DNA from: Sistotremastrum niveocremeum HHB9708
Taxonomy: Eukaryota > Basidiomycota > Agaricomycetes > Sistotremastrales > Sistotremastraceae
Assembly: GCA_001630475.1 (NCBI GenBank)
Contig: KV419423.1
Coordinates: forward strand, 1-64,000
Direction: 5' to 3'
Length of the DNA: 64,000 nt
Shown here: positions 1-64,000 of the stretch, one piece after another
Layout: each line of letters opens with the position of its first letter
Position numbering within the stretch: position 1 is the stretch's first letter
Position numbers and translations under genes: made by a program
Notes under the pieces: generated by a model
Told to the model about the DNA's origin: nothing
What the model saw: the letters and a program-made list of their open reading frames with translations, nothing else
Database searches by the model: none

Positions 1-1146
1 ATGCCGGACCCGCCTTTTCGGATGCGGCATCGCATGAGACCTTTGATCCTTAGCGCTACAGGAGACTAGAGGTTCGAAATCGAAGTCTGTGTGAGTTTCA
101 ATACAATCCGGTGACTGTATGAAATTTACCTACCCTTACAGGCTTACATGTAATGATTAGATTCATATTGTCATCGTAGGAGTGTACGTCAGCTTCCATC
201 GACTTATTATCTTTCTAGACCGGCCACTCTCCTCCGCACATACGCCACTTATCTCGGTTTAAAGCAAACACAATTCCCTCCACCATCTATCCCCGATACT
301 CACATCAATGCGACCAGATTGGGTATTAATTTACTATTAAAGCCATACAAAGTATGGTGCTATCCTACTCACACTGCTTGAAGAGAGAAATCCGAAACAA
401 TGGCTCGACGATTACATTTGATAAATTGAGATGAGTCCAACAATCGCGATATCACTGATAATGCCGGGGCTCCTCCAAGACATGATCAACCCTCTCCTCC
501 TGATGAGTGCACTTTATGCATTTTGACGAAGGTCAGTTCTTAACAGGCACTAAATCTACACAGTGGACAAGGGTATCAATACAGGAGACGAGGAGTAGAA
601 GAGCAAAGAGAGAAGTGCGGAAAGGCTCGGTAAGAATCGCAGTCGCAGACCGATTTTCGGATGTTCCCGGTCCTTTTGCTACGCTCTACCTTCATGTCTT
701 CGGGGCTATATTCAATTAGTAAATTGGGAGCTCGATATCTAGCGGTTGATATCATAGATACTTCGGGGGGACGCCACGTCAAAATGTATTGCGCTTTCTT
801 GAATACTATAAACAGACAGCCACTGGTGCATCAAGCCTGCTTCTTCTTCCGCACATTCATCATGTGACGCCTGCTCTGAAGATGCGCGACGAACTTGAGA
901 ATTCACCACGATTACATGCAGAGAAGGGTGGCCCCTTTAAAGACGTGATAACTTGATGGCAGTTGACGTACACTCCTACGATGACAATATGAATCTAATC
1001 ATTACATGTAAGGGTAGGTAAATTTCATACAGTCACCGGATTGTATTGAAGCTCACACAGACTTCGATTTCGAACCTCTAGTCTCCTGTAGCGCTAAGGA
1101 TCAAAGGTCTCATGCGATGCCGCATCCGAAAAGGCGGGTCCGGCAT
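1..1146. mobile_element. Non-autonomous DNA element with long terminal inverted repeats
   Basis: Bases 1-191 reappear inverted at 964-1146. Over about 183 aligned bases I see one mismatch and one 8-base insertion (aggcttac, near 139-146) in the left copy. The 770-base interior holds only short overlapping reading frames and no transposase motif, so this looks like a MITE-like or internally deleted cut-and-paste element. The left end may lie just outside the window, so no target-site duplication can be read. The near identity of the arms suggests recent activity. The alternative is a simple inverted duplication. Confidence 0.75.
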
Positions 1147-1626
1147 TTTGTCAAGAGACCGTCGAAATACTGGTACTGGAAAAAATGCGTCGGCGAATTC
1201 ACATCTTATGAGATAGATACCAGAGTATAACTTTGGCGGATATGGTGCGATACCTGTTAGCAGCCGGCGTGAGTCGAATCATTCAGTGATATTTGCACCT
1301 TGAAGGACGCACTGTTCATCTGCACAACAGGAGCACGTTCATGCTTCAACTCGGCATCGTCAGGTTCGAGAACAGCACCCCCTATCAGTGGCGACATACT
1401 GAAGCCTTCTTGGCATTAATTGTATGCTCATTCTTCCAATCAGAATCGTTCTCGTGAAGACGGCCTCTCACATTACCAACCGGCAGTCCTGCACCCCGTT
1501 CGAAGCAATTGAACCGGCCATTCTCGTGGATCATTGCAGCGCAAACGTTCTAGAAGTCGTCTTAATGGAGCCTGTACCAGGATGAAATCGAGGGATACCC
1601 CTTGATTGGGGGTCTTCAAATTTTGC

Positions 1627-1633
1627 ATATATA
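1627..1633 (+). promoter_or_regulatory. TATA-like box of the 1845 gene
   Basis: ATATATA lies about 215 bases before the start codon. Two intron-like segments fit between them (gtaagc...cctag at about 1683-1740 and gtgagt...ccccag at about 1780-1832), so the 5' leader is probably spliced twice. Confidence 0.4.
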
Positions 1634-1844
1634 GAGCTGATAGTCGGTGCCCATCACCTCAGCACACAACCTCGCATCACAAGTAAGCGATATACTGCGT
1701 CTTTAACAATTCACCTCACTCACCCCTCGTTCCACTCCTAGTACATCAACCGATTCACATCTCTTTGCACCCGTATATGTGAGTCATTCAAATTTGACTG
1801 TACAGTACATATCTGATACTGCACGATCCCCAGAATACTGAAAA

Positions 1845-2292
1845 ATGTCAAATGAAGGTAATCGCACACGAATAAATGATATATGGCCAGTCACTGACCA
1901 TAGCGTTTGCTCCAGGGGCACAGAAGCCGCTACAGGCTTGGCTAGATGTTGCATCCAACGGAAATGATGTCCTGTTGAAAGTCACCAACTTCAGGATAGG
2001 CGCAACCATCATCCTTTACGGCAGTGCTGAAACCGACAAGATCGGCCATGGTCGTTTCTCGATCACTTCGGGTGCAGACTGGCCTAATTCCAAGCAGGAG
2101 GGCACTTTCTCGTTGAGCATCACCAAAACCGGGACGGATGCGCACGCTGAATTGAGCGTCACTTTTCCCGGTGCGGGAGGGCCTTACACCATCAAGGGTG
2201 AAGGATCTGAGAGCGACTTGAGTGACCCGAAGCCCTACACAGGTCGCGCCATTAGTTACACTAGAATCATCTACCCACAAGCCGAGCAGTAA
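1845..2292 (+). CDS. Small hypothetical protein, two exons
   Basis: Model: exon 1 1845-1857, intron 1858-1915 (GT-AG, 58 nt), exon 2 1916-2292, giving 129 residues starting MSNEGAQKPLQAWLDV. I chose this start because it joins in frame across consensus splice sites. An upstream-extended single-exon reading would begin inside the intron. The protein has no signal peptide and no cysteine. It is rich in Ser, Thr and Gly with alternating hydrophobic residues (VLLKVTNFRIG, GTFSLSITKTG, HAELSVTFPG), which suggests a small all-beta cytosolic protein. I do not recognise the family; size and style recall fungal lectin or beta-sandwich defence proteins, but no diagnostic motif is present. Confidence 0.65.
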
Positions 2293-2624
2293 GAGCTTGA
2301 TGTGGTCGATGACTGAGATGCTCCCGCTGACGTATGAAAGTTTGTAAAATCAAATTCGATAGGCTCATGTAAATTGCTCCAACAATGCCCAAAAAGGGTC
2401 CTTATATCGTCGCATTCGCTGGATCATCCAGACAAAAGTCAACAGCTGAAGTCAGACTTGAGAACTGAGCGTAGCATTGACAGGAATAAGAATACTGAGA
2501 TCCAAATCTCAAAGCACGTTGAATTAATGTCGAGACAGAATATGAGTATCTGATGAATGTGACTATATGGCGGCGTTCAAGATATCAGCAAAGACGAAGG
2601 CAAAGAAACGTAGAATACTCGCAC
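2293..2624. other. Intergenic, convergent 3' flanks
   Basis: This lies between the 3' ends of the 1845 gene and the prefoldin gene. I see no reading frame or repeat here. Confidence 0.5.
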
Positions 2625-3264
2625 CTACGACTTCGACCCGCTCCGCGCAGGGCCAGCCTGACTCTGCTGCGCTTGTAACTTCGACTGCATGATATTCACA
2701 ACATAACTCAGATTATCCTGCTTCTTGGATATCGTCGTCTCCAGCGTCTCGATATTCTGGCTCACGAACTCGACCTTCCGTCGATAATGTGTTAAGGCTT
2801 CCACGCGAGTCTTTCATGGAAAGGCGAAATTAGTATATGGCATCGATCGAGCTGGATGGGAACGTACTTTTTCAACATAGTATCCTGTCCCGACGTCCAC
2901 GATTACTGAATCGGGCTTCACGACCTTGCCGGGGACGTATAATGAGTTGGTCAATGGGACCAAGATCGTTTTGTCTGCCCACGCGATTAGCAACGATTAA
3001 CTTCGACAACGATGGCGTCGATGAACTGACTAGCGTTCTCCTTCTTCACTTCGTTGACGTTCTCGATACAAGCTTTGAACTTGGCCTTAGCCTGGTTCAG
3101 CTGAGCGAACGAATTGGTCAAATGCTTCAATTCCTGATAGTCGACGATGAGTCTTTCGATGCATGTGATTGAGGCCTGGTACGTGCCTCTTCTAGTTGTC
3201 GACGAACATCCGCTAACTGTGGAAGTTCTAGATCGTGTACCGCGATTGACTGAGGAGCAGACAT
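2625..3264 (-). CDS. GIM5: Prefoldin subunit 5 (alpha class)
   Basis: Subunit of the hexameric prefoldin chaperone, which passes unfolded actin and tubulin to the cytosolic chaperonin. Exons on the minus strand are 3264-3187, 3133-3031, 2974-2868 and 2810-2625, giving 157 residues, the usual size. The family signature is clear: an N-terminal helix ending [15 protein letters not shown], the central hairpin [14 protein letters not shown] followed by [13 protein letters not shown], then a C-terminal coiled helix. The first intron (3186-3134, 53 nt) begins with GC, not GT. A GC-AG intron is the only junction that keeps the exact spacing of the family alignment. The other introns are GT-AG. The C-terminal tail is Gln/Ser rich. 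Confidence 0.92.
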
Positions 3265-4429
3265 GATCGAGAGGGAGAGAAAGTGGCTTAGGTAAGCAGG
3301 CTTCACTCCTCGTATTTACGACTTGCTTCGTTACATACGCTCTTTTGACCTCACTGACCATATTGACAATAGCCTGAAGAAGACTGTTATGGTCTCTTAG
3401 TGGCGCCGGTATGTTTCAGCAAGAAGACCGATATCGAGAGGAACGGGGTACCGAATACTACTATTATTATATTACACTAAAGACATGTTCTCGTGATGAA
3501 CAGAACCCGTCAATAACAGAGAAATGCTTCACTGTGCGTCCCTGGGGATAGGAATAGGAGATCATCATCCAACGGTATGGGTTAGACACATCGAAGATCA
3601 TGAATAGAGAAAGAACACTTACTAGTGTTGCGAAAGCCCTTGCCAGCGACTATTCGAACACGGAACTAGCCAACGAGACCACGCCGAGTGGGAAAAGCTT
3701 CGAGGAAGCTTCGAAGGTCGGGGGCAAGGGCAGTTTAGCAGGATCGGTCTCCTCACCGAGGCGACAGACGGTCGAGCTGGTTAACAAACTACCGACGGCC
3801 TGAACCCCAGAGTGAACTGTGATGATGGCATCAAGGTTCAAGATAGAAAACAAGGATGAGACAGAACATTTTGCTCTCCTCACTCCCCGCCAACGAACCG
3901 CCAACGCTCAATGCGTCCGGGCTGCTCATGCAAGGTCGCGGCCCCTGCAACGTTGTCGCTACGGCAGCCTCATCGCTCACGCAACAAGGCCACACTACGC
4001 AACGCGGTCGCTCCACCACTCGCTCGCTACGCTGCCCTTCCACTAACGCATCGACGGTTAAGAAAGAAAGAGATGTTCCGACGGACGGCGTTGTTTTATA
4101 GGTATTCTGGTGTTGTTTTCTCCCAGGATCACGAGCACGCTGAGTTCAAGGGCGTCGTTTCATGGAGACGGTGCACGAGAGCCAGCCAGGCGGGAACCAA
4201 AGGGGAGTCAGTCGTCCCTATGCGAGTCAGAGCAGAGAAAGTTCGATGGAGTTGTTCCGTGGAGGCGGTGGTTGAGAGTAAGTCAAGTTGGCATCGAGTG
4301 CAGTGAGTATTGCGAGTGAAGCTTGTGAAGGGCCAATGGCCGCCTCTAAGTGAAGTGCAGGGTAAAGGGTGGAAGGTGGCTTAGGTAAGCAGCGCTGACT
4401 CAAGAAAGCTTCCGCTTTCTGACATCCTG
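3265..4429. other. Intergenic between divergent genes, flanked by a 17-base direct repeat
   Basis: This is the shared upstream region of prefoldin (minus) and aspartyl aminopeptidase A (plus). The 17-mer gtggcttaggtaagcag occurs at 3283-3299 and again at 4376-4392 in the same orientation. The roughly 1.08 kb between them has only overlapping short frames and no recognisable gene. Confidence 0.5.
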
Positions 4430-6216
4430 ATGCTCGCCGATTCAGCCGTCGACGTCGTCTCACTAGACGATGAGCCCAGCCCACCTCCATATGCTGAATC
4501 GTGTCTGGAATGGATCAATGAAGCCGTGACCAATTTCCACGGCGTCGACATCGCGAAGCGGAAGCTCTCGGCAGTTGGGTACGTTGAGCTGAAAGAGTCA
4601 CAGGTGCATCTTTTACGCACCTCGACATAACACAGAGCATCCTAAGAAACTCGTTTAGGACTGGGTATCCCGACTGAAGCTTGGAGGGAAATACTACGTG
4701 ACGAGAAACGGAACATCGCTTATCGCCTTCACAATTGGAGGCAGATACGAACCTGGCAACCCTATCGTTCTCATAGGCACTCACATCGACTCTTTAACGT
4801 GGAAATTGCGGCCAATATCTAAGAGGTCTTCCGATGGAGGATTCATCAGATTGGGTGTGGTACCGTATGCTGGAGGTGGCGCGTCGAAGAGTTACGATGC
4901 GAGTCACACGACGTGGTGGGATAGAGATTTGGGCATTGGAGGGAGGGTGCTTGTGAAAGGGAAGGATGGGAAGGTCTCACAGAGAGTGGTGAAGTTATCA
5001 GGTCCAGGTATGGCGTCAACGCGTTCGCCGAATTACTGAGTACAAGGCTCACACGACGGCCAGCTGCACGCATCGCATCTCTCGGGAAGGACCCAGAAGG
5101 ACGAGGTGAGTTGACCACTAATTAATCGTGGCTATCTGCTTCAGCGCTATCAGGACCTTTCAACTACGAAACGAACATGGTGCCTATCATAGGCTTGACG
5201 AAAACACCCGAAGAAGACGGATCATTCGGAAAGATCACGGAACAGCATAACGCCCTCCTACTCGAAAGAGTCGCCTGCGCTCTAGATATCGAAGGTGCTC
5301 AAACTTCACTCGTTTCCTCCAACACTGCCAACTAATCTGTTCTCAGTCAGTCAAATCGCCGACCTAGATCTCGAACTATACGACTATCAACCTGCCACCC
5401 TCCTCGGCCTCGATCAAGAACTCTTCTCCGCCCCTCGTCTAGACGATAAACTCTGTTCTTACACGGCACTAGAAGCTCTGCTAAACGTAAGCCAGGACGA
5501 CGACTTCCTGTCAACAAGCGGAACAGTCAGCATGATTGGCTTCTTCGATAATGAGGAATCAGGGAGCCATCTCAGACAAGGCGCTCAAAGCAATTTCTCC
5601 GAGACTGTCATTCGTAGAATCGTCGAAGCTCAGGTAGGAATCAAAATGTCTCAAAAGTCGCCATATACCCAGGTACGTTCCATTCTCCTAGTGTGATCTT
5701 GTGCCAATTTGATGTTTCGTAGAACTTGATGGGCCAGACAATGGGGACATCTTATTTCGTCAGTGCGGATGTGCAGAATGGGTTAAACCCCGACTTCATC
5801 GATAGCGGTATCTATATCGAAGGCGCCGTTCCCGTACTCAATAAAGGCATTTGCATCGCTGTGGATCCAGGCGCCGATATGACGAGCGATGCATCAAGTA
5901 TATCCATCGCTCGCATCTTCGCGGACAAAATCGGTCACGAAGTGCAATGTAAGCCATCCTTGATCGTCCGCGTTCCTCCTTGTTCATTTAATCTCTAGGG
6001 TTTCAGAATACGAATGATACAGGAGGTGGAGGGACTATAGGTCCGATGGTATCGCAAAGATTGGGATGTAGAGCAATCGACGTCGGATTACCGCATCTTT
6101 CGATGCACTCCATTCGTGGGATAACGGGTGCTGCTGACCCAGGTTTGGGTGTACATTTCTTCGAGGGTTGTTTCAGACACTATGATTGGGCACGGACGAA
6201 AGTGCTGTTCCAATGA
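4430..6216 (+). CDS. Aspartyl aminopeptidase paralogue A (M18 family)
   Basis: Metallo-aminopeptidase of family M18, which removes N-terminal Asp/Glu. Seven exons: 4430-4603, 4659-5007, 5064-5105, 5154-5294, 5347-5672, 5723-5948, 5999-6216; 491 residues, no stops. The zinc-ligand motifs remain: GTHIDS (His), SAPRLDDKL (Asp), FDNEESGS (Glu-Glu), SADV (Asp) and a C-terminal LSMHSIRG (His). It diverges from the second copy at 44551: the usual H-A after SADV-x is replaced (SADVQNGLNPDF), the GAHxD region is altered, and one additional intron (5106-5152) is present. The last-but-two exon is the same length in both copies (326 nt), which supports common descent. It may be a specialised or relaxed paralogue; activity cannot be judged from sequence. 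Confidence 0.88.
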
Positions 6217-6499
6217 AAGTAGGTCGTCGCTAGTATTACTTGTAATTGATAATGGGAATATTTTCTGGGTAATCGGCTTCGCGAGTATTCCCTCTCGAAG
6301 CAAAATGCGTCAAAGTTCTTGGACGTACATGTATCATATTGGTTACAATAACGCATAGGCATAGGCATAATCATAGGCATAGGCATAAACAGAGGCATAA
6401 TCATAGGCATAATCATAATCATACTCATAGGCATACGCATAGACATAAGCGGTATCAGCGCAGGCAAGGCTAAAGGCATGACCGCGACCATGATCCTCG

Positions 6500-6966
6500 A
6501 GGTGACCATGGGCATGACCACGTTAGGCATAACCGAGACTGCGTCGACCCTGAGCCGTTTGCATATCCGTCCATCGCCTGACTCCGACACCCCTCGACGG
6601 AAAGTGATCACACATTGCGTGCAAGAGGGGGGAGACCTGAAGCGAAGGTTATTAATAGCTCAGGAGAACGAGAACGACGAAATGATACTCACGATGGACG
6701 GCAAGCCTTTGGCGGGGCCCTCTTCCGGACGCCTTCCCCAACCACACATGTGGCCGGGCAGCAGAGCCACTGCAATAGATGTTAGAATAGAGAGCAACAT
6801 GTATAGTGAGATTGACGCACCATGACCCCGCGGCATCCTGCTCCTCACTCCTCGAGAACGACTTACCCATCACACATGTGACAGGAGCGAAACGGCCACT
6901 AGAGTGATGGTCAGAGACGATAAAATAGTCGACGAAGATGAGAGACGTACCATGACCACGCGTCAT
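6500..6966 (-). CDS. Candidate gene in left palindrome arm (divergent copy)
   Basis: Mirror copy of the candidate at 7561. ATG at 6966 sits about 90 bases after a TATA box (7052-7059 on the minus strand). Intron-like segments with consensus ends match the other arm: the second uses gtaagt and the third (6692-6637) uses gtgagt. One extra base near 6556 shifts the distal frame relative to the other arm, so its C-terminus would differ; the 3' end given here is approximate. Function unknown. This could equally be a non-coding hairpin locus. Confidence 0.3.
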
Positions 6967-7051
6967 TCTTGCCCGCCACGAAGGCTACTAGGAGTGAGGG
7001 GAGAGGGAGAGAATGGAAAGGCCTATTGAAACTCCGCCGAAAATGGCCGTT

Positions 7052-7059
7052 ATTTTATA
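7052..7059 (-). promoter_or_regulatory. TATA box, left arm
   Basis: TATAAAAT on the minus strand is the mirror image of the box at 7468-7475. Together with the 108-base spacer it forms a symmetrical divergent promoter. Confidence 0.5.
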
Positions 7060-7209
7060 CCTGCTGCAGGCCATGGTTCTCACGTTGGTTTGGAAGAGTC
7101 TGAGCAGAGTATCCAGGCAGAAAGAGAGTGCACTGAGGGAGACAAACAAGAGGTTCGAAGTGCAGCGGAACCGTACAGTCGGAGTTCGCACGAACATCAA
7201 AGGGAGGCG

Positions 7210-7317
7210 CCCGGGAAGCACTCCGGTTAGTACCACATCCGGTGTCTAGCCGGTGTGGATCCCGTTGCTAAGGGTCATAAGCGCCCGTTGCCGAGGCTCG
7301 GCTAGATTATTTGGTTC
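7210..7317. other. Spacer at the centre of the palindrome
   Basis: A 108-base non-repeated centre separates the arms, beginning cccgggaagc and ending ttggttc. It holds no reading frame. Both TATA boxes lie about 150 bases outward from it. Confidence 0.85.
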
Positions 7318-8177
7318 CGCCTCCCTTTGATGTTCGTGCGAACTCCGACTGTACGGTTCCGCTGCACTTCGAACCTCTTGTTTGTCTCCCTCAGTGCACT
7401 CTCTTTCTGCCTGGATACTCTGCTCAGACTCTTCCAAACCAACGTGAGAACCATGGCCTGCAACAGGTATAAAATAACGGCCATTTTCGGCGGAGTTTCA
7501 ATAGGCCTTTTCATTCTCTCCCTCTCCCCTCACTCCTAGTAGCCTTCGTGGCGGGCAAGAATGACGCGTGGTCATGGTACGTCTCTCATCTTCGTCGACT
7601 ATTTTATCGTCTCTGACCATCACTCTAGTGGCCGTTTCGCTCCTGTCACATGTGTGATGGGTAAGTCGTTCTCGAGGAGTGAGGAGCAGGATGCCCCGGG
7701 GTCATGGTGCGTCAATCTCACAATACATGTTGCTCTCTATTCTAACATCTATTGCAGTGGCTCTGCTGCCCGGCCACATGTGTGGTTGGGGAAGGCGTCC
7801 GGAAGAGGGCCCCGCCAAAGGCTTGCCGTCTATCGTAAGTGCCTCTGTCATTTGTCCTCGTTCTTCTCAACTGACATTTGCTTCAGGTCTCCCCCTTCTT
7901 GCACGCAATGTGTGATCACTTTCCGTCGAGGGGTGTCGGAGTCAGACGGTGGACGGATATGCAAACGACCAGGGTCGACGCAGTCTCGGTTATGCCTAAC
8001 GTGGTCGTGCCCATGGTCACCTCGAGGATCATGGTCGCGGTCATGCATTTAGCCTTGCCTGCGCCGATGCCGCTTATGTCTATGTCTATGCGTATGCCTA
8101 TGCCTATGCCTATGATTATGTCTATGCCTATGTCTATGCCTATGATTATGCCTATGATTATGATTATGCCTATGATG
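7318..8177. repeat. Right arm of a long inverted repeat
   Basis: This arm is the inverted partner of 6350-7209. It ends in the same hexamer tract, here read as tatgcc/tatgat/tatgtc units from about 8070 to 8177. High identity implies recent formation or continuing gene conversion between arms. Confidence 0.95.
7468..7475 (+). promoter_or_regulatory. TATA box, right arm
   Basis: TATAAAAT lies 86 bases upstream of the ATG at 7561, followed by a pyrimidine-rich stretch ending cactcctag. This is typical spacing for a fungal TATA promoter. Confidence 0.5.
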
Positions 8178-8204
8178 ATGTATATGCCAGCAATTTTTAA
8201 ATGA
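7561..8204 (+). CDS. Candidate Met-rich protein in right palindrome arm
   Basis: Possible exons 7561-7669, 7764-7834 and 7887-8204, using gtaagt...tgcag and gtaagt...ttcag. The joined frame runs from MTRGHGTSLIFVDY through a VALLPGHMCGWGRR block to a tail in which nearly every second residue is Met (MSMRMPMPMPM). That tail is simply the hexamer tract read in one frame. An extra intron (7577-7628) has perfect ends but would bring a stop early. I know no family. The TATA box, splice sites and conserved exons argue for a gene; the odd tail and frame differences between arms argue for caution. Confidence 0.35.
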
Positions 8205-8811
8205 CTTGTTTCCTCCGCACTTGTGTATCTGCTTCTTCTCTAATTAGCTGTCGCGGGGTGTCGATTAAAGTTCAGGGGGAAGGATTCTGATCAGATCGTC
8301 GAGTCGAACACTGGCCAAAGGTTATTCGATCTTTAAGTACTCTCAAGAGTACTCTGAAGAAGTTACGAGAAGTTAGGCCAGCGTCAGCATGAGTGGGATA
8401 TGCAAACATGATTGCGTCATTATCGAGGTTGTTCAGCTTGCACGACGTGTTCTTGGTTGTGGCGTGATCTACATAGAAAATGGTAGCATCTGCACTATAA
8501 ACCTTTGACATCGCGATCGAGAATGGCGGACGAGAAATTCTTCAATCGTGTTTACGATTCAAAAACTGTTTGGCAGATTGACGCAATCTTATGTTGAGCA
8601 GCGGAGCGCTCCCTGACACGTATGAATGTTCGAAGAACCTTGTAAATTGGAATAACAGTGACGACAAAGCTGCAACTATTACTACTGAATTACTGTATAA
8701 TCTGGTATCGGTGTAACTGACGATCGAGAGGGCGTTCGACTAGTAGGAGTAATACACTGGTGATTTCGATAGTCCAAGCTACGATAAGTCCATCAAACAA
8801 TAGGAATGTCT
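8205..8811. other. Intergenic
   Basis: This holds the outer flank of the palindrome and the 3' flank of the secreted-protein gene. No gene-like frame or repeat was seen. Confidence 0.5.
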
Positions 8812-9377
8812 TTAAGCGGACAGGCTGATAGATGCCTCAGTCCCTCCCACAATGTAAACGGGTTCCCCATCCGTTCCTTGAATAGGGTAGGTCACATCCA
8901 CTTGAACAACATAAGGAGCTCCCTCGAAATAATTCAATTTTGGAACCTAGATAACCCGATATCGATCAGCCTCGCACTATTACTGAGTGTAAAGGAAAAT
9001 ACGAACGGTGGTCGTAAAACTATCAGTCAACCCATGGGAGGTGCTGAACTGTCTGCGAGCGAGAAGCACAGGAGGCTCGTGCCCATTATTGGAGTTCTCC
9101 AGAACTTCGATGTAGTAATCGAGGTATTTGGGGACGATGGAGAATTGGTCGACAGCACAGGTGAAATCTGTGTTGATCGCAAAGGTCTGTGGAAGGCTAG
9201 GGTTATTGACCATACAATTAAGCTTCAGACTCATAGACTTACAGAACCGGGTTGGAGAGTTGTAGGAGAGACGGTCAATACACCGAATTGGGATGATTCG
9301 GGGCATGAGCGAGGTACGGCCGAGCTCGTGGCAGCACCGACGAGAGAGAGAAGTGCAACTGAGAGGATAGATTTCAT
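8812..9377 (-). CDS. Small secreted protein
   Basis: Three exons (9377-9243, 9186-9007, 8946-8812), each a whole number of codons, separated by 56- and 60-nt GT-AG introns; 149 residues. The N-terminus MKSILSVALLSLVGAATSSA is a classic signal peptide, cleaved near residue 20. The mature part has two cysteines (PRSCPES and DFTCAVD), which could form one disulfide, and alternating beta-type segments (LDYYIEVLEN, PYVVQVDVTYPI). A TATA box (9471-9478, minus strand) sits about 95 bases upstream of the ATG. It fits the class of small secreted proteins expanded in basidiomycetes; I cannot name a family or function. Confidence 0.82.
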
Positions 9378-9478
9378 GTTGATTGATTTGATGTGGTGAA
9401 GAGAAGATGAGAGTTGGGCTGGATATGAGACTGTGAATGGTGATGGGCCATTGTTCACGAATTCGACTAGTTTATATA

Positions 9479-9960
9479 CCACATCGCTGGAGTTCTTGAA
9501 CCTCTAATGTCATCCCGAGTCGGTCAATTCGACGAGTTGAAAGCCTTTGGGCATTGTTGATACATGCCATGGCGAGCCACCGATTCCGTCCGTAGAGCGA
9601 ATCGACTCCATAACCAATCAGATTGGCACCAATTCCGTCAGCGGAACCAAAGCTCCTGGATCAGGGAGTTGCACCGGATGGAAGAACCGATGCAAACTCC
9701 GATTGGCTGTAAAAAAAGCAAAGCAGTGTCTTCTGAAACCGACCGAGTTCGCAAAAGAGGAGTCGTGTAACAGAAAAGCCGAGACGGAAACGGCAAATGG
9801 TGACGTGATCGAGGAGGCTATTGACAAGACACAACATCCGGATTCCTTTGGACATTGAGAACGGCCTATGAGGCGCCAGTGCATCCGCGTTCATCAGTTT
9901 GGTCCCGCTTAAGCTATCCAGAGCAATGCTAGTAGCTTGCCTTTGTCAGAGGTCTGAATA
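9479..9960. other. Upstream region without a supported gene
   Basis: Overlapping frames on both strands (for example 9547-9858) lack family resemblance, consistent splice sites or a clear start context. I treat the region as intergenic. Confidence 0.45.
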
Positions 9961-9985
9961 TTGAAGTGGTAAGGAAGCACGAGTG

Positions 9986-10201
9986 ATGGCTGCCAGAAAG
10001 GCTGTCAGGTGTATAGAGGGAGCAGGTTGTTCACATAAGATATATCCGAAAATGAGCAGTGAAGCTATAGCAGAGGAGTATGATCCGCAACTTTCGCGTT
10101 GGAGATGTCTCGCAACGTGGAAAAAATTGCCTGGGCTCGAGTTGAACGCATATCGCTGTCTATCTCTACCATGTAGATCAGAAGTCAAAGTTGATGGATG
10201 A
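9986..10201 (+). pseudogene. Gene fragment upstream of MYND copy 1
   Basis: A short frame (MAARKAVRCIE ... PQLSRWRCLATWKK) resembles a spliced piece upstream of MYND copy 2 at about 12810-12950 (VARKTVERVNRE then QYSRWVCLKT). The two share the pattern ARK-x-V, then SRW-x-CL-x-T. Both lie just before a MYND gene, so they look like remnants of a neighbouring gene duplicated along with it. Function unknown. Confidence 0.35.
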
Positions 10202-10622
10202 AGAATTCAGAGTGACGTTGCTGACCACGAACAGCAGCCTGCGACTTTCATAGTCAGGCTCGACTTGAGCGAAAGAGCTCTGCGTTTTGCGGCGTTATCC
10301 GGCCGAGGACACTGGCTCGTCCCACTAGTACTACCACGACCAGCACCTGCTCGTCCTAGACCACGCAGTCCATCATTGATGGCTCGAGCGACTATCTGAT
10401 CTGCTGGTTACAGTGTCTCTTCTTGGCATTTCTTATTCTCCTTGCCTGCTGGTCCCAGACTTCACGATCTCGGACGCGCCAATCTTTCCTCACGTATAGG
10501 GGTCAATTGCAGAGCTTTCATCGGCCAAAAGTTTGTGACCAATCTGACGAAGACCGCACACTGGATCTCACAGAATCTTTCCAGAGTTCTATCGCATCTT
10601 ATCCTTCTCTGAAAACGCAACG

Positions 10623-11801
10623 ATGCCTCGAAAGTGCGAAGTTTGCGGAACCGCGACCAAAAAGACTTGCGTCGGTTGCTCGCGTACGGCCTACTGCAGC
10701 ACGAAATGTCAGAAGCAGCATTGGTTCACCCACATCCTCGAATGCGAGAAACCTGGACGCGAGGTCACGACAGCAGATCGACTTGTCGCTACAGCCATGA
10801 CAGATGAAATTTTCATCGACTCAGCCACCATGGCCGACTACGGATTTTTAAAAGTCACCAATGACGCAGAATCCACTATCATCGTTTCATTGTTTACGGA
10901 AATGATTCGAGATCTTGGAATCAGAGCTCCTGCACTCCACAAATGGCGCATCGAAGGACGCCTGCATTCAGAGATGGTGAGGGTGTACAGGGAGGCTGGA
11001 AGGACGGAGTCCGATACCAAGTTCCAATGGCTTCTGCAACGCCCCTCTCTCTTCTCTCCAGATCCCTCTAATATCGCCACTCGAATGTACGAGCTGGCCC
11101 TGGGCTTCGAACATCAGACATGGATACACATAGGAGGATCGCCCGCCGACTCTCACGACGACATTACGATCGCTCAGCAGCTCTGGTCCGCGGATCGGAA
11201 GCAGTGCTTTCGATTCTATACAAGCATGCTGAGTAGTGGAGGTCCGACTGTCAGTGCCTCGGACGTGTGGATCCAATTCGGCTTCTGCGTGTACGAGGAC
11301 CAGGCTAATTTCGCACTTCGAAATCTATATAGCTCCCTTATCCAAATTTGCCCCTTCAACGAATTCTGCGACGCATACTCCACCTCTTCTCTTATCGCCC
11401 TCATGGATCGAAAAAATCTGAAAGCCTCTCGAAGACAGGTACCACCCGACCTCGAAATCGTACTATCGGGATCTCCACATAATATTCAGGACGTCTGGTA
11501 TCTCAAAACTTTCGCTGTATTCGACGAGGGAGAGGTTCCGACCAGTGACGTCCTCGTCCCATTTGGATTCCTGAACTGCGTGGACGATGCAGAGATGACT
11601 CAACTCAGGCTCTTTTACGGCCGGCTTTTCAAGGACTACCAAATCTCTCCATCAACACTCCAGGAAGCCGCTGACCGCGATCAATTGTTGGAATACATCA
11701 TGAAGGTGCCATGGCTGAACATCAGTAAAGTCGAAAAGCACTTCCTACGTCGCGTTCTCAAGACCCAGAATCATCCGACGGCTTTGGCACTTACAAAGTA
11801 A
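10623..11801 (+). CDS. MYND zinc-finger protein, copy 1
   Basis: Single-exon gene, 392 residues. An N-terminal MYND finger has all ligands: Cys5, Cys8, Cys16, Cys19, Cys25, Cys29, His37, Cys41 (CEVC ... CVGC ... YCSTKC ... HILEC). MYND fingers mediate protein-protein contacts. The remaining 350 residues match copies 2 and 3 throughout (for example ALHKWRIEGRLH, TWIHIGGSPADSHDD, RLFYGRLFKDY) but carry no catalytic motif I recognise. There is no SET domain. Upstream DNA resembles that of copy 2, so the promoter was duplicated too. Its 3' flank (about 11830-11950) resembles the 3' flank of copy 3, pointing to a separate and probably more recent exchange. Confidence 0.9.
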   Translation: MPRKCEVCGTATKKTCVGCSRTAYCSTKCQKQHWFTHILECEKPGREVTTADRLVATAMTDEIFIDSATMADYGFLKVTNDAESTIIVSLFTEMIRDLGIRAPALHKWRIEGRLHSEMVRVYREAGRTESDTKFQWLLQRPSLFSPDPSNIATRMYELALGFEHQTWIHIGGSPADSHDDITIAQQLWSADRKQCFRFYTSMLSSGGPTVSASDVWIQFGFCVYEDQANFALRNLYSSLIQICPFNEFCDAYSTSSLIALMDRKNLKASRRQVPPDLEIVLSGSPHNIQDVWYLKTFAVFDEGEVPTSDVLVPFGFLNCVDDAEMTQLRLFYGRLFKDYQISPSTLQEAADRDQLLEYIMKVPWLNISKVEKHFLRRVLKTQNHPTALALTK

Positions 11802-12297
11802 TTGTCTTCCTTAAATCAAAGTTTGTAGTCACAATCGATCGATGATCGTCCAAGTGTATCTTGTACCATTACTAGTAAATTTTCGAAGGTATCATTACAC
11901 AGCACTGCCATTTTACAATCGCATACCATCACGTTTGCGACCTCGTGCTGAACAGTACGCATTCAAATCGGAACAGCTACAAAGACAGTCATCGAAGCTT
12001 TGGTAGAACGGCCTTCTAGATAGAAGTGGTTGAGAGTTCAAGTAACCAGCAGAAAGTGAGATCAAGCCATTGACAGTTGGTGACATATGGCTGCGTAGCC
12101 GTACATGTACATATTAACATAACCTCAAAATCGAATGGAAACTTCCGCGACATCATCGCGGCTCCGCAGGACATCTCAGCAGGGTCCTCGAAGTGTCTGA
12201 GTCAGCTAGGAATGTCGAGAAAGTCGCCTGGAGACAGGGCATATCGGGCTTTGCGTTTGAGACGCAGATGTATTTCCACAGTTTTATAGCCTGAACA
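11802..12297. other. 3' flank of MYND copy 1
   Basis: Roughly the first 150 bases match, inverted, the 3' flank of MYND copy 3 (31985-32123), with shared blocks such as ttaccattactagtaa and gcataccatcacgtttgcga. I see no gene in the rest. Confidence 0.6.
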
Positions 12298-12954
12298 ATG
12301 CAGCTGAAGCCAGCAGGTTACGGACAAGAGTTGGAGATCGACCAGTTCATACAACTGAAACCCAAAATGGAAAGGATTTGTTCAGCCAGGAAGTGTCGTC
12401 CAGTCCATTTTGCCGAGGGAGACATTGGATTGATACCTGCACTCTATTTCAATATGGGAGTGGTCACTCAGAACATATATCAGATCGCATTGATCTCAAC
12501 ATTCTTCAGAAATGACGTACGAGTGACGCCATGTCCGGTCTCCTTTCTTGCTTCAAGATCAGACTTGGCTACTTTGACGCAGGCTGTCGTGGGGACTCGT
12601 TGTATTTATTTATTTATTTTTTGCGTGAGAGATTGTGCAGGGGAGACTGAGGATGGAGCTGGGAGGCAGCGCGGCCACTTGGCCAATCGATTGAGAATCG
12701 TGGATATCGTGAAGCTTGAGCGATATTCTCCAACATTGTGCCTGACTCATGACGAATTGCTCGCGTTCACCAAGTCTGAGGATATGGTAGGGCCACAAAG
12801 GCAGCTGATGGTGGCCAGAAAGACCGTTGAACGCGTCAATAGAGAGGTCAGTCGAGATAGACCGTGCTGATAGTAACTATTTCGCTAAGCAGGAGCCTAG
12901 ATCGCAATATTCTCGTTGGGTATGCCTCAAAACTTGTAGACTCTGCTGAGGTTG
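12298..12954 (+). pseudogene. Hypothetical or decaying gene upstream of MYND copy 2
   Basis: An open frame of 190 codons from 12298 is followed by a possible intron (12847-12892, gtcagt...gcag) and a short exon ending near 12940. The distal part resembles the fragment at 9986-10201. No domain is recognised, and a T-rich tract (12601-12620) inside the frame looks like untranslated or intronic sequence. It may be an eroded gene duplicated with the MYND unit. Confidence 0.3.
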
Positions 12955-13449
12955 ATCAATTGACTCGGACCGCGGTAGATATCGTTATATATCTTTGCGA
13001 CGTCAGTCTGGATTCAACGTCATGTCGTCGAATATCCAGAGTCCCTATCGATGTGATTCGGTAGAACAGCAGTTTTAATGGACCAATCATTACATGCATT
13101 ACATGTCCCAGTCAGGGCGAGCGAGAGCTGCGGCGGTCTCCGAGGAATCCAACCGTCCCATCAGGACCTGCTCGTCCCAGACCGCGCCGTCGATCATTGA
13201 TGCCTCGAGCAATTATCTGATTATCCGGCCCTAGTCTCTCTTCTTGGAATTTCTTGTTCTTCTTGCCTGCTGGCTCAGACTTTACGAGCTTGGACGCGCC
13301 AAATTACCGATAACCTCACATATAGGGGTCAATCGCAAAGGCTTCCTCGTCCAAAATACGTGAGCAATCTATAATGAAAATTTCTCCCTGGGTCTTACAG
13401 CATTTTAGCAGAGTGATATCGCGTCTTATCCTTCTTCGAAACCGTCCCG

Positions 13450-14652
13450 ATGCCTCGAAAGTGCGAAGTCTGTGGAGTCGATACACACAAGACCTGCATC
13501 GGCTGCTCGAGGACTGCCTATTGCAGCACAAAGTGTCAGAAGCAGCAATGGTTCTCCCATATCCTTCGTTGCGAAAACCCCGGTCGCGAAGTCACAACAG
13601 CAGATCGCCTCGTCGCTCTGATCATGACAAAGGATTTCACCCTGGACACACCCACTATGAGAGACTACGGATTTAGCAAAGCCAAGAGCATGGCGGAAGG
13701 CAACTCTGCTGTTGCAGTCTACAGCGAAATCATCCGAATCTATGGAGTTCGAGCTCCCGCACTTCATAAATGGCGCATCGAGGGACGGCTGTACGAGGAG
13801 ATGGTTAGGACATACAGGGAGGCTGGGAAGGAAGAGTCCAACTCCAGCACCTTTCGATGGTTACTCGAACACGCCTACATGTTTTCTTCCGAGACTTCTC
13901 AGAACACCTCCCTCTTATACGACCTCGGCTTCAACCTCGAACGACGGGCATGGATTCATATAGGAGGATCTCCCACCGACTCTCACGATGACATCATGTT
14001 CGCCCAGCGGCTCTGGTCTGCAGACCGGAAACAATGTTTCAAATTCTGCATGCACGCATTGAGTAATGGTGGCCCTAGTGTCGAGGCAACCAGCTTATGG
14101 ACCCAATTCGGGTTCTGCGTGTTCGACGATTTTGAGTGTCGTCCACTACAGAGATTATATGCGACTCTCATTCGAAATTGCACCTTCAACGAACTATGCG
14201 ACGCTTATTCCTCTTCCTCCCTCATTTCTCTTATCGATCGAAAGAAACTCAAGACCGCGCGAAGAAAACTCCCTCCAGATTTCGAAACCGTACTCTCTGC
14301 ATCTCCTCACAAGATTCCGAGCGTCTGGTATCTCAAGTCCTTTGCTCTATACGATGAAGCACGTGTTCCGACAACCGACGTTCTTATTCCTTTCGGATTC
14401 TGCAATTGCGAAAACAACGCCGCGATGACTCGACTTAGGCTCTTTTACGGCCGGCTTTTCAAACAATACAAAGTTTCTCCAACACAACTCCAGGACGCCG
14501 CCGATCACGACCAGCTCTACGAATACGTGATGAAGATTCCAAACCTAAACATTAGCAAAGTCGAAAAGCAATATCTTCGTGACGTTCTCCAGACTCAGAA
14601 TCGTCTCAGGGCACTGGCAAATCGAATGGCGTCTTCCAATCCAACTCTATAA
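13450..14652 (+). CDS. MYND zinc-finger protein, copy 2
   Basis: Single exon, 400 residues, colinear with copy 1 over its full length, with a complete N-terminal MYND finger (CEVCGVDTHKTC ... YCSTKCQKQQW). Shared blocks include GRLYEEMVRTYREAGK, WIHIGGSPTDSHDD and RLRLFYGRLFKQY. It differs by an additional residue in the middle and a longer C-terminus (ANRMASSNPTL). About 300 bases of 5' flank align with copy 1, which shows a tandem duplication including the promoter. The frame is intact, so it is likely functional; the partner protein is unknown. Confidence 0.9.
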   Translation: MPRKCEVCGVDTHKTCIGCSRTAYCSTKCQKQQWFSHILRCENPGREVTTADRLVALIMTKDFTLDTPTMRDYGFSKAKSMAEGNSAVAVYSEIIRIYGVRAPALHKWRIEGRLYEEMVRTYREAGKEESNSSTFRWLLEHAYMFSSETSQNTSLLYDLGFNLERRAWIHIGGSPTDSHDDIMFAQRLWSADRKQCFKFCMHALSNGGPSVEATSLWTQFGFCVFDDFECRPLQRLYATLIRNCTFNELCDAYSSSSLISLIDRKKLKTARRKLPPDFETVLSASPHKIPSVWYLKSFALYDEARVPTTDVLIPFGFCNCENNAAMTRLRLFYGRLFKQYKVSPTQLQDAADHDQLYEYVMKIPNLNISKVEKQYLRDVLQTQNRLRALANRMASSNPTL

Positions 14653-15126
14653 TTGTGATATTTCTCCGCACTTGATAGCCTTTACTGTGAATGTATTGTC
14701 TTTGCCATGCTCATACCATCTCGCATTTGTCGTGAATGACCACAACCTGTACTTTCTTTCTGCATATACGCTCGGACGCTATGGAAATTGCCATTGAATA
14801 CATGTAAACTCTTCTCTGCTTGAACTCGTATGACTTCAAGCTGATATTTGGGGACTCATGACGGGCGGCGACACATTCAAAGAATGATAATTTATAACCT
14901 CGAATGTATTCCCTCGGGGAGATCAACAGGATGCGTCTGTGCAAGAATGGCGTTGCGAATACGAGCAGTCTTAGCCTTGAGAACACAACAATTGAAGCGG
15001 AGGATCCGTTCGCATTATATGTCACATTCTTGCAGTAATCACATAGCATCATAGCATGGAGAGTGAAATAGGTGATTTTTGGAGGTATGGGACAAAACAA
15101 ATGCAATGCGAAGTCAAAGAAAGAAA
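14653..15126. other. Intergenic, convergent
   Basis: 3' flanks of MYND copy 2 and RPL23. No further gene seen. Confidence 0.5.
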
Positions 15127-15774
15127 TTAGACGACAGTGCCAGCATTTGAGGCGATACGGGGCCAGAGGTCAGCCTATTATCGGTAGTGAGACAATGCAA
15201 AAGAGGGAAACGAAGAAGACACGCACGCATTCCTTTGCCACGGGGCCAGTGATGGCAGAACCCTTCATCTCTCCCTTGGGGTTGACGATAACACCAGCGT
15301 TATCCTAAAACAAGATGTTCGGAATATTAAAAGGAGCTATATAGCACAATTCATACCTCGAAGTACAGGAAAACACCGTCTCGGCGTCTCCATGCTTTGC
15401 GCTGACGGATGACAACAATGGGCATGGCTAAGAAAAAGCATCGAGGTGAGCAAAAGCTTGACTGAGATAACACATAAGACACGCACTTTTCTTCCTCAAC
15501 TCAGGCTTTCCCTTCTTCACGGAAGCAACAACCATATCACCAACACCAGCGTCGGGCAGTCTGTTAAGACGAGCACCGAATCCATAAGGCTCAATGAGGT
15601 ACAAGCTCTTTGCACCACTGTTGTCGGCGCAATTGAGGACGGCACCGACAGGGAGACCGAGGGTCATGCGGAACTTGTTGCCGGAGGCACCTCCACCTAA
15701 TTAAAATACCACGTTTGAGCGTCCAGACGATGCACCGAAGGTCAATGTCGAGTATACTGACCGCGTTTTGACAT
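15127..15774 (-). CDS. RPL23: 60S ribosomal protein uL14 (L23)
   Basis: Universally conserved protein of the large ribosomal subunit that helps form the intersubunit bridge. Five exons on the minus strand: 15774-15762, 15696-15487, 15427-15357, 15304-15227, 15174-15127; 139 residues, the normal length. Hallmarks are [70 protein letters not shown] and the C-terminal [15 protein letters not shown]. The first exon is only 13 nt (ATG plus three codons and one base), typical of fungal ribosomal protein genes. All introns are GT-AG, 52-65 nt. Confidence 0.97.
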
Positions 15775-17092
15775 CTTGATGTAGTTTGAGGAGGGAGTTG
15801 GCGGCGGCGAGTACGGGAGGTGGGATCTTACAGAAGCGAAATAAAGTTTGAGCTCAGCATATACAGTTGAACCAAACACACACAAACTCTCTCTAACTCC
15901 GAAACCTCCGTTGACCTTATCGACCCATTTCCAATGCAGCCCCTCGACGGTCAATGGATGGCTGCGTCTTTAGCTGGCAATATTGTCTTTGACGTCGTCG
16001 AAAATATTCGGGATACATTCTGGGCTAGTCCCGACGCTGCTTCATGCGATGCGACCGAGTAATCTTCTGTCAATGAGGCCCCTGTCGCCTGCATTCTGAA
16101 GCACCTTGTGACCTTGCCAGTGCCTTTTGATCAACTATCCGAACTGTTGCGCCTCGGACGTCCACAACAATCAACGCGGGATGTGCCTGCGATCACCGCT
16201 TATTAGCATGAAATAATAATAGCCTCGGTCAGCGGGCCATGCATGCATCTCGCCCCTGTCTGAATCAACGCGTTCACTATGCGATACATGTAAAGGAAGG
16301 CCTTGGCCATTGCTCTCCAGAAATTCATATTATTAGAAGAAAAAGACTCAGTAATAGGTCAGCTTTGTTTGAGCGATATCTGCTAGGAGGTGCGACTGAT
16401 CGACTGTAACTTCTAGCTTGACACTTCTCTAAAACCTCGGATCTTGCAACCTTCGTATCAGTACTGCAACTGCGCAACCCCTCCGCGCCCTGGGGAAATT
16501 CCCTTGCCCCTTGCTCCAATCTGCTTTCTGCACTGGCGCACGTTGTGCTCATTTACGTCCCGAGCGCAAGACAGGGTCTCACATCTAAGCTCCCCGCCGA
16601 CGTCGTGTGCACTTCAACGAGCTTTTAGCAATCTTCCGCTCCTCCGACTTAATCTTCGGCCCTCGTTCCTGTCGAAAGCTTATATTCCGGTCCGGAATAC
16701 CTTCCCCCGCCCTTCTTTCCCACATTCCTAAGTCCAGACAATGAAATAAGGACTATGCGAGTCACGTACTCAGACCCGACCTTGTCTATCATGGTAATCC
16801 AACCCGGTGCCTGGGCGCGCAACTGGCTTATCTGGAGCCCCACCGCTTCTCTTCTTTGCCTGCTACTCACGAACGTTCCTCAAAATCTGACATACCTTTC
16901 CTGCCAATGCGCGCTCATCCCAGATTAACGATCTTTGGAAGGCTCAACAACGGCCGTGGCTCAGTATCTTCGCACAGTCTACTCCAGTCTGGGGTTCTAC
17001 TAACACGCCTCATCAATGTCAAAAGACACTTAACGGGAGGATGTTCAGCGGCTTCTGCCCCCTCAATCCCTCTCGTTGGCTTTGGTCGAATT
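15775..17092. other. Divergent intergenic region
   Basis: Shared upstream region of RPL23 and the MocA-type gene. A frame in line with the MocA gene extends upstream to 16856 and could hold an N-terminal extension, but no splice or start evidence favours it. Confidence 0.45.
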
Positions 17093-18802
17093 ATGGGTTC
17101 AAGGCCTCCCGCATACGCGATACAGGCTCGATCTTTTCACGATGTGTCTCAGATCGGTTCAGATGAGGCCCCGGGAGGTGACTTTAATGTGTTGTTCATT
17201 GGTGCAGGGAATGTTGTATTCGGTACGTTTGGGAACTGCAATGCGCAATAAAATCGTTTTGAATAATACGCCGTTAGGAACGACTGAGGGACCTTGGAAT
17301 CATTCACTTCGATTCGAGAGGTATGTCGTGTGATCCCTCCTATTGTGCTCTTCGTGACACTCGAATGCAGAAAACTGGGTGACCGCTTGAAAGTAGTTGC
17401 CGTCGTAGACCCCGACATTACCCGAGCCAAGAAAGCCATCGAAGCCAAATCGAACACCTCTGCCAAAGTTTCTTACGAGCAAACCAAAGTCTTCAGAACA
17501 GTGGAGGAATTTGCGACGGCCATGCTTTCGAAGGATACGCCAAGGTTTGTCTCAGCGCGATTGATTATGCGACATGCCCAATGATAATCATATCAGAATA
17601 ATACTTGTCGGCGTCCCGCCTGCCTTTAGAGGATCAACTTTACCGGGACATAATCTTGAGCAGCAGGTTCTCAAACATCTACCTGGTATTCCCATGTTCG
17701 TAGAGAAGCCGGTAGCTACCGGCCCCGTGAGTCGGACCCTTGTCGTCTCGCAAGAGATAGGAAAAGCTGGCACGTTATGCGGAGTTGGGTGAGTGACGGC
17801 ACCATAGCATCCGACAGCGAGCGGTTTCAGAGTCGCAATCCGACTAATTTTGACCCAGTTATATGTTACGTTATCTCCAAGCCGTTCAAAAAATGAAGAG
17901 AATAATCAAAGAACACGATCTTCGCGTGATGGCCACGATAACGCGCTACGCTGCTGCCTACGAATCAATATCAGTCGATCACTGGTGGGACAAATCCCGT
18001 TCTTGCGGACCGATTATCGAACAAGCAACCCATGTCGCCGATCTGAGTCGGTACTTCGCTGGAGAAGTTGATTTGAAGACTGTCAGAGCTCAGACTTTGG
18101 ACTGGGATGAAGAGCCTGGCTTCCTGAGCGAGATTCCAATTAACGAAAGTAAGATTAAGGAAGATAATCGGATCCCCAGGGTAACCGCATCCACGTGGTA
18201 TGTACCTTATTTTCTCTTGGGGCCTCCAAATCGATATCTGACGATCATCAGGAAATATCAATCCGGGGCTGTCGGGAGTCTCATTCATCTCGCCGTATTG
18301 CAAGGGACAGATTATAGCTGCGAATTCGAAGTCTATGCCGATGGATATCTATTCAAGTACGCCGAAATTCGCCACAAAAGCTTCCGCGACGCTCACCCCA
18401 AATCATATAGACTCGTAAATCCATATGTCAAGCCAACGCTATACATCCGCCGACCCGGAAATGATATTGAAGAAGTATACACCTTCGCCGACGATGATCC
18501 TTTCTATACGGAGGTTCGTCCCTGATTCCCATGCCGGGTTCTATCGTGCTAATTGAACGCAGGTCTCCAATTTCGTCGATGTGATCGAAAGCGGCGACAA
18601 ACGAAAAGAATCCAATATCTTTAGCACATACGCAGGTACTTGTTCCTCTCAATCGTTGATATCGCCGATTCTGATATTCGTGAAAGATGCGTGCAAGACA
18701 TACGAATTTACGTGGGCTATCCGAGAAGCAGGAGAACGGTCGCGCGCCAAAAGAAAGGCTCGAGCCTTGTGGGAATCAGAACTTGATGAGAGTTCACGGT
18801 AG
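17093..18802 (+). CDS. Gfo/Idh/MocA-type oxidoreductase
   Basis: NAD(P)-dependent oxidoreductase of the glucose-fructose oxidoreductase / inositol dehydrogenase class. Nine exons: 17093-17222, 17278-17320, 17371-17544, 17597-17788, 17859-18197, 18252-18356, 18411-18513, 18563-18635, 18687-18802; 424 residues. An N-terminal Rossmann motif (VLFIGAGNVVFG), the diagnostic MFVEKPVATG (Lys-Pro of the active site) and a C-terminal substrate half (GGPIIEQATHVADLSRYF-like segment, here with CGP) are present. All junctions keep the frame. The start is uncertain: 17093 is the closest in-frame ATG, and the frame stays open to 16856, so a longer basic N-terminus is possible. The substrate cannot be read from sequence. 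Confidence 0.88.
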
Positions 18803-19187
18803 AATTCGAAGAAACGGCTCCGTTATCAAAAGGAAAAGATTCCGTGCTCTCAGAAGCTCAGCATATTTCATTTGGCTGCAAATTTTCGCATTCCATGTAC
18901 AATCGTCCTGTCCCAATCTATTACGACAATTTCACACTCCTCAGGAGGCCGTTCCGAATCTCTATCTTTCATGCTTTCTCATCAGAACTCTCTATCCATC
19001 TCACATTCAAGAACCTCACTCATCTTTCATTCACATTCGACGAATTTCTTTCAAGATAACGTGGATTTATTCCATATACATGTTTGGTTTGATATACATT
19101 GCCGTCTTTTGATTTGTGCTTCATTTCCCATTACAAACGCGGTCTCAGACTCTCAACTCCGAGCACCTATGGAATAAAAATAATGAA
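18803..19187. other. Intergenic, convergent
   Basis: T-rich 3' flanks of the MocA-type gene and catalase. No feature seen. Confidence 0.5.
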
Positions 19188-20929
19188 TTACTGAGTGTTG
19201 GTTCTGAAGGCAATGGCCTCAGAAGCCGGAGCGACCTTGAGAGGAGCAACCGTGGGGTGTCCAACGGCTTTGGCGATGCGGTCCGAGAGGTCTTGGTCGA
19301 CGGCGGCGAACACGGACACTGGTACAACCGTCAGAAGAAAGTAAGAAAGATGTGGAGCTGAACGTACGTTGACGAGCCAAAATTTCCTTGGACTTGACTC
19401 CGCCGATATGTCCGGCGATGTTGCTGACGAAGTGCGCCTTCTGCGTATCGTCGAAGACCTTTTGCCAGAGCGCGCGTGGCTGCTCGAAGTCGACTAGTCA
19501 CTTATGTCAGATATAGTCTTGGATCAAATACCAATTGACTCACGTTCGGTGATGAAGCTCAATTCGTAACTGGCATTGCCAATGAACTTCTCGTGCTTGG
19601 CATCCTCGTAGGCCTTCTTCTTGTAAGTCAAAGGCGAGATCGAGCTCTGGTAGTTGGGGCGGGGTCCTTGGTTGTTGTAAGCCGCAGGTCCGTCACGCTG
19701 GAAGTTGGAAACGGGGACGACAGGAGCGTTGACGGGGAGCTGTTGGTAGTTCACGCCGAGACGGTGACGGTGAGTATCGGGGTAGGAGAAGAGACGGGAT
19801 TGGAGGACGGGGTCGGTCGAGGGCTCGACACCGGGAACGAGATGCGAAGGAGCGAATGCTGCCTGCTCGACTTCGGCGAAGTAGTTCTGCGGGATCTCGT
19901 CGAGGACGAATTTTCCGATGGGGCGAAGAGGGAATTCCTTGTGAGGCCAGATTTTGGTGAGATCCAGGATGTTGTAGCGGAACTTCTCGGCCTGCTCAGG
20001 AGTCATCGTCTGGACGTAGACGGTCCAGCTGGGGAAGTTCTTGCTCTCGATGGCTTCGACCAAAGTCTGGATACCGTACTCTGGGTTCTCACCGGCGAGT
20101 TTTCCAGCGGTGGCGTTGTCGAGAGTCTTGAATCCGCCGTCCTTGCGAAGGTGGATCTGGACGTAGTGGTATTTGCCCTCGGCGTTGACGAACTTGAAGG
20201 TATGTCCGGAGTAGCCGTGCATGTTGTGGTATCCATCGGGAGTTCCGCGGTCGGAGAAGAGGATGAGGACCTGGTGGACGGACTCAGGGTTTTGCGACAG
20301 GTAGTCCCAGAACATGTCGGGATCCTTCAAGTGAGTCTGGGGGTCACGCTTCTGGGTATGGATGAAGTGGGGGAATTTGGCGGGATCGCGAAGGAAGAAA
20401 ACAGGGGTGTTGTTGAAGACCCAATCCCAGTTACCCTCCTCTGTTCTGATTTTGATGGCAAAGCCACGGGGATCACGAGCGGTATCAGCAGATCCTGATT
20501 CACCACCGACGGTCGAGAATCGCACAGTCGAGCGAGCCTTTGTGCCGACCTTCTTGAAGAGAGCAGCAGAGGTAAGGTCGGTGATATCATGAGTCACTTC
20601 AAAGTAACCGTGAGCACCAGCGCCCTTTGCGTGGACGACCTGGAGTCAAACGAGGTGTGAGCGGGGCATGTGAATGTGAGTGAGAACGACTTACACGCTC
20701 AGGAATACGCTCTCGGTCAAAGTGGGCGAGGAGATCAATATGATGGAAATCCTGAAGCAAAAGAGGGCCGTTGAAGCCTACTCGCTGGGCGGCGTATGGC
20801 TCAGCGACCGGTGCTCCATTGGATGTCTAAGGTGTCTTGGGCTGAGTATGACGTAGGGGTGCTATACGAGCAAGACCTTACGGTATATGTAGCACCATCC
20901 TTGGTGTTCCAAACTTGTTGAGACGGCAT
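19188..20929 (-). CDS. Catal­ase, small-subunit haem type
   Basis: Haem catalase that breaks hydrogen peroxide into water and oxygen. Exons on the minus strand: 20929-20882, 20826-20695, 20639-19544, 19493-19368, 19318-19188; 510 residues. The catalytic His lies in [14 protein letters not shown] (about residue 63), the catalytic Asn in VFNNTPVFF (about 136), and the haem-iron Tyr in [14 protein letters not shown] (about 346). Length and motif spacing match small-subunit catalases. The C-terminus ends NTQ, so there is no classic SKL-type peroxisomal signal, and there is no N-terminal signal peptide; cytosolic location is inferred. All introns are 50-55 nt GT-AG. Confidence 0.96.
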
Positions 20930-23428
20930 TTTGATCTAACTGAAAGTCTTAGGAGATGAGAGTATGGGGGAAAGGGGATGTGGGCGACTTACTAGGGATT
21001 ATATACAGAGAGGAGTTGGATCCACAGATGACCAATCGGAATCGCGCCAATGGATTGCCGCCCAGCTTCGGAGCCTGAGATCGATCTTGGTACGAAATCT
21101 CTTCCTTTTCCGGAAATCGGGTAAATCTTCCCCGGCTTTTCCCACGAATGTCTCACTTGCGTCGCTCTCAATGGCGGCCGCCACTCGGCGGAAGAGTCTT
21201 TCTCCAGTACGACGTTGGACGGACAGTCGAGCACAACAATATCAGAGCAAAAATAGGAGAAATCACGGCCCCCGTGCATATTCTCATCATCTGACCTCTC
21301 GAAGACGCGATTCCGTATAATCAGGGTCTCGGTCAAACGCACTATTCAGTGAACGGGGGCTTGCACACATTCTGACCGCTGTACTTCCCAGCTTCCCTCC
21401 CACAATACTAAGACGGCTCTCCGCATTCAAGACGCTTATCTCGTCTGCAGCCTTCTGCGTTCCTCCACGTTTACTTTCGAATCTTCTCAACCTTCTGCCA
21501 CAATCCATGAGCCACCTTTCAATGCCCTCGGACTGCCCATGATCATACGATTTTATTCTAGGCCATGACGCCCGTTATGGGCCGCCCCTGTGCCAAAAGG
21601 CTCCGTGTGGCGACATCTAAGCGATCTCCGAGTTATGACGACACCCCCTGAAAGGGCCAATGAGGGGGCTCCGATTACAATCGCGTTTCTAATGGGGCTT
21701 ACACATGGCATTATTAGTGACGACTTGGCCACCTTGAAACCGTCAGCCATAGCGCAAATTTCTCGTTGTGCGTCGGCACATACTCAAGATCGACCAGCAA
21801 TATCTCCAATTTCGGTAAATTAAATGGCGTCAAGCTTGGTATCCCGGTAAAATCACTCAATGACTTTAGTAACGAGCCGTAGCCTTACAGGGTCTAACAG
21901 TAGATAACCTAAAAACCTAAACTCTGACTCATACTCTAGATACCGGTTACGTTCGGTCACCTAACATGAGCCGACATTTTTTTCATACTCAAAACTCTGT
22001 TTCTACGTCATTCCGACCCCTCCTGATCTTCAAGTCGCCCGGGTTATGTCGCAGCATTCTGATCGATCGATCGGCACCCAAGGAGCCATGCGCAGTGATC
22101 GAGGAAATTAGGTTGAGGCTCTAGCAAAACAAACGTGCAAATTCGAGGTGACTCGAGCGTTCCAGGCCAAAGAAGACCCAAGAATTGGAATCGAGCCTTC
22201 TGTTTGTTAGAAATCCGGTCGAAAATTCATAGGGATATCCACATGGACGTCTAGGCCTCAAGGTATTCGAACGAATTAGGCGTGTGGTAAGCATGTTTGA
22301 ATCCCGCTGTGGAAGGTAGGGAAAGGCCAGGAAACTGCCTTGCCAAGCAACGATTCAACGACCCATGGAGATCTGAACAGTTAAAGTATTGCGTCTCGTG
22401 TCTGCGATGAGAACCTCCAAAGCTTAAGAAGGTCAATAAGTCTTGGTTCAACGCTGGACGAACCTCTTGTAATGATTCGGGACTCATTTACCGCCGACCT
22501 AGCGTAGCAGCAGCACGCCGATTGTTTCAAAGCTCGATCGGTGGGTGATATAAGGGCGAGGGCTTGGAAGGTGAATCAAGAATGCCTGGGCGACTTATGA
22601 GAGACGCGAGGGCCCTGGAGTTTCTGATGTTAATGAACCACAACCGTAGGATCCTCAATGCTGCCGCTGCCCTAGAGTACAAGGGCGAATTTTACTTGTT
22701 TTCGGAAGTGTACCGCATCGTACCCACCAAGTGCGATAATTGTTTGCCTGATTGAGAGAAACCAAAGTTTGGATAACGACTTCGTTTTTTCAAGAGCACG
22801 AATACGGTTGGAATAGCCAGGCACCTGAAACAAAGAGTACCCATGGAGAGCGAGAATATCAAGGAGAAGACCGCCAGAGAAAAGTTTGCAGGATTGCAAT
22901 TGATTATCCGGACCATGCCGACCGGCCCGGGATACCAAAAAATCAGAGACGAGAACATAACCCAGAGAATTTCTCAGGCCGTTAGAACAGGATAGATCGT
23001 CCGGAAACTGCGAAGGTGCTAAGCAAGTCACTGGAAAGGTGACGAAGATGCCGGCATCTCTGCCGAATCAGCATGAGGCTCGGCTAACTCGCTTTTCAAA
23101 GTCCGCCTTCTACATCCGGATTCCATCGTTTGCAATCGTGGTCGCCAGGAGTCGAGCTTGTGAACTACGCAAGTCGATGTAGGGACAGCTTTCGTTCGAT
23201 GAATTCTTAACAATGCTCAGGCTTTTGATACGGTTTTCATCAGGCGCCTCGTCATTGGGGCGTGTACGTCATATAAATTACGTTTGCCCTGAGACAAATG
23301 AGACACGCTTGTTGCATTTGTTGTTGCATCTCGTCTTTGGTTCTGTCGCCATCCGTCTTCGTTATAACAATCTTCTTTCACTTGGATCACCCTGCTTCTC
23401 GCATCCATCTCCCTCTCACTAGTTCGAC
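20930..23428. other. Gene-poor interval of 2.5 kb
   Basis: Upstream of catalase and of the 23429 gene. Frames such as 20964-21320 and 22672-23031 overlap others on the opposite strand and show no family or splice support. I see no repeat or RNA gene. Confidence 0.4.
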
Positions 23429-24333
23429 ATGTCGAGGTAAGCTTTTTCGTGCTGTGTTGTTACCTTGCGATGTAACTGAATCGGATCATTATGGGATGCA
23501 GTGAAGGCATGTGCATGGCCTACAACGAAGGAAATTGTGGTCCTCCTGCAAGGGAGTCGACTTTCCTAGTTGCTGAAACGAGAGCTTACATGGCTACATT
23601 CTACCATGCGCTGGCACTCTCGTTGGAGTCCGGCACCCCATCACGACCTCCCCTGCCTCTCGAACTCGTGCGCCACATAATGCATCTAGCAGAATGCATG
23701 CTCACGTGCGAAAGTCTAACGGTGAAATCCACATGCCACCGTGGACGAGCGCAGCATAATCCGGAATATGAGAACGTCCAAGCTGATACTTCCGAGACAG
23801 TTCGAAAGCTTTGGATCCACACTCCCCCCTTAGCACAATTCACGATTTCGAAGCTTTGTTCTGTCAAGTTATCTACTCTATCACGCAACCAAGGCTGGGT
23901 TTCGTCACCTTCTGGAGGTAATTGGAGTTGGTTTGAGCTAGGACTTTACGAGACTTCCTCTTCGACAGGAAGCTCGGCGGATCCCACGAAAGTCCAAACT
24001 GCCGATCTCGTACTCAGAAGAAGAAAGGATGGGAGCGAGTTAACTTGGGTCAGTCACTACAACAATATTCAGTGTCGCGATTTTCGTTGGGTCAACACTC
24101 CAACCGGGACATTTGGTCCCGATCATGAGATTTGGAGCTACATCAGAGAAGGAGACGTCGTCGGTGTGTCGCTATGTGCGCGATACCCTGCTTGGAGATG
24201 CATCGCGAAGAGCGGTGTATTGAAATTTTCGAGTTGGTTTGAGCCAATCTTGGCTCCCAGGGCAACTCAGAGAGAAGAGAAGAAAGAGTTGAAGAGAAAT
24301 CATGGCTTAAGACGACTTCCAAACGCTGTGTAA
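23429..24333 (+). CDS. Conserved fungal-type protein of unknown function
   Basis: Two exons: an 8-nt first exon (23429-23436), intron 23437-23501 (gtaagc...gcag) and 23502-24333; 279 residues beginning MSSEGMCMAYNEGNCGPP. This start gives a clean frame join, whereas the longer single-exon start lies in the intron. The segment PLPLELVRHIMHLAE at about residues 51-65 looks like the opening helix of an F-box. The C-terminal half (WFELGLYE ... WVSHYNN ... PDHEIWSYIREGDVVGVSLCARYPAW) has a strongly patterned beta look seen in basidiomycete hypothetical proteins. I cannot assign a function; an adaptor role is a guess from the F-box-like helix. Confidence 0.75.
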
Positions 24334-24696
24334 TATATGTATCACTTGTTTGATGTAACGTTGTAAATGGTGCTAGAGGCGAAGCGAGTTCTTGTTCGCT
24401 TCACTTGCGGTTGATGAGCACGGTGGTGAGAGTTGCACATTGGTGAATTCTATAGCTTGCTCAGGGACGAAATAGAGGAGTTTGACAGGAACCGAGTCCA
24501 GTTGCTTCACTCGCACGTGCGAAGTGAAGTTGCTGCCATCCATGTGCGAACAAGTTAGCGCTTACATGTAATAGATCCCGGTTGGTGATCTTGCGCCACT
24601 TTTGCACGCCATAACATACTCCGGTGGGAGCTGTTGGAAACAAGGACTCTAATTAACACGGAATTGGGCGAACTGGGATCTACGAAGGGACAGTAC
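24334..24696. other. Intergenic, convergent
   Basis: Contains one copy of the palindrome TTACATGTAA (24562-24571). No gene seen. Confidence 0.5.
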
Positions 24697-26985
24697 TTAT
24701 GTCTCTCCTTCGGGCTCGTAAACGTAGTCATCATACACTGGATACCACTGCGAAGCTTTGACTCTTTCTCTAACTTCTTCTTTACTCCAGTCAACGGTAG
24801 CCGAACCCTGTTCAATCGCTTGTTCTGCCACGGCAATTGCGACCTATGCGGAAAAAAGGGTGAGTTAGGTGCTTCAAGGGTGGTATGATCACCGAATGTA
24901 CGAACCTCGAGATTGACAGTCGGAGAGTCTTCGAAATCTGGAAGGAGTGCATCGTCTGGATCGTTGAGCGCGGGGGACAGAGAAGCCAGACGTTGAGCGC
25001 CGGCTAAAATCATTTCATCTGTCACTTTGCGCGTCTTTGAGACGATAGCACCCAATCCAAGACCAGGGTATATTAACGCGTCTGTTGTGGGAGATCAGAA
25101 TATTAACCCGCCCGAAAGACACGCGACTCACTGTTACATTCTGCGATACTATCGGCAAGCTCAATTTCGGACCAGATGAATGAATGACGGTTTCGACTTA
25201 CATGTAATCTTTTCCGTTTGGATTCTTGACCGCTGGGAAAGGACTACCAGTGGCAATCAGAGCCATTCCTTCCGTCCAATCGTTCGCGTCTTTAGGATCG
25301 ACCTCGACAAGTCGGCTTGGGTTCGAAAGAGGAAAAATAATAGGACGATGGCAATTTGCTTTCATAGCTTTGATCACTTCCTCGGTAAAAGCACCTCCAT
25401 GAGTGGATGTTCCGATTAGCACAGTCGGCTTGACAGTCTTCACAAGCTCCAACAACCCAACTTCGCCTTCCGAATTAGGAAACTCAGAATCCGGCCGAAC
25501 GAAATCATCCAAGCCCTCCCGAATAAGATCTTGAGCTCTCAGAGACTCCTTGATCAATCCATGTTTATCAATGAGCCAGAACTTGCTCGAAGCCTCTTTC
25601 TGAGAAATAGAGTCTGCTTTCATCATTGCGTCGCGAAGTTGGAGGGTGATACCAAGACCAGCTGTGCCGGCGCCGTAAATGATGATTCGTTGATCCGCAA
25701 GAGTAGATTTCGTGACTCCCACTGCAGCCATTAAAGCTGCGAGAGTGACAGCGCCGGTACCTTGCCTACAGATGGATCGTTTTAGTATGTTGCACATTTC
25801 GATGGTCCGCCTACGTACACGTCATCGTTGAAAACAGCATGAGTATCTCTGTAGCGTGCCAGTAACCGGTTGGCATTGGTTACCCCGAAATCCTCAAAAT
25901 GAAGCAACGAATGTGGAAGATGCTTCCGCACGAGCTGAACGAATCTGCCACACATATGAAATGGGGTAGCTTCGAGAAGGAAATTGTATCACTTGTCGAT
26001 AAATTCGTCATAGTCTTTGCCGCGAACACGTCTTTCTGGCCAGCCCTAAAATATATGTATCTAAACCTTGAGGTACGTACATACTTTTGAATGCAGCTTA
26101 CCACATATAGGGGATCATTGAGCAATTCTTCGTTATTAGTACCGACATCCAGAGTAACAGGGAGCGTTTTGGATGGATCGATGCCACCGATCAGACTAAC
26201 GACCTGTTAATAATACAAATGGTGGTAAAGATAGAGACCGACGTGTAGATCACGGCTTTGGCTGAGGAAATCTGCCAGCAGTAATTCTGAGCACCCAGAG
26301 ATTGTCGATAGCGAATACACGTACTCCGATGCCCTGTTGACCAAGTTTCAGATTATTATTTCAGATGTGAAGATAAGCAACATACGCCAACACCTTGATC
26401 GCCGATGCCCAGGATTGCTTCGGCGTCGGAGCAGACTACGAGGTCGACATCTCGGCCCGTTATTTGCGCGAGAAAGTCTTCTTCCATCGTATCGACATGG
26501 GGAAACGTTAGGTATAGGCCCTCAGATCGTCGGAAGAGATGCGAGTAATTAGAGATAGCTTCAGCCTAAGACCATGTCGATGGATGAGAACGATAACGAC
26601 AGTGAAGAGCAGCTCATACCTCGGTCGGGGTGTATATCACAGGAATAAGTTCTCGGAGGTGACGCGATAAGAGAGAGTAGTAAAGAACCCAATTCTGCGC
26701 TTTGAGACTTTGGAGAAACGAATTCTTCCTGATGTTGCTTTCTCGCCCTTTCAGCTTCAGGGGACATCAGTTCCGGTACATGCAAAACAGTGGAATCCGA
26801 TTGCTGACCTGCTCATTTGCCCTATCGCACTGCTGATCCAAGGTTGCAACTTCAAATGGCAATCTTCCGTTCAAGCCAAACTCCTTCCTCTCTTTTTGAC
26901 TGAAGGCGGTTCCCTTGTTGAAACGCGGACTGGTCAAGATTGCTTCGCCCTTCAAAGCCACTTTGATAACGTTCTTCGAGCCCAT
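24697..26985 (-). CDS. Malic enzyme (NAD(P)-dependent)
   Basis: Converts malate to pyruvate and CO2 with reduction of NAD(P). About twelve exons join in frame to roughly 570 residues. The first six are 26985-26809, 26754-26620, 26565-26386, 26333-26325, 26271-26243 and 26195-26102; the fourth is a 9-nt microexon (Gly-Ile-Gly). Family motifs run in order: [32 protein letters not shown] (catalytic Lys), [41 protein letters not shown] and the Rossmann YGAGTAGLG, then PLSNPS and ATGSPFP. No mitochondrial presequence is evident, which suggests a cytosolic enzyme. The donor before the residue following GKDY falls inside a TTACATGTAA palindrome. Cofactor preference cannot be read. Confidence 0.92.
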
Positions 26986-27344
26986 TGTGAGTCCTCGTGC
27001 AGAGCAAGCCTCCAAGCCAGAAACGGATGGATGGATGTCACAATCATGATTCAGTGACGTAGATGGTTCTGAAAACGTTCACGACCGTTTCAGCCCGACC
27101 TTGCAAGTAACACATGGGTTGAACGTTGAACCCTTGACAATCTGGCAGAATCCCGTGGAATAAGTTGAAGCTATACGCCCTACGCCTTCAGTAAAAATGG
27201 CGGCGGTCGAAAGTTTCCATGCCCGTGGCCGTCGCCGATGTTGTCGGACGCGTCGCGTCGCTTCGGCAAGTCAACTGCTATAAGTCAACGTCCAGAGGGT
27301 ACTCGTTTCTCTAGTTCATCTCTCTGCTCGACTAACATTTCTCA
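26986..27344. promoter_or_regulatory. Divergent promoter region
   Basis: 359 bases between malic enzyme (minus) and SDR-like copy 1 (plus). A TATA-like ctataagtc lies about 65 bases before the SDR start. Confidence 0.4.
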
Positions 27345-28262
27345 ATGAAGCTTATCCTTACTGGAGCAACGGGAGCAGGTTCGTTCGTTGGGATGCGCCA
27401 GCCTTTTCTGATCTTTGCTGATGGTGACTCTCTCGCAGCTGGCCTTGCCATCCTCCGTGCAGCGTCTCGCGACCCCAGTGTCTCTCATATCACAGTTCTA
27501 TCTCGCCGCCCACTTCCCCCCCATGCCGCTGAATTCTCAAAATCCAAGACGGAAGTCATCTTGCATCAAAATTTCACCGAATATCCCACTACTCTCACTG
27601 AGAAGCTGAAAGACCACGATGCCGTTATATGGGCTCTGGGTGCTTCGCAGAATGGAATGGACGTCGAGGCGTATACGAAGTTGACTCACGACTTTCCTGT
27701 AAGTTGTTACCTGTTACTACACGCTGTCGACTTTCGATTACTAACCATAACTGTGACCAAAAGGTGGCGGCCATCACTGCGTTAACGGACGCAGGCACAG
27801 GAAGTCCCGAAAAGCCACTTCGATTCCTGTACGTGAGCGGGCAAGGTGCGGATCGATCTGGAAAAGGCTGGGCTCTCTTTAGCAAAGTGAAGGTGCGGCT
27901 TGTTATCGCACTCCTGATATAATAGTAATGCTGATACGTGACAGGGTCGAACGGAGAAAGACCTCGTCGATTACGCAGCGGCCCATCCATCGGTCATCGC
28001 CCAGAATATCCGACCTGGCTACTTCTTCCCTTCGGATCCCGACGACGTCGCAACCACTCGGAGCAAGGGCAAAGCTGTTGCCGACAAATATGTGTTCAGT
28101 TTTCTCACCAACCATGTTTCATCGCTGGCCATTACGGTAGATGATCTTGCCAAATTTGCGGTGGGATGTGTGAAGGGAGAGTTTGGGACTGACGATTTAT
28201 ATGAAAATGGGCGAATGCGGCAACTTCTCAAGAAGCAGAAAAAATCTGCATCGGAATTGTAG
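27345..28262 (+). CDS. NAD(P)-binding SDR-like protein, copy 1
   Basis: Atypical short-chain dehydrogenase with an NAD(P)-binding Rossmann fold. Exons 27345-27378, 27439-27698, 27764-27892 and 27945-28262; 246 residues. The N-terminus MKLILTGATGA-AGLA fits the TGxxGxxG dinucleotide motif, with an intron splitting it. Further on, VIWALGAS and FLYVSGQGAD are typical strands of the NmrA/HSCARG-like subgroup. Exons 1-3 have exactly the same lengths as in copy 2 (42334-43251), which proves gene duplication with conserved intron positions. No classic Tyr-x3-Lys catalytic pair is evident, so it may be a redox sensor or a reductase. Substrate unknown. Confidence 0.88.
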
Positions 28263-28379
28263 ATGTTCCTTTATGTCAATCATGATTATGATGTGTCACT
28301 ATATTTGACCAATGCTCTGGTATACATTATATTGATTGTTTGTGCAAATTGTGCTGTATTACAGGATGTATTCATATAG

Positions 28380-31370
28380 CTAATATGGGGTATTTGGGAT
28401 CAACTCCAGTGACTGCAGACACTGATTCATGCCTAGAACATCTCCAATCCTCTCAAAAATATTCTTAGCTTGACTGAGAAGGTCTTCTGCCTCCAGATAT
28501 TGTCCTTGATTGTCCCTGAGCTTCCCCAAGCATTGTAAAGTCTGAGCCACTCCCAATTGATCACCAATCTTCTCAAATATTTGTTTAGCCTGATTGGCAA
28601 ACTGTTCAGATTCCAGATGTTGGTCCTGTATCCTCTTGATGTCTGCCATGGAATACAGACATTGAGCAGATCCTTGTTGTTTCCCAATCTTCTCAAATAT
28701 CTTCTTTGCCTTTTGAAACCGATCATCTGCTTCAGAATATTCAGCTTGCATCTTTCGCACCTCTCCCAATGACTGGAGGCAGCGTGCAATGCCCAGCTGA
28801 TCACCAACCATACCAAACATCTCTTTTCCTTGAGTGAGAAGTAGCTCAGCTTCTGGATATTGCTTCTGCATTCTCCTGATTTCTCCCATGGAGCGCAAGC
28901 ATTGAGCTGCACCCTGTTGATTACCAATCTGTTCAAATATTTCTTCAGCTCTAGCAAGAAGGGCCTCCTGAGAATATTGGGCTTGGATCCGCTTGAGCCA
29001 TCCAAGAGAATGTAGGCACCAAGCACAGCCCAGTAGATGGCCAATCTTCAGATATATCTCCTTTGCTCTGGTGAGGAGATCCTCAGCATCTGCATACTGA
29101 TCCTGCATCCTTCTGACATCACCCAGAATTTGCAGACCAGTGGCATGCATTTCAGTATCAGGTGGAAGATGTGGAAGGAGAGCAAGCAAGATAGCACTGT
29201 CTGGAATGGTGGAGGAAAGGAAATGAGCATAGTTTAATACTGCATTGGCTTGATCCTCTAAAATCTCTGGCTGAGCTAGGATGGAACCTAGCACAAACTC
29301 CAGATTTGACTTCTCCAGTGTCAGTTTATCAACTGCATTGTCCAAACCTGGATATTCAACCCCCAGTTTACCACATTTGGCAAGATCAAGGTACCATTTT
29401 TGCAGGTGATGCAAATCAGATGATGATAATGGGTGATGATGACATGTATACAGTCTTATAGGGGCAAGGGTTGTGACAACTGGAGAGGAAGAGGGGGGCA
29501 AATGAGCAAGAGAGAGTCTCTTTAATGTCTGAAGTGCAGACTGCAGTCCAGAAATGGCTGGCAGTGACTTCAATAAATCCAATGAAGCCCCATTTGGAAG
29601 ATATGATATGATGGAGAGCACTCTCACTGCATCAGGATTCCTAATCATGGGCAAAGTATCAAATGATAATTTGATAGACACCATGATGTCATGTTCTCTG
29701 TGATCAGATATGCCTCCCTGTAGAAGAGATAATTTCTCTTCTGCTAGCCTGACATTAAGAGTCTGAAGATCTTCAGTTTGGGCCAGGCCAGCAAGGAGTG
29801 TGACTGCAAGTGGGACATAGTCAACTTTCATCAGCAAAGAATCAAGTTCTTTGATGCTGGCTGCATTTGTAGGCTCTATTATGGACCTAGACAGGAATGC
29901 AGCGCGTGCAGCATCACAAGTCAAGGCTTCCACCAGGGGAGCTCGGTCCCATTCCACACCACCAGGCAACTCCGTTCCTCGAATAGTCAAGATCAATGTG
30001 ATATGAGAGAGCGTGGAAAGGTGTTGCAGGATGTTACAAACTTCCGGTTGTTCTGGCGACAGCCAAAAAGTTTCAGCGTTGTCGAGGACGAGGAGTGTCG
30101 GAGCAGGAGTAGAATTGAGCGTCACAATGACGTCATGGAGTAGATTGGTTCCTACGACGTTGGAACCGATGGCGGCAGCAATGGAGGCAAGTAGCAAACG
30201 GACCGTGTTGCACGAATCCGTTGAGACAAAATATCTCCTCGCGCCGAAGATGCTTGCAGACGTGCCATGGTGAAAGAGTGCACGGGCAATGGATGTCTTG
30301 CCGATTCCTCCAGGTCCTCGTATGCATAGATGGGCTCCCGCAGGCGCTCCAATTTTCCGGCCGATTACGCCGATAAGATCTTTGATCAATGCTTCACGAC
30401 CAAAGAAATGGATGGGCGGAGGTGGCGCAATGGCAGAACTGTTCACAGCCACGACCGTGAGGAACAACGAATGTGATTCATAATCTTCACTCACGTTGAG
30501 TGCGAAAGGGGAAACGAACTTCGCTCGTCCGCAAAGACGCGTGTAAGAAGTATCGTCTGTTGCTACCGATGTAAGAATACACGGAGGAGATTGGACGGTG
30601 GGGAGACTGACGTTCAATTTTTCTTGCTCTCGTCTCAGCCGTGCCCGGTATCCCGCGAGCCGGTCCTTATCGGCTGCAATGTTTGCGCTACGTGTCGCCA
30701 TACCCCTTTCAAGGAAGGGGGTGATTTCGACCAAGATATCGCTCAGAACCCTGTCACAAGTGAGCCAGAAGGAAGAATGCGTCGGATGAAGAGAACTTAC
30801 TGGACGAAACAAGTGATTGATTCGGACGCAAAACCATCGGAGATGGACGCAGTGACGCTCTTCCTAATCAATTTGATAAATTCAGTCAACTCCACGCTGA
30901 ATTCCATCCAATCTTGTCGATTCTTGACGTAGTCCTTCCAGAAAATAAGAACACAAAGTTCGGGATTGCCAGTGGACGGCGCTTCAGAAACTCACTCGGC
31001 TCAGCTTGATAAGCACCCATAAACTAGCAGCAGTAGTCTTCAGAGGCGCCAATGCGTCAGATGCTTCCTTGATCGACTCCAGTGTGAGAAGCAGAGCGTT
31101 CAAGATATGGTCGCGTTTTCGGTTTGTTTTGCCTTTCGCACGCATCGGAGAAGATGAGGGGCCAGAAGTACCATCGAGCATCACAGGGGGTGGTCCGGCT
31201 AATGTGATGGATTCTGAGTTCGGTGAAGACAATAAAAGCGATGGATCCTCAGTGGTTGCTGCCACAGGGAGATCCGGTGGTACATCGGACTCTGATGACG
31301 ACAGATTATCGACACGAGTGGAAGAGCTGTGGCGTTGACGCCTTTGTTTTCGATTGAAGAGCAGCGGCAT
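28380..31370 (-). CDS. NLR-like STAND protein with TPR repeats, copy 1
   Basis: Fungal NOD-like (STAND) regulator. Minus-strand exons: 31370-30996, 30934-30801, 30750-30612, 30562-30495, 30438-28380; 924 residues. The 49- and 56-nt introns near 30.5 kb are also open as read-through, but splicing yields the expected PPPPIHFFGRE entry to the NTPase. Order: low-complexity Ser-rich N-terminus, helical segment (HILNALLLTLESIKEASDAL), Walker A GPGGIGKTS (about residue 280), Walker B LLVLDNAE (about 354), winged-helix region, then at least six 40-residue TPR units (ADAEDLLTRAKEIYLKIG type). Such proteins act as self/non-self or immune switches in fungi. CpG is almost absent from about residue 418 onward, unlike the 5' half. 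Confidence 0.9.
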
Positions 31371-32123
31371 CGAAACTTTCGAGAAGATCAGTGAATGGTA
31401 CATATGAAGGAACCGGCACAATACCAGATAAATCACGCTTAGTAGCCCGGAATCTGATGGGCAGGCAGCGATACAAGCAGAGATGTATTTATTGAGAAGG
31501 ATGCTTGAGAGAACTGTGGCACAAAAAAGGTCATAACTTGTCGAATAGATATAGGCCGAGCGGTTGACTGTGAGTTGCACAATGGCTGAAGATGGGTACA
31601 AGCCATTAAAGGGTATGATCGTGTGCACCTTACAGGGGTCAGGAATTACGCATATGTGACGCGGATGGTAGATCTACCGAACCAGGCGCAGATAAGGATT
31701 GAGCAACAACATGCACGGCCTTGCAGTGCAAGTCTATCAGACGGTCGATGACTCGGAATCAAGCACGACAGCACAAAGAAATGTGACCCAAGATATGAGT
31801 TAAAACCTCTAACATGAGCCTCTGAGTTTCTTTGTGCTGATTAGGTCGTCTTCGAGGTCTTGAGATAAGATGGCCATGATTGTAACAAGAAGTCAGTTGA
31901 AGGTGGAGAAACGTAGGATTCGGCTATTCGCGAAAGCGCAGCCTTGAGCGCTTCAGTGCCGGGCCTGCGAAAAAAGATAGGAGAAGATTCTCGACGACAT
32001 CGCAAACGTGATGGTATGCGATTGTAAATGGCAGTGCTGATTATTGAAACCTTCGCGAAAATTACTAGTAATGGTACAAGAGCGGACGATAATCAATCGA
32101 TGGTGGGTACGAATTTGATTTAC
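31371..32123. other. Intergenic
   Basis: Between NLR-like copy 1 and MYND copy 3. The last 140 bases are the 3' flank of MYND copy 3 and match that of copy 1. A longer in-frame N-terminus for the NLR gene (to 31628) is possible but hydrophobic and unsupported. Confidence 0.5.
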
Positions 32124-33308
32124 CTAAGGGAGAAAATCGAGCGCCATTGCCCTCAAACGATTCTGAGTTTTGAGAACACGACGCAGGTAGTGCTTTTCGA
32201 CTTTACTGATGTTCAAGTTCGGGATATTCATGACATATTCGTAGAGCTGGTCGTGATTGGCAGCGTCCTGGAGCTTTGGTGGAGCGATTTTATATTCTTT
32301 GAAAAGCCGGCCGTAAAAGAGTCTGAGTTGAGTCATCGCCGCATTGTCCGCGCAATTGAGAAAGCCGAATGGGATGAGGACGTCAGTCGTCGGAACACGT
32401 GCTTCGTCGAATATAGCAAAGGTTTTAAGATACCAGACGTCCTGGATCTTGTGTGGAGATTCCGATAGTACGGTTTCGAGGTCGGATGGTACGTGTCTTC
32501 GAGAGACTTTCAGATTTTTTCGATCCATGAGAGCGATGAGAGAAGAAGTGGAGTAGGCGTCGCAAAATTCGTTGAAGGTGCAGGTGTGAATCAGGGAGCG
32601 GTATAGATTTCGAAGTGGAAAGGCAGCCTGGTCCTCGAAGACGCAGAAACCGAATTGGGTCCATACGTCTGAAATATCGACCATCGGGCCCCCACTACTG
32701 AACACGAGTGAGTAGAAGTCGAAACATCGCTTCCGGTCCTCGGACCACGGCTGCTGTGCTTTCACGATATCGTCGCTCGAGTCGGTGGGTGATCCCCCGA
32801 TGTGTATCCACGTCTGACGTTGGAAGCCCATGGACAGCTCATGTATGTAGGATACGGTCTGTGAGGGATCTGGAGAAAAGAGAGGGGCGTGCTGTAGAAG
32901 CCATTGGAAGTTGGCATCGGACTCCGTCCTTCCAGCCTCCCTGTATATCCTGACCATCTCTGCGTGTAGCCGTCCCTCGGTGCGCCATTTGTGAAGTGCG
33001 GGAGCTCTGATTCCAAAGACTCGAATAATTTCGGTATAAACTGATACGATAGAATCGCGGTCTGCGGTACTGGTGATCTTATAAAACCCGTAGTCGGTCA
33101 TGGTGGCTGAGTCGATGGCGATATCGTTTGTCATGGTTGTAGCGACAAGTCGATCCGCGGTCGTCACTTCGCGTCCAGGTTTTTCGCACTCGAGGATGTG
33201 AGAGAACCAATGTTGCTTTTGACATTTCGTGCTGCAGTAGGCCGTCCTCGAGCAACCAATGCATGTCTTTTTTGTCGCGACTCCACAAACTTCGCACTTT
33301 CGAGGCAT
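32124..33308 (-). CDS. MYND zinc-finger protein, copy 3 (inverted)
   Basis: Single exon on the minus strand, 394 residues, with an intact N-terminal MYND finger (CEVCGVATKKTC ... CIGC ... YCSTKCQKQHW ... HILEC). It aligns end to end with copies 1 and 2. It is closer to copy 1 (shared RQVPPDLE/RHVPSDLE region, LVFSSGGPMV, identical AYSTSSLIALMDRKNLK block), and 3' flanking DNA of about 140 bases is also shared with copy 1. It lies between the two NLR-like genes and points the opposite way from copies 1 and 2, so it arose by an inverted transposition or conversion some 20 kb away. Confidence 0.9.
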   Translation of the reverse strand: MPRKCEVCGVATKKTCIGCSRTAYCSTKCQKQHWFSHILECEKPGREVTTADRLVATTMTNDIAIDSATMTDYGFYKITSTADRDSIVSVYTEIIRVFGIRAPALHKWRTEGRLHAEMVRIYREAGRTESDANFQWLLQHAPLFSPDPSQTVSYIHELSMGFQRQTWIHIGGSPTDSSDDIVKAQQPWSEDRKRCFDFYSLVFSSGGPMVDISDVWTQFGFCVFEDQAAFPLRNLYRSLIHTCTFNEFCDAYSTSSLIALMDRKNLKVSRRHVPSDLETVLSESPHKIQDVWYLKTFAIFDEARVPTTDVLIPFGFLNCADNAAMTQLRLFYGRLFKEYKIAPPKLQDAANHDQLYEYVMNIPNLNISKVEKHYLRRVLKTQNRLRAMALDFLP

Positions 33309-35146
33309 GACTCTTTTCTTTCAGAGAGTGATGAGAACAGGAGAAGATCTATAAGAGTCTGTCAGAATCAGGATGCATGCCTATCAACGTGCTTTACAAA
33401 CGTTAGACGTGGAAGCTTTACGATTTACCCCGCTACTCGAGGAAAGTTTTGGACCCCTCAAGATCGTAAAGCTAGAGCCAGAACGTAGAAAAAAGGAAAT
33501 TCAGACGGCGGCCTTTATAGTACGCAGATCAAGACAGTTGTTCAAGGCATCGATATTGGAAGTTGAGCTTGGGATGAGCAACTTCGGCCAACGCCGCCGC
33601 CGATGAAGCTCTCAATGATCTCACTGGCAATGTCTGGCAGGCTCTCCAGTGCGTGTCTAGTAAAGCTGCTTTCTTATAGGACCAGATCATCTGGACCCTC
33701 CAGCTTTCAGACCAAGGACTTCGCTGCTAAATCAACGGGAGCCTCTCTCAGCTAAATGTGGCTTATTTCTCGAACAAACTCGGCCACAAGTCTTGCCAGC
33801 CAGCCAGCAGCAATCCAGTGCGTTACGTTCTTTCCGTGATCCGTCTCAGACCAGCTCAATAATTAATCCTCTAGCTCTCTTTGTTGACGTCTTCTGAAAA
33901 TTCTCGAGCTTATGAGCCCGGCTTTTCGTTCATAACATCCCATCAGAAGAACAGCCCTGTTTGACCCTCATCTTTTCCGCAAGTCGCATCTCTCTGTGGC
34001 AGCTTCTTCTCATCTGGATTCTGTCACGCCTCATACAGGCAAGAATACGGGCTACGATGTATTTAAGAGCGTCTGGTAGCATCCCTTCGCTTCACGGACG
34101 GTGGCATGCATTTTTGGCCGAAGATCTGACGTTCGTTCGTGGAGCACTATTTATTTGCCTGTTCTCAGTCATCGTACCCTCTGGGAACCAGCTACACCCC
34201 TCGCTCAGATGGATGCCCTCGAGATCGAAATCGCCCGCACGACGCTTCTCTACGGTAGTTTGCCACGTCTGTTCATCTTCTGACGGTATAGCTAAACGCA
34301 TAGCCCGGTATGTCCTGTCTCTAGACGTTTGTTCTTGACGTGCCTATCTGGCTGACCTCGCTTCGTGATCCCTATAGAGCTGTGCTGCGGAAATGCCAGC
34401 ATGCCTCGAATTTTCCACTTGATCTCAAGGTCGTATAAGGCTACGCAGCCCCGTATCAACAACTGTCAACGGCTTGGTCTCATCCTTTCCGAATATTTCT
34501 TTCGCGTTCTAACCGATTCCGTCCACGCAACAATTCACGCCAAGCTTCGATTGGTGAAATCCAAACCATTCCAATTGAACTGGAATGGCATTCACGGGCC
34601 AATCACGGCTTGATCAAGGCGAAGCGGGTTCTTCCATATTTTCTGCTTCATCACAGCACCCTATTGTGTGCCATCAGAATCTTGTAGCGTTATCAATATA
34701 CTGATATTTTATGTATTGCACAAACAATGGAGACCGAGGCCGTGCAACTGCCGTGCATGGACTCGAGATTCGAGAATCAGGTACCGACTGCAGTAAATTT
34801 GGACTCCGAACTCATGGTTGGTCCCGCACCCATTGCGACCAAGGCGGATCCAGACACAGGGTGCGGCTCCTGAGCTAGCTTGGGGCGCTCTTCAGACAGA
34901 TTGAGATGATATTTCAATCAAGTCACTCTGGGCTTTATCCCCGCATCTGTCGGACTCTGGGCTAATTGACTCAATTCCGACATGGGCTTCAAGGGCTTGA
35001 GGCTCATCTTCTTCGGAATGGCACTCTATCTTGCTATTGGGTTCGAATCAGATCTCTAAAGCTTTATATAGCGCACAGAACGAGGGAGCCGACACCCCAT
35101 TTTCTCCGACACGGTTCGACTTGAACTCACTGCCAGTGGTCGAACG
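33309..35146. other. Intergenic, 1.8 kb, possible gene relic near 34.2 kb
   Basis: Upstream of MYND copy 3 and NLR-like copy 2. At 34209 a start MDALEIEIARTTLLY is followed by an intron-like gtagtt...gcatag (about 34256-34309) and then RYVL, after which the frame closes. This resembles the first residues of a multi-pass membrane family common in agarics (DUF6533-like), cut off early. Nothing else is recognised. Confidence 0.35.
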
Positions 35147-38100
35147 ATGGCTGCTCGTGTTCCCGAAAGCACCACATTGGGCTCATTTATACCCGGAGAT
35201 GTAGCTCGAAGTCTGAAAGAGCTGTCCTCGTTGTCTCCCTTCCCATATCCCAAAGCCATAGCCGGATTGGCGCTTACCATATATGAAGTCAGTAATATAG
35301 TCTTGATTATGGAAGATAATCTGAAGTCTTATGTCAAAACGTAGAGATCGGAAGTACGTCCACATAGCTGATAGTTTGTCGACTATCTCTTATCATCTCG
35401 CAGGATTATGGTGGACCAATCTCGGATCTTCAGCATCTCACTAGAATGGTCTTGGATACTGTTTCGACTGTTGCTCAAAATCTCCATGAAATCGGAAACC
35501 AAATAGATGAAGAGGTGACATGCTGCAGCTCTCAGCTATTGAGGTATGACCTTGTTGTTTCTTTCTCCTTCTAGTCCAAGCTTAATCGACTCCAGAGTGC
35601 TCGAGGCAATCGCTGATTTCGTCAAAGAACATTCCAAAAAAAACAAATTCTCTCGTATCTTGTCTGCAAATCAGCTAAGAAAAACGATCAATTCATTTCA
35701 AGACGATCTCGACACCGCGATTAATAGTCTATCGGTAATTGATTCATTGTTGAAGATCATTTTTAGAAAGATATTGACGTTGCGGCAGCTGTGCTTGAAG
35801 CTGAAGACTCTTACCCTGACAGCGCGTACGCAGAAGATGGAGGAAAATAATGAGGATGAGCTTCAGCAGGCTATAAACTCGGCTCTCCGAACGCAGGATG
35901 AATATTTGAAGTCCCATATGTTGAAAGAGGTGAGATTTATTCCCGATTGAGCTCACCTCATAATCTAATCTAATCACGGTTTGTCTCAGGACCTTGCAGA
36001 CGGGAGGTTAGTCCAGTCACCCATACTCATCCCTCGATGATTCCGCTCATTCTTGAAACAGGTTACCCACTACAATTCCAGCTGCGCCACAGATATTCTT
36101 TGGACGAACTCCGATCGTCAAGGAGCTTGTAGATTCATTCGCTGGAAATGACTTGTTAACGGTCTCGAAAGAGAAACGTGTTGCGATACTGGGTCCAGGA
36201 GGAATCGGGAAAACGAGTCTCGCGCTGACCGTACTCCACGATGCGAACATCGTCTCCTCCTTCGGTCGTCACCGTTACTTCGTCCCGTGCGAGTCACTTC
36301 TGAACACGGATGCCTTGGTGCATCATCTCGGCAAGCGGTTCGGGATTCCTATCCCTTCTACCATCAGTCTTCAAGCGAGGCGATCTCATCTCGGTAGTCG
36401 TCTCAAATCCATCCTTAAAACTCTCGACACTCCACTGTTGGTTGTTTTAGACAACTTTGAGACACCGTGGGAATCCGTCGCTAATCGTTCTGAAGCCGAA
36501 GACTTGCTTCAAATCCTAACGGATATTCCCCAATTTAGTCTTCTGGTGACCATGAGAGGTGCAGAACGACCAAGTCGCATCGCGTGGAGTCGCCCTTTCT
36601 TGCCTCCCTTGACGACCTTAGATAGCGAGTCGGCCAGACGGACCTTTGTCGCTATCTCCGATGTCTCCGCGGATGACCTGGACCTTCCAGAGCTGCTGGA
36701 AGCGTTGGAGAATGTACCACTTGCGGTCACATTGATGGCTAATCTAGCGCAAGAACAGACGTGTCACGAGCTTTTGCAGAAGTGGAAACACGAGAAGACT
36801 TCGATGCTTACCCGGGGTTGGGACAGCCGTACATCTAGTGTGGACGTGTCTATTCAAGTCTCTCTGTCTTCCGATCGCCTTCGGTCGAATCCTTCGAGTT
36901 TCTCTGTTCTTCAAATCCTGTCGATGTTGCCAGACGGCTCTCTAGCTGAGGATCTCGCCTCAATGAGCGAGAGTCCAGCGCGGGTGCCTGGAGCAATTAC
37001 GTCATTGCGTCGGGTAGCATTAGTACAAGAGCGCACGATCTCAGAGGCGCAGACGTCCGGTCGTCTTCATGTACTATCTCCCATCCGCGAATTCATGCAG
37101 GCTCGTCACCCGATCAACATTCAGGCCTTCAGTGTGATCGCTCAACATTTTATCGCGTTCATCGAGTCTCTGGAGATCGATCGACAGAATTCCGAAGAAC
37201 TTCAGATACTGCGCAGCATTCGAACTCAAATGACAAACATATGCGTTGTGGTTTCCCATGGCTTGACCGAAAATGTGTTGATGAAAGAGCTCATCAGAGC
37301 GCTCATCCGCGTCCATGCATTCTCCGACGATGCGACACCAGGTTTGGTGTTGACCCTGCTCCAAACGGCAATGATAACTGCTCAGAAGATATCCGATAAA
37401 GAGCTTGAGGCTGCATGTCTGACTTGCTCCTATGAAAACATGGTTTCCACCGAGCTGAAGGACTGCCGCATAACACTCGAAAATGCGCTGAGCATCTATA
37501 AACACGAAAATCTCCAATCGATAACTGCACAACGTGAGCATGTTCGATGTCTCCGACATTATGGGGATATATGGAAACGCATCGGTGATTTACATAAGGC
37601 TCTCGACGTCTTGAAGCAAGGTCTCGAGCTTGCCTCCACGGGTGGCTTTTTCGCAGAACAGGCCAAACTGTTGGCGGCATTATCCGGAATCTACTCTGCC
37701 CTCAATCAGACAGATGATACCCTGAATGCCGCTCATAGCGCGATTCAAATCGCTGACGCTCATTCAATACCCATGGCTAGGGTTAGGGCCTTCACAATAC
37801 TCTCAGAACTTTACTTCAAACGCGCGTCATATTCTCTCTCGGCCCAGTTTTCTCAAAGAGCGCTTCAGACAACTTTCCAAATAATGGGACCTTGTCGTGG
37901 GTATGCCATAAACTTATTGTGGATGGCGCGAATACACTACATTCAGTCTCGCCTTGATCTCGCGGAACAGACCTATACTGAAGCTCGTTCCATCTTTGCG
38001 AGAATCGGATCGACAGATTGGATGTCAGCTGCTACCGTATGGATCGGAAGAGTACGCCTAGCACGAGGAGACATCACAGGGGCGCTAACCGACTTCCACG

Positions 38101-38705
38101 TGGCTCTACGAAAGTGGAGAGAGCTCTCGTGGACCAGAGAGGAAGCTGACAGCCTCACAGCCATCGGAGAAGCGGAACTCCGTCAAGGGAATGTTAGTCT
38201 CGCGCATTCTCATTTTACTCGAGCCACCGAAGCATTTCGCGTCGGTCAAGAATACGGAAGCAGGCGCTATGCAGAGGCTATCGTTGGGTTAGCAGAAGTT
38301 TACCTGTCAGAAGACTCAACCGGGCCAGCTATGATATCGTTCGTTCTCGCTTCGGTGATCTATCGACATGCAAACGATCGTTTGTCTGTAGCCAATATCA
38401 TCAAGAAGATGGGGGATGTTCAATTTCGGCTTCAGCAATGGGAGGATGCCCGATCATGCTACATGGCCGCGTACGAAATCCTTCAATTTCTAGGGGTGAA
38501 ATGGCCCTTAGCAGATGTACTGCTGGGATTAGGAGATCTAGACGATATTGATGGCCAACAAGAGAGTGCTGAGTCGAAGTGGCAGATGGCTTTGAAGCTG
38601 TACACCGACAATGTATGCAAGCAACAGAGCTGCGTCGAGAAGCTGGCGACCCTCAATTCTCGCAACAAGAGTCCACCTTTACATGTAAGGAAACCTTTGT
38701 TGTAA
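35147..38705 (+). CDS. NLR-like STAND protein with TPR repeats, copy 2
   Basis: Exons 35147-35287, 35345-35353 (9-nt microexon), 35404-35543, 35596-35929, 35990-36006, 36062-38705; about 1094 residues. A 36-nt in-frame segment at 35735-35770 has splice-like ends and may be removed. Order: helical N-terminus (KAIAGLALTIYE, VLEAIADFVKEH) as in many agaric NLRs, then PAAPQIFFGRTPIV leading into Walker A GPGGIGKTS (about residue 257), Walker B LLVVLDNFE (about 340), an NB-ARC-like region, and a long TPR array (YFKRASYSLSAQFSQRALQ and similar). The domain order equals copy 1 but identity is low and CpG content is normal. It ends near a TTACATGTAA palindrome (38679-38688) inside the last codons. 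Confidence 0.88.
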
Positions 38706-39028
38706 ATCAAATCTCGAATGATGCTGTTGCCTGTAACTTTTCGTACGCAAAATTCGGCCCTCGTGCACATAGACTGAAGCTTGCTGAAACTTATCGCATA
38801 CATTCACGCAGCTGAGTACGTTCTGTGGTATCCTTACTATCCTACGACAGAATACCGTAAAAATGTCATGTAACTACTTTCCGTGGTAATCTCTGGTCAT
38901 TATTCAAGATTGAGAAAGAACGGTGCTGTAAGGGTATGAGTCCGTTACTTTGAATGCATACTCGTGATCCGCAGAAAAAAATTCCCAAACACGACATGCT
39001 ATTCACGGCTCCCAAAGTTTGTGACCCT
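38706..39028. other. Intergenic, convergent
   Basis: 3' flanks of NLR-like copy 2 and the first small Ser/Pro-rich gene. Nothing else seen. Confidence 0.5.
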
Positions 39029-39352
39029 TCATGAGACGTTGGGACCGCCGCTACCGTGAGGATCCTTAGGAGGAGGACACTGCTCGCATTTTACCGGACT
39101 TGAGACCGATTCTCTGGCCCAGCGGTCCCAGACGTCCTGTGAGAGGCGAACCGATGTCTCGGCGGGGGGATTTCCAGGAACCCCAGTGGTGACCGGAAGA
39201 GAGGAGGATGTTAGATTTGGACTCGATGTCGTGGAAGAGAGAGCAGGTGATATGGGAGTTCTTGGATTGACTACATCATGGACGGAAGATGCCTCGGCCT
39301 CGGAGGGTTCGGAGGGGATGATGCGTATCTTGATTTCTTCTACCGGAGGCAT
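39029..39352 (-). CDS. Small Ser/Pro-rich protein, cluster copy 1
   Basis: 107 residues, MPPVEEIKIRIIPSEPSE at the start, a central Ser/Thr/Pro stretch (PALSSTTSSPNLTSSSLP) and a Cys pair near the end (KCEQCPPPKDPHG). The ATG directly follows an intron acceptor (cttcatag at about 39361), so the leader is probably spliced. Copy 3 (40930-41280) has the same layout. The protein looks disordered with no signal peptide. Family and function unknown; the strongly conserved N-terminal IKIRIIPSEPSE motif suggests a binding segment. Confidence 0.65.
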   Translation of the reverse strand: MPPVEEIKIRIIPSEPSEAEASSVHDVVNPRTPISPALSSTTSSPNLTSSSLPVTTGVPGNPPAETSVRLSQDVWDRWARESVSSPVKCEQCPPPKDPHGSGGPNVS

Positions 39353-40439
39353 TGAATTATCTATGAAGTAGAAAGAAATCAGATCCAGCAATGGAAGCAA
39401 CATTAGGACGGTGTCCACTCACGATATGTGTGAATGAGAGACTGAGTTGTTTGTGTAGGAGCGAAGTGTGTGCTCGCCTTGTACAGAAATCCAACATCTA
39501 CATTTGATATTTATGCCCCAGATGAGCCGAATCAGGCTCCTGACATTTTTGCCGAAACACTGCCCGTATACTTCACGATTGTCTACCCCTCAGGCCATGC
39601 GTACGATCATGTCAGTCATCCGACTCATTGATCTTTACTGGCAATTCGTCCAATGCCCGTCTGAGGACATCCGGTCTCGATCAACTGCTCAAAACGATCC
39701 TGTCCACGGTACTGTATACGCAGAAGCGCTTCCATCCATTGACAGGCGATGGGCGATGACGACTCGGAGAGCTCGGGGAGCTTTGGGAAAGAAACGATTG
39801 GTCGAGAAACGACGGATCGAATTAGATGAAATATGATTGAAATGCGATCGAGAACCTTAAATCGCGCGAAACAGGAGTCTCAAGAGAGTTTGGTACACTG
39901 TCTCAGGAGGCAAGCCGGAAAGTCGCTTCTGGGTTCGGAAGTTTGAGCTCTCAATTAGGAAACTCCGACACCCCCGCGACAACTTGAACTTGATACTCCA
40001 GTACAGTCATAGCTGAAGTATGTCACACATGTGAGCTTACAACACTGGCAGGAGACAGAAGTTCTGCCCCAATATTTTAGCTTTCCCAATCGTAAGAGTG
40101 ATTTGTTTGTGGAGCTGGCCGAGTCGAGATGAGTATTTATTGTGGAACAGGCCCAACAGGGTGAAATCCGAGCTTCTGAGCAGTCTTGTGGCCCCAGTTG
40201 TGGGCAGTGCTCGCATAGAAGATCATCTGTTTCAGATGTCGATCTCTATGTACTAGCTCTAGCACTGTCATTGACGTATTTGGGAAACGGTACATCTCCA
40301 GTCGAGCCGGTGTTGCTGTCATTGAAACTGACTTTCAAGAAAGTAGAACTTGTCGCCTGTCCTTTGACATGATCCCGTTGAATTATAATGCAGAATTCTC
40401 CATTCCCTCATACATGTCAATCTCCTATGAAGAGTTGTG
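39353..40439. other. Intergenic with weak frames
   Basis: A plus frame (39468-39836, ending ALGKKRLVEKRRIELDEI) and a minus frame (40137-40322, ending HNWGHKTAQKLGFHPVG, faintly like an acetyltransferase tail) are open, but neither has a full domain or splice support. Confidence 0.35.
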
Positions 40440-40680
40440 ACCGTCTCCACCGTGAGGATCTTTAGGAGGATGTCACTGATCACAATTTCTCGGCTTTGAG
40501 TAGATTCTCTGGGCCACAGTTCCGGACATCCTCACCAGCATCAATCAATGCCTCAGCGAGGGGGTTTTCAGGGGCCCCAATGATGACAGGAAGAGAGGAA
40601 GCTGGTGGGCTCGGACTCAACGCTGCGAAAGACTCGGCCGTATGGAAGTTTTGTGTGACTGTACATGTGTACAACTGTTC
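40440..40680 (-). pseudogene. Broken copy 2 of the small Ser/Pro-rich protein
   Basis: The DNA aligns with the 3' two thirds of copy 1 (shared blocks ctccaccgtgaggatctt-like, gattctctgg, ggaagagagga). The reading frame meets a stop early (after LLKAEKL), and the conserved N-terminal MPPV-IRIIP part is missing. It is a truncated member of the cluster. Confidence 0.7.
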
Positions 40681-40929
40681 GAAGCGAGAATGCTATAGGA
40701 TCGGATTCTTCTTGATGTCCGTCTTAATCCTCCGATAGATGTTGAACACCGACAAGTACTCGGGATGGAGAAATATGGTTATAAAAGAGTCCAAATCAAA
40801 GTACTACTGAGAAATGCCGAGGTGCTGGGCCTCTTCTCATCCACTTTTACCACACTGAGAGAGTCGGTGCGTCTCCTTCGATGATGACGCTCCTCACACG
40901 ATATGAGGTACATGACTATATAGTGCGAT

Positions 40930-41280
40930 TTAGCGGGTCTTGTCTGAGACAATATTAGATTTTGAACCGCCCCCTCCGCCACCACCCGGGGGGCCTCCTT
41001 GACCAGGAGGACACTGATCACACGGTGCCGGAGACCGTAGAAACTCTGTCTCCCACAAGTCTACCGATACAACAACCGACTCTTCGGCGGTGAAGTTCTC
41101 TGGAGCTCCAGTGGTGACCGGAAGAGAAGAGTTTGTGAGGTTTGGACTGGATGCCCCGGAAGATAGGCCAGGCGAAATGGGAGGGTTTGGATTGATCGCA
41201 TCATGGAGTAAAGCTACTTCGTCGGACTCTGAGGGATCGGAGGGAATGATTCGTATTGTAAGTTCTTTAACCGGAGGCAT
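40930..41280 (-). CDS. Small Ser/Pro-rich protein, cluster copy 3
   Basis: 116 residues: MPPVKELTIRIIPSDPSE, a Ser/Pro-rich centre (SSPNLTNSSLPVTTGAPEN), the Cys pair CDQC, then a Gly/Pro run (GQGGPPGGGGGGG) that copy 1 lacks. A TATAAA box on the minus strand (41440-41445) lies 160 bases upstream, and an intron acceptor (gttcgcag) sits just before the ATG, as in copy 1. No signal peptide; function unknown. Confidence 0.65.
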   Translation of the reverse strand: MPPVKELTIRIIPSDPSESDEVALLHDAINPNPPISPGLSSGASSPNLTNSSLPVTTGAPENFTAEESVVVSVDLWETEFLRSPAPCDQCPPGQGGPPGGGGGGGSKSNIVSDKTR

Positions 41281-42333
41281 TTTATTATCTGCGAACAAAG
41301 GAAGGATTAGACTTAGTGAAAGAGGTAGCGTCAAGGGATTCGCTTACGATGCGTGTGATTTAGAGGGTTATTTCTTTGTGTGACAATGAAGAGTGTGAGA
41401 GAAGATACGGAAAGTCTTCGTCCACCTTGAAGTTTTCCATTTATACTCCACGGTGAAGGCATGTCCGAAACATAGTCCGCCAATCTGCCAGTGTTTCGGC
41501 CCCAGATTCTGGGTATCGGATCCATTTGTCCCAGAATGGATTCACAGACAACTCGAACGACCGGATTGACAATACCCGAAAGCCACCCACGGAGTGGCGA
41601 TGGCTCGGACGACGGGAGACTCAGACTATATTTCGGGTTCAGCCGTAACGGCGCCAATCTGACTATCGAGCCATAATGACGTTTTGCTTGATTCTAGCAC
41701 AATTTTGAAGAAGGCCTTGTTGCCTGCTGTCTCGCCACGGATGATCGAACCTCTAGCATCTCTAGGTTCGGAAGCTCGTAAGCTCGATTGGGAAACTCCG
41801 ACACATCCGCTGACGTGCGTCGCACCTCCTGAGTCCTGACATGAAGTTAGGGGGGAAAAGAAGGGTAAGAGTTGCGTAATAGCAGCAGATCGCCTTGATG
41901 AAGGTTTCACTCAACGTCTGCAAGATTCAATAAAAGCTTGAATCCCAGCGGTCACCTTGGACTGATGAAGTGAGGGATGAACTCCTTCGGAGAAGGCCGA
42001 AAACACCGATCGTCGAGCCGTCGTCGACGCCGACACCTGCAATCTCATTGCGAAACCACTTGGCCGACTCTCCTCCCCTGTTCCTCTGTGCTTGTTCGAA
42101 GAATGCCATAGAAGTCTCGACTCCTGAGCTGGCGGTGCAATGTCAGAGACGGATATTCATCGATCATGCCGGCCGACCGACGCGTCGACCTAGCTTAGCG
42201 TGGCAGCTCCCTGAGCCGCGACATCCACGAACGATACGTATCTATTCGGCATAGGAGCAATGCTTCTGCACTGTTGTATTCATAAAAGGGGCCAAGTCTC
42301 GGACAAAGTTTCCCCTCAACATATTCGGTCATA
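41281..42333. other. Intergenic
   Basis: Holds the promoter and leader of the copy 3 small gene and the upstream region of SDR-like copy 2. Frames here overlap on both strands without family support. Confidence 0.45.
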
Positions 42334-43251
42334 ATGAAGCTGATCCTGACTGGTGCGACAGGCGTCGGTATGCTTTTCAATTATATTAGTATTTTCGCAT
42401 GCTGACAGCATCCCTTGTTACAGCTGGCCTTGCCATCCTCCGTGCTGCAACCCACGACCCTCAGATCACCAAAATAACTGTTCTATCCCGCCGCCCTCTC
42501 CCACCACATGCCGCCGAATTCTCAAAATCGAAAGCAGAAGTTATCATCCATCAGAATTTCACGAGTTACCCAAGCGAATTGGTTGGAAAATTGAAGGATC
42601 ATGATGCGGTTATATGGGCGTTAGGCGCTTCTCAGATTGGGATGAAGGAGGAGGATTATATCAAGATGACCCATGATTTTCCTGTGAGTTCACTCATAGA
42701 TTCAAAGCACGAGGCTGAAAGACTGATTGTCTCACAGATGGCTGCTGTCTCGGCTTTTCATGAAGCTGGACTTGGGAGTCCCGAGAAACCATTCCGATTC
42801 GTGCATATCAGCGGCGAAGGCGCCGACCGAGAGGAGAAAGGATGGGCGTTGTTCAGTAAAATCAAGGTGCTTTGGCTTAAATTGTTGATCGAGGCTGTTT
42901 TTTGACGTTTCGAGTTTACAGGGTCGGACAGAGAAAGATCTCGTCGAATACGCTTCGACGCGTCCATCCTTAATCGCTCAGAACCTGAGACCGGGCTACT
43001 TTGCACCTCAGGACTGGGGAGATATCGCTGCGACCCGAGGCCGATTGTTTGGTCTCGCCGATAAGCTCGTCCTCAGATGGTACACTGCATTGTCGACAAA
43101 TCTCGCAGTCAGAGTCGAAGACCTGGGAAAATTCGCAGTAGATGTTGCAAAGGGAGAGCATGGAAACGATGACCTATATCGAAATGTCCAGATGAGAGGA
43201 GTCGCTACAGGACGACTTTCAACGACGTCAGGCACAAATACCGAATTGTGA
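42334..43251 (+). CDS. NAD(P)-binding SDR-like protein, copy 2
   Basis: Exons 42334-42367, 42424-42683, 42738-42866, 42922-43251; 250 residues. Strong similarity to copy 1: MKLILTGATGV, ITVLSRRPLPPHAAEFSKSK, HDAVIWALGASQ and VHISGEGAD are shared or nearly so, and the first three exons are identical in length. The last exon is four codons longer and its C-terminus is the most divergent part (DKLVLRWYTALSTN versus DKYVFSFLTNHVSS). Same fold and uncertainty about substrate. It sits only 83 bases before the RBM18-like gene. Confidence 0.88.
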
Positions 43252-43334
43252 AAAGATGTAATAAATGTTATCGGAGTTTGAAATTAGTGATTAGATATTT
43301 CCAGTGATGCCGATGGATCTTCTTCTGAAACACC

Positions 43335-44313
43335 ATGACCTCAGTCTCTTCTGCCTCCTCACCCGCCCCTTCGACGTCCTCGTCGTCGCTGTCTGCGCCC
43401 TACTTAACGAACCCGACACCGAAACCTAAGCTCGCGACCCCTCCTCCACCCCCTCCACCCACGATCAGAAAAGACCGACTGTACATTGGGAACTTGCACC
43501 CCACAGTTGATGAGTGAGTGCTTTGAGCTACCGTTTTCATTGTGCAGAGAATGACCTTGTTCACTTCAAGATATACCCTCCTCCAAATCTTCCAAAAGCA
43601 CGGCAAAGTCGCGCATCTCGATTTTCTGTTCCACAAAACAGGGCCTGCGAAGGGACGACCTCGAGGCTATGCTTTTCTCGAGTATTCAGACAAAGAGGTG
43701 AGTTTCCTGACTTGCACGGGGGAATATGTCCCTAGTGCGTCATGCGCGATTATTGCTGACAACGATCTCCGTGCTGTCTCGCTTAGGACGCGCTCAAGGC
43801 ACTCGTGGCGCTGAATGACAAACCACTTCGCGGGCGGAAGCTTGTCGTCACCTTCGCTCATCAGGTATGTCTTGCATCATTGCCGAGGCTCTCCTTGCTA
43901 TCCGATCGGTGATACTGATCATATCTTTCAATTTGAATTTATAGGCCCCTATGGATCATGCCGCTCATTCTTCAAAACGATTTCATACTGACACGTCTCG
44001 GCCTACGGCTCTTTCCCTCCTGAAGACGACGAAAAAGCCCGCCGCTACCAATGATAAAATTGCTGCTATGGAAGCCAAGTTGGCACAAATGGCCCGACCT
44101 TCCACAGCCTCATCTTCCACCATTTCCTTACCCCAATCATCATCGACGACGTCTTTACCCGACTATGCTATGGATTCATTACCGGACAAACCATTACCTT
44201 CACTGGTAAAAGCTGCCGAAACTGCTGCACCTGGATTGTCGATAGGTGCTAGCGCCAGAATGCCGAAGCCACCTCCTCAGCGTCTGCCGGGAGTGAAGAT
44301 CGGACGGACATGA
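43335..44313 (+). CDS. RBM18: RBM18-like RNA-binding protein
   Basis: Exons 43335-43513, 43571-43697, 43787-43864, 43945-44313; 250 residues. After a Ser/Pro-rich N-terminus with a Pro run comes one RRM: RNP2 RLYIGNL, RNP1 GRPRGYAFLEY, and KLVVTFAHQ closing the domain. The spacing and the FLFHKTGPAKGRPRGYAF block match the RBM18 family rather than other single-RRM proteins. A further NDKIAAMEAKLAQMA helix parallels the conserved AKIKAIEAKL segment of animal RBM18. The C-terminal LPGVKIGRT is basic. Nuclear RNA binding is expected; the target is unknown. Confidence 0.88.
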
Positions 44314-44550
44314 ATCTGTAGCATTATTTTTTTATTCGCACTCATATACCCTATAGCCTTATCATACCTGTTGTTCTGCATAGTATTCCATGGTAGTTAT
44401 CATCACACACTGTATATTGCAATGTTATTTCTCATATGCTGTTCGGCACCGTTCCATGCGTTGCGATCGCGCGACACGGGCAACGCGCGCTCCCGCTCGA
44501 TAAGGAGGCCTCTTGTCGTCTCCCACCTTCATCTCATAGACTCATAGACA

Positions 44551-46312
44551 ATGCATACCCGTGAAGACGACGTCCTTTCCTTAGACGAGGAGAGCACATA
44601 CCCCTATGCTCCTGAATTTCTCCACTTCATAGATGAAGCTGCAACCGTATACCACGCAGCGGACTACTTCAAGAGAGAGCTCATCGACGCCGGTTACGTC
44701 GAGCTCAAAGAATCCGAGGTATGTCTTCTCGTATCAAGCTCTCTATATTCTGTTGTACTAAGTCCGAGTAGGACTGGATACCCAAGTTGAAGCTAGGGGG
44801 CAAATATTACCTGACACGCAACTCTTCAACACTCCTCGCATTCGCTATTGGCTCGGCGTACAAACCCGGATCTCCCGTGGCATTCATTGCCTCCCACATT
44901 GACGCCTTATGTCTCAAAGTCAAGCCTGTCTCTAACAGTGGGAATGCTGCTCCGAAGGGTGGCTTCGACAGACTCGGCGTTGCGCCGTATGCTGGGGGAG
45001 GCGGTGCACAGAGGTGGGATGGAAGTTATAGTACGTGGTGGGACAGAGATCTGGGCTTGGGTGGAAGAGTGCTTGTTCAGACCAAGGATGGTAGCGTGAA
45101 GGAGAAATTGGTCAAGTTGCCCAACCCTGGTAAGCACCTTCCCCGCTTCCCCGCATTTCAAATCTGACTGGCAATCTAGTCGCACGAATTCCATCTTTGG
45201 CTGTTCATTTTGGTGAACCTGCGAGAGGACCATTCAACTATGAAACGCAGATGGTTCCTATCATCGGGTTGACGCGTAACGCTGAGGGTAAAGAAGAGAT
45301 CATCGACGGATCATTGGGGAAGCTGCACAGCGCTCGCGTGCTCAAAGCAGTCGCACACGAACTCGGAGTCAATCGTAAGTACACGTATCAATTCGTTCCT
45401 CCCTTTTCCGAGACTGACACGCATACATGCAGCTACGGACATTGTCGACTTCGATCTCGAACTATTCGACTTCCAAAAGGCTACCTTACTCGGTCTTTCT
45501 GGCGAATTCATCTCTGCGCCCCGACTGGACGATAAACTCTGCTCTTTCTCGGCGTTGACATCTCTGATCAATGCCACCTCCGATAACTCCTTCATGGCCT
45601 CGAGCGAGGTCGTGAGCATGGTCGGCCTGTTCGATATGGAAGAAGTCGGAAGTGGATTGAGACAGGGTGCTAAAGGCAATCTCGTGCAAACTGTCATTAA
45701 CAGGATTGTTGAGGCTCAAGTCGGCTTGAAGGAAGAGGAGAAGTCGCGCTACACTACCGTGAGTACTGGTTGCGATCAGGTTTCGAAGTCAGTACTAAGC
45801 GGATATCTCTACAGAACTTGATCGGTCAAACTCTTGGTCGCTCATTCATGATTTCCGCGGATGTTACCCACGCGTATAATCCTAACTTCGACGGTATTTA
45901 CCTCGAAGGTGCTGCTCCAGCCCTGAACAAGGGCGTTGTCATCGCCGCAGATCCCAACGGACACATGACCACGGACGCTGTGAGCATCACGCTGATGCGC
46001 CTTGTCGCTCAGAGCTGCAATTCCGAATTACAACGTCAGTCTTCCCAATTCCTCATCCCTTGACTGGTATTTACGCCTAATTATTAATTGATAGTGTTCC
46101 AAATCCGCAACGACTCGCGATCCGGTGGGACAGTAGGACCAACTCTTTCGGAACGTTTAGGTTGTCGTTCGATCGATATGTCTATTCCTCAACTCTCCAT
46201 GCACTCTATTCGTGCCATGACCGGTGCTGGAGATCCCGGCATCGGTGTTCAATTCTTTGAGGGTTTCTTTAGGGGCTATCAGGCCGTTCAGGCTAAAGTT
46301 CTCGTGCAGTAG
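44551..46312 (+). CDS. Aspartyl aminopeptidase B (M18 family)
   Basis: Exons 44551-44718, 44772-45129, 45180-45374, 45433-45758, 45815-46034, 46095-46312; 494 residues. Canonical zinc-binding motifs: ASHIDAL (His), SAPRLDDKL (Asp), FDMEEVGSG (Glu-Glu), ISADVTHAYNPN (Asp, with the conserved His-Ala) and LSMHSIRAM (His). It is closer to the M18 consensus than copy A and is probably the ancestral enzyme, a cytosolic or vacuolar oligomer that trims acidic N-termini. It shares all intron positions with copy A except the additional one in A. Confidence 0.92.
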
Positions 46313-46629
46313 ATGTAGGGCTTCATGTGGTGTAGTGAATCGTTATGTCGTTGCTTTCACCATTTACCGTGTCCGATTTCGTCCGATCGTTTCTCCGTGC
46401 CAAAAGAGCCCTTCACAAAAGTCATCACATGTAATCACTACTGGCAAGCCCATGCAGCAAGCCGATATGTATTCCAGAGTAATATACAGCAGATAAAGTA
46501 AAGAAATGACGAGAAAGACATACCGGAGAGAATAAAAATGTTCTTGCACGAGTTCGATCCAGTCTGCCTAGCAATCCTCAAAGTCTAAGACTTCAAGCAA
46601 TGGAAGACAGAGAAGAGCGAACTCTTCCC

Positions 46630-47400
46630 CGGCATCACACAAACACTCATTTAGACTGCCTGCTGCCCCGCAGCAGGAATGAGTGTTGGATCATCTGCCG
46701 AATAAGCCTCACACACAATGGGATCATCGGCAGGGAGAAAAATAGCCTCTCACAAACACTCTCCCGAGCGTAAGGATCATCGGCAATAATAAAAAATGAA
46801 AAAGGCCTCACACAGATGCTCTCGCGAACATAAGGATCATAGGCTCACGACCTCACACATAATGGACTCCGGATCACCGGTCGCGAAGAGAATGGAGCGA
46901 AGGGCGGTCTCCTCCCCAGCATCACACACCCATCCACTTAGACTGCCCGCTGCCCCGCAGCAGGAATGAATGGTGGATCATATGCTGAATGGGCCTCACA
47001 CGCAGCTCGGCTGCTCACTGGAGTCCAGAGAGAGCTAGAGTGGGATCATCGGCGAGCGAAAGAATAAACAGCCTCACACAGTTGCTCCGAAAAGCAAACG
47101 GATCACAGGCCCCCAACCTCACACTGAAACAGGATCATGGGAAGGGAAAAGAACTTGTGAGCTCGTCTCGACATCACACGAACATCCACTTGAACAGCCT
47201 GCCGCCCGGCGGCAGGAATGGATGCTGGATCATTCGTCGAGGGGGTCTCACACTGCAGTATGCTGGACGCCAGCTAATACTACGACACCTCATCAGCGAG
47301 CGAAAGGCAGAGAGAGCTCACACAGATGCTCAGAAGAGCAAGCGGATCCCAGCTCCCCGACCTTACACTGCGACGAGATGATGGGAAGAGAAGAGAATGA
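46630..47400. repeat. Structured tandem array with covarying hairpins
   Basis: About 770 bases alternate two boxes: GGATCA(T/C), at 46688, 46721, 46774, 46834, 46871, 46975, 47043, 47100, 47132, 47227 and (GGATCCC) 47344, and (C)CTCACAC(A), placed between them. Three higher-order units begin with a large hairpin: 46642-46687, about 46930-46974 and about 47182-47226. In units 1 and 3 the inner stem is cctgctgc/gcagcagg versus cctgccgc/gcggcagg, and the outer stem cactcatt/aatgagtg versus catcca(c)tt/aatggatg. Smaller hairpins such as tgctc-agaa-gagca and gcagc-tcg-gctgc follow several CTCACAC boxes. No long reading frame fits the pattern. Confidence 0.8.
46642..46687. ncRNA. Hairpin of array unit 1 (possible structured RNA)
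   Basis: A 10-bp outer stem (aacactcatt with aatgagtgtt), an internal bulge tagactg, then an 8-bp GC-rich stem closed by ccc. The structure is preserved in the later units by paired changes, as expected for RNA or for selected cruciform DNA. Strand of transcription is unknown. Confidence 0.4.
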
Positions 47401-47504
47401 ACTGAAAAATTAACCGAGGAGGCCTAGCATATACGAAATTTTGAGGACTGTAGGCAAGCAACGCAATACAAAGACTAGAATTCGATCTAGAAAGAAGGTT
47501 GAGC

Positions 47505-48113
47505 ATGGAACACAAAGAACCTCAATTTGGACAGCAGGAGCAGGACAAGAGGCGAGCGTCGGCTAAGTCATCTAGCCGGCCGGCCGTTGCGGAAAGCACT
47601 CGTCCGGCATCGGAGGTCGGATGCGAGACGGCCGTTATGGCGAATAATTCGTCGCCTCATCCCAGATTGCCTGTTGATCAGCTTGGACGAGCCAACAGAG
47701 TGCGCCATTCTATTTTTCCCTTACACCGTCTGTAAATCTCTAACCTAAATGACAAGTTAGCGCAAAAGGATGCGATCTTTGCTGGGTTGACCGCTGGGCT
47801 GGTTGGAGGTGAGGCATGATGAGTCTGAGCGTGGCAGAGATATGTGAGCCTAAACCGGATATATCAGCCATCATTGGAGGTCAATTCTTCAAGTTTGGAC
47901 GGAACAAAACGATTCTGACGGGCATTGGTGAGTTTCGATGTATAATTTACCTGGTCGAAAGAGCTAACATAAGCGCCATAATCAGCAACGGGCGTCATAT
48001 CGAGCTATTTCTTCGCGCAAGGATTCTTATCGACCCGTCTCGCTGCCCTGGAACAACAGGAACGAGATTTACACTCTACCCTTATTGCTTCTTCGAACGA
48101 TTTGCCTAAATGA
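47505..48113 (+). CDS. Small membrane protein, unknown
   Basis: Exons 47505-47699, 47769-47808, 47868-47927, 47986-48113; 140 residues. The N-terminal 65 residues are polar and charged. Then two short glycine-rich membrane segments follow (DAIFAGLTAGLVGAIIGGQF and TGIATGVISSYFFAQGFL) around a polar FGRNKT turn, and an acidic-basic helix ends it (LAALEQQERDLHST). This hairpin-like layout is seen in small fungal membrane proteins; I cannot name a family. All junctions are GT-AG and keep the frame, although the first acceptor (caaaag at 47768) is less certain than a nearby gttag. Confidence 0.65.
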
Positions 48114-48269
48114 CCGCTCGTTTGTCACGGAGACGCACTTGCTTCATCTAGATCAGACATCGCTCTGCCTTTCGGCATGAATGGAATCGAAGGAAGGCCG
48201 CTTTGTTGACAATGACATCTATACAAAAGACGTCAGATTGCAAAATGCCGAAGTGACGCCGTTTTGCTC

Positions 48270-48276
48270 TATATAA
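48270..48276 (+). promoter_or_regulatory. TATA box of the aldo-keto reductase gene
   Basis: TATATAA lies 70 bases before the start codon at 48346, giving a short leader. Confidence 0.55.
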
Positions 48277-48345
48277 AGCCTCCGCTTCAATAGTCAGTTG
48301 GATATCAACTGAATAAAAGTTCCAAACTCTTTGTTATCTATATCC

Positions 48346-50125
48346 ATGGCTGCTACAGAAACCAAACCCGGTGTCAAGATTGTCATGGTGGGATTCACGT
48401 TTTCCTGGGGCGGATCATCCATATCTGTGTCGTGTGTGTATTAGGGGGCAATGACCTTCGGAAAGCCTGGTCGTGAAGGAGCTCGCGTTCATGACTTGAA
48501 GGATGTCAGTGCCATACTAGACGTGTTCCAGAAGCATGGCCATAACGAAGTATGGAACGTCCGGTCAATAATTTTCGGTGATGGCTCACATGGGACTCTA
48601 CAGGTCGATACTGCCAGAGGATATACTGGTGGAACATCTGAAGAATATCTTGGTGAAGTAAGACCGTTTCGAAGATAATACGCAACGATAATCTGACGGG
48701 AGACCTAGCTGGATGGGAAATCCCGTGGACTTATCGTATCGACTAAGCTCTATCCGGGGTCGTTTAAGCACACCGACGAGGTATTAAACCTTGCATAAAT
48801 AGACATCACAAAGCTGATGGCGTATTTAAGGGGATTCGAGAACATTTGGCTAAATCCTTGGCCGCTCTCAAAACCAATCAACTTGATATTTTATATCTTC
48901 ATGCTCCCGATAGGTATGTAGCATGCTTCACTTCCTTTCATTTATAGAATTTAGTGGTACAGAACCACACCATGGGAAGTCACCTTCAAGGTCACGAATG
49001 AACTCTACAAGGAGGGGAAATTTGTTCGGGTACGCCTCTCGAGACTCTGTCAGTATGCGACTTGATTCATGCGTGATAAAGTTGGGGATTTCCAATTATA
49101 TGGCGTACGTACTCAGCAGTTATCCGCCATATTTTATCTCAAGAGCCGAACAGGTGGGAAGTAGCTGAAGTCGTTACTCTCTGCCGGGCCAATGGATGGG
49201 TTCAACCGACAGTCTATCAAGTATTACCCCCCTCGAGGTCTTAGTTGGATCATACTGATCGTATTTAGGGTATATACAACGCCATTCACAGAGCAGTGGA
49301 ACCAGAACTCTTCCCGTGTCTTCGTAAATGTATGCCGTCAGCGTTCCAACAGCAACGGGTCAAGCAAGCTCACCCAGGCCTCAGTTGGTATCTCCTTCTA
49401 CGAATATAACCCCCTTGGGGGCGGATTTTTCACAGGTGAGCTAAAGGCATGATTCGTTCATGACATGTTCCGGTGTCAACATGTGTTGTGCAGGACGGTA
49501 CAAAGGAAAGGATTCTGAACCAGAGATCGGCTCGCGGTTCGACACGAGCAAAGGCACAAACCAGTCTAAAAATTACAGGTATGGAATGCTTGATCGCCGC
49601 CTTACGACAGTGACTTATCTCAGGAACTGATCAGACTGCGATACTGGAACGATCAATATTTCAAGGCACTGGACGTCATAAGTGCGAGTGCGAAAGAGCA
49701 CAATCTCACTATTGCCGAGGTGAGCATAGCCTTCCACGGCGTAGCTCAAGTAGCTTGTGGTGCGCACAGCCTTCCGTGAGATCGCTGATCTTCTCGTAGA
49801 CTGCGCTGCGCTGGATCAATCACCACAGCTTCCTCAAGAGGTGAGAATTTTCCCTTATTTGGAGATTACTTTCCCAGCGATACTGATGCCACATCTTCCC
49901 GGTTCAGGGAGTACGGCGATGCGATTATCATTGGCGCATCGAGGTTGACACACATCGAAGAGGTGGGCATCTTTTGTTGTTGGAACACTGACGAGGAGTT
50001 GACGAATGTCGGGATACCAGAATCTGTTGGATTTCGAGAAAGGACCTTTGCCGGAACCCGTCCTTCGGGCCATCGACGATGCTTGGGATATAGTTAAGGG
50101 TGACGTGAAGAAATATTGGCATTAA
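48346..50125 (+). CDS. Aldo-keto reductase, AKR7 (aflatoxin aldehyde reductase) type
   Basis: NADPH-dependent reductase of aldehydes. About fourteen short exons join in frame (first 48346-48387, last ending TAA at 50125), near 330 residues. Motifs in order: GAMTFGKPGREGARVHD, VDTARGYTGGTSEEYLG (active-site Asp and Tyr), LIVSTKLYPG (Lys), LYLHAPDR (His), GISNYMAWEVAEV, QGIYNAIHRAVEPELFPCL, YNPLGGGFFTGRY, GDAIIIGASRLTHIEE and the C-terminal KKYWH. This order is specific to the AKR7 group. One long intron (about 49721-49800) has an inner acceptor that would cause a stop; the outer one (ctcgtag) restores TALRWINHHSFLK. The gene is intact. Confidence 0.9.
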
Positions 50126-50230
50126 ATGATACATGACATGGTGAATGATCCTACAACACGAAATGAAGACAAAGTTAAAAATATGTTATTGTCGATGGTC
50201 GTCCAATGAAGCATGAGTGTATGTTTGAAT

Positions 50231-51387
50231 TTATCGAGGTCTGCCAAGAGGGCCGGTGATTTTGAATCCGTCCGTGCTCAACCAACTACTGCCATCAGCA
50301 GACATCCGTTCCGCGTATAGACGTCTGGCTCGGCGTTTCGAGCGTACTAGTAGAACGAGCAGGAAGAATATAACAGCGAGAGCAACCACACCTCCGACGA
50401 CCCCGCCGATAATAGTGCCTATAGAGATTTTCCGGGTAGTAGGTTCGGGCGATGATGCAGGTTGTGAAGTGGGGCTGGGGGTAGCTGAACTTGTTGACGA
50501 AGATACCGCAGAGGATGAAGAGGTCGGAGATGACGCGGACGAAGACGAAACTACGCTTCCAGCACGCACCATAGGCGTTGCAGTAGCCATTGCTCCAACA
50601 CCAGTCAGCACGGCTGTAGCCAGTGGCTGCACATTTTAAATGAGCTTGGTATGTCACGATAAAGCATCTGTCACCGTACCGTCGCTTCAGCGGGAAGGAC
50701 CGGGGCTGCTTTGGCGGCAACCATGAAGTTATCGAAACTCTGGTTGTGAGCGTTCAAAGCTGAAGAAGGTCCAGCGTTGATCGCACTAGATTGTTAATAT
50801 CCCTTGAGCATGCCACGAAGGATATGATAGTTGCCTGGTACTCACCCAACCATGCCTCCTTGACAGTGAGGAACTGGTATGATTGCTGAACAGTGATACC
50901 AAATAGCTATTGAACCATGGAGTGTTATCCCCTCGGTGTCCTAATGAGATGCTCCAAACAAGACGTACGCGCACTGTCATCTGTGATCGTCAAGTTCCAC
51001 TCCATAGGGTTATCCAGCGTGCCTCCGATGTTGATTCCCGCAAATCCGCTGTGGAAACCTCCAGGCATTGGTACACAAGGTTGGCTGTAGTTACTCTGCG
51101 TGACGCTGTTTGCTCTACATACATGTACGTTCAGCCCTCTGAATCTCATCTAGTTCTCGTGGGTACTCACTGTCCCGTAAACCGAAAATTAATAATGTCT
51201 CCGATGGCACCGGCTGCAATGTTTGGTGTATAAAATGAACCATTGTCTCCAACTATGACCTATGCGCCAAATTAATGAATGCTGATCCCCAGGTCGGAAG
51301 TCATACAGTGATGATGTTAACGGCATATCTGACATCCAAAAGAAAAGAGAGATGGAGCAGAAGGAGAAGCGGTAGCCGCGATAACAT
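50231..51387 (-). CDS. Cupredoxin-like cell-surface protein with one membrane anchor
   Basis: Exons on the minus strand: 51387-51307, 51259-51171, 51114-50969, 50906-50846, 50785-50680, 50626-50231; 292 residues. Signal peptide MLSRLPLLLLLHLSFLL, then a cupredoxin-like domain (VGDNGSFYTPNIAAGAIGD, SVTQSNYSQPCVPMPGGF, PIWYHCSAI, VPHCQGGMVGAIN), a Ser/Thr-rich stalk, a transmembrane helix (IGTIIGGVVGGVVALAVIFF) followed by basic residues, and a short cytosolic tail. Fungal extracellular Ser-rich proteins share this layout. The first copper-ligand His (usually in NHTVTQ) is replaced here (ANSVTQ), so the copper site is probably lost, while the Cys and second His remain. Confidence 0.85.
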
Positions 51388-54300
51388 GAGTTGAGGTCGA
51401 AGGAGAGGGGGAGAAAGGATATGGTCGTTAGACTTTAGGGCATACGCTCCAGTGCAGGAGGGGTCCGGAACAGAACTGGCCTGCTTGACTGATGGATTGA
51501 GAACTACTTGTAGAGCCCGATCTCGGGAGACGGGATCCTTCAAACTTCCGCAAGAATCAGAGTGTGGAACGTCGATAACAAAAAGGTAAGCGAGTGTGGG
51601 TCGGAATCAAAGTATCAATCATAGTGGACAGCCCGACTGTGAAGCCGGGAGCGGGAACATGCAACGTTGGGTAGTACATAGGTAGACCGAGTGGCTGGAG
51701 AAGTCCAAAACATCGGAATGATGGCATCAAGAGTGCTTCGGGCACCGTGATTGGATGGCCGATACAGTAGAGTTGGTAGCTCAGTCTGCGCCGAGATGAT
51801 TGATGATGTTCTGCAGCCGTTTCGACCGTGGCATGGCTGGCACCTGAGATCATGGCTGTCCTCTTACTACCGACCCAGCGGAAAGCAGTGTCGTTGACTC
51901 GTCGCCATTGTCAAGTAGACAGGCCAAGGCGTATCACAATAGTTATGCGAGCATGAATCGGGAGACTAGCAGTGCAAGTTTCTAGCGTATCGAGTTCAAG
52001 TATCATTCGCCGCAAGGCTTGCCTAAGTCGTGCTACTGAACTGACGCTTCCCACCAGGTTTGAGCGTTTTCTCTCACCACGCAGTTGGCGGATGGCTGGA
52101 GTTCAGCTTGTTTAGGTACCTGGTAAAAATGCGAGCGCTGATCATTGCCATTCCACATCATTAAATTGCGGTTTTGATGAGACAGGTGAGACAGTGGGTC
52201 GAGATAAATCAAAGAATCTGAGTGCTCGTCAGCTCGCTGGAAGAGGTGCAGCTGATTACGTAAAATTCGGGCAGGCTATGAATCGGCTTGCCTATTCGGG
52301 TCAGAGCAACCAACTCCGACGCCGACACTGCACTTGGTTCACGAAAATTCAAACAAATATTCAGTTCACGTTCGGTACGACGATACCTTTACATGCACAG
52401 CCCTGCGCATCTCGATAACCATGCCACAAGTTCGGACCACAAGGCGAAGGCACAGATCATGCTCTGTTGCACACTTCTCATGGAAGCTCCCAATCCCGAT
52501 ATGGCTAGTGGACTCTCACAAGTTGTCGTTGATCCCAATGACTTGAGTCGATCAACGCGATGAAGATCGCCCACTGCCGAACATGTAGTGCATTGCCTCA
52601 GTGAAACGTCGGGTCTGCCTCGCGTATCTGTGAATTTAACTGATTTGTATCGCAACGACTGGAATTTCGGATACGATGGCTTCTACAAGTTTGAACTACG
52701 TTGACGACATATTATCTCTATAATTCAGCTCATCACACATATCAGGGGACATTTAAGAGCACGATTGGACCCGATATTTGGTCTGCGAAGACCTTTGGAG
52801 TCAACTCAACTGTTACTCATGAATGACCACTAGCATCATCCTCGTTTTGGAGGGAAAGATGGGCACTTCAGAGAGATAAATCTGCCTAGAATACGTCACC
52901 ACGCATGCCGAGCATCGAACCGCTTTGCGAGACTGAAAACGGCAAGTCTGGTAGAGCACTTTGAATTGTGTATCTGCTTTGTAGCACTTGGGAGTGCTTT
53001 AAATTGCAGGTGAAACAAGAAGCAATATAAAGCACTATCAAACAATGGCATTGCTACATATTGGGTTGTGAACACGGGGGGTATTTCCTGATGTATGTTA
53101 TTCAAGTTACTTGTCAAGACGTCCTTCACCCTCGGTTCTGTTATCTTATTATTCCGAAATCTATTTAACTGCGCCAGAAGGATTAGTGTAACAGTAGTAG
53201 CATACTCTGCCGATCGTAGCTGATTCGGAGACAACCAGTGGCCTTTCTACAAGGATCTCCTATTGCGGCCGATTGCCAAAATCGGGCTTATCGGCCAGAT
53301 AGTTTATCGCACTTTATTTGCTGCCGCATCGGGGACAGACATGCCATATAACCAAAACAGATCACTTAGATTCGTCACCGTCTATCATAGTGGGACTGTA
53401 TCATTGAACCAATTCATTGAACCATCCAAAGATTCGCTCATCAGGTCCAAATGATAGTGTTAATGACGGAGCAGGGTGGAGCACTCATTGAATCGTCGGC
53501 ATTCAAAGGCAATCTTGCGATTGGTTCCGTAGATGATCAGGTACGCTCGTAGCGATCGGTAAAGCACGCGGGAATGTTCCTGAATTTCGTAGCGTTTATC
53601 CAACTCGTGATAGGCAGACCAAGTGGTTCGGTGAGAAGACGCGAGTTCTTGGAACAAGAGGAGTTTTGCGAAAAGAATGGAAGAGCTATCATAGTAGTTT
53701 GGAAACTGATTGAGCGGTCTGCGTTCGCTGCCATATCACGGGTCTACAATACTTGTGCGTTGGAAGAGGGATGGTCCTAGATGTTGCGACACTGACACCA
53801 GGTATTTATGAATGCATGACCACGCCGAATCTTCTGACCAGAGATTTGCGCGTGGAACTTCTGATTGAGGGGTGAGAACTTTCATTGAGAACGATGCTGT
53901 AGTTCTTGCGAGATTCCGGCTTGTTCGCCTTTGATGCTTCTGGGGAGTCTTCTTTGCAATGGAGTAGCTGTACTAGTAGTGAGCCCAGTCACGCCAAGTG
54001 AGGACCGTACTGTTGTTTGATAACGACATCAACCCCATTGGGCATGTGGATGTTGTGTTCTTGTGCCTCCTGAGAAGTGGCTGTTAATCCATCTGGAAGC
54101 CGATGCCCGAGCGGCCTCCATAACCTTGCATTTGCGACTCTCTTGCATCCAGTCCAGACACAATAGCGGGCGCGTTTGAAGACATGCTTCTAACATAGCG
54201 AGTCGCGCGATGTGCTTTCGCCAGTCATATATGTAAGTGTTGTTCGAGTCGGGATGCCAGCTTTCAGGGTGGACCCTCGAAGTAATTACCGAAGGACGGG

Positions 54301-54903
54301 AGGTATGGGTAGTGGATCCCGACAGAACCAGGTAGTTAGATTAGCGTTCGACGATTTGGTACATATCCTCCGCAGCAGATCATGACACGTCGTATCTGCT
54401 TTGCGGAGTATCCTTGTGTGCAGGGCCTTGACGATGTAGGTTTAGTCCGCACACACGGCATCCTAATCACGGACAGAGGCGACGACGGCCAGCAAGACGC
54501 CGTGAACCGGCATGAGATCTCAAGAATTAGAATGCTGACTTGTGACAAAAAATCAACTGTCGTCCCCTAGTCGCAAGATGACTAAGCCTTGGTGCAGAGC
54601 TACATGACGGTCATGAGAATGGCTTGCGTATATTTTGAGCGAGTCAAAGGCGAGGCAATTCATATTGTAATGTAGCGCCTTTGGGGTTCGTTCAATTGAT
54701 GCGGCGGGGGCGTTCATGTAAGACGACCTAGCTCGAGCTTATCTTGCGTCCGTCGTGGGAGAGGGCAGCAGTGAAAATAGCAACTCCGCTCCGCCTTGCC
54801 GGGCTAAGTCTTCCGCTGCCGAAATTCCCCAGCACACTGGTTCGCTATCACCACCTCCTCGTATCTGGCAACAGTCACTGAGCCGTCCGCCCCCATCCTC
54901 TGT
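51388..54903. other. Gene-poor stretch, 3.5 kb
   Basis: Only short overlapping frames on both strands; no domain, consistent splicing or repeat structure seen. The last 150 bases are in frame with the transporter exon that follows and may hold its true start or first intron. Confidence 0.45.
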
Positions 54904-57900
54904 GATGGATGGCCGCACGAGCATATCATCAGAGCAGCGCTCGCAGTCCGGGACCTCGTTGGACCGCACCCAGACGACCTCAACGTCCCCTGGTATCAAG
55001 GATGACGATTCACGAGAATTCGTGCCGTACACGCAGGACATCGTTCGACTGGATACACTTGAGTTGACGAGGAGCTATAGTACGGAGGACATGACAGTGT
55101 TCGACGACCCCAACCTCGTCGACGACACTTTCAGCCTGTGCGTGATATATCGTCCTTATCATCAGTTCAAAAATTCATGAGCGCGGAACCAATACAGCGA
55201 CCTGGAAGACGAGTCCCCGTACCCTGAAGTTCGATCCGCCGTGGCCAACACAGATGACATGGATTTGCCATCTTCAACTTTGCGTGCCTGGGTCATTGGC
55301 CTCTTGCTAGCCATATTTCTCGCAGGCATCAACCAAGTTCTCTTCTTTCGATACCCTTCTCCCTCCCTCGGCAATGTCGTCGCTCAGCTTATCTCATACC
55401 CACTCGGCTGTGGTGCAGCAGTCATCCTCCCTCGGAAGCGGATATTAGGCGTCAGACTCAACCCCGGCCCTTTCTCAATAAAGGTGCGCTTAGTTCACAG
55501 GGCCGCTCTAATTAAATTTCTTACCCCCTCTCGTCGCTGCATTTTCAGGAACATGTCCTCAGTGCGCCATTTTGACACCATAAACCGTTTCCCTGAATTT
55601 ACCCCTGAAATTTAGTTACCGTAATGGCGGGGGTCGGAGCACGCTCGGCTTACGCGGTATGCAATGATCCCTTTTTGATAGCGCAATTTATTGACTTCCC
55701 ACATCATTAGACTAACATTGTTGCTGTGCAAAGATTTATGTACCTTCAGGTAATGCTATTTGTGAATATTTCGTGGTGCATCGGCTAAATACGGCTTTGT
55801 AGAACTGGAGTTTCGCATGTACGCGTTTCGTTCGCAGACACTGCACTCGTTTGCTTAATCCGTCCAGATCAATGGCTCACCGTCACTTCAACACAACTGC
55901 TTGGTTTTTCCATTGGTGGAATCGCAAAGAGATACTTGGTATCACCGCCAAGCATGAGTGAGTCGTCGACCGGATATATTTTTGAAATACATAGACTCAT
56001 ATATTTAATCTCGTTCAGTCTGGCCATCGGTATGTTCATGAACTGAACTGACAATTCTGAGCGTCTTACACTCCGCCTAGAATCTCGTATACTGTACGTA
56101 TTGAGCGCTGATTTGCATGAAATCGCTGAACTTTCCCCAATTAGGTGCTCTCTATAACACACTGCATAGGTGAGTCGCAACCATTATTCAAAACACCACA
56201 CCTCACCGGTCTCACCCATAATCTTTCAGCCAGCAATACCTGGGTGTCGGCAGCCACCGCGGCATTCCCCGTGAACGATTCTTTCTTTATGCGTTTCTTG
56301 CCAGCGCTATTTGGTGTGAGTCCTTCTCCTTAATCAGAAAGTGCTTCTTGGTTGCTCAATTCTTGCTAAAGATATTTTCCCTGGATATTTATTCTCAGCG
56401 CTGTCATATTTCACATGGGTTTGCTGGATTGTCCCCGACAACGTCCCAGTGAATCAGATGTTTGGGTAAATTATGACTCTCTGAAGTTTCTTTACCTTGG
56501 CTCACTCGACTAGGTATTATTCCGGGCTTGGAATGAGTCTCGTGACATTTGACTGGGCCCAAATTGTATTTGGCGTCGGTTCTCCGTATGTCTTACGTTT
56601 TTCGCCGTTAGTATATCGGATAGCTGACTGCTGTATCAGTCTTGCGACCCCTTGGTGTAAGTCCAGCGATGCCCAGTTGTAAGTCATTATAATGGTATTT
56701 TCAGGGGCCCAAGTGAACATCGTCGGCGGCTTCGTAATATTCTATTGTGCGTTCTGTCATGTTCTTTTCAGTTTGGCCCCTTACTGATGCTTTGCTAGGG
56801 TTTTTAACACCTGCAATCTATGTATGATTTTCCCAAGGGTGTCCGGTCAACGCTGACTTAATTCAAGTATTCCAACATTTGGTATTCAAAATACATGCCG
56901 TATGTTTAGAGTCATCCTTTCGCCGGTGCTATCTCAACACAAACTTAGGATTTCGTCACGAGCAAGTTTCGATAACACCGGCAATAAATACAACGTCTCT
57001 CGTATACTCACCGCGGACGCGACTTTTGACACTGAAGCATACAAATCTTATAGTCCCCTCTTCATATCGTAAGCTCCCTCTATCAATTGTCTGCCCTGTG
57101 CCTCACGTTTCCTCAGTGCCACATTTGCCGTCTCCTACGGCCTCTCTTTCGCTTCCATCACCTCACTCATCGTACACACCTTCATCTACTTTCGACGGCA
57201 AATTTGGCTCCAAACTCGACGATCTCTTCGGGAGCAACCAGATATTCACGCGAGATTGATGGCGAAGTATCGTCAAGTTCCCGAATGGTGGTATTTGGCT
57301 ATATTTGGTAACTCGCTTCAGCTTTTCGAGAAGCCGAAATTGACCTGCTATTTAAGCTTCTATGTTCCTGTTTGGCGTCATCAGTATTGAGCGATGGCCC
57401 ACTCAAATGCCTGTCTGGGGCTTGATATTGGCTCTGTTGATTGCAGCAATCTACATTATTCCTGTGCGCAAATTTGGCGCTCTGGCTCTTACACGACTGA
57501 CTGACTTTTCACAGGTGGGAATGGTGCAGGCTATAACCAACCAACAAGTCGGGTTAAAGTGAGTCATCAATACATATTCGGCGTGTGTTGGGGCTTATGT
57601 CATTACAGTGTAATCACTGAACTCATAAGTGGTTACTTATTACCCGGCCGACCTATCGCTGTATGCAGATTCCGATATTCATGAAGTTCATACTGACTCT
57701 GTATAGTTGATGATGTTCAAAACTTGGGGATACATCAGTCTGACGCAAGGGCTGTTGTTTACACAAGACTTCAAGCTGGGACACTACATGAAAATACCAC
57801 CGCGACCAATGTTTTGGGGTTTGTCGATTTCAACTAGAGTCATTTTTTCAGCTCACGATTGTTTTAGGTCAAGTTGTCGCGACTGTGATCGCCGGGACAA

Positions 57901-59044
57901 CCCAACTTGGGGTACAGTCATGGATGTTCGATGTAAGCCTTTGCCGATCGCGGAGATTTGCGATATTAACTCCGCCACTTAGCACATCGAAAAAATATGC
58001 CAACCCGATCAGAGCGACGGGTTCACTTGTGCATCCACCGAGACTTTCGGTGTAGCTTCTGTTATCTGGGTATGATTGCAATTGTTTGTCGTGACCGTCG
58101 AGCTCACTTGCGTCATCGCAACAGGGACTCATTGGACCTGGATTACAATTCTCCGCCGGACATGTGTACTAGTAAGTATCCTCGTTACTCTTTAATTTTC
58201 CGTCCCGCTGACATTTTCGACAGTCGTACGCCTCTCCTGTCACCGTGATCTGACTAGCGCTGGACTCAACTCCATTTGACTTAGCTTTGGTTTATTTCTT
58301 CCTACTCGGAGCTATTGTACCCCTTATCGCATGGGCCATCACCAAGCGGTACCCTGACAGCGCTTTACGTTACCTCAAGTAAGCAACTAGTTTCGTAGCC
58401 TAATGCCCTTTATTGACAGTCTCTTTAGCACGCCTGTTTTCTTCGGTGGTATGCTTCCTCTGTAATGGTTTCGAGAAGTGTTGTTCACGTGTCAAATAGG
58501 AACGGGCATTATCCCTCCCGCCACCGCTGTCAACTTTGTAAGTGGCTTGTAGTGCCTCTGTTCGCGCTGTCTGATCCTTCGTAGGTGCCTTGGGCAATCG
58601 TTGGGTTCATTTTCCAGTACGTTATACGACGGCGACATTTCGGTTGGTGGACAAAATACAATTGTGAGCTTAGATGCTTGTTGTCAAATGCGAGCAAGAG
58701 CTCATAACTTTCAACCAGATGTACTATCCGCGGCGCTAGACGCCGGAGTCGGTGTCAGTACAGTTCTTATCTTCTTCTGTTTACAATATCCCGCGGGCGG
58801 TACAGTGAGTCGCGTATATTGAAAAACGTCGTGGCGAAGTGTATTCACTGGTCTCCTCTTAGATTGGCGCTAATAATATTGCCAAATGGTGGGGAAATAC
58901 AGTAATGTTAAATACCGCGGATGGCCGCGGGTCTCCGCTGATAAGTCTCCCGGCAGGGAGCACTTTTGGGTACGCAAAATTTATGACGCTGCATCGCAAA
59001 GCTGATATGTTTTTACTCACAGTCCTCCTGCTGGAACCTGGTGA
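54904..59044 (+). CDS. Oligopeptide transporter (OPT family)
   Basis: Proton-coupled importer of small peptides. Around thirty short exons; the first ATG in frame is at 54904, but the frame is open to 54755 without an ATG, so an upstream exon is possible. Diagnostic blocks: [148 protein letters not shown] and a C-terminal GPPAGTW. Multiple transmembrane helices are evident. One junction does not reconcile: a strong donor at 58172 (phase 2) meets the only good acceptor at 58284, whose exon needs phase 1. Otherwise intact. Confidence 0.88.
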
Positions 59045-59495
59045 TAATCTGTATTGAATGTATTTTATGTATCTCTTTCTTTGCTTTCTCGCTCTGGGTC
59101 TCGTGTTTATTCTTTGACGATTTACCGCATTGTAGAATCTCTCCACTAACTTGTTCATGTATAACCTTGCTATGTTGTCTAGCTCGTTCTGCTGTTGTAT
59201 TATTGGTACTATCTTTGGCGTCCCATCTAGGTAGCTCTCGCTTTCGTGCAATTTGAGCTGCGTTGGTTGGATCATGGTCATTTATTTACCCCTCTCAAAA
59301 ATATGATTGTCAACAGTCTCATTTGATTGCTGAGTACCTGAAATTTTAAACGAAGTCATGATACTGCAATGCTAATTTCTTCAAATTCGGTAGTGTCGGG
59401 AGTCAGGGACGCGCCATCGGCTAACTCCGCTTTGGTCTTATCCCCGAGCACATTCCGTCACCCTCAGCTCCTTGAGCCATAGAACATTACCGACG
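59045..59495. other. Intergenic
   Basis: 3' flank of the transporter and upstream region of V-ATPase subunit E. No feature seen. Confidence 0.5.
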
Positions 59496-60509
59496 ATGGC
59501 AAGCCGACCTTTGAACGATGATGAAGTAGTTAGCGAGATGAACAAGATGGCATGTTTCTATCTGTTATCAGTGAAGTGGTGACTGATGAGCGCGGTGCGG
59601 TAGGTTGCGTTCATTAAGCAGGAGGCTTTGGAGAAGGCGAGGGAGATTAGAATCAAGGCTGATGAAGAGTTTGCTATTGAGAAGGTATGATTGGAGATCC
59701 TATAGTGAGTTGAAATATGAGTTTGACGGAGTATGTTGTAGGCGAAGCTCGTGAAGCAGGAGTCAACCGCTATTGATGCTCAGTTTGAGAAGAAGAAGAA
59801 AGGGGCCGAGATTGCTCTGAAGATGTACGGGCCGCACCGTTTACGAAGCTGTATCACTGCTAATATGCTGGCTGTTCATCAGAAAGCAGTCTACACAGAC
59901 GAACAAGTCGCGACTGCGCTTACTCCAAGCCCGAGAACAGTACCTCCAAGACCTCTTCTCAACAGCGCGTGACCAGATCTCGGTTCTTTCCAAGGATGAG
60001 GGAAGATATTTGCAGTTACTGGAAGGTGTAATTGTCCAGGTATGTCTGATAGTTGTCTGGAGATTACAGGCGAACTGATCGCTATCGTTGTAGGGCTTGC
60101 TTCAACTCCTCGAACCTTCTGCTACGGTATACTCGCGGCCTAAAGACTTGGAGCTTGCCAAGAAGGCGGCGGCGAATGCTTCGAAGCAGTATAAGGAGAT
60201 CAGCGGCAAGGATGTGGAAGTGAGCGTCGAGGCTACCCTTCAGGATGACAGGTGAGATCGGTTCTCTACCGGACTCTGTATCTACTAACAGAATCGGTAG
60301 TGCGGGTGGCGTCAAGCTGAGGTCGGGCACTGGTCGGATTACTATCGACAATACACTGGATGAGAGATTACGACTTCTTGAAGACAGAGTATGTCATCTG
60401 TATCCAACCTTCCTTATCCTTGGTTGTGCTTAGTCTACTCCTTCAGATGCTTCCTGAGATTCGACACGATATTTTCGGCATCAACGAAAACCGGAAATTC
60501 TACGCATAA
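59496..60509 (+). CDS. VMA4: V-type ATPase subunit E
   Basis: Peripheral-stalk subunit of the vacuolar proton pump. Exons 59496-59549, 59604-59684, 59742-59824, 59883-60039, 60094-60251, 60301-60388, 60447-60509; 227 residues, the family size. Hallmarks: MASRPLNDDEVVSEMNKM then VAFIKQEALEKAREIRIKA, NKSRLRLLQAREQ, DEGRYLQLLEGVIVQGLLQLLEP, GGVKLRSGTGRITIDNTLDERL and MLPEIRHDIFG. The first intron (59550-59603, 54 nt) starts with GC (gcatgt) and ends tag; no GT donor keeps the frame, so this is a second GC-AG intron in the window. Confidence 0.95.
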
Positions 60510-61012
60510 ACTACCGTGTTGGTTCCTGGACAACACCTGCCATGAAAACTGCTGATCGTCTATGAAATGAGTTACAATAATATATAGAAGTGGAATTACG
60601 ACGTTTTGAAGTTCATTACACCACTGTCTGCATCCTAATTTGTAATGTGCTTGACCTGAATTTTCGAATGGAAAGAGAGCGGGCGGCAAAGGTGTTTGAC
60701 CCTGTTGAACTGTTTCCTGTAAGCAACGTCGGGAGGTCGGGGACGCCGCACTCTCCCTCTCTCCAACTCGTCTGCCCATAAACCAAGGCCTGGTCGTAAG
60801 GCAGATCTCGTCTTCGCTTTATCTCTGCAATCGTATTTTCTCCTCGTACGACGATCGACGCGTCTTTTCATCTCACGACGCGTCGCTGAGCTGAGCCCAC
60901 CCACCTGCCTCGTGCCAGTCATCCTATCTTTTCTTCTGTTCGTTCCTGGGTTCAGTCTGCTTTCTAAACCACTCTGCAACGACCCTTTCCCTATCTACGA
61001 CATCTGAAGACC
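60510..61012. promoter_or_regulatory. Intergenic, upstream of Spg1/Tem1
   Basis: 503 bases. The last 150 are pyrimidine-rich (for example accctttccctatctac just before the ATG), as in leaders of fungal housekeeping genes. No TATA box seen. Confidence 0.4.
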
Positions 61013-62042
61013 ATGTCCGTCTCCTCATCATCGTCTTTGCAAAATGGCGCCGGCAGCTCAAGCACTGCCGGTGCGCTGGGTACAACGCCTTCATCCGAGA
61101 ACGTCGAAGAAAAGAACAGGTGAGGTGGCATGACCATTTAATCACTGTTGGTGGCGTTGGACAAGTTTCTGATCATGTTCCGATGTGCAGCGTCGTCCTC
61201 AAAGTTGGCATGTTGGGTGACAGTCAAGTGGGTAAGACATCACTGATGGTCAAATACGTGGAAGGAAGTTGGGATGAAGATTATATTCAGACGCTGGGTA
61301 TGCTCTTCGCTCGCGATTTCGTGTCTCCCAGTCTGATACCATGCCTCGTACATCAGGCGTTAATTTCATGGAGAAGACGATATCGGTCCGGCGGACTACG
61401 ATTACATTCTCTATTTGGGATCTTGGTGGTGAGGCATACATCCAATGTCTGATCACCTGTGATGATGTTCAACCGCCCGTGATCAGGTCAGAGGGAATTT
61501 GTCAACATGCTTCCACTCGTGTGCAACGACGCGGTGGCAATTTTATTCATGTTCGATTTGACACGAAAGTCGACACTCAATTCTGTGAAGGAGTGGTATC
61601 GACAAGCACGAGGGTTCAACAAGGTCTGTCTTCGCCTTTCGTTGACTTGTTGCCGATCCTTATTGTCTCGTGTTGCTAGACTGCCATTCCCTTCCTTGTT
61701 GGCACAAAGTTCGACGCATTTGTGACGTTCCCCAGAGATGAGCAAGAAGAAGTGACAAAACAGGTGTGTGCATGAGCCTTGCCTGCTGCCCTTCTCTCAG
61801 ACTGAGGCTTGTTTAAGGCGAAGCGCTTCGCAAAGGCTATGCATTCTTCGTTGATATTCTGCTCAACAGCAGCGTCCATCAACGTCCAGAAGATCTTCAA
61901 GATCGTCCTCGCCAAAGTAACCCCTTCTACCTCTTTATGCAGCCTGAAGGCTAAATCGTAGTCCTAGGCCTTTGATCTGAAATGCGTGATCCCTGAGATC
62001 GAAGGAGTTGGCGAGCCGGTTTTGATCTATCTGGATGTTTGA
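61013..62042 (+). CDS. SPG1: Septum-promoting Ras-like GTPase (Spg1/Tem1)
   Basis: Small GTPase that triggers the septation initiation / mitotic exit network at the spindle pole. Exons 61013-61119, 61191-61297, 61357-61428, 61487-61623, 61680-61763, 61818-61916, 61968-62042; 226 residues. After a Ser/Gly-rich N-terminus come G1 GDSQVGKTS, the effector region with GVNFMEKTI (the family replaces the usual Thr context), G3 WDLGGQREF, G4 GTKFDAF (Spg1/Tem1 use TKFD, not NKxD) and G5 CSTAASINV. These variants identify the Spg1/Tem1 group over Rab or Ras. There is no C-terminal prenylation Cys, also typical of the group. Confidence 0.94.
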
Positions 62043-62876
62043 GCGGCCTGATCCCGGTCGTGTTTCCCGTTCCCGCACCGCGTTCGTGTGTTCCCCTGCA
62101 CATGTCGCACGTCTCCCGTGGCTCTTGGGTCAGTCAAGAGAAAACGAGGTCAGTCTACTAACTGCCCTACACAAAAAACCCTTACTGAACAAATCCGTTC
62201 AGCCAATGCATTTTGGTTCGTATCGGGTTCATCTCATCGTTTATCACTAGGGTCATATCGTCATCACATCGTCCCTTATATCCCTCCTTCACGTCCATCT
62301 TTTGGTTCTCTCGACCTCTCTCACTCGCATTCTCATAATTGCTCTGCATCTTTCATTACCTTGTTCCCATTCCCATTTCTCGTCGCGTCATATCGATATC
62401 CTCGAACTGAAAATTTCGTGATAATCCGCTCGTTTACCGTAAAGACATCTGCCATCATCTCTCCTAGCACCTCCGCACAAGCAAGCTTACCTATTATGGT
62501 CTCATGGAGACTTTCTGACTACCTGCTTTCTTTCTTCATCTTTCGATTTGTTCGTCCTTTTATAGGTATAAGAGACAGTCGATGGTTTGGATAGAATTGC
62601 GAGTCATTGTACAACCTCTTTTTTATGCATTATTCCAATGTCATTTTTCTCAGCGGATGCATGCACTCCAAGAGCAAACTTTCCTTGTCATGTCGCCTTC
62701 ATCTGTACGACCTCAACATTCGGGCTCGGGACCGCGTCGCGCGTCTTGTCCTGTGCCACCATCTTGGACTGGCGCCGCTGACTCGCAGAACTCATAATAT
62801 GATCATCTTCTCAGCCTGACTATCGTCCGCAACTTGATTCAATTCGTGATTGCAAAGAAGAACACAAGACAAGACA
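62043..62876. other. Intergenic
   Basis: 834 bases, T- and C-rich, between the GTPase and the XPF gene. Open frames here lack family support. Confidence 0.45.
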
Positions 62877-64000
62877 ATGGCAGAAGCCTCGACCTCCAGT
62901 TCTAACGGAAACACCAACGGCAACCCCCAAGCACCCACAAGCCATTCACTGGCAGAAAGCACAATGTCAACGCTCCTCGGATTCCAGAAGAAAATCCTCT
63001 CGGAAATCGTCAATCCAGACTCCTCAGATCTCGTCCTTCTAGCCCGTGGTCTTGGTCTTCGCAAGATCATTTGCAGTCTCATGCAGATATATGATTCTCC
63101 ACATTCGTTGATATTGCTTGTCAATGCGAATGCGGATGAGGAGGGTGGTATTGGAGAGGAATTGGGGATCATGGGTGTTGTGAAGCCGGGCTTGAGGATT
63201 GTTGGGCACGAAATGCCCAAGAAAGATCGGTACGTTTGGTTTACTGTGGGATTGCGAAGGAGACTGATTGAAGGTGCCGTGGCGTCCTACAGACAAGTGC
63301 TCTATAAGAAGGGAGGATTGATTTCGATCACGTCCAGGATTTTGGTCGTGGACATGTTGCAGTCCGATATTCCAACGGATATGATTACAGGCATACTCGT
63401 CTTGCATGCGGAGAAGTACGTCCATCATCTTCAATCGACATTTTCATTGACTAATGCCTCGATAGAGTGACTGCACTCTCCTTGGAGGCGTTCATTGTTC
63501 GGCTGTATCGTGAACGAAACGAGAAAGGATTCCTCAAGGCCTTCTCGGACCAACCTGAGCATATCACTTCTGGACTATCTCCCCTGAAAGCCATCATGAA
63601 GGAGCTACAAGTGAGGAAGGTGCATATATACCCTCGGTACATGTTGAGCCTTTTTCATCAAAGCTTGACGCGAACATTGAATCAGATTTCACCAAGACGT
63701 TCAAGAATCGCTCGAGCGAAGAAAAGCGGATGTCGTTGAATTGCATCAACCAATGTCAGAAGCTATGACAGAAATACATCACTCCATTGTGCAGTGTATG
63801 ACGATGACGCTAGCGGAGTTGAAGCGAAGCCACAAGATGGTACAAAGTGTTCCTCCTCATCGCTGTCAACCGAAGACTCATTTCATACAGTTAGATCTGG
63901 ACGATCTCAGTGTCGAGAACGCATACTTCCGGTCTTTTGACGTGACTGTTCGTAAACAATTGGATCCTGTGTGGCACAAGGTCGCACCGAAGACGAAGCA
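62877..64000 (+). CDS. DNA repair endonuclease XPF/Rad1, 5' part (continues past the window)
   Basis: Catalytic subunit of the structure-specific nuclease of nucleotide excision repair; works with ERCC1/Rad10. Visible exons: 62877-63229, 63293-63431, 63480-63637 (end approximate), 63692-63837 and 63892 onward. The segment shown is the N-terminal helicase-like domain: GLRKIICSLMQIY, GGLISITSRILVVDMLQSD, IPTDMITGILVLHAEKV, ALSLEAFIVRLYRERN, GFLKAFSDQPEHI, ELQVRKVHIYPRF, and DLDDLSVENAYFRSFD near the edge. The 63-nt intron at 63230-63292 is a multiple of three and open, so read-through is possible, but splicing gives the expected RQVLYKKGG. The nuclease and helix-hairpin-helix parts lie outside. 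Confidence 0.92.

Follow-up and report, generated by a model that had tools for sequence, protein, structure and literature searches.

Kink turns (k-turns) are known as single or few building blocks per RNA. U4 carries one of them in a spliceosomal RNA and no array, whereas archaeal H/ACA RNAs contain several L7Ae sites. The consensus of box C is RUGAUGA, in which L2-L3 is R-U, and that of box D is CUGA. A standard k-turn consists of a 3-nt bulge followed by a G.A and an A.G pair (PMC8191799, PMC5061560; these and the papers below are cited from excerpts). L7Ae-family proteins, the archetypal readers of the motif, contact the guanines of both G.A pairs and cover L1/L2 (PMC5061560). The 5' stem-loop of U4 snRNA is a single k-turn hairpin bound by 15.5K (PMC5689011, PMC5061560), archaeal RNase P RNA holds two k-turns (PMC4245976), and an object with six k-turns has been engineered (PMC5058347). 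At position 3b:3n any of the 16 pairings may be found in k-turns (PMC8191799). With U:U at this position a k-turn is of intermediate folding ability, magnesium-induced folding is promoted by C:G at 4b:4n and at -1b:-1n, G:C at 4b:4n is strongly conserved in the box C/D k-turn, and the k-turns tried in the same study folded with L7Ae (PMC5689011). A natural tandem array of k-turns was not found in the titles and abstract openings of the literature searched.

The array described here lies in a window of 64,000 nucleotides, the whole stretch of DNA that was analysed, which is the start of a contig of 432 kb (C30) in a genome of 34.7 Mb in 111 contigs. One protein encoded in the window is 96% identical over its full length to a protein of Sistotremastrum suecicum HHB10207, an agaricomycete of the order Sistotremastrales, so that the window probably comes from this genus or a very close one. 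As read from the translations, the array is intergenic: the upstream gene ends at about 46.3 kb and the downstream gene starts at about 48.35 kb, both on the plus strand. By likeness, we take the former to be aspartyl-aminopeptidase-like and the latter to be aldo/keto-reductase-like. Elsewhere in the window, three long uninterrupted reading frames (10623-11801, 13450-14652 and 32124-33308) apparently belong to one MYND-finger protein family, the protein matches of the first one bearing Pfam PF01753, and two long frames (28380-30812 and 36153-38705) have by eye an NLR-type look with tetratricopeptide-like repeats. Tandem Repeats Finder gave short-unit tandem arrays at 6348-6450 and 8075-8188, with units of 6, 12 and 18 bases of the GCATAG and TATGCC types, and made no report at the array itself.

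The original prediction drew attention to eleven GGATC(A/C) boxes alternating with CTCACAC-type boxes, in higher-order units of about 290 and 250 bases. Upon counting, the plus strand between 46600 and 47420 was found to carry exactly 11 GGATC(A/C) boxes (at 46688, 46721, 46774, 46834, 46871, 46975, 47043, 47100, 47132, 47227 and 47344), alternating with 11 boxes that end in TCACAC, 8 of which are CTCACAC. Over the whole window, the two strands together contain the latter word 17 times, a number reached by 3 of 100 shuffles. A repeat search revealed three copies of a 109-nt unit head (family D1) with spacings of 287 and 252 bases. The long hairpin of 18 pairs shows the three double-sided changes between units 1 and 3 that had been claimed (C-G/T-A, T-A/C-G and T-A/C-G). 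Unit 2, said to keep the fold with one or two mismatches, differs from unit 1 by two double-sided changes (A-T/C-G and C-G/T-A), three wobble changes and a single mismatch. The observed boxes, their spacing and the compensatory hairpin changes are confirmed as real. Two parts of the description had to be revised. The long hairpin comes first in the unit in the plus orientation but is the last element of the unit in the sense of the RNA, and the two alternating boxes, taken as separate elements, face each other as the sides of a single internal loop. Neither the strand nor the kink-turn core, nor the fact that both boxes form a single motif, had been part of that description.

Read on the minus strand, an element consists of an outer stem, a 3-nt bulge NRU, GAUC, a variable inner part, U, GUGA and the closing side of the outer stem. 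This layout is that of a standard k-turn, with a 3-nt bulge, G.A/A.G and then U.U and C-G, the bulge being located between a canonical stem and the G.A pairs. Eleven elements are present at 46631-47355 on this strand, in three tandem units of the order a-b-c-d, the first of which in the RNA sense (unit A) is partly decayed (Table 1). An element was counted in a scan if GATC and GTGA enclosed 8-59 nt, the bulge measured 3 nt and the outer stem had 3 bp or more. The scan gave 9 elements on the minus strand of the array, 4 on the remaining minus strand of the 64-kb window and 4 on the whole plus strand, while 2000 dinucleotide-preserving shuffles of the array gave a mean of 0.18 and a maximum of 3. 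With bulges of 0-2 and 4-6 nt, at most one element each was found in the array, as compared with the 9 at a bulge of 3.

Table 1 Features of the array; R1 is the covariance model described in the text, and training rows are elements from which it was built
Feature	Position	Strand	Remark
Small hairpin GAAGAG-UUCG-CUCUUC, directly downstream of last element	46612..46627	-	Read from the sequence
Unit C (= unit 1) element d, putative long-hairpin k-turn, final element of the RNA	46631..46699	-	Outer stem 7 bp; no R1 match at E 5
Unit C element c, short putative k-turn element, inner part 9 nt	46705..46732	-	R1 16.7 bits
Unit C extra element b', GAUC..GAGA (3n U->A), GNRA loop	46744..46785	-	R1 28.6 bits
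Unit C element b, putative k-turn, GCGA loop	46804..46845	-	R1 training row, 43.9 bits
Unit C element a, putative k-turn, outer stem 9 bp	46849..46882	-	R1 25.1 bits, non-training
Unit B (= unit 2) element d, putative long-hairpin k-turn	46918..46986	-	No R1 match at E 5
Unit B element c, putative k-turn, inner hairpin 44 nt	46992..47054	-	R1 11.8 bits (E 0.2)
Unit B element b, putative k-turn, UUCG loop	47070..47111	-	R1 training row
Unit B element a, putative k-turn core, outer stem with two U.U	47115..47143	-	No R1 match at E 5
Unit A (= unit 3) element d, putative long-hairpin k-turn, three compensatory pairs vs unit C	47170..47238	-	No R1 match at E 5
Unit A element c, decayed, GAGG at GAUC position	47243..47299	-	By eye; outside the 26-element set
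Unit A element b, putative k-turn core, bulge UGG	47314..47355	-	R1 training row
Unit A element a, decayed, both G.A pairs damaged	47356..47388	-	By eye; outside the 26-element set
Possible 5' flank: AGGCCT + TTCATTCTCTTC	47389..47435	-	Weak; comparison by eye with C12/C33 array flanks

For a wider comparison, 26 elements from the window and from the related arrays on contigs C12 and C33 were selected for containing the words GATC and GTGA (GAGA in one case). The eight core letters are constant within this set because the elements were chosen by those words, and this constancy is no evidence. In the same way, GA lies opposite GA next to the C-helix in 26 of 26 elements by choice; the sign of the GA/GA core that is independent of the selection is its identity at 42 of 42 positions between the two C12 arrays. 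With a bulge of 3 nt, 92 of the 104 outer-stem cells are paired, as against 36, 20, 50, 40, 37 and 44 at bulges of 0, 1, 2, 4, 5 and 6 nt, and reshuffling the 3' flanks 5000 times gave on average 72.1 paired cells and at most 84. There are 19 distinct 4-bp outer stems among the 26 elements. Three letters outside the selection are each kept in 25 of 26 elements, namely U at L3, a purine at L2 and the U before GUGA. The pair 3b:3n is U:U in 25 elements and U:A in one, 4b:4n is C:G throughout the set of 26, as follows from the selection, and -1b:-1n is C:G in 20, A:U in 5 and G:U in one. After the core, a C-G pair follows in 14 cases and U-A in 10, with one mismatch and one possible G-C without the bulged U. 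A strict core combined with free stems suggests that the core is what is recognised, the stems only holding it.

The named structure was compared with 500 shuffles in an alignment of 10 elements. Cells were paired in 94.4% as compared with 85.6% upon shuffling (0/500), the covariation score was 0.415 versus 0.230 (0/500), and 8 double-change cells stood against 3.2 (2/500) and 10 further pair types against 8.2 (16/500). Sliding the partners by 1-3 columns reduced pairing to 13-50%. Three pairs were changed on both sides in this alignment, which is not significant against the shuffled mean of 1.7 (reached by 89 of 500). The excess of compensatory change expected from more copies was thus seen in the paired outer-stem cells of the 26 elements, in the covariation score and in the double-change cells, but not in the number of double-changed pairs.

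Selection had originally been proposed to act on a folded RNA or on cruciform DNA. The folded molecule was upheld and the cruciform was not. In a DNA cruciform no preference between G.T and A.C is expected, because G.T on one strand is A.C on the other. Pairs 1-7 of the outer stems of the 26 elements contain 124 Watson-Crick, 31 G.U, 6 A.C and 21 other cells (31:6, binomial p 4e-5). The inner parts (23 distinct ones of at least 13 nt) were folded by a script giving equal scores to G.T and A.C, and gave 204 Watson-Crick, 30 G.U and 8 A.C pairs (p 5e-4); both p-values are optimistic because the cells stem from related copies. Eleven of the 23 apical loops are tetraloops; read in the sense of the minus strand, 9 of them belong to the UNCG or GNRA type, and in the antisense none does; counting distinct tetraloops, these types make up 5 of 7. 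The G.U excess together with UNCG/GNRA loops in one sense therefore speaks for RNA and against cruciform DNA: judged by pairs and loops, the selected molecule would be an RNA from the minus strand. A DNA element, acting through binding sites or cruciform-forming repeats on the chromosome, would go well with short alternating boxes and with the two inverted arrays at C12, but DNA hairpins would be expected to have their tetraloops without preference of sense and to lack the G.T bias present in both outer stems and inner parts, and we regard such an element as extremely improbable. Folding energy barely beats shuffles; taken by itself, it lends no support and hardly favours the sense strand. The z values were -2.44 and -1.93 for the minus and plus strands of the window, -1.41 for C33 sense (7 of 100 shuffles as good) and -0.96 for its antisense, and -0.41 (33 of 100 as good) and -0.45 for sense and antisense of one of the C12 arrays, C12R. 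Sheared pairs are not scored by energy models.

The search of the genome with the boxes, proposed with the original prediction, was productive, as the window-box pattern matched two inverted elements on contig C12. The region holds an inverted pair of arrays (C12R and C12L) that point outward from a common centre, and the five longest pieces of the arms are 85-93% complementary. A pattern made from the C12 boxes subsequently matched a single array of five elements on C33. By eye, the unit order a-b-c-d is common to all three loci, each array at C12 and C33 having a single unit and the window three in tandem. At the DNA level, the window array matched only itself when compared with its own genome, and it can be aligned to C12 and C33 over 26 and 34 nt only. 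C12R and C12L are identical at 42/42 core positions (out of 48 in the six C12R elements, element c2 being without a clear counterpart in C12L), 41/44 positions of the outer stems, 104/116 of the inner parts and 252/295 of the surroundings. Between C12R and C33 these values are 39/40, 34/40, 110/128 and 148/198, and for the poor alignment of C12L with C33 they are 30/37, 27/39, 76/107 and 140/242. C12 and C33 align over 901 columns at 69%, comprising the centre upstream of the array, in which GGCCTGCCCTAA is found, and the first elements. The common region upstream of the arrays (L030 4719-5356 and L077 4033-4686) contains GGCCTGCCCTAA-like words in both orientations; presumably GGCCTGCCCTAA resembles a promoter site of the Tbf1/telo-box type, and the region is a candidate two-way promoter. 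An outer inverted repeat surrounds the C33 array (L077 2904-5774). It is a member of a different repeat family, of which C33 carries further, diverged copies and C30 and C37 a few matches. A mobile element was rejected for the arrays, with three loci found and the outer repeat belonging to that other family.

A covariance model, R1, was built from 10 elements, three of the window and seven of C12. On C33, of which no element was used for training, it scored three of the five elements with 57.3, 52.3 and 37.7 bits, and the two elements whose inner parts are long gave no match at E 5. Six non-training elements of the window and C12 obtained 16.7 to 31.2 bits and element c2 of C12R 9.1 bits (E 2); the three d elements of the window and element 47115-47143 were not reported at E 5. 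R1 therefore models medium-sized elements only. Outside the three loci, 21 of 28 matches of the window-box pattern and 12 of 22 and 9 of 22 of the C12-type patterns were found, the reversed-pattern controls giving 3, 3 and 5. When 14 loci picked by pattern were scored with R1, only L077 on C33 exceeded 17 bits, the others having at most 16.3 bits or nothing; the E-values of these loci are unfair because the loci were chosen by pattern. A pattern for consecutive elements gave 54 matches, 15 of them in the three arrays (C12 7, C30 5, C33 3) and 39 elsewhere, among which there may be further arrays; its reversed control gave 3 and is a poor yardstick, the reversed word differing in composition. 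In the viral and the bacterial/archaeal collections, the C12-type pattern produced one and three records, respectively, with a single exact match, which we consider chance hits (R1 at most 14.6 bits).

These comparisons bear on whether the arrays could be decaying duplicates of a once functional RNA that plays no present role at the window locus. Two of the four elements of unit A have decayed, as judged by eye, and the C33 region in common with C12 holds one array only, as such decay would have it. Against this stand the sparing of the C12 core relative to its surroundings (42/42 versus 252/295) and the nine core-bearing elements in units B and C, which were chosen by their core and are in part so by construction. 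Decay without a present role is in our view quite improbable. The sequence itself shows the layout, the exact 3-nt register, outer stems that pair with different letters in different elements, the strand of the RNA, and a common core at three places in the genome. The array is real, structured and unusual, and most likely a new RNA family made from a known motif.

The earlier statement that no known fungal RNA class comes to mind agrees with Rfam, which gave no match in the window at gathering threshold; at E up to 5 there were four matches in 46400-47700, the best of them scoring 16.4 bits where the gathering threshold is 125.8. By layout, the array comes close to the box C/D k-turn that is bound by 15.5K/Snu13/L7Ae. 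Both have a 3-nt bulge with R-U, tandem G.A/A.G, U.U at 3b:3n and a terminal stem adjoining the GA of the 3' box directly, but 4b:4n is C:G instead of G:C in the array and its boxes read RUGAUC and GUGA. Unlike box C/D snoRNAs, the elements are without a recognised guide region and are placed in tandem within one stretch. It is very unlikely that the array is a polycistron of degenerate box C/D snoRNAs, that is, of methylation guides. A box C-like RUGAU, a box D-like UGA, the terminal stem and a weak match of one element to SNORD23 (15.9 bits, gathering 64, E 3.3) are in line with this proposal. Against it, RUGAUGA and CUGA are absent from the 26 elements as defined, GATC being present in 26 and GTGA in 25 (the elements were chosen by these words), 4b:4n is C:G, the inner parts (9-52 nt) mostly form hairpins of their own, and Rfam is without a match at threshold. 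The inverted fourth pair argues against membership of the box C/D guide RNAs, not against an action as a C/D-like k-turn.

SECIS elements have an RUGA/GA core in common with the array and were rejected in view of the tandem hairpins; a Pol III gene was rejected on account of stretches of 5 and 6 T within the array, and telomerase RNA since no template of 1.5 telomere repeats was noticed by eye. Like archaeal RNase P and H/ACA RNAs, the array would place more than one k-turn on an RNA; those RNAs, catalytic or guiding in function, have two or three sites each, while the array has 4-6 putative k-turns per unit and 11 in the window, is eukaryotic and has no recognised catalytic or guide part. With the ribosomal Kt-7, it has C:G at 4b:4n and, mostly, at -1b:-1n in common (PMC5689011), and with the 5' stem-loop of U4 snRNA the k-turn hairpin and C:G at -1b:-1n (PMC5689011, PMC5061560). 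Unlike Kt-7, it has U:U at 3b:3n in place of a well-folding pairing in which 3n = G, lies outside rRNA and is repeated many times.

A structured minus-strand RNA could also have a loop other than a k-turn, in which GAUC and GUGA make other protein contacts or ordinary pairs. The core letters vary too little for covariation to prove sheared pairs and, because the core is without covariation, a k-turn and weak ordinary pairing cannot be separated by base-pair evidence; the energy model draws ordinary pairs (U-A, A-U and U.G) in the core of its C33 fold. A strict 3-nt bulge, a purine at L2, U at L3 and GA in tandem on both strands agree with the k-turn rules, however, and ordinary pairing has no need of them. 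Furthermore, in element 46744-46785 and one C12R element GAGA replaces GUGA, a change of the 3n letter that a k-turn tolerates and by which ordinary pairing would be lost. We judge a loop of another kind unlikely.

On balance, we lean towards the array being the template of a minus-strand noncoding RNA of tandem k-turns that are likely docking sites for the L7Ae family, and together with the C12 and C33 arrays it is probably a gene family of such L7Ae-family-bound RNAs. The putative RNA would run from about 47.4 to 46.6 kb on the minus strand. Each hairpin would kink just above its outer stem, in the order C-helix, N-R-U bulge, sheared G.A and A.G, U.U, C-G, a single bulged U and the variable inner part, which would mostly be a hairpin, in many cases with a UNCG or GNRA tetraloop at its tip. 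U:U being middling, the C:G pairs favouring magnesium folding and k-turns folding with L7Ae, the elements are predicted to fold partly on their own and fully with protein. The row of k-turns may serve an L7Ae-family protein (Snu13/15.5K, Nhp2, eL8 or eL30) as docking sites, and by sequence the contact positions G1b, G2n and L1/L2, as given in PMC5061560, are compatible with the elements. One RNA would then gather several copies of the protein, either in a compact, repeatedly bent RNP or for titration of the protein.

The L7Ae family is represented in the genome by seven exon matches, some perhaps of the same gene. None of the seven is located on C30, C12 or C33; the context does not name the partner for this reason, and cis-control of an L7Ae-family gene was rejected. 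Given a core that is probably recognised, its archetypal readers and genes for these readers away from the array contigs, a multivalent docking RNA that would act in trans is favoured. A more tentative extension, to which we give less than even weight, is a class of eukaryotic RNA not described before, in which strung k-turns, four to six in each repeatable unit, would collect many copies of an L7Ae-family (Snu13-like) protein on one molecule, either as a sponge controlling snoRNP/spliceosome assembly or by forming the core of a novel RNP; the inverted box C/D core would let it avoid the methylation machinery. If true, a gene family of strung k-turns would be a natural multivalent array for a highly conserved RNA-binding protein family, and a natural case for the sharing or limitation of snoRNP and U4 proteins as well as for the 4b:4n pair sorting k-turns between functions. 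The array suggests that fungal intergenic DNA contains structured RNA genes absent from Rfam.

The window also starts with a large inverted repeat (1-1146), the arms of which (1-140 and 1007-1146) are 99% complementary, with a second pair of arms at 143-238 and 917-1012 (84%). Each arm carries one lone GATC..GTGA element in which one outer-stem pair is broken. The matches, at 38-98 and 1049-1109, score 13.4 and 12.5 bits with R1 (E 0.05 and 0.11 in 74 kb) and exceed element 46992-47054 of the array; they are possibly a solitary relative of the k-turn element.
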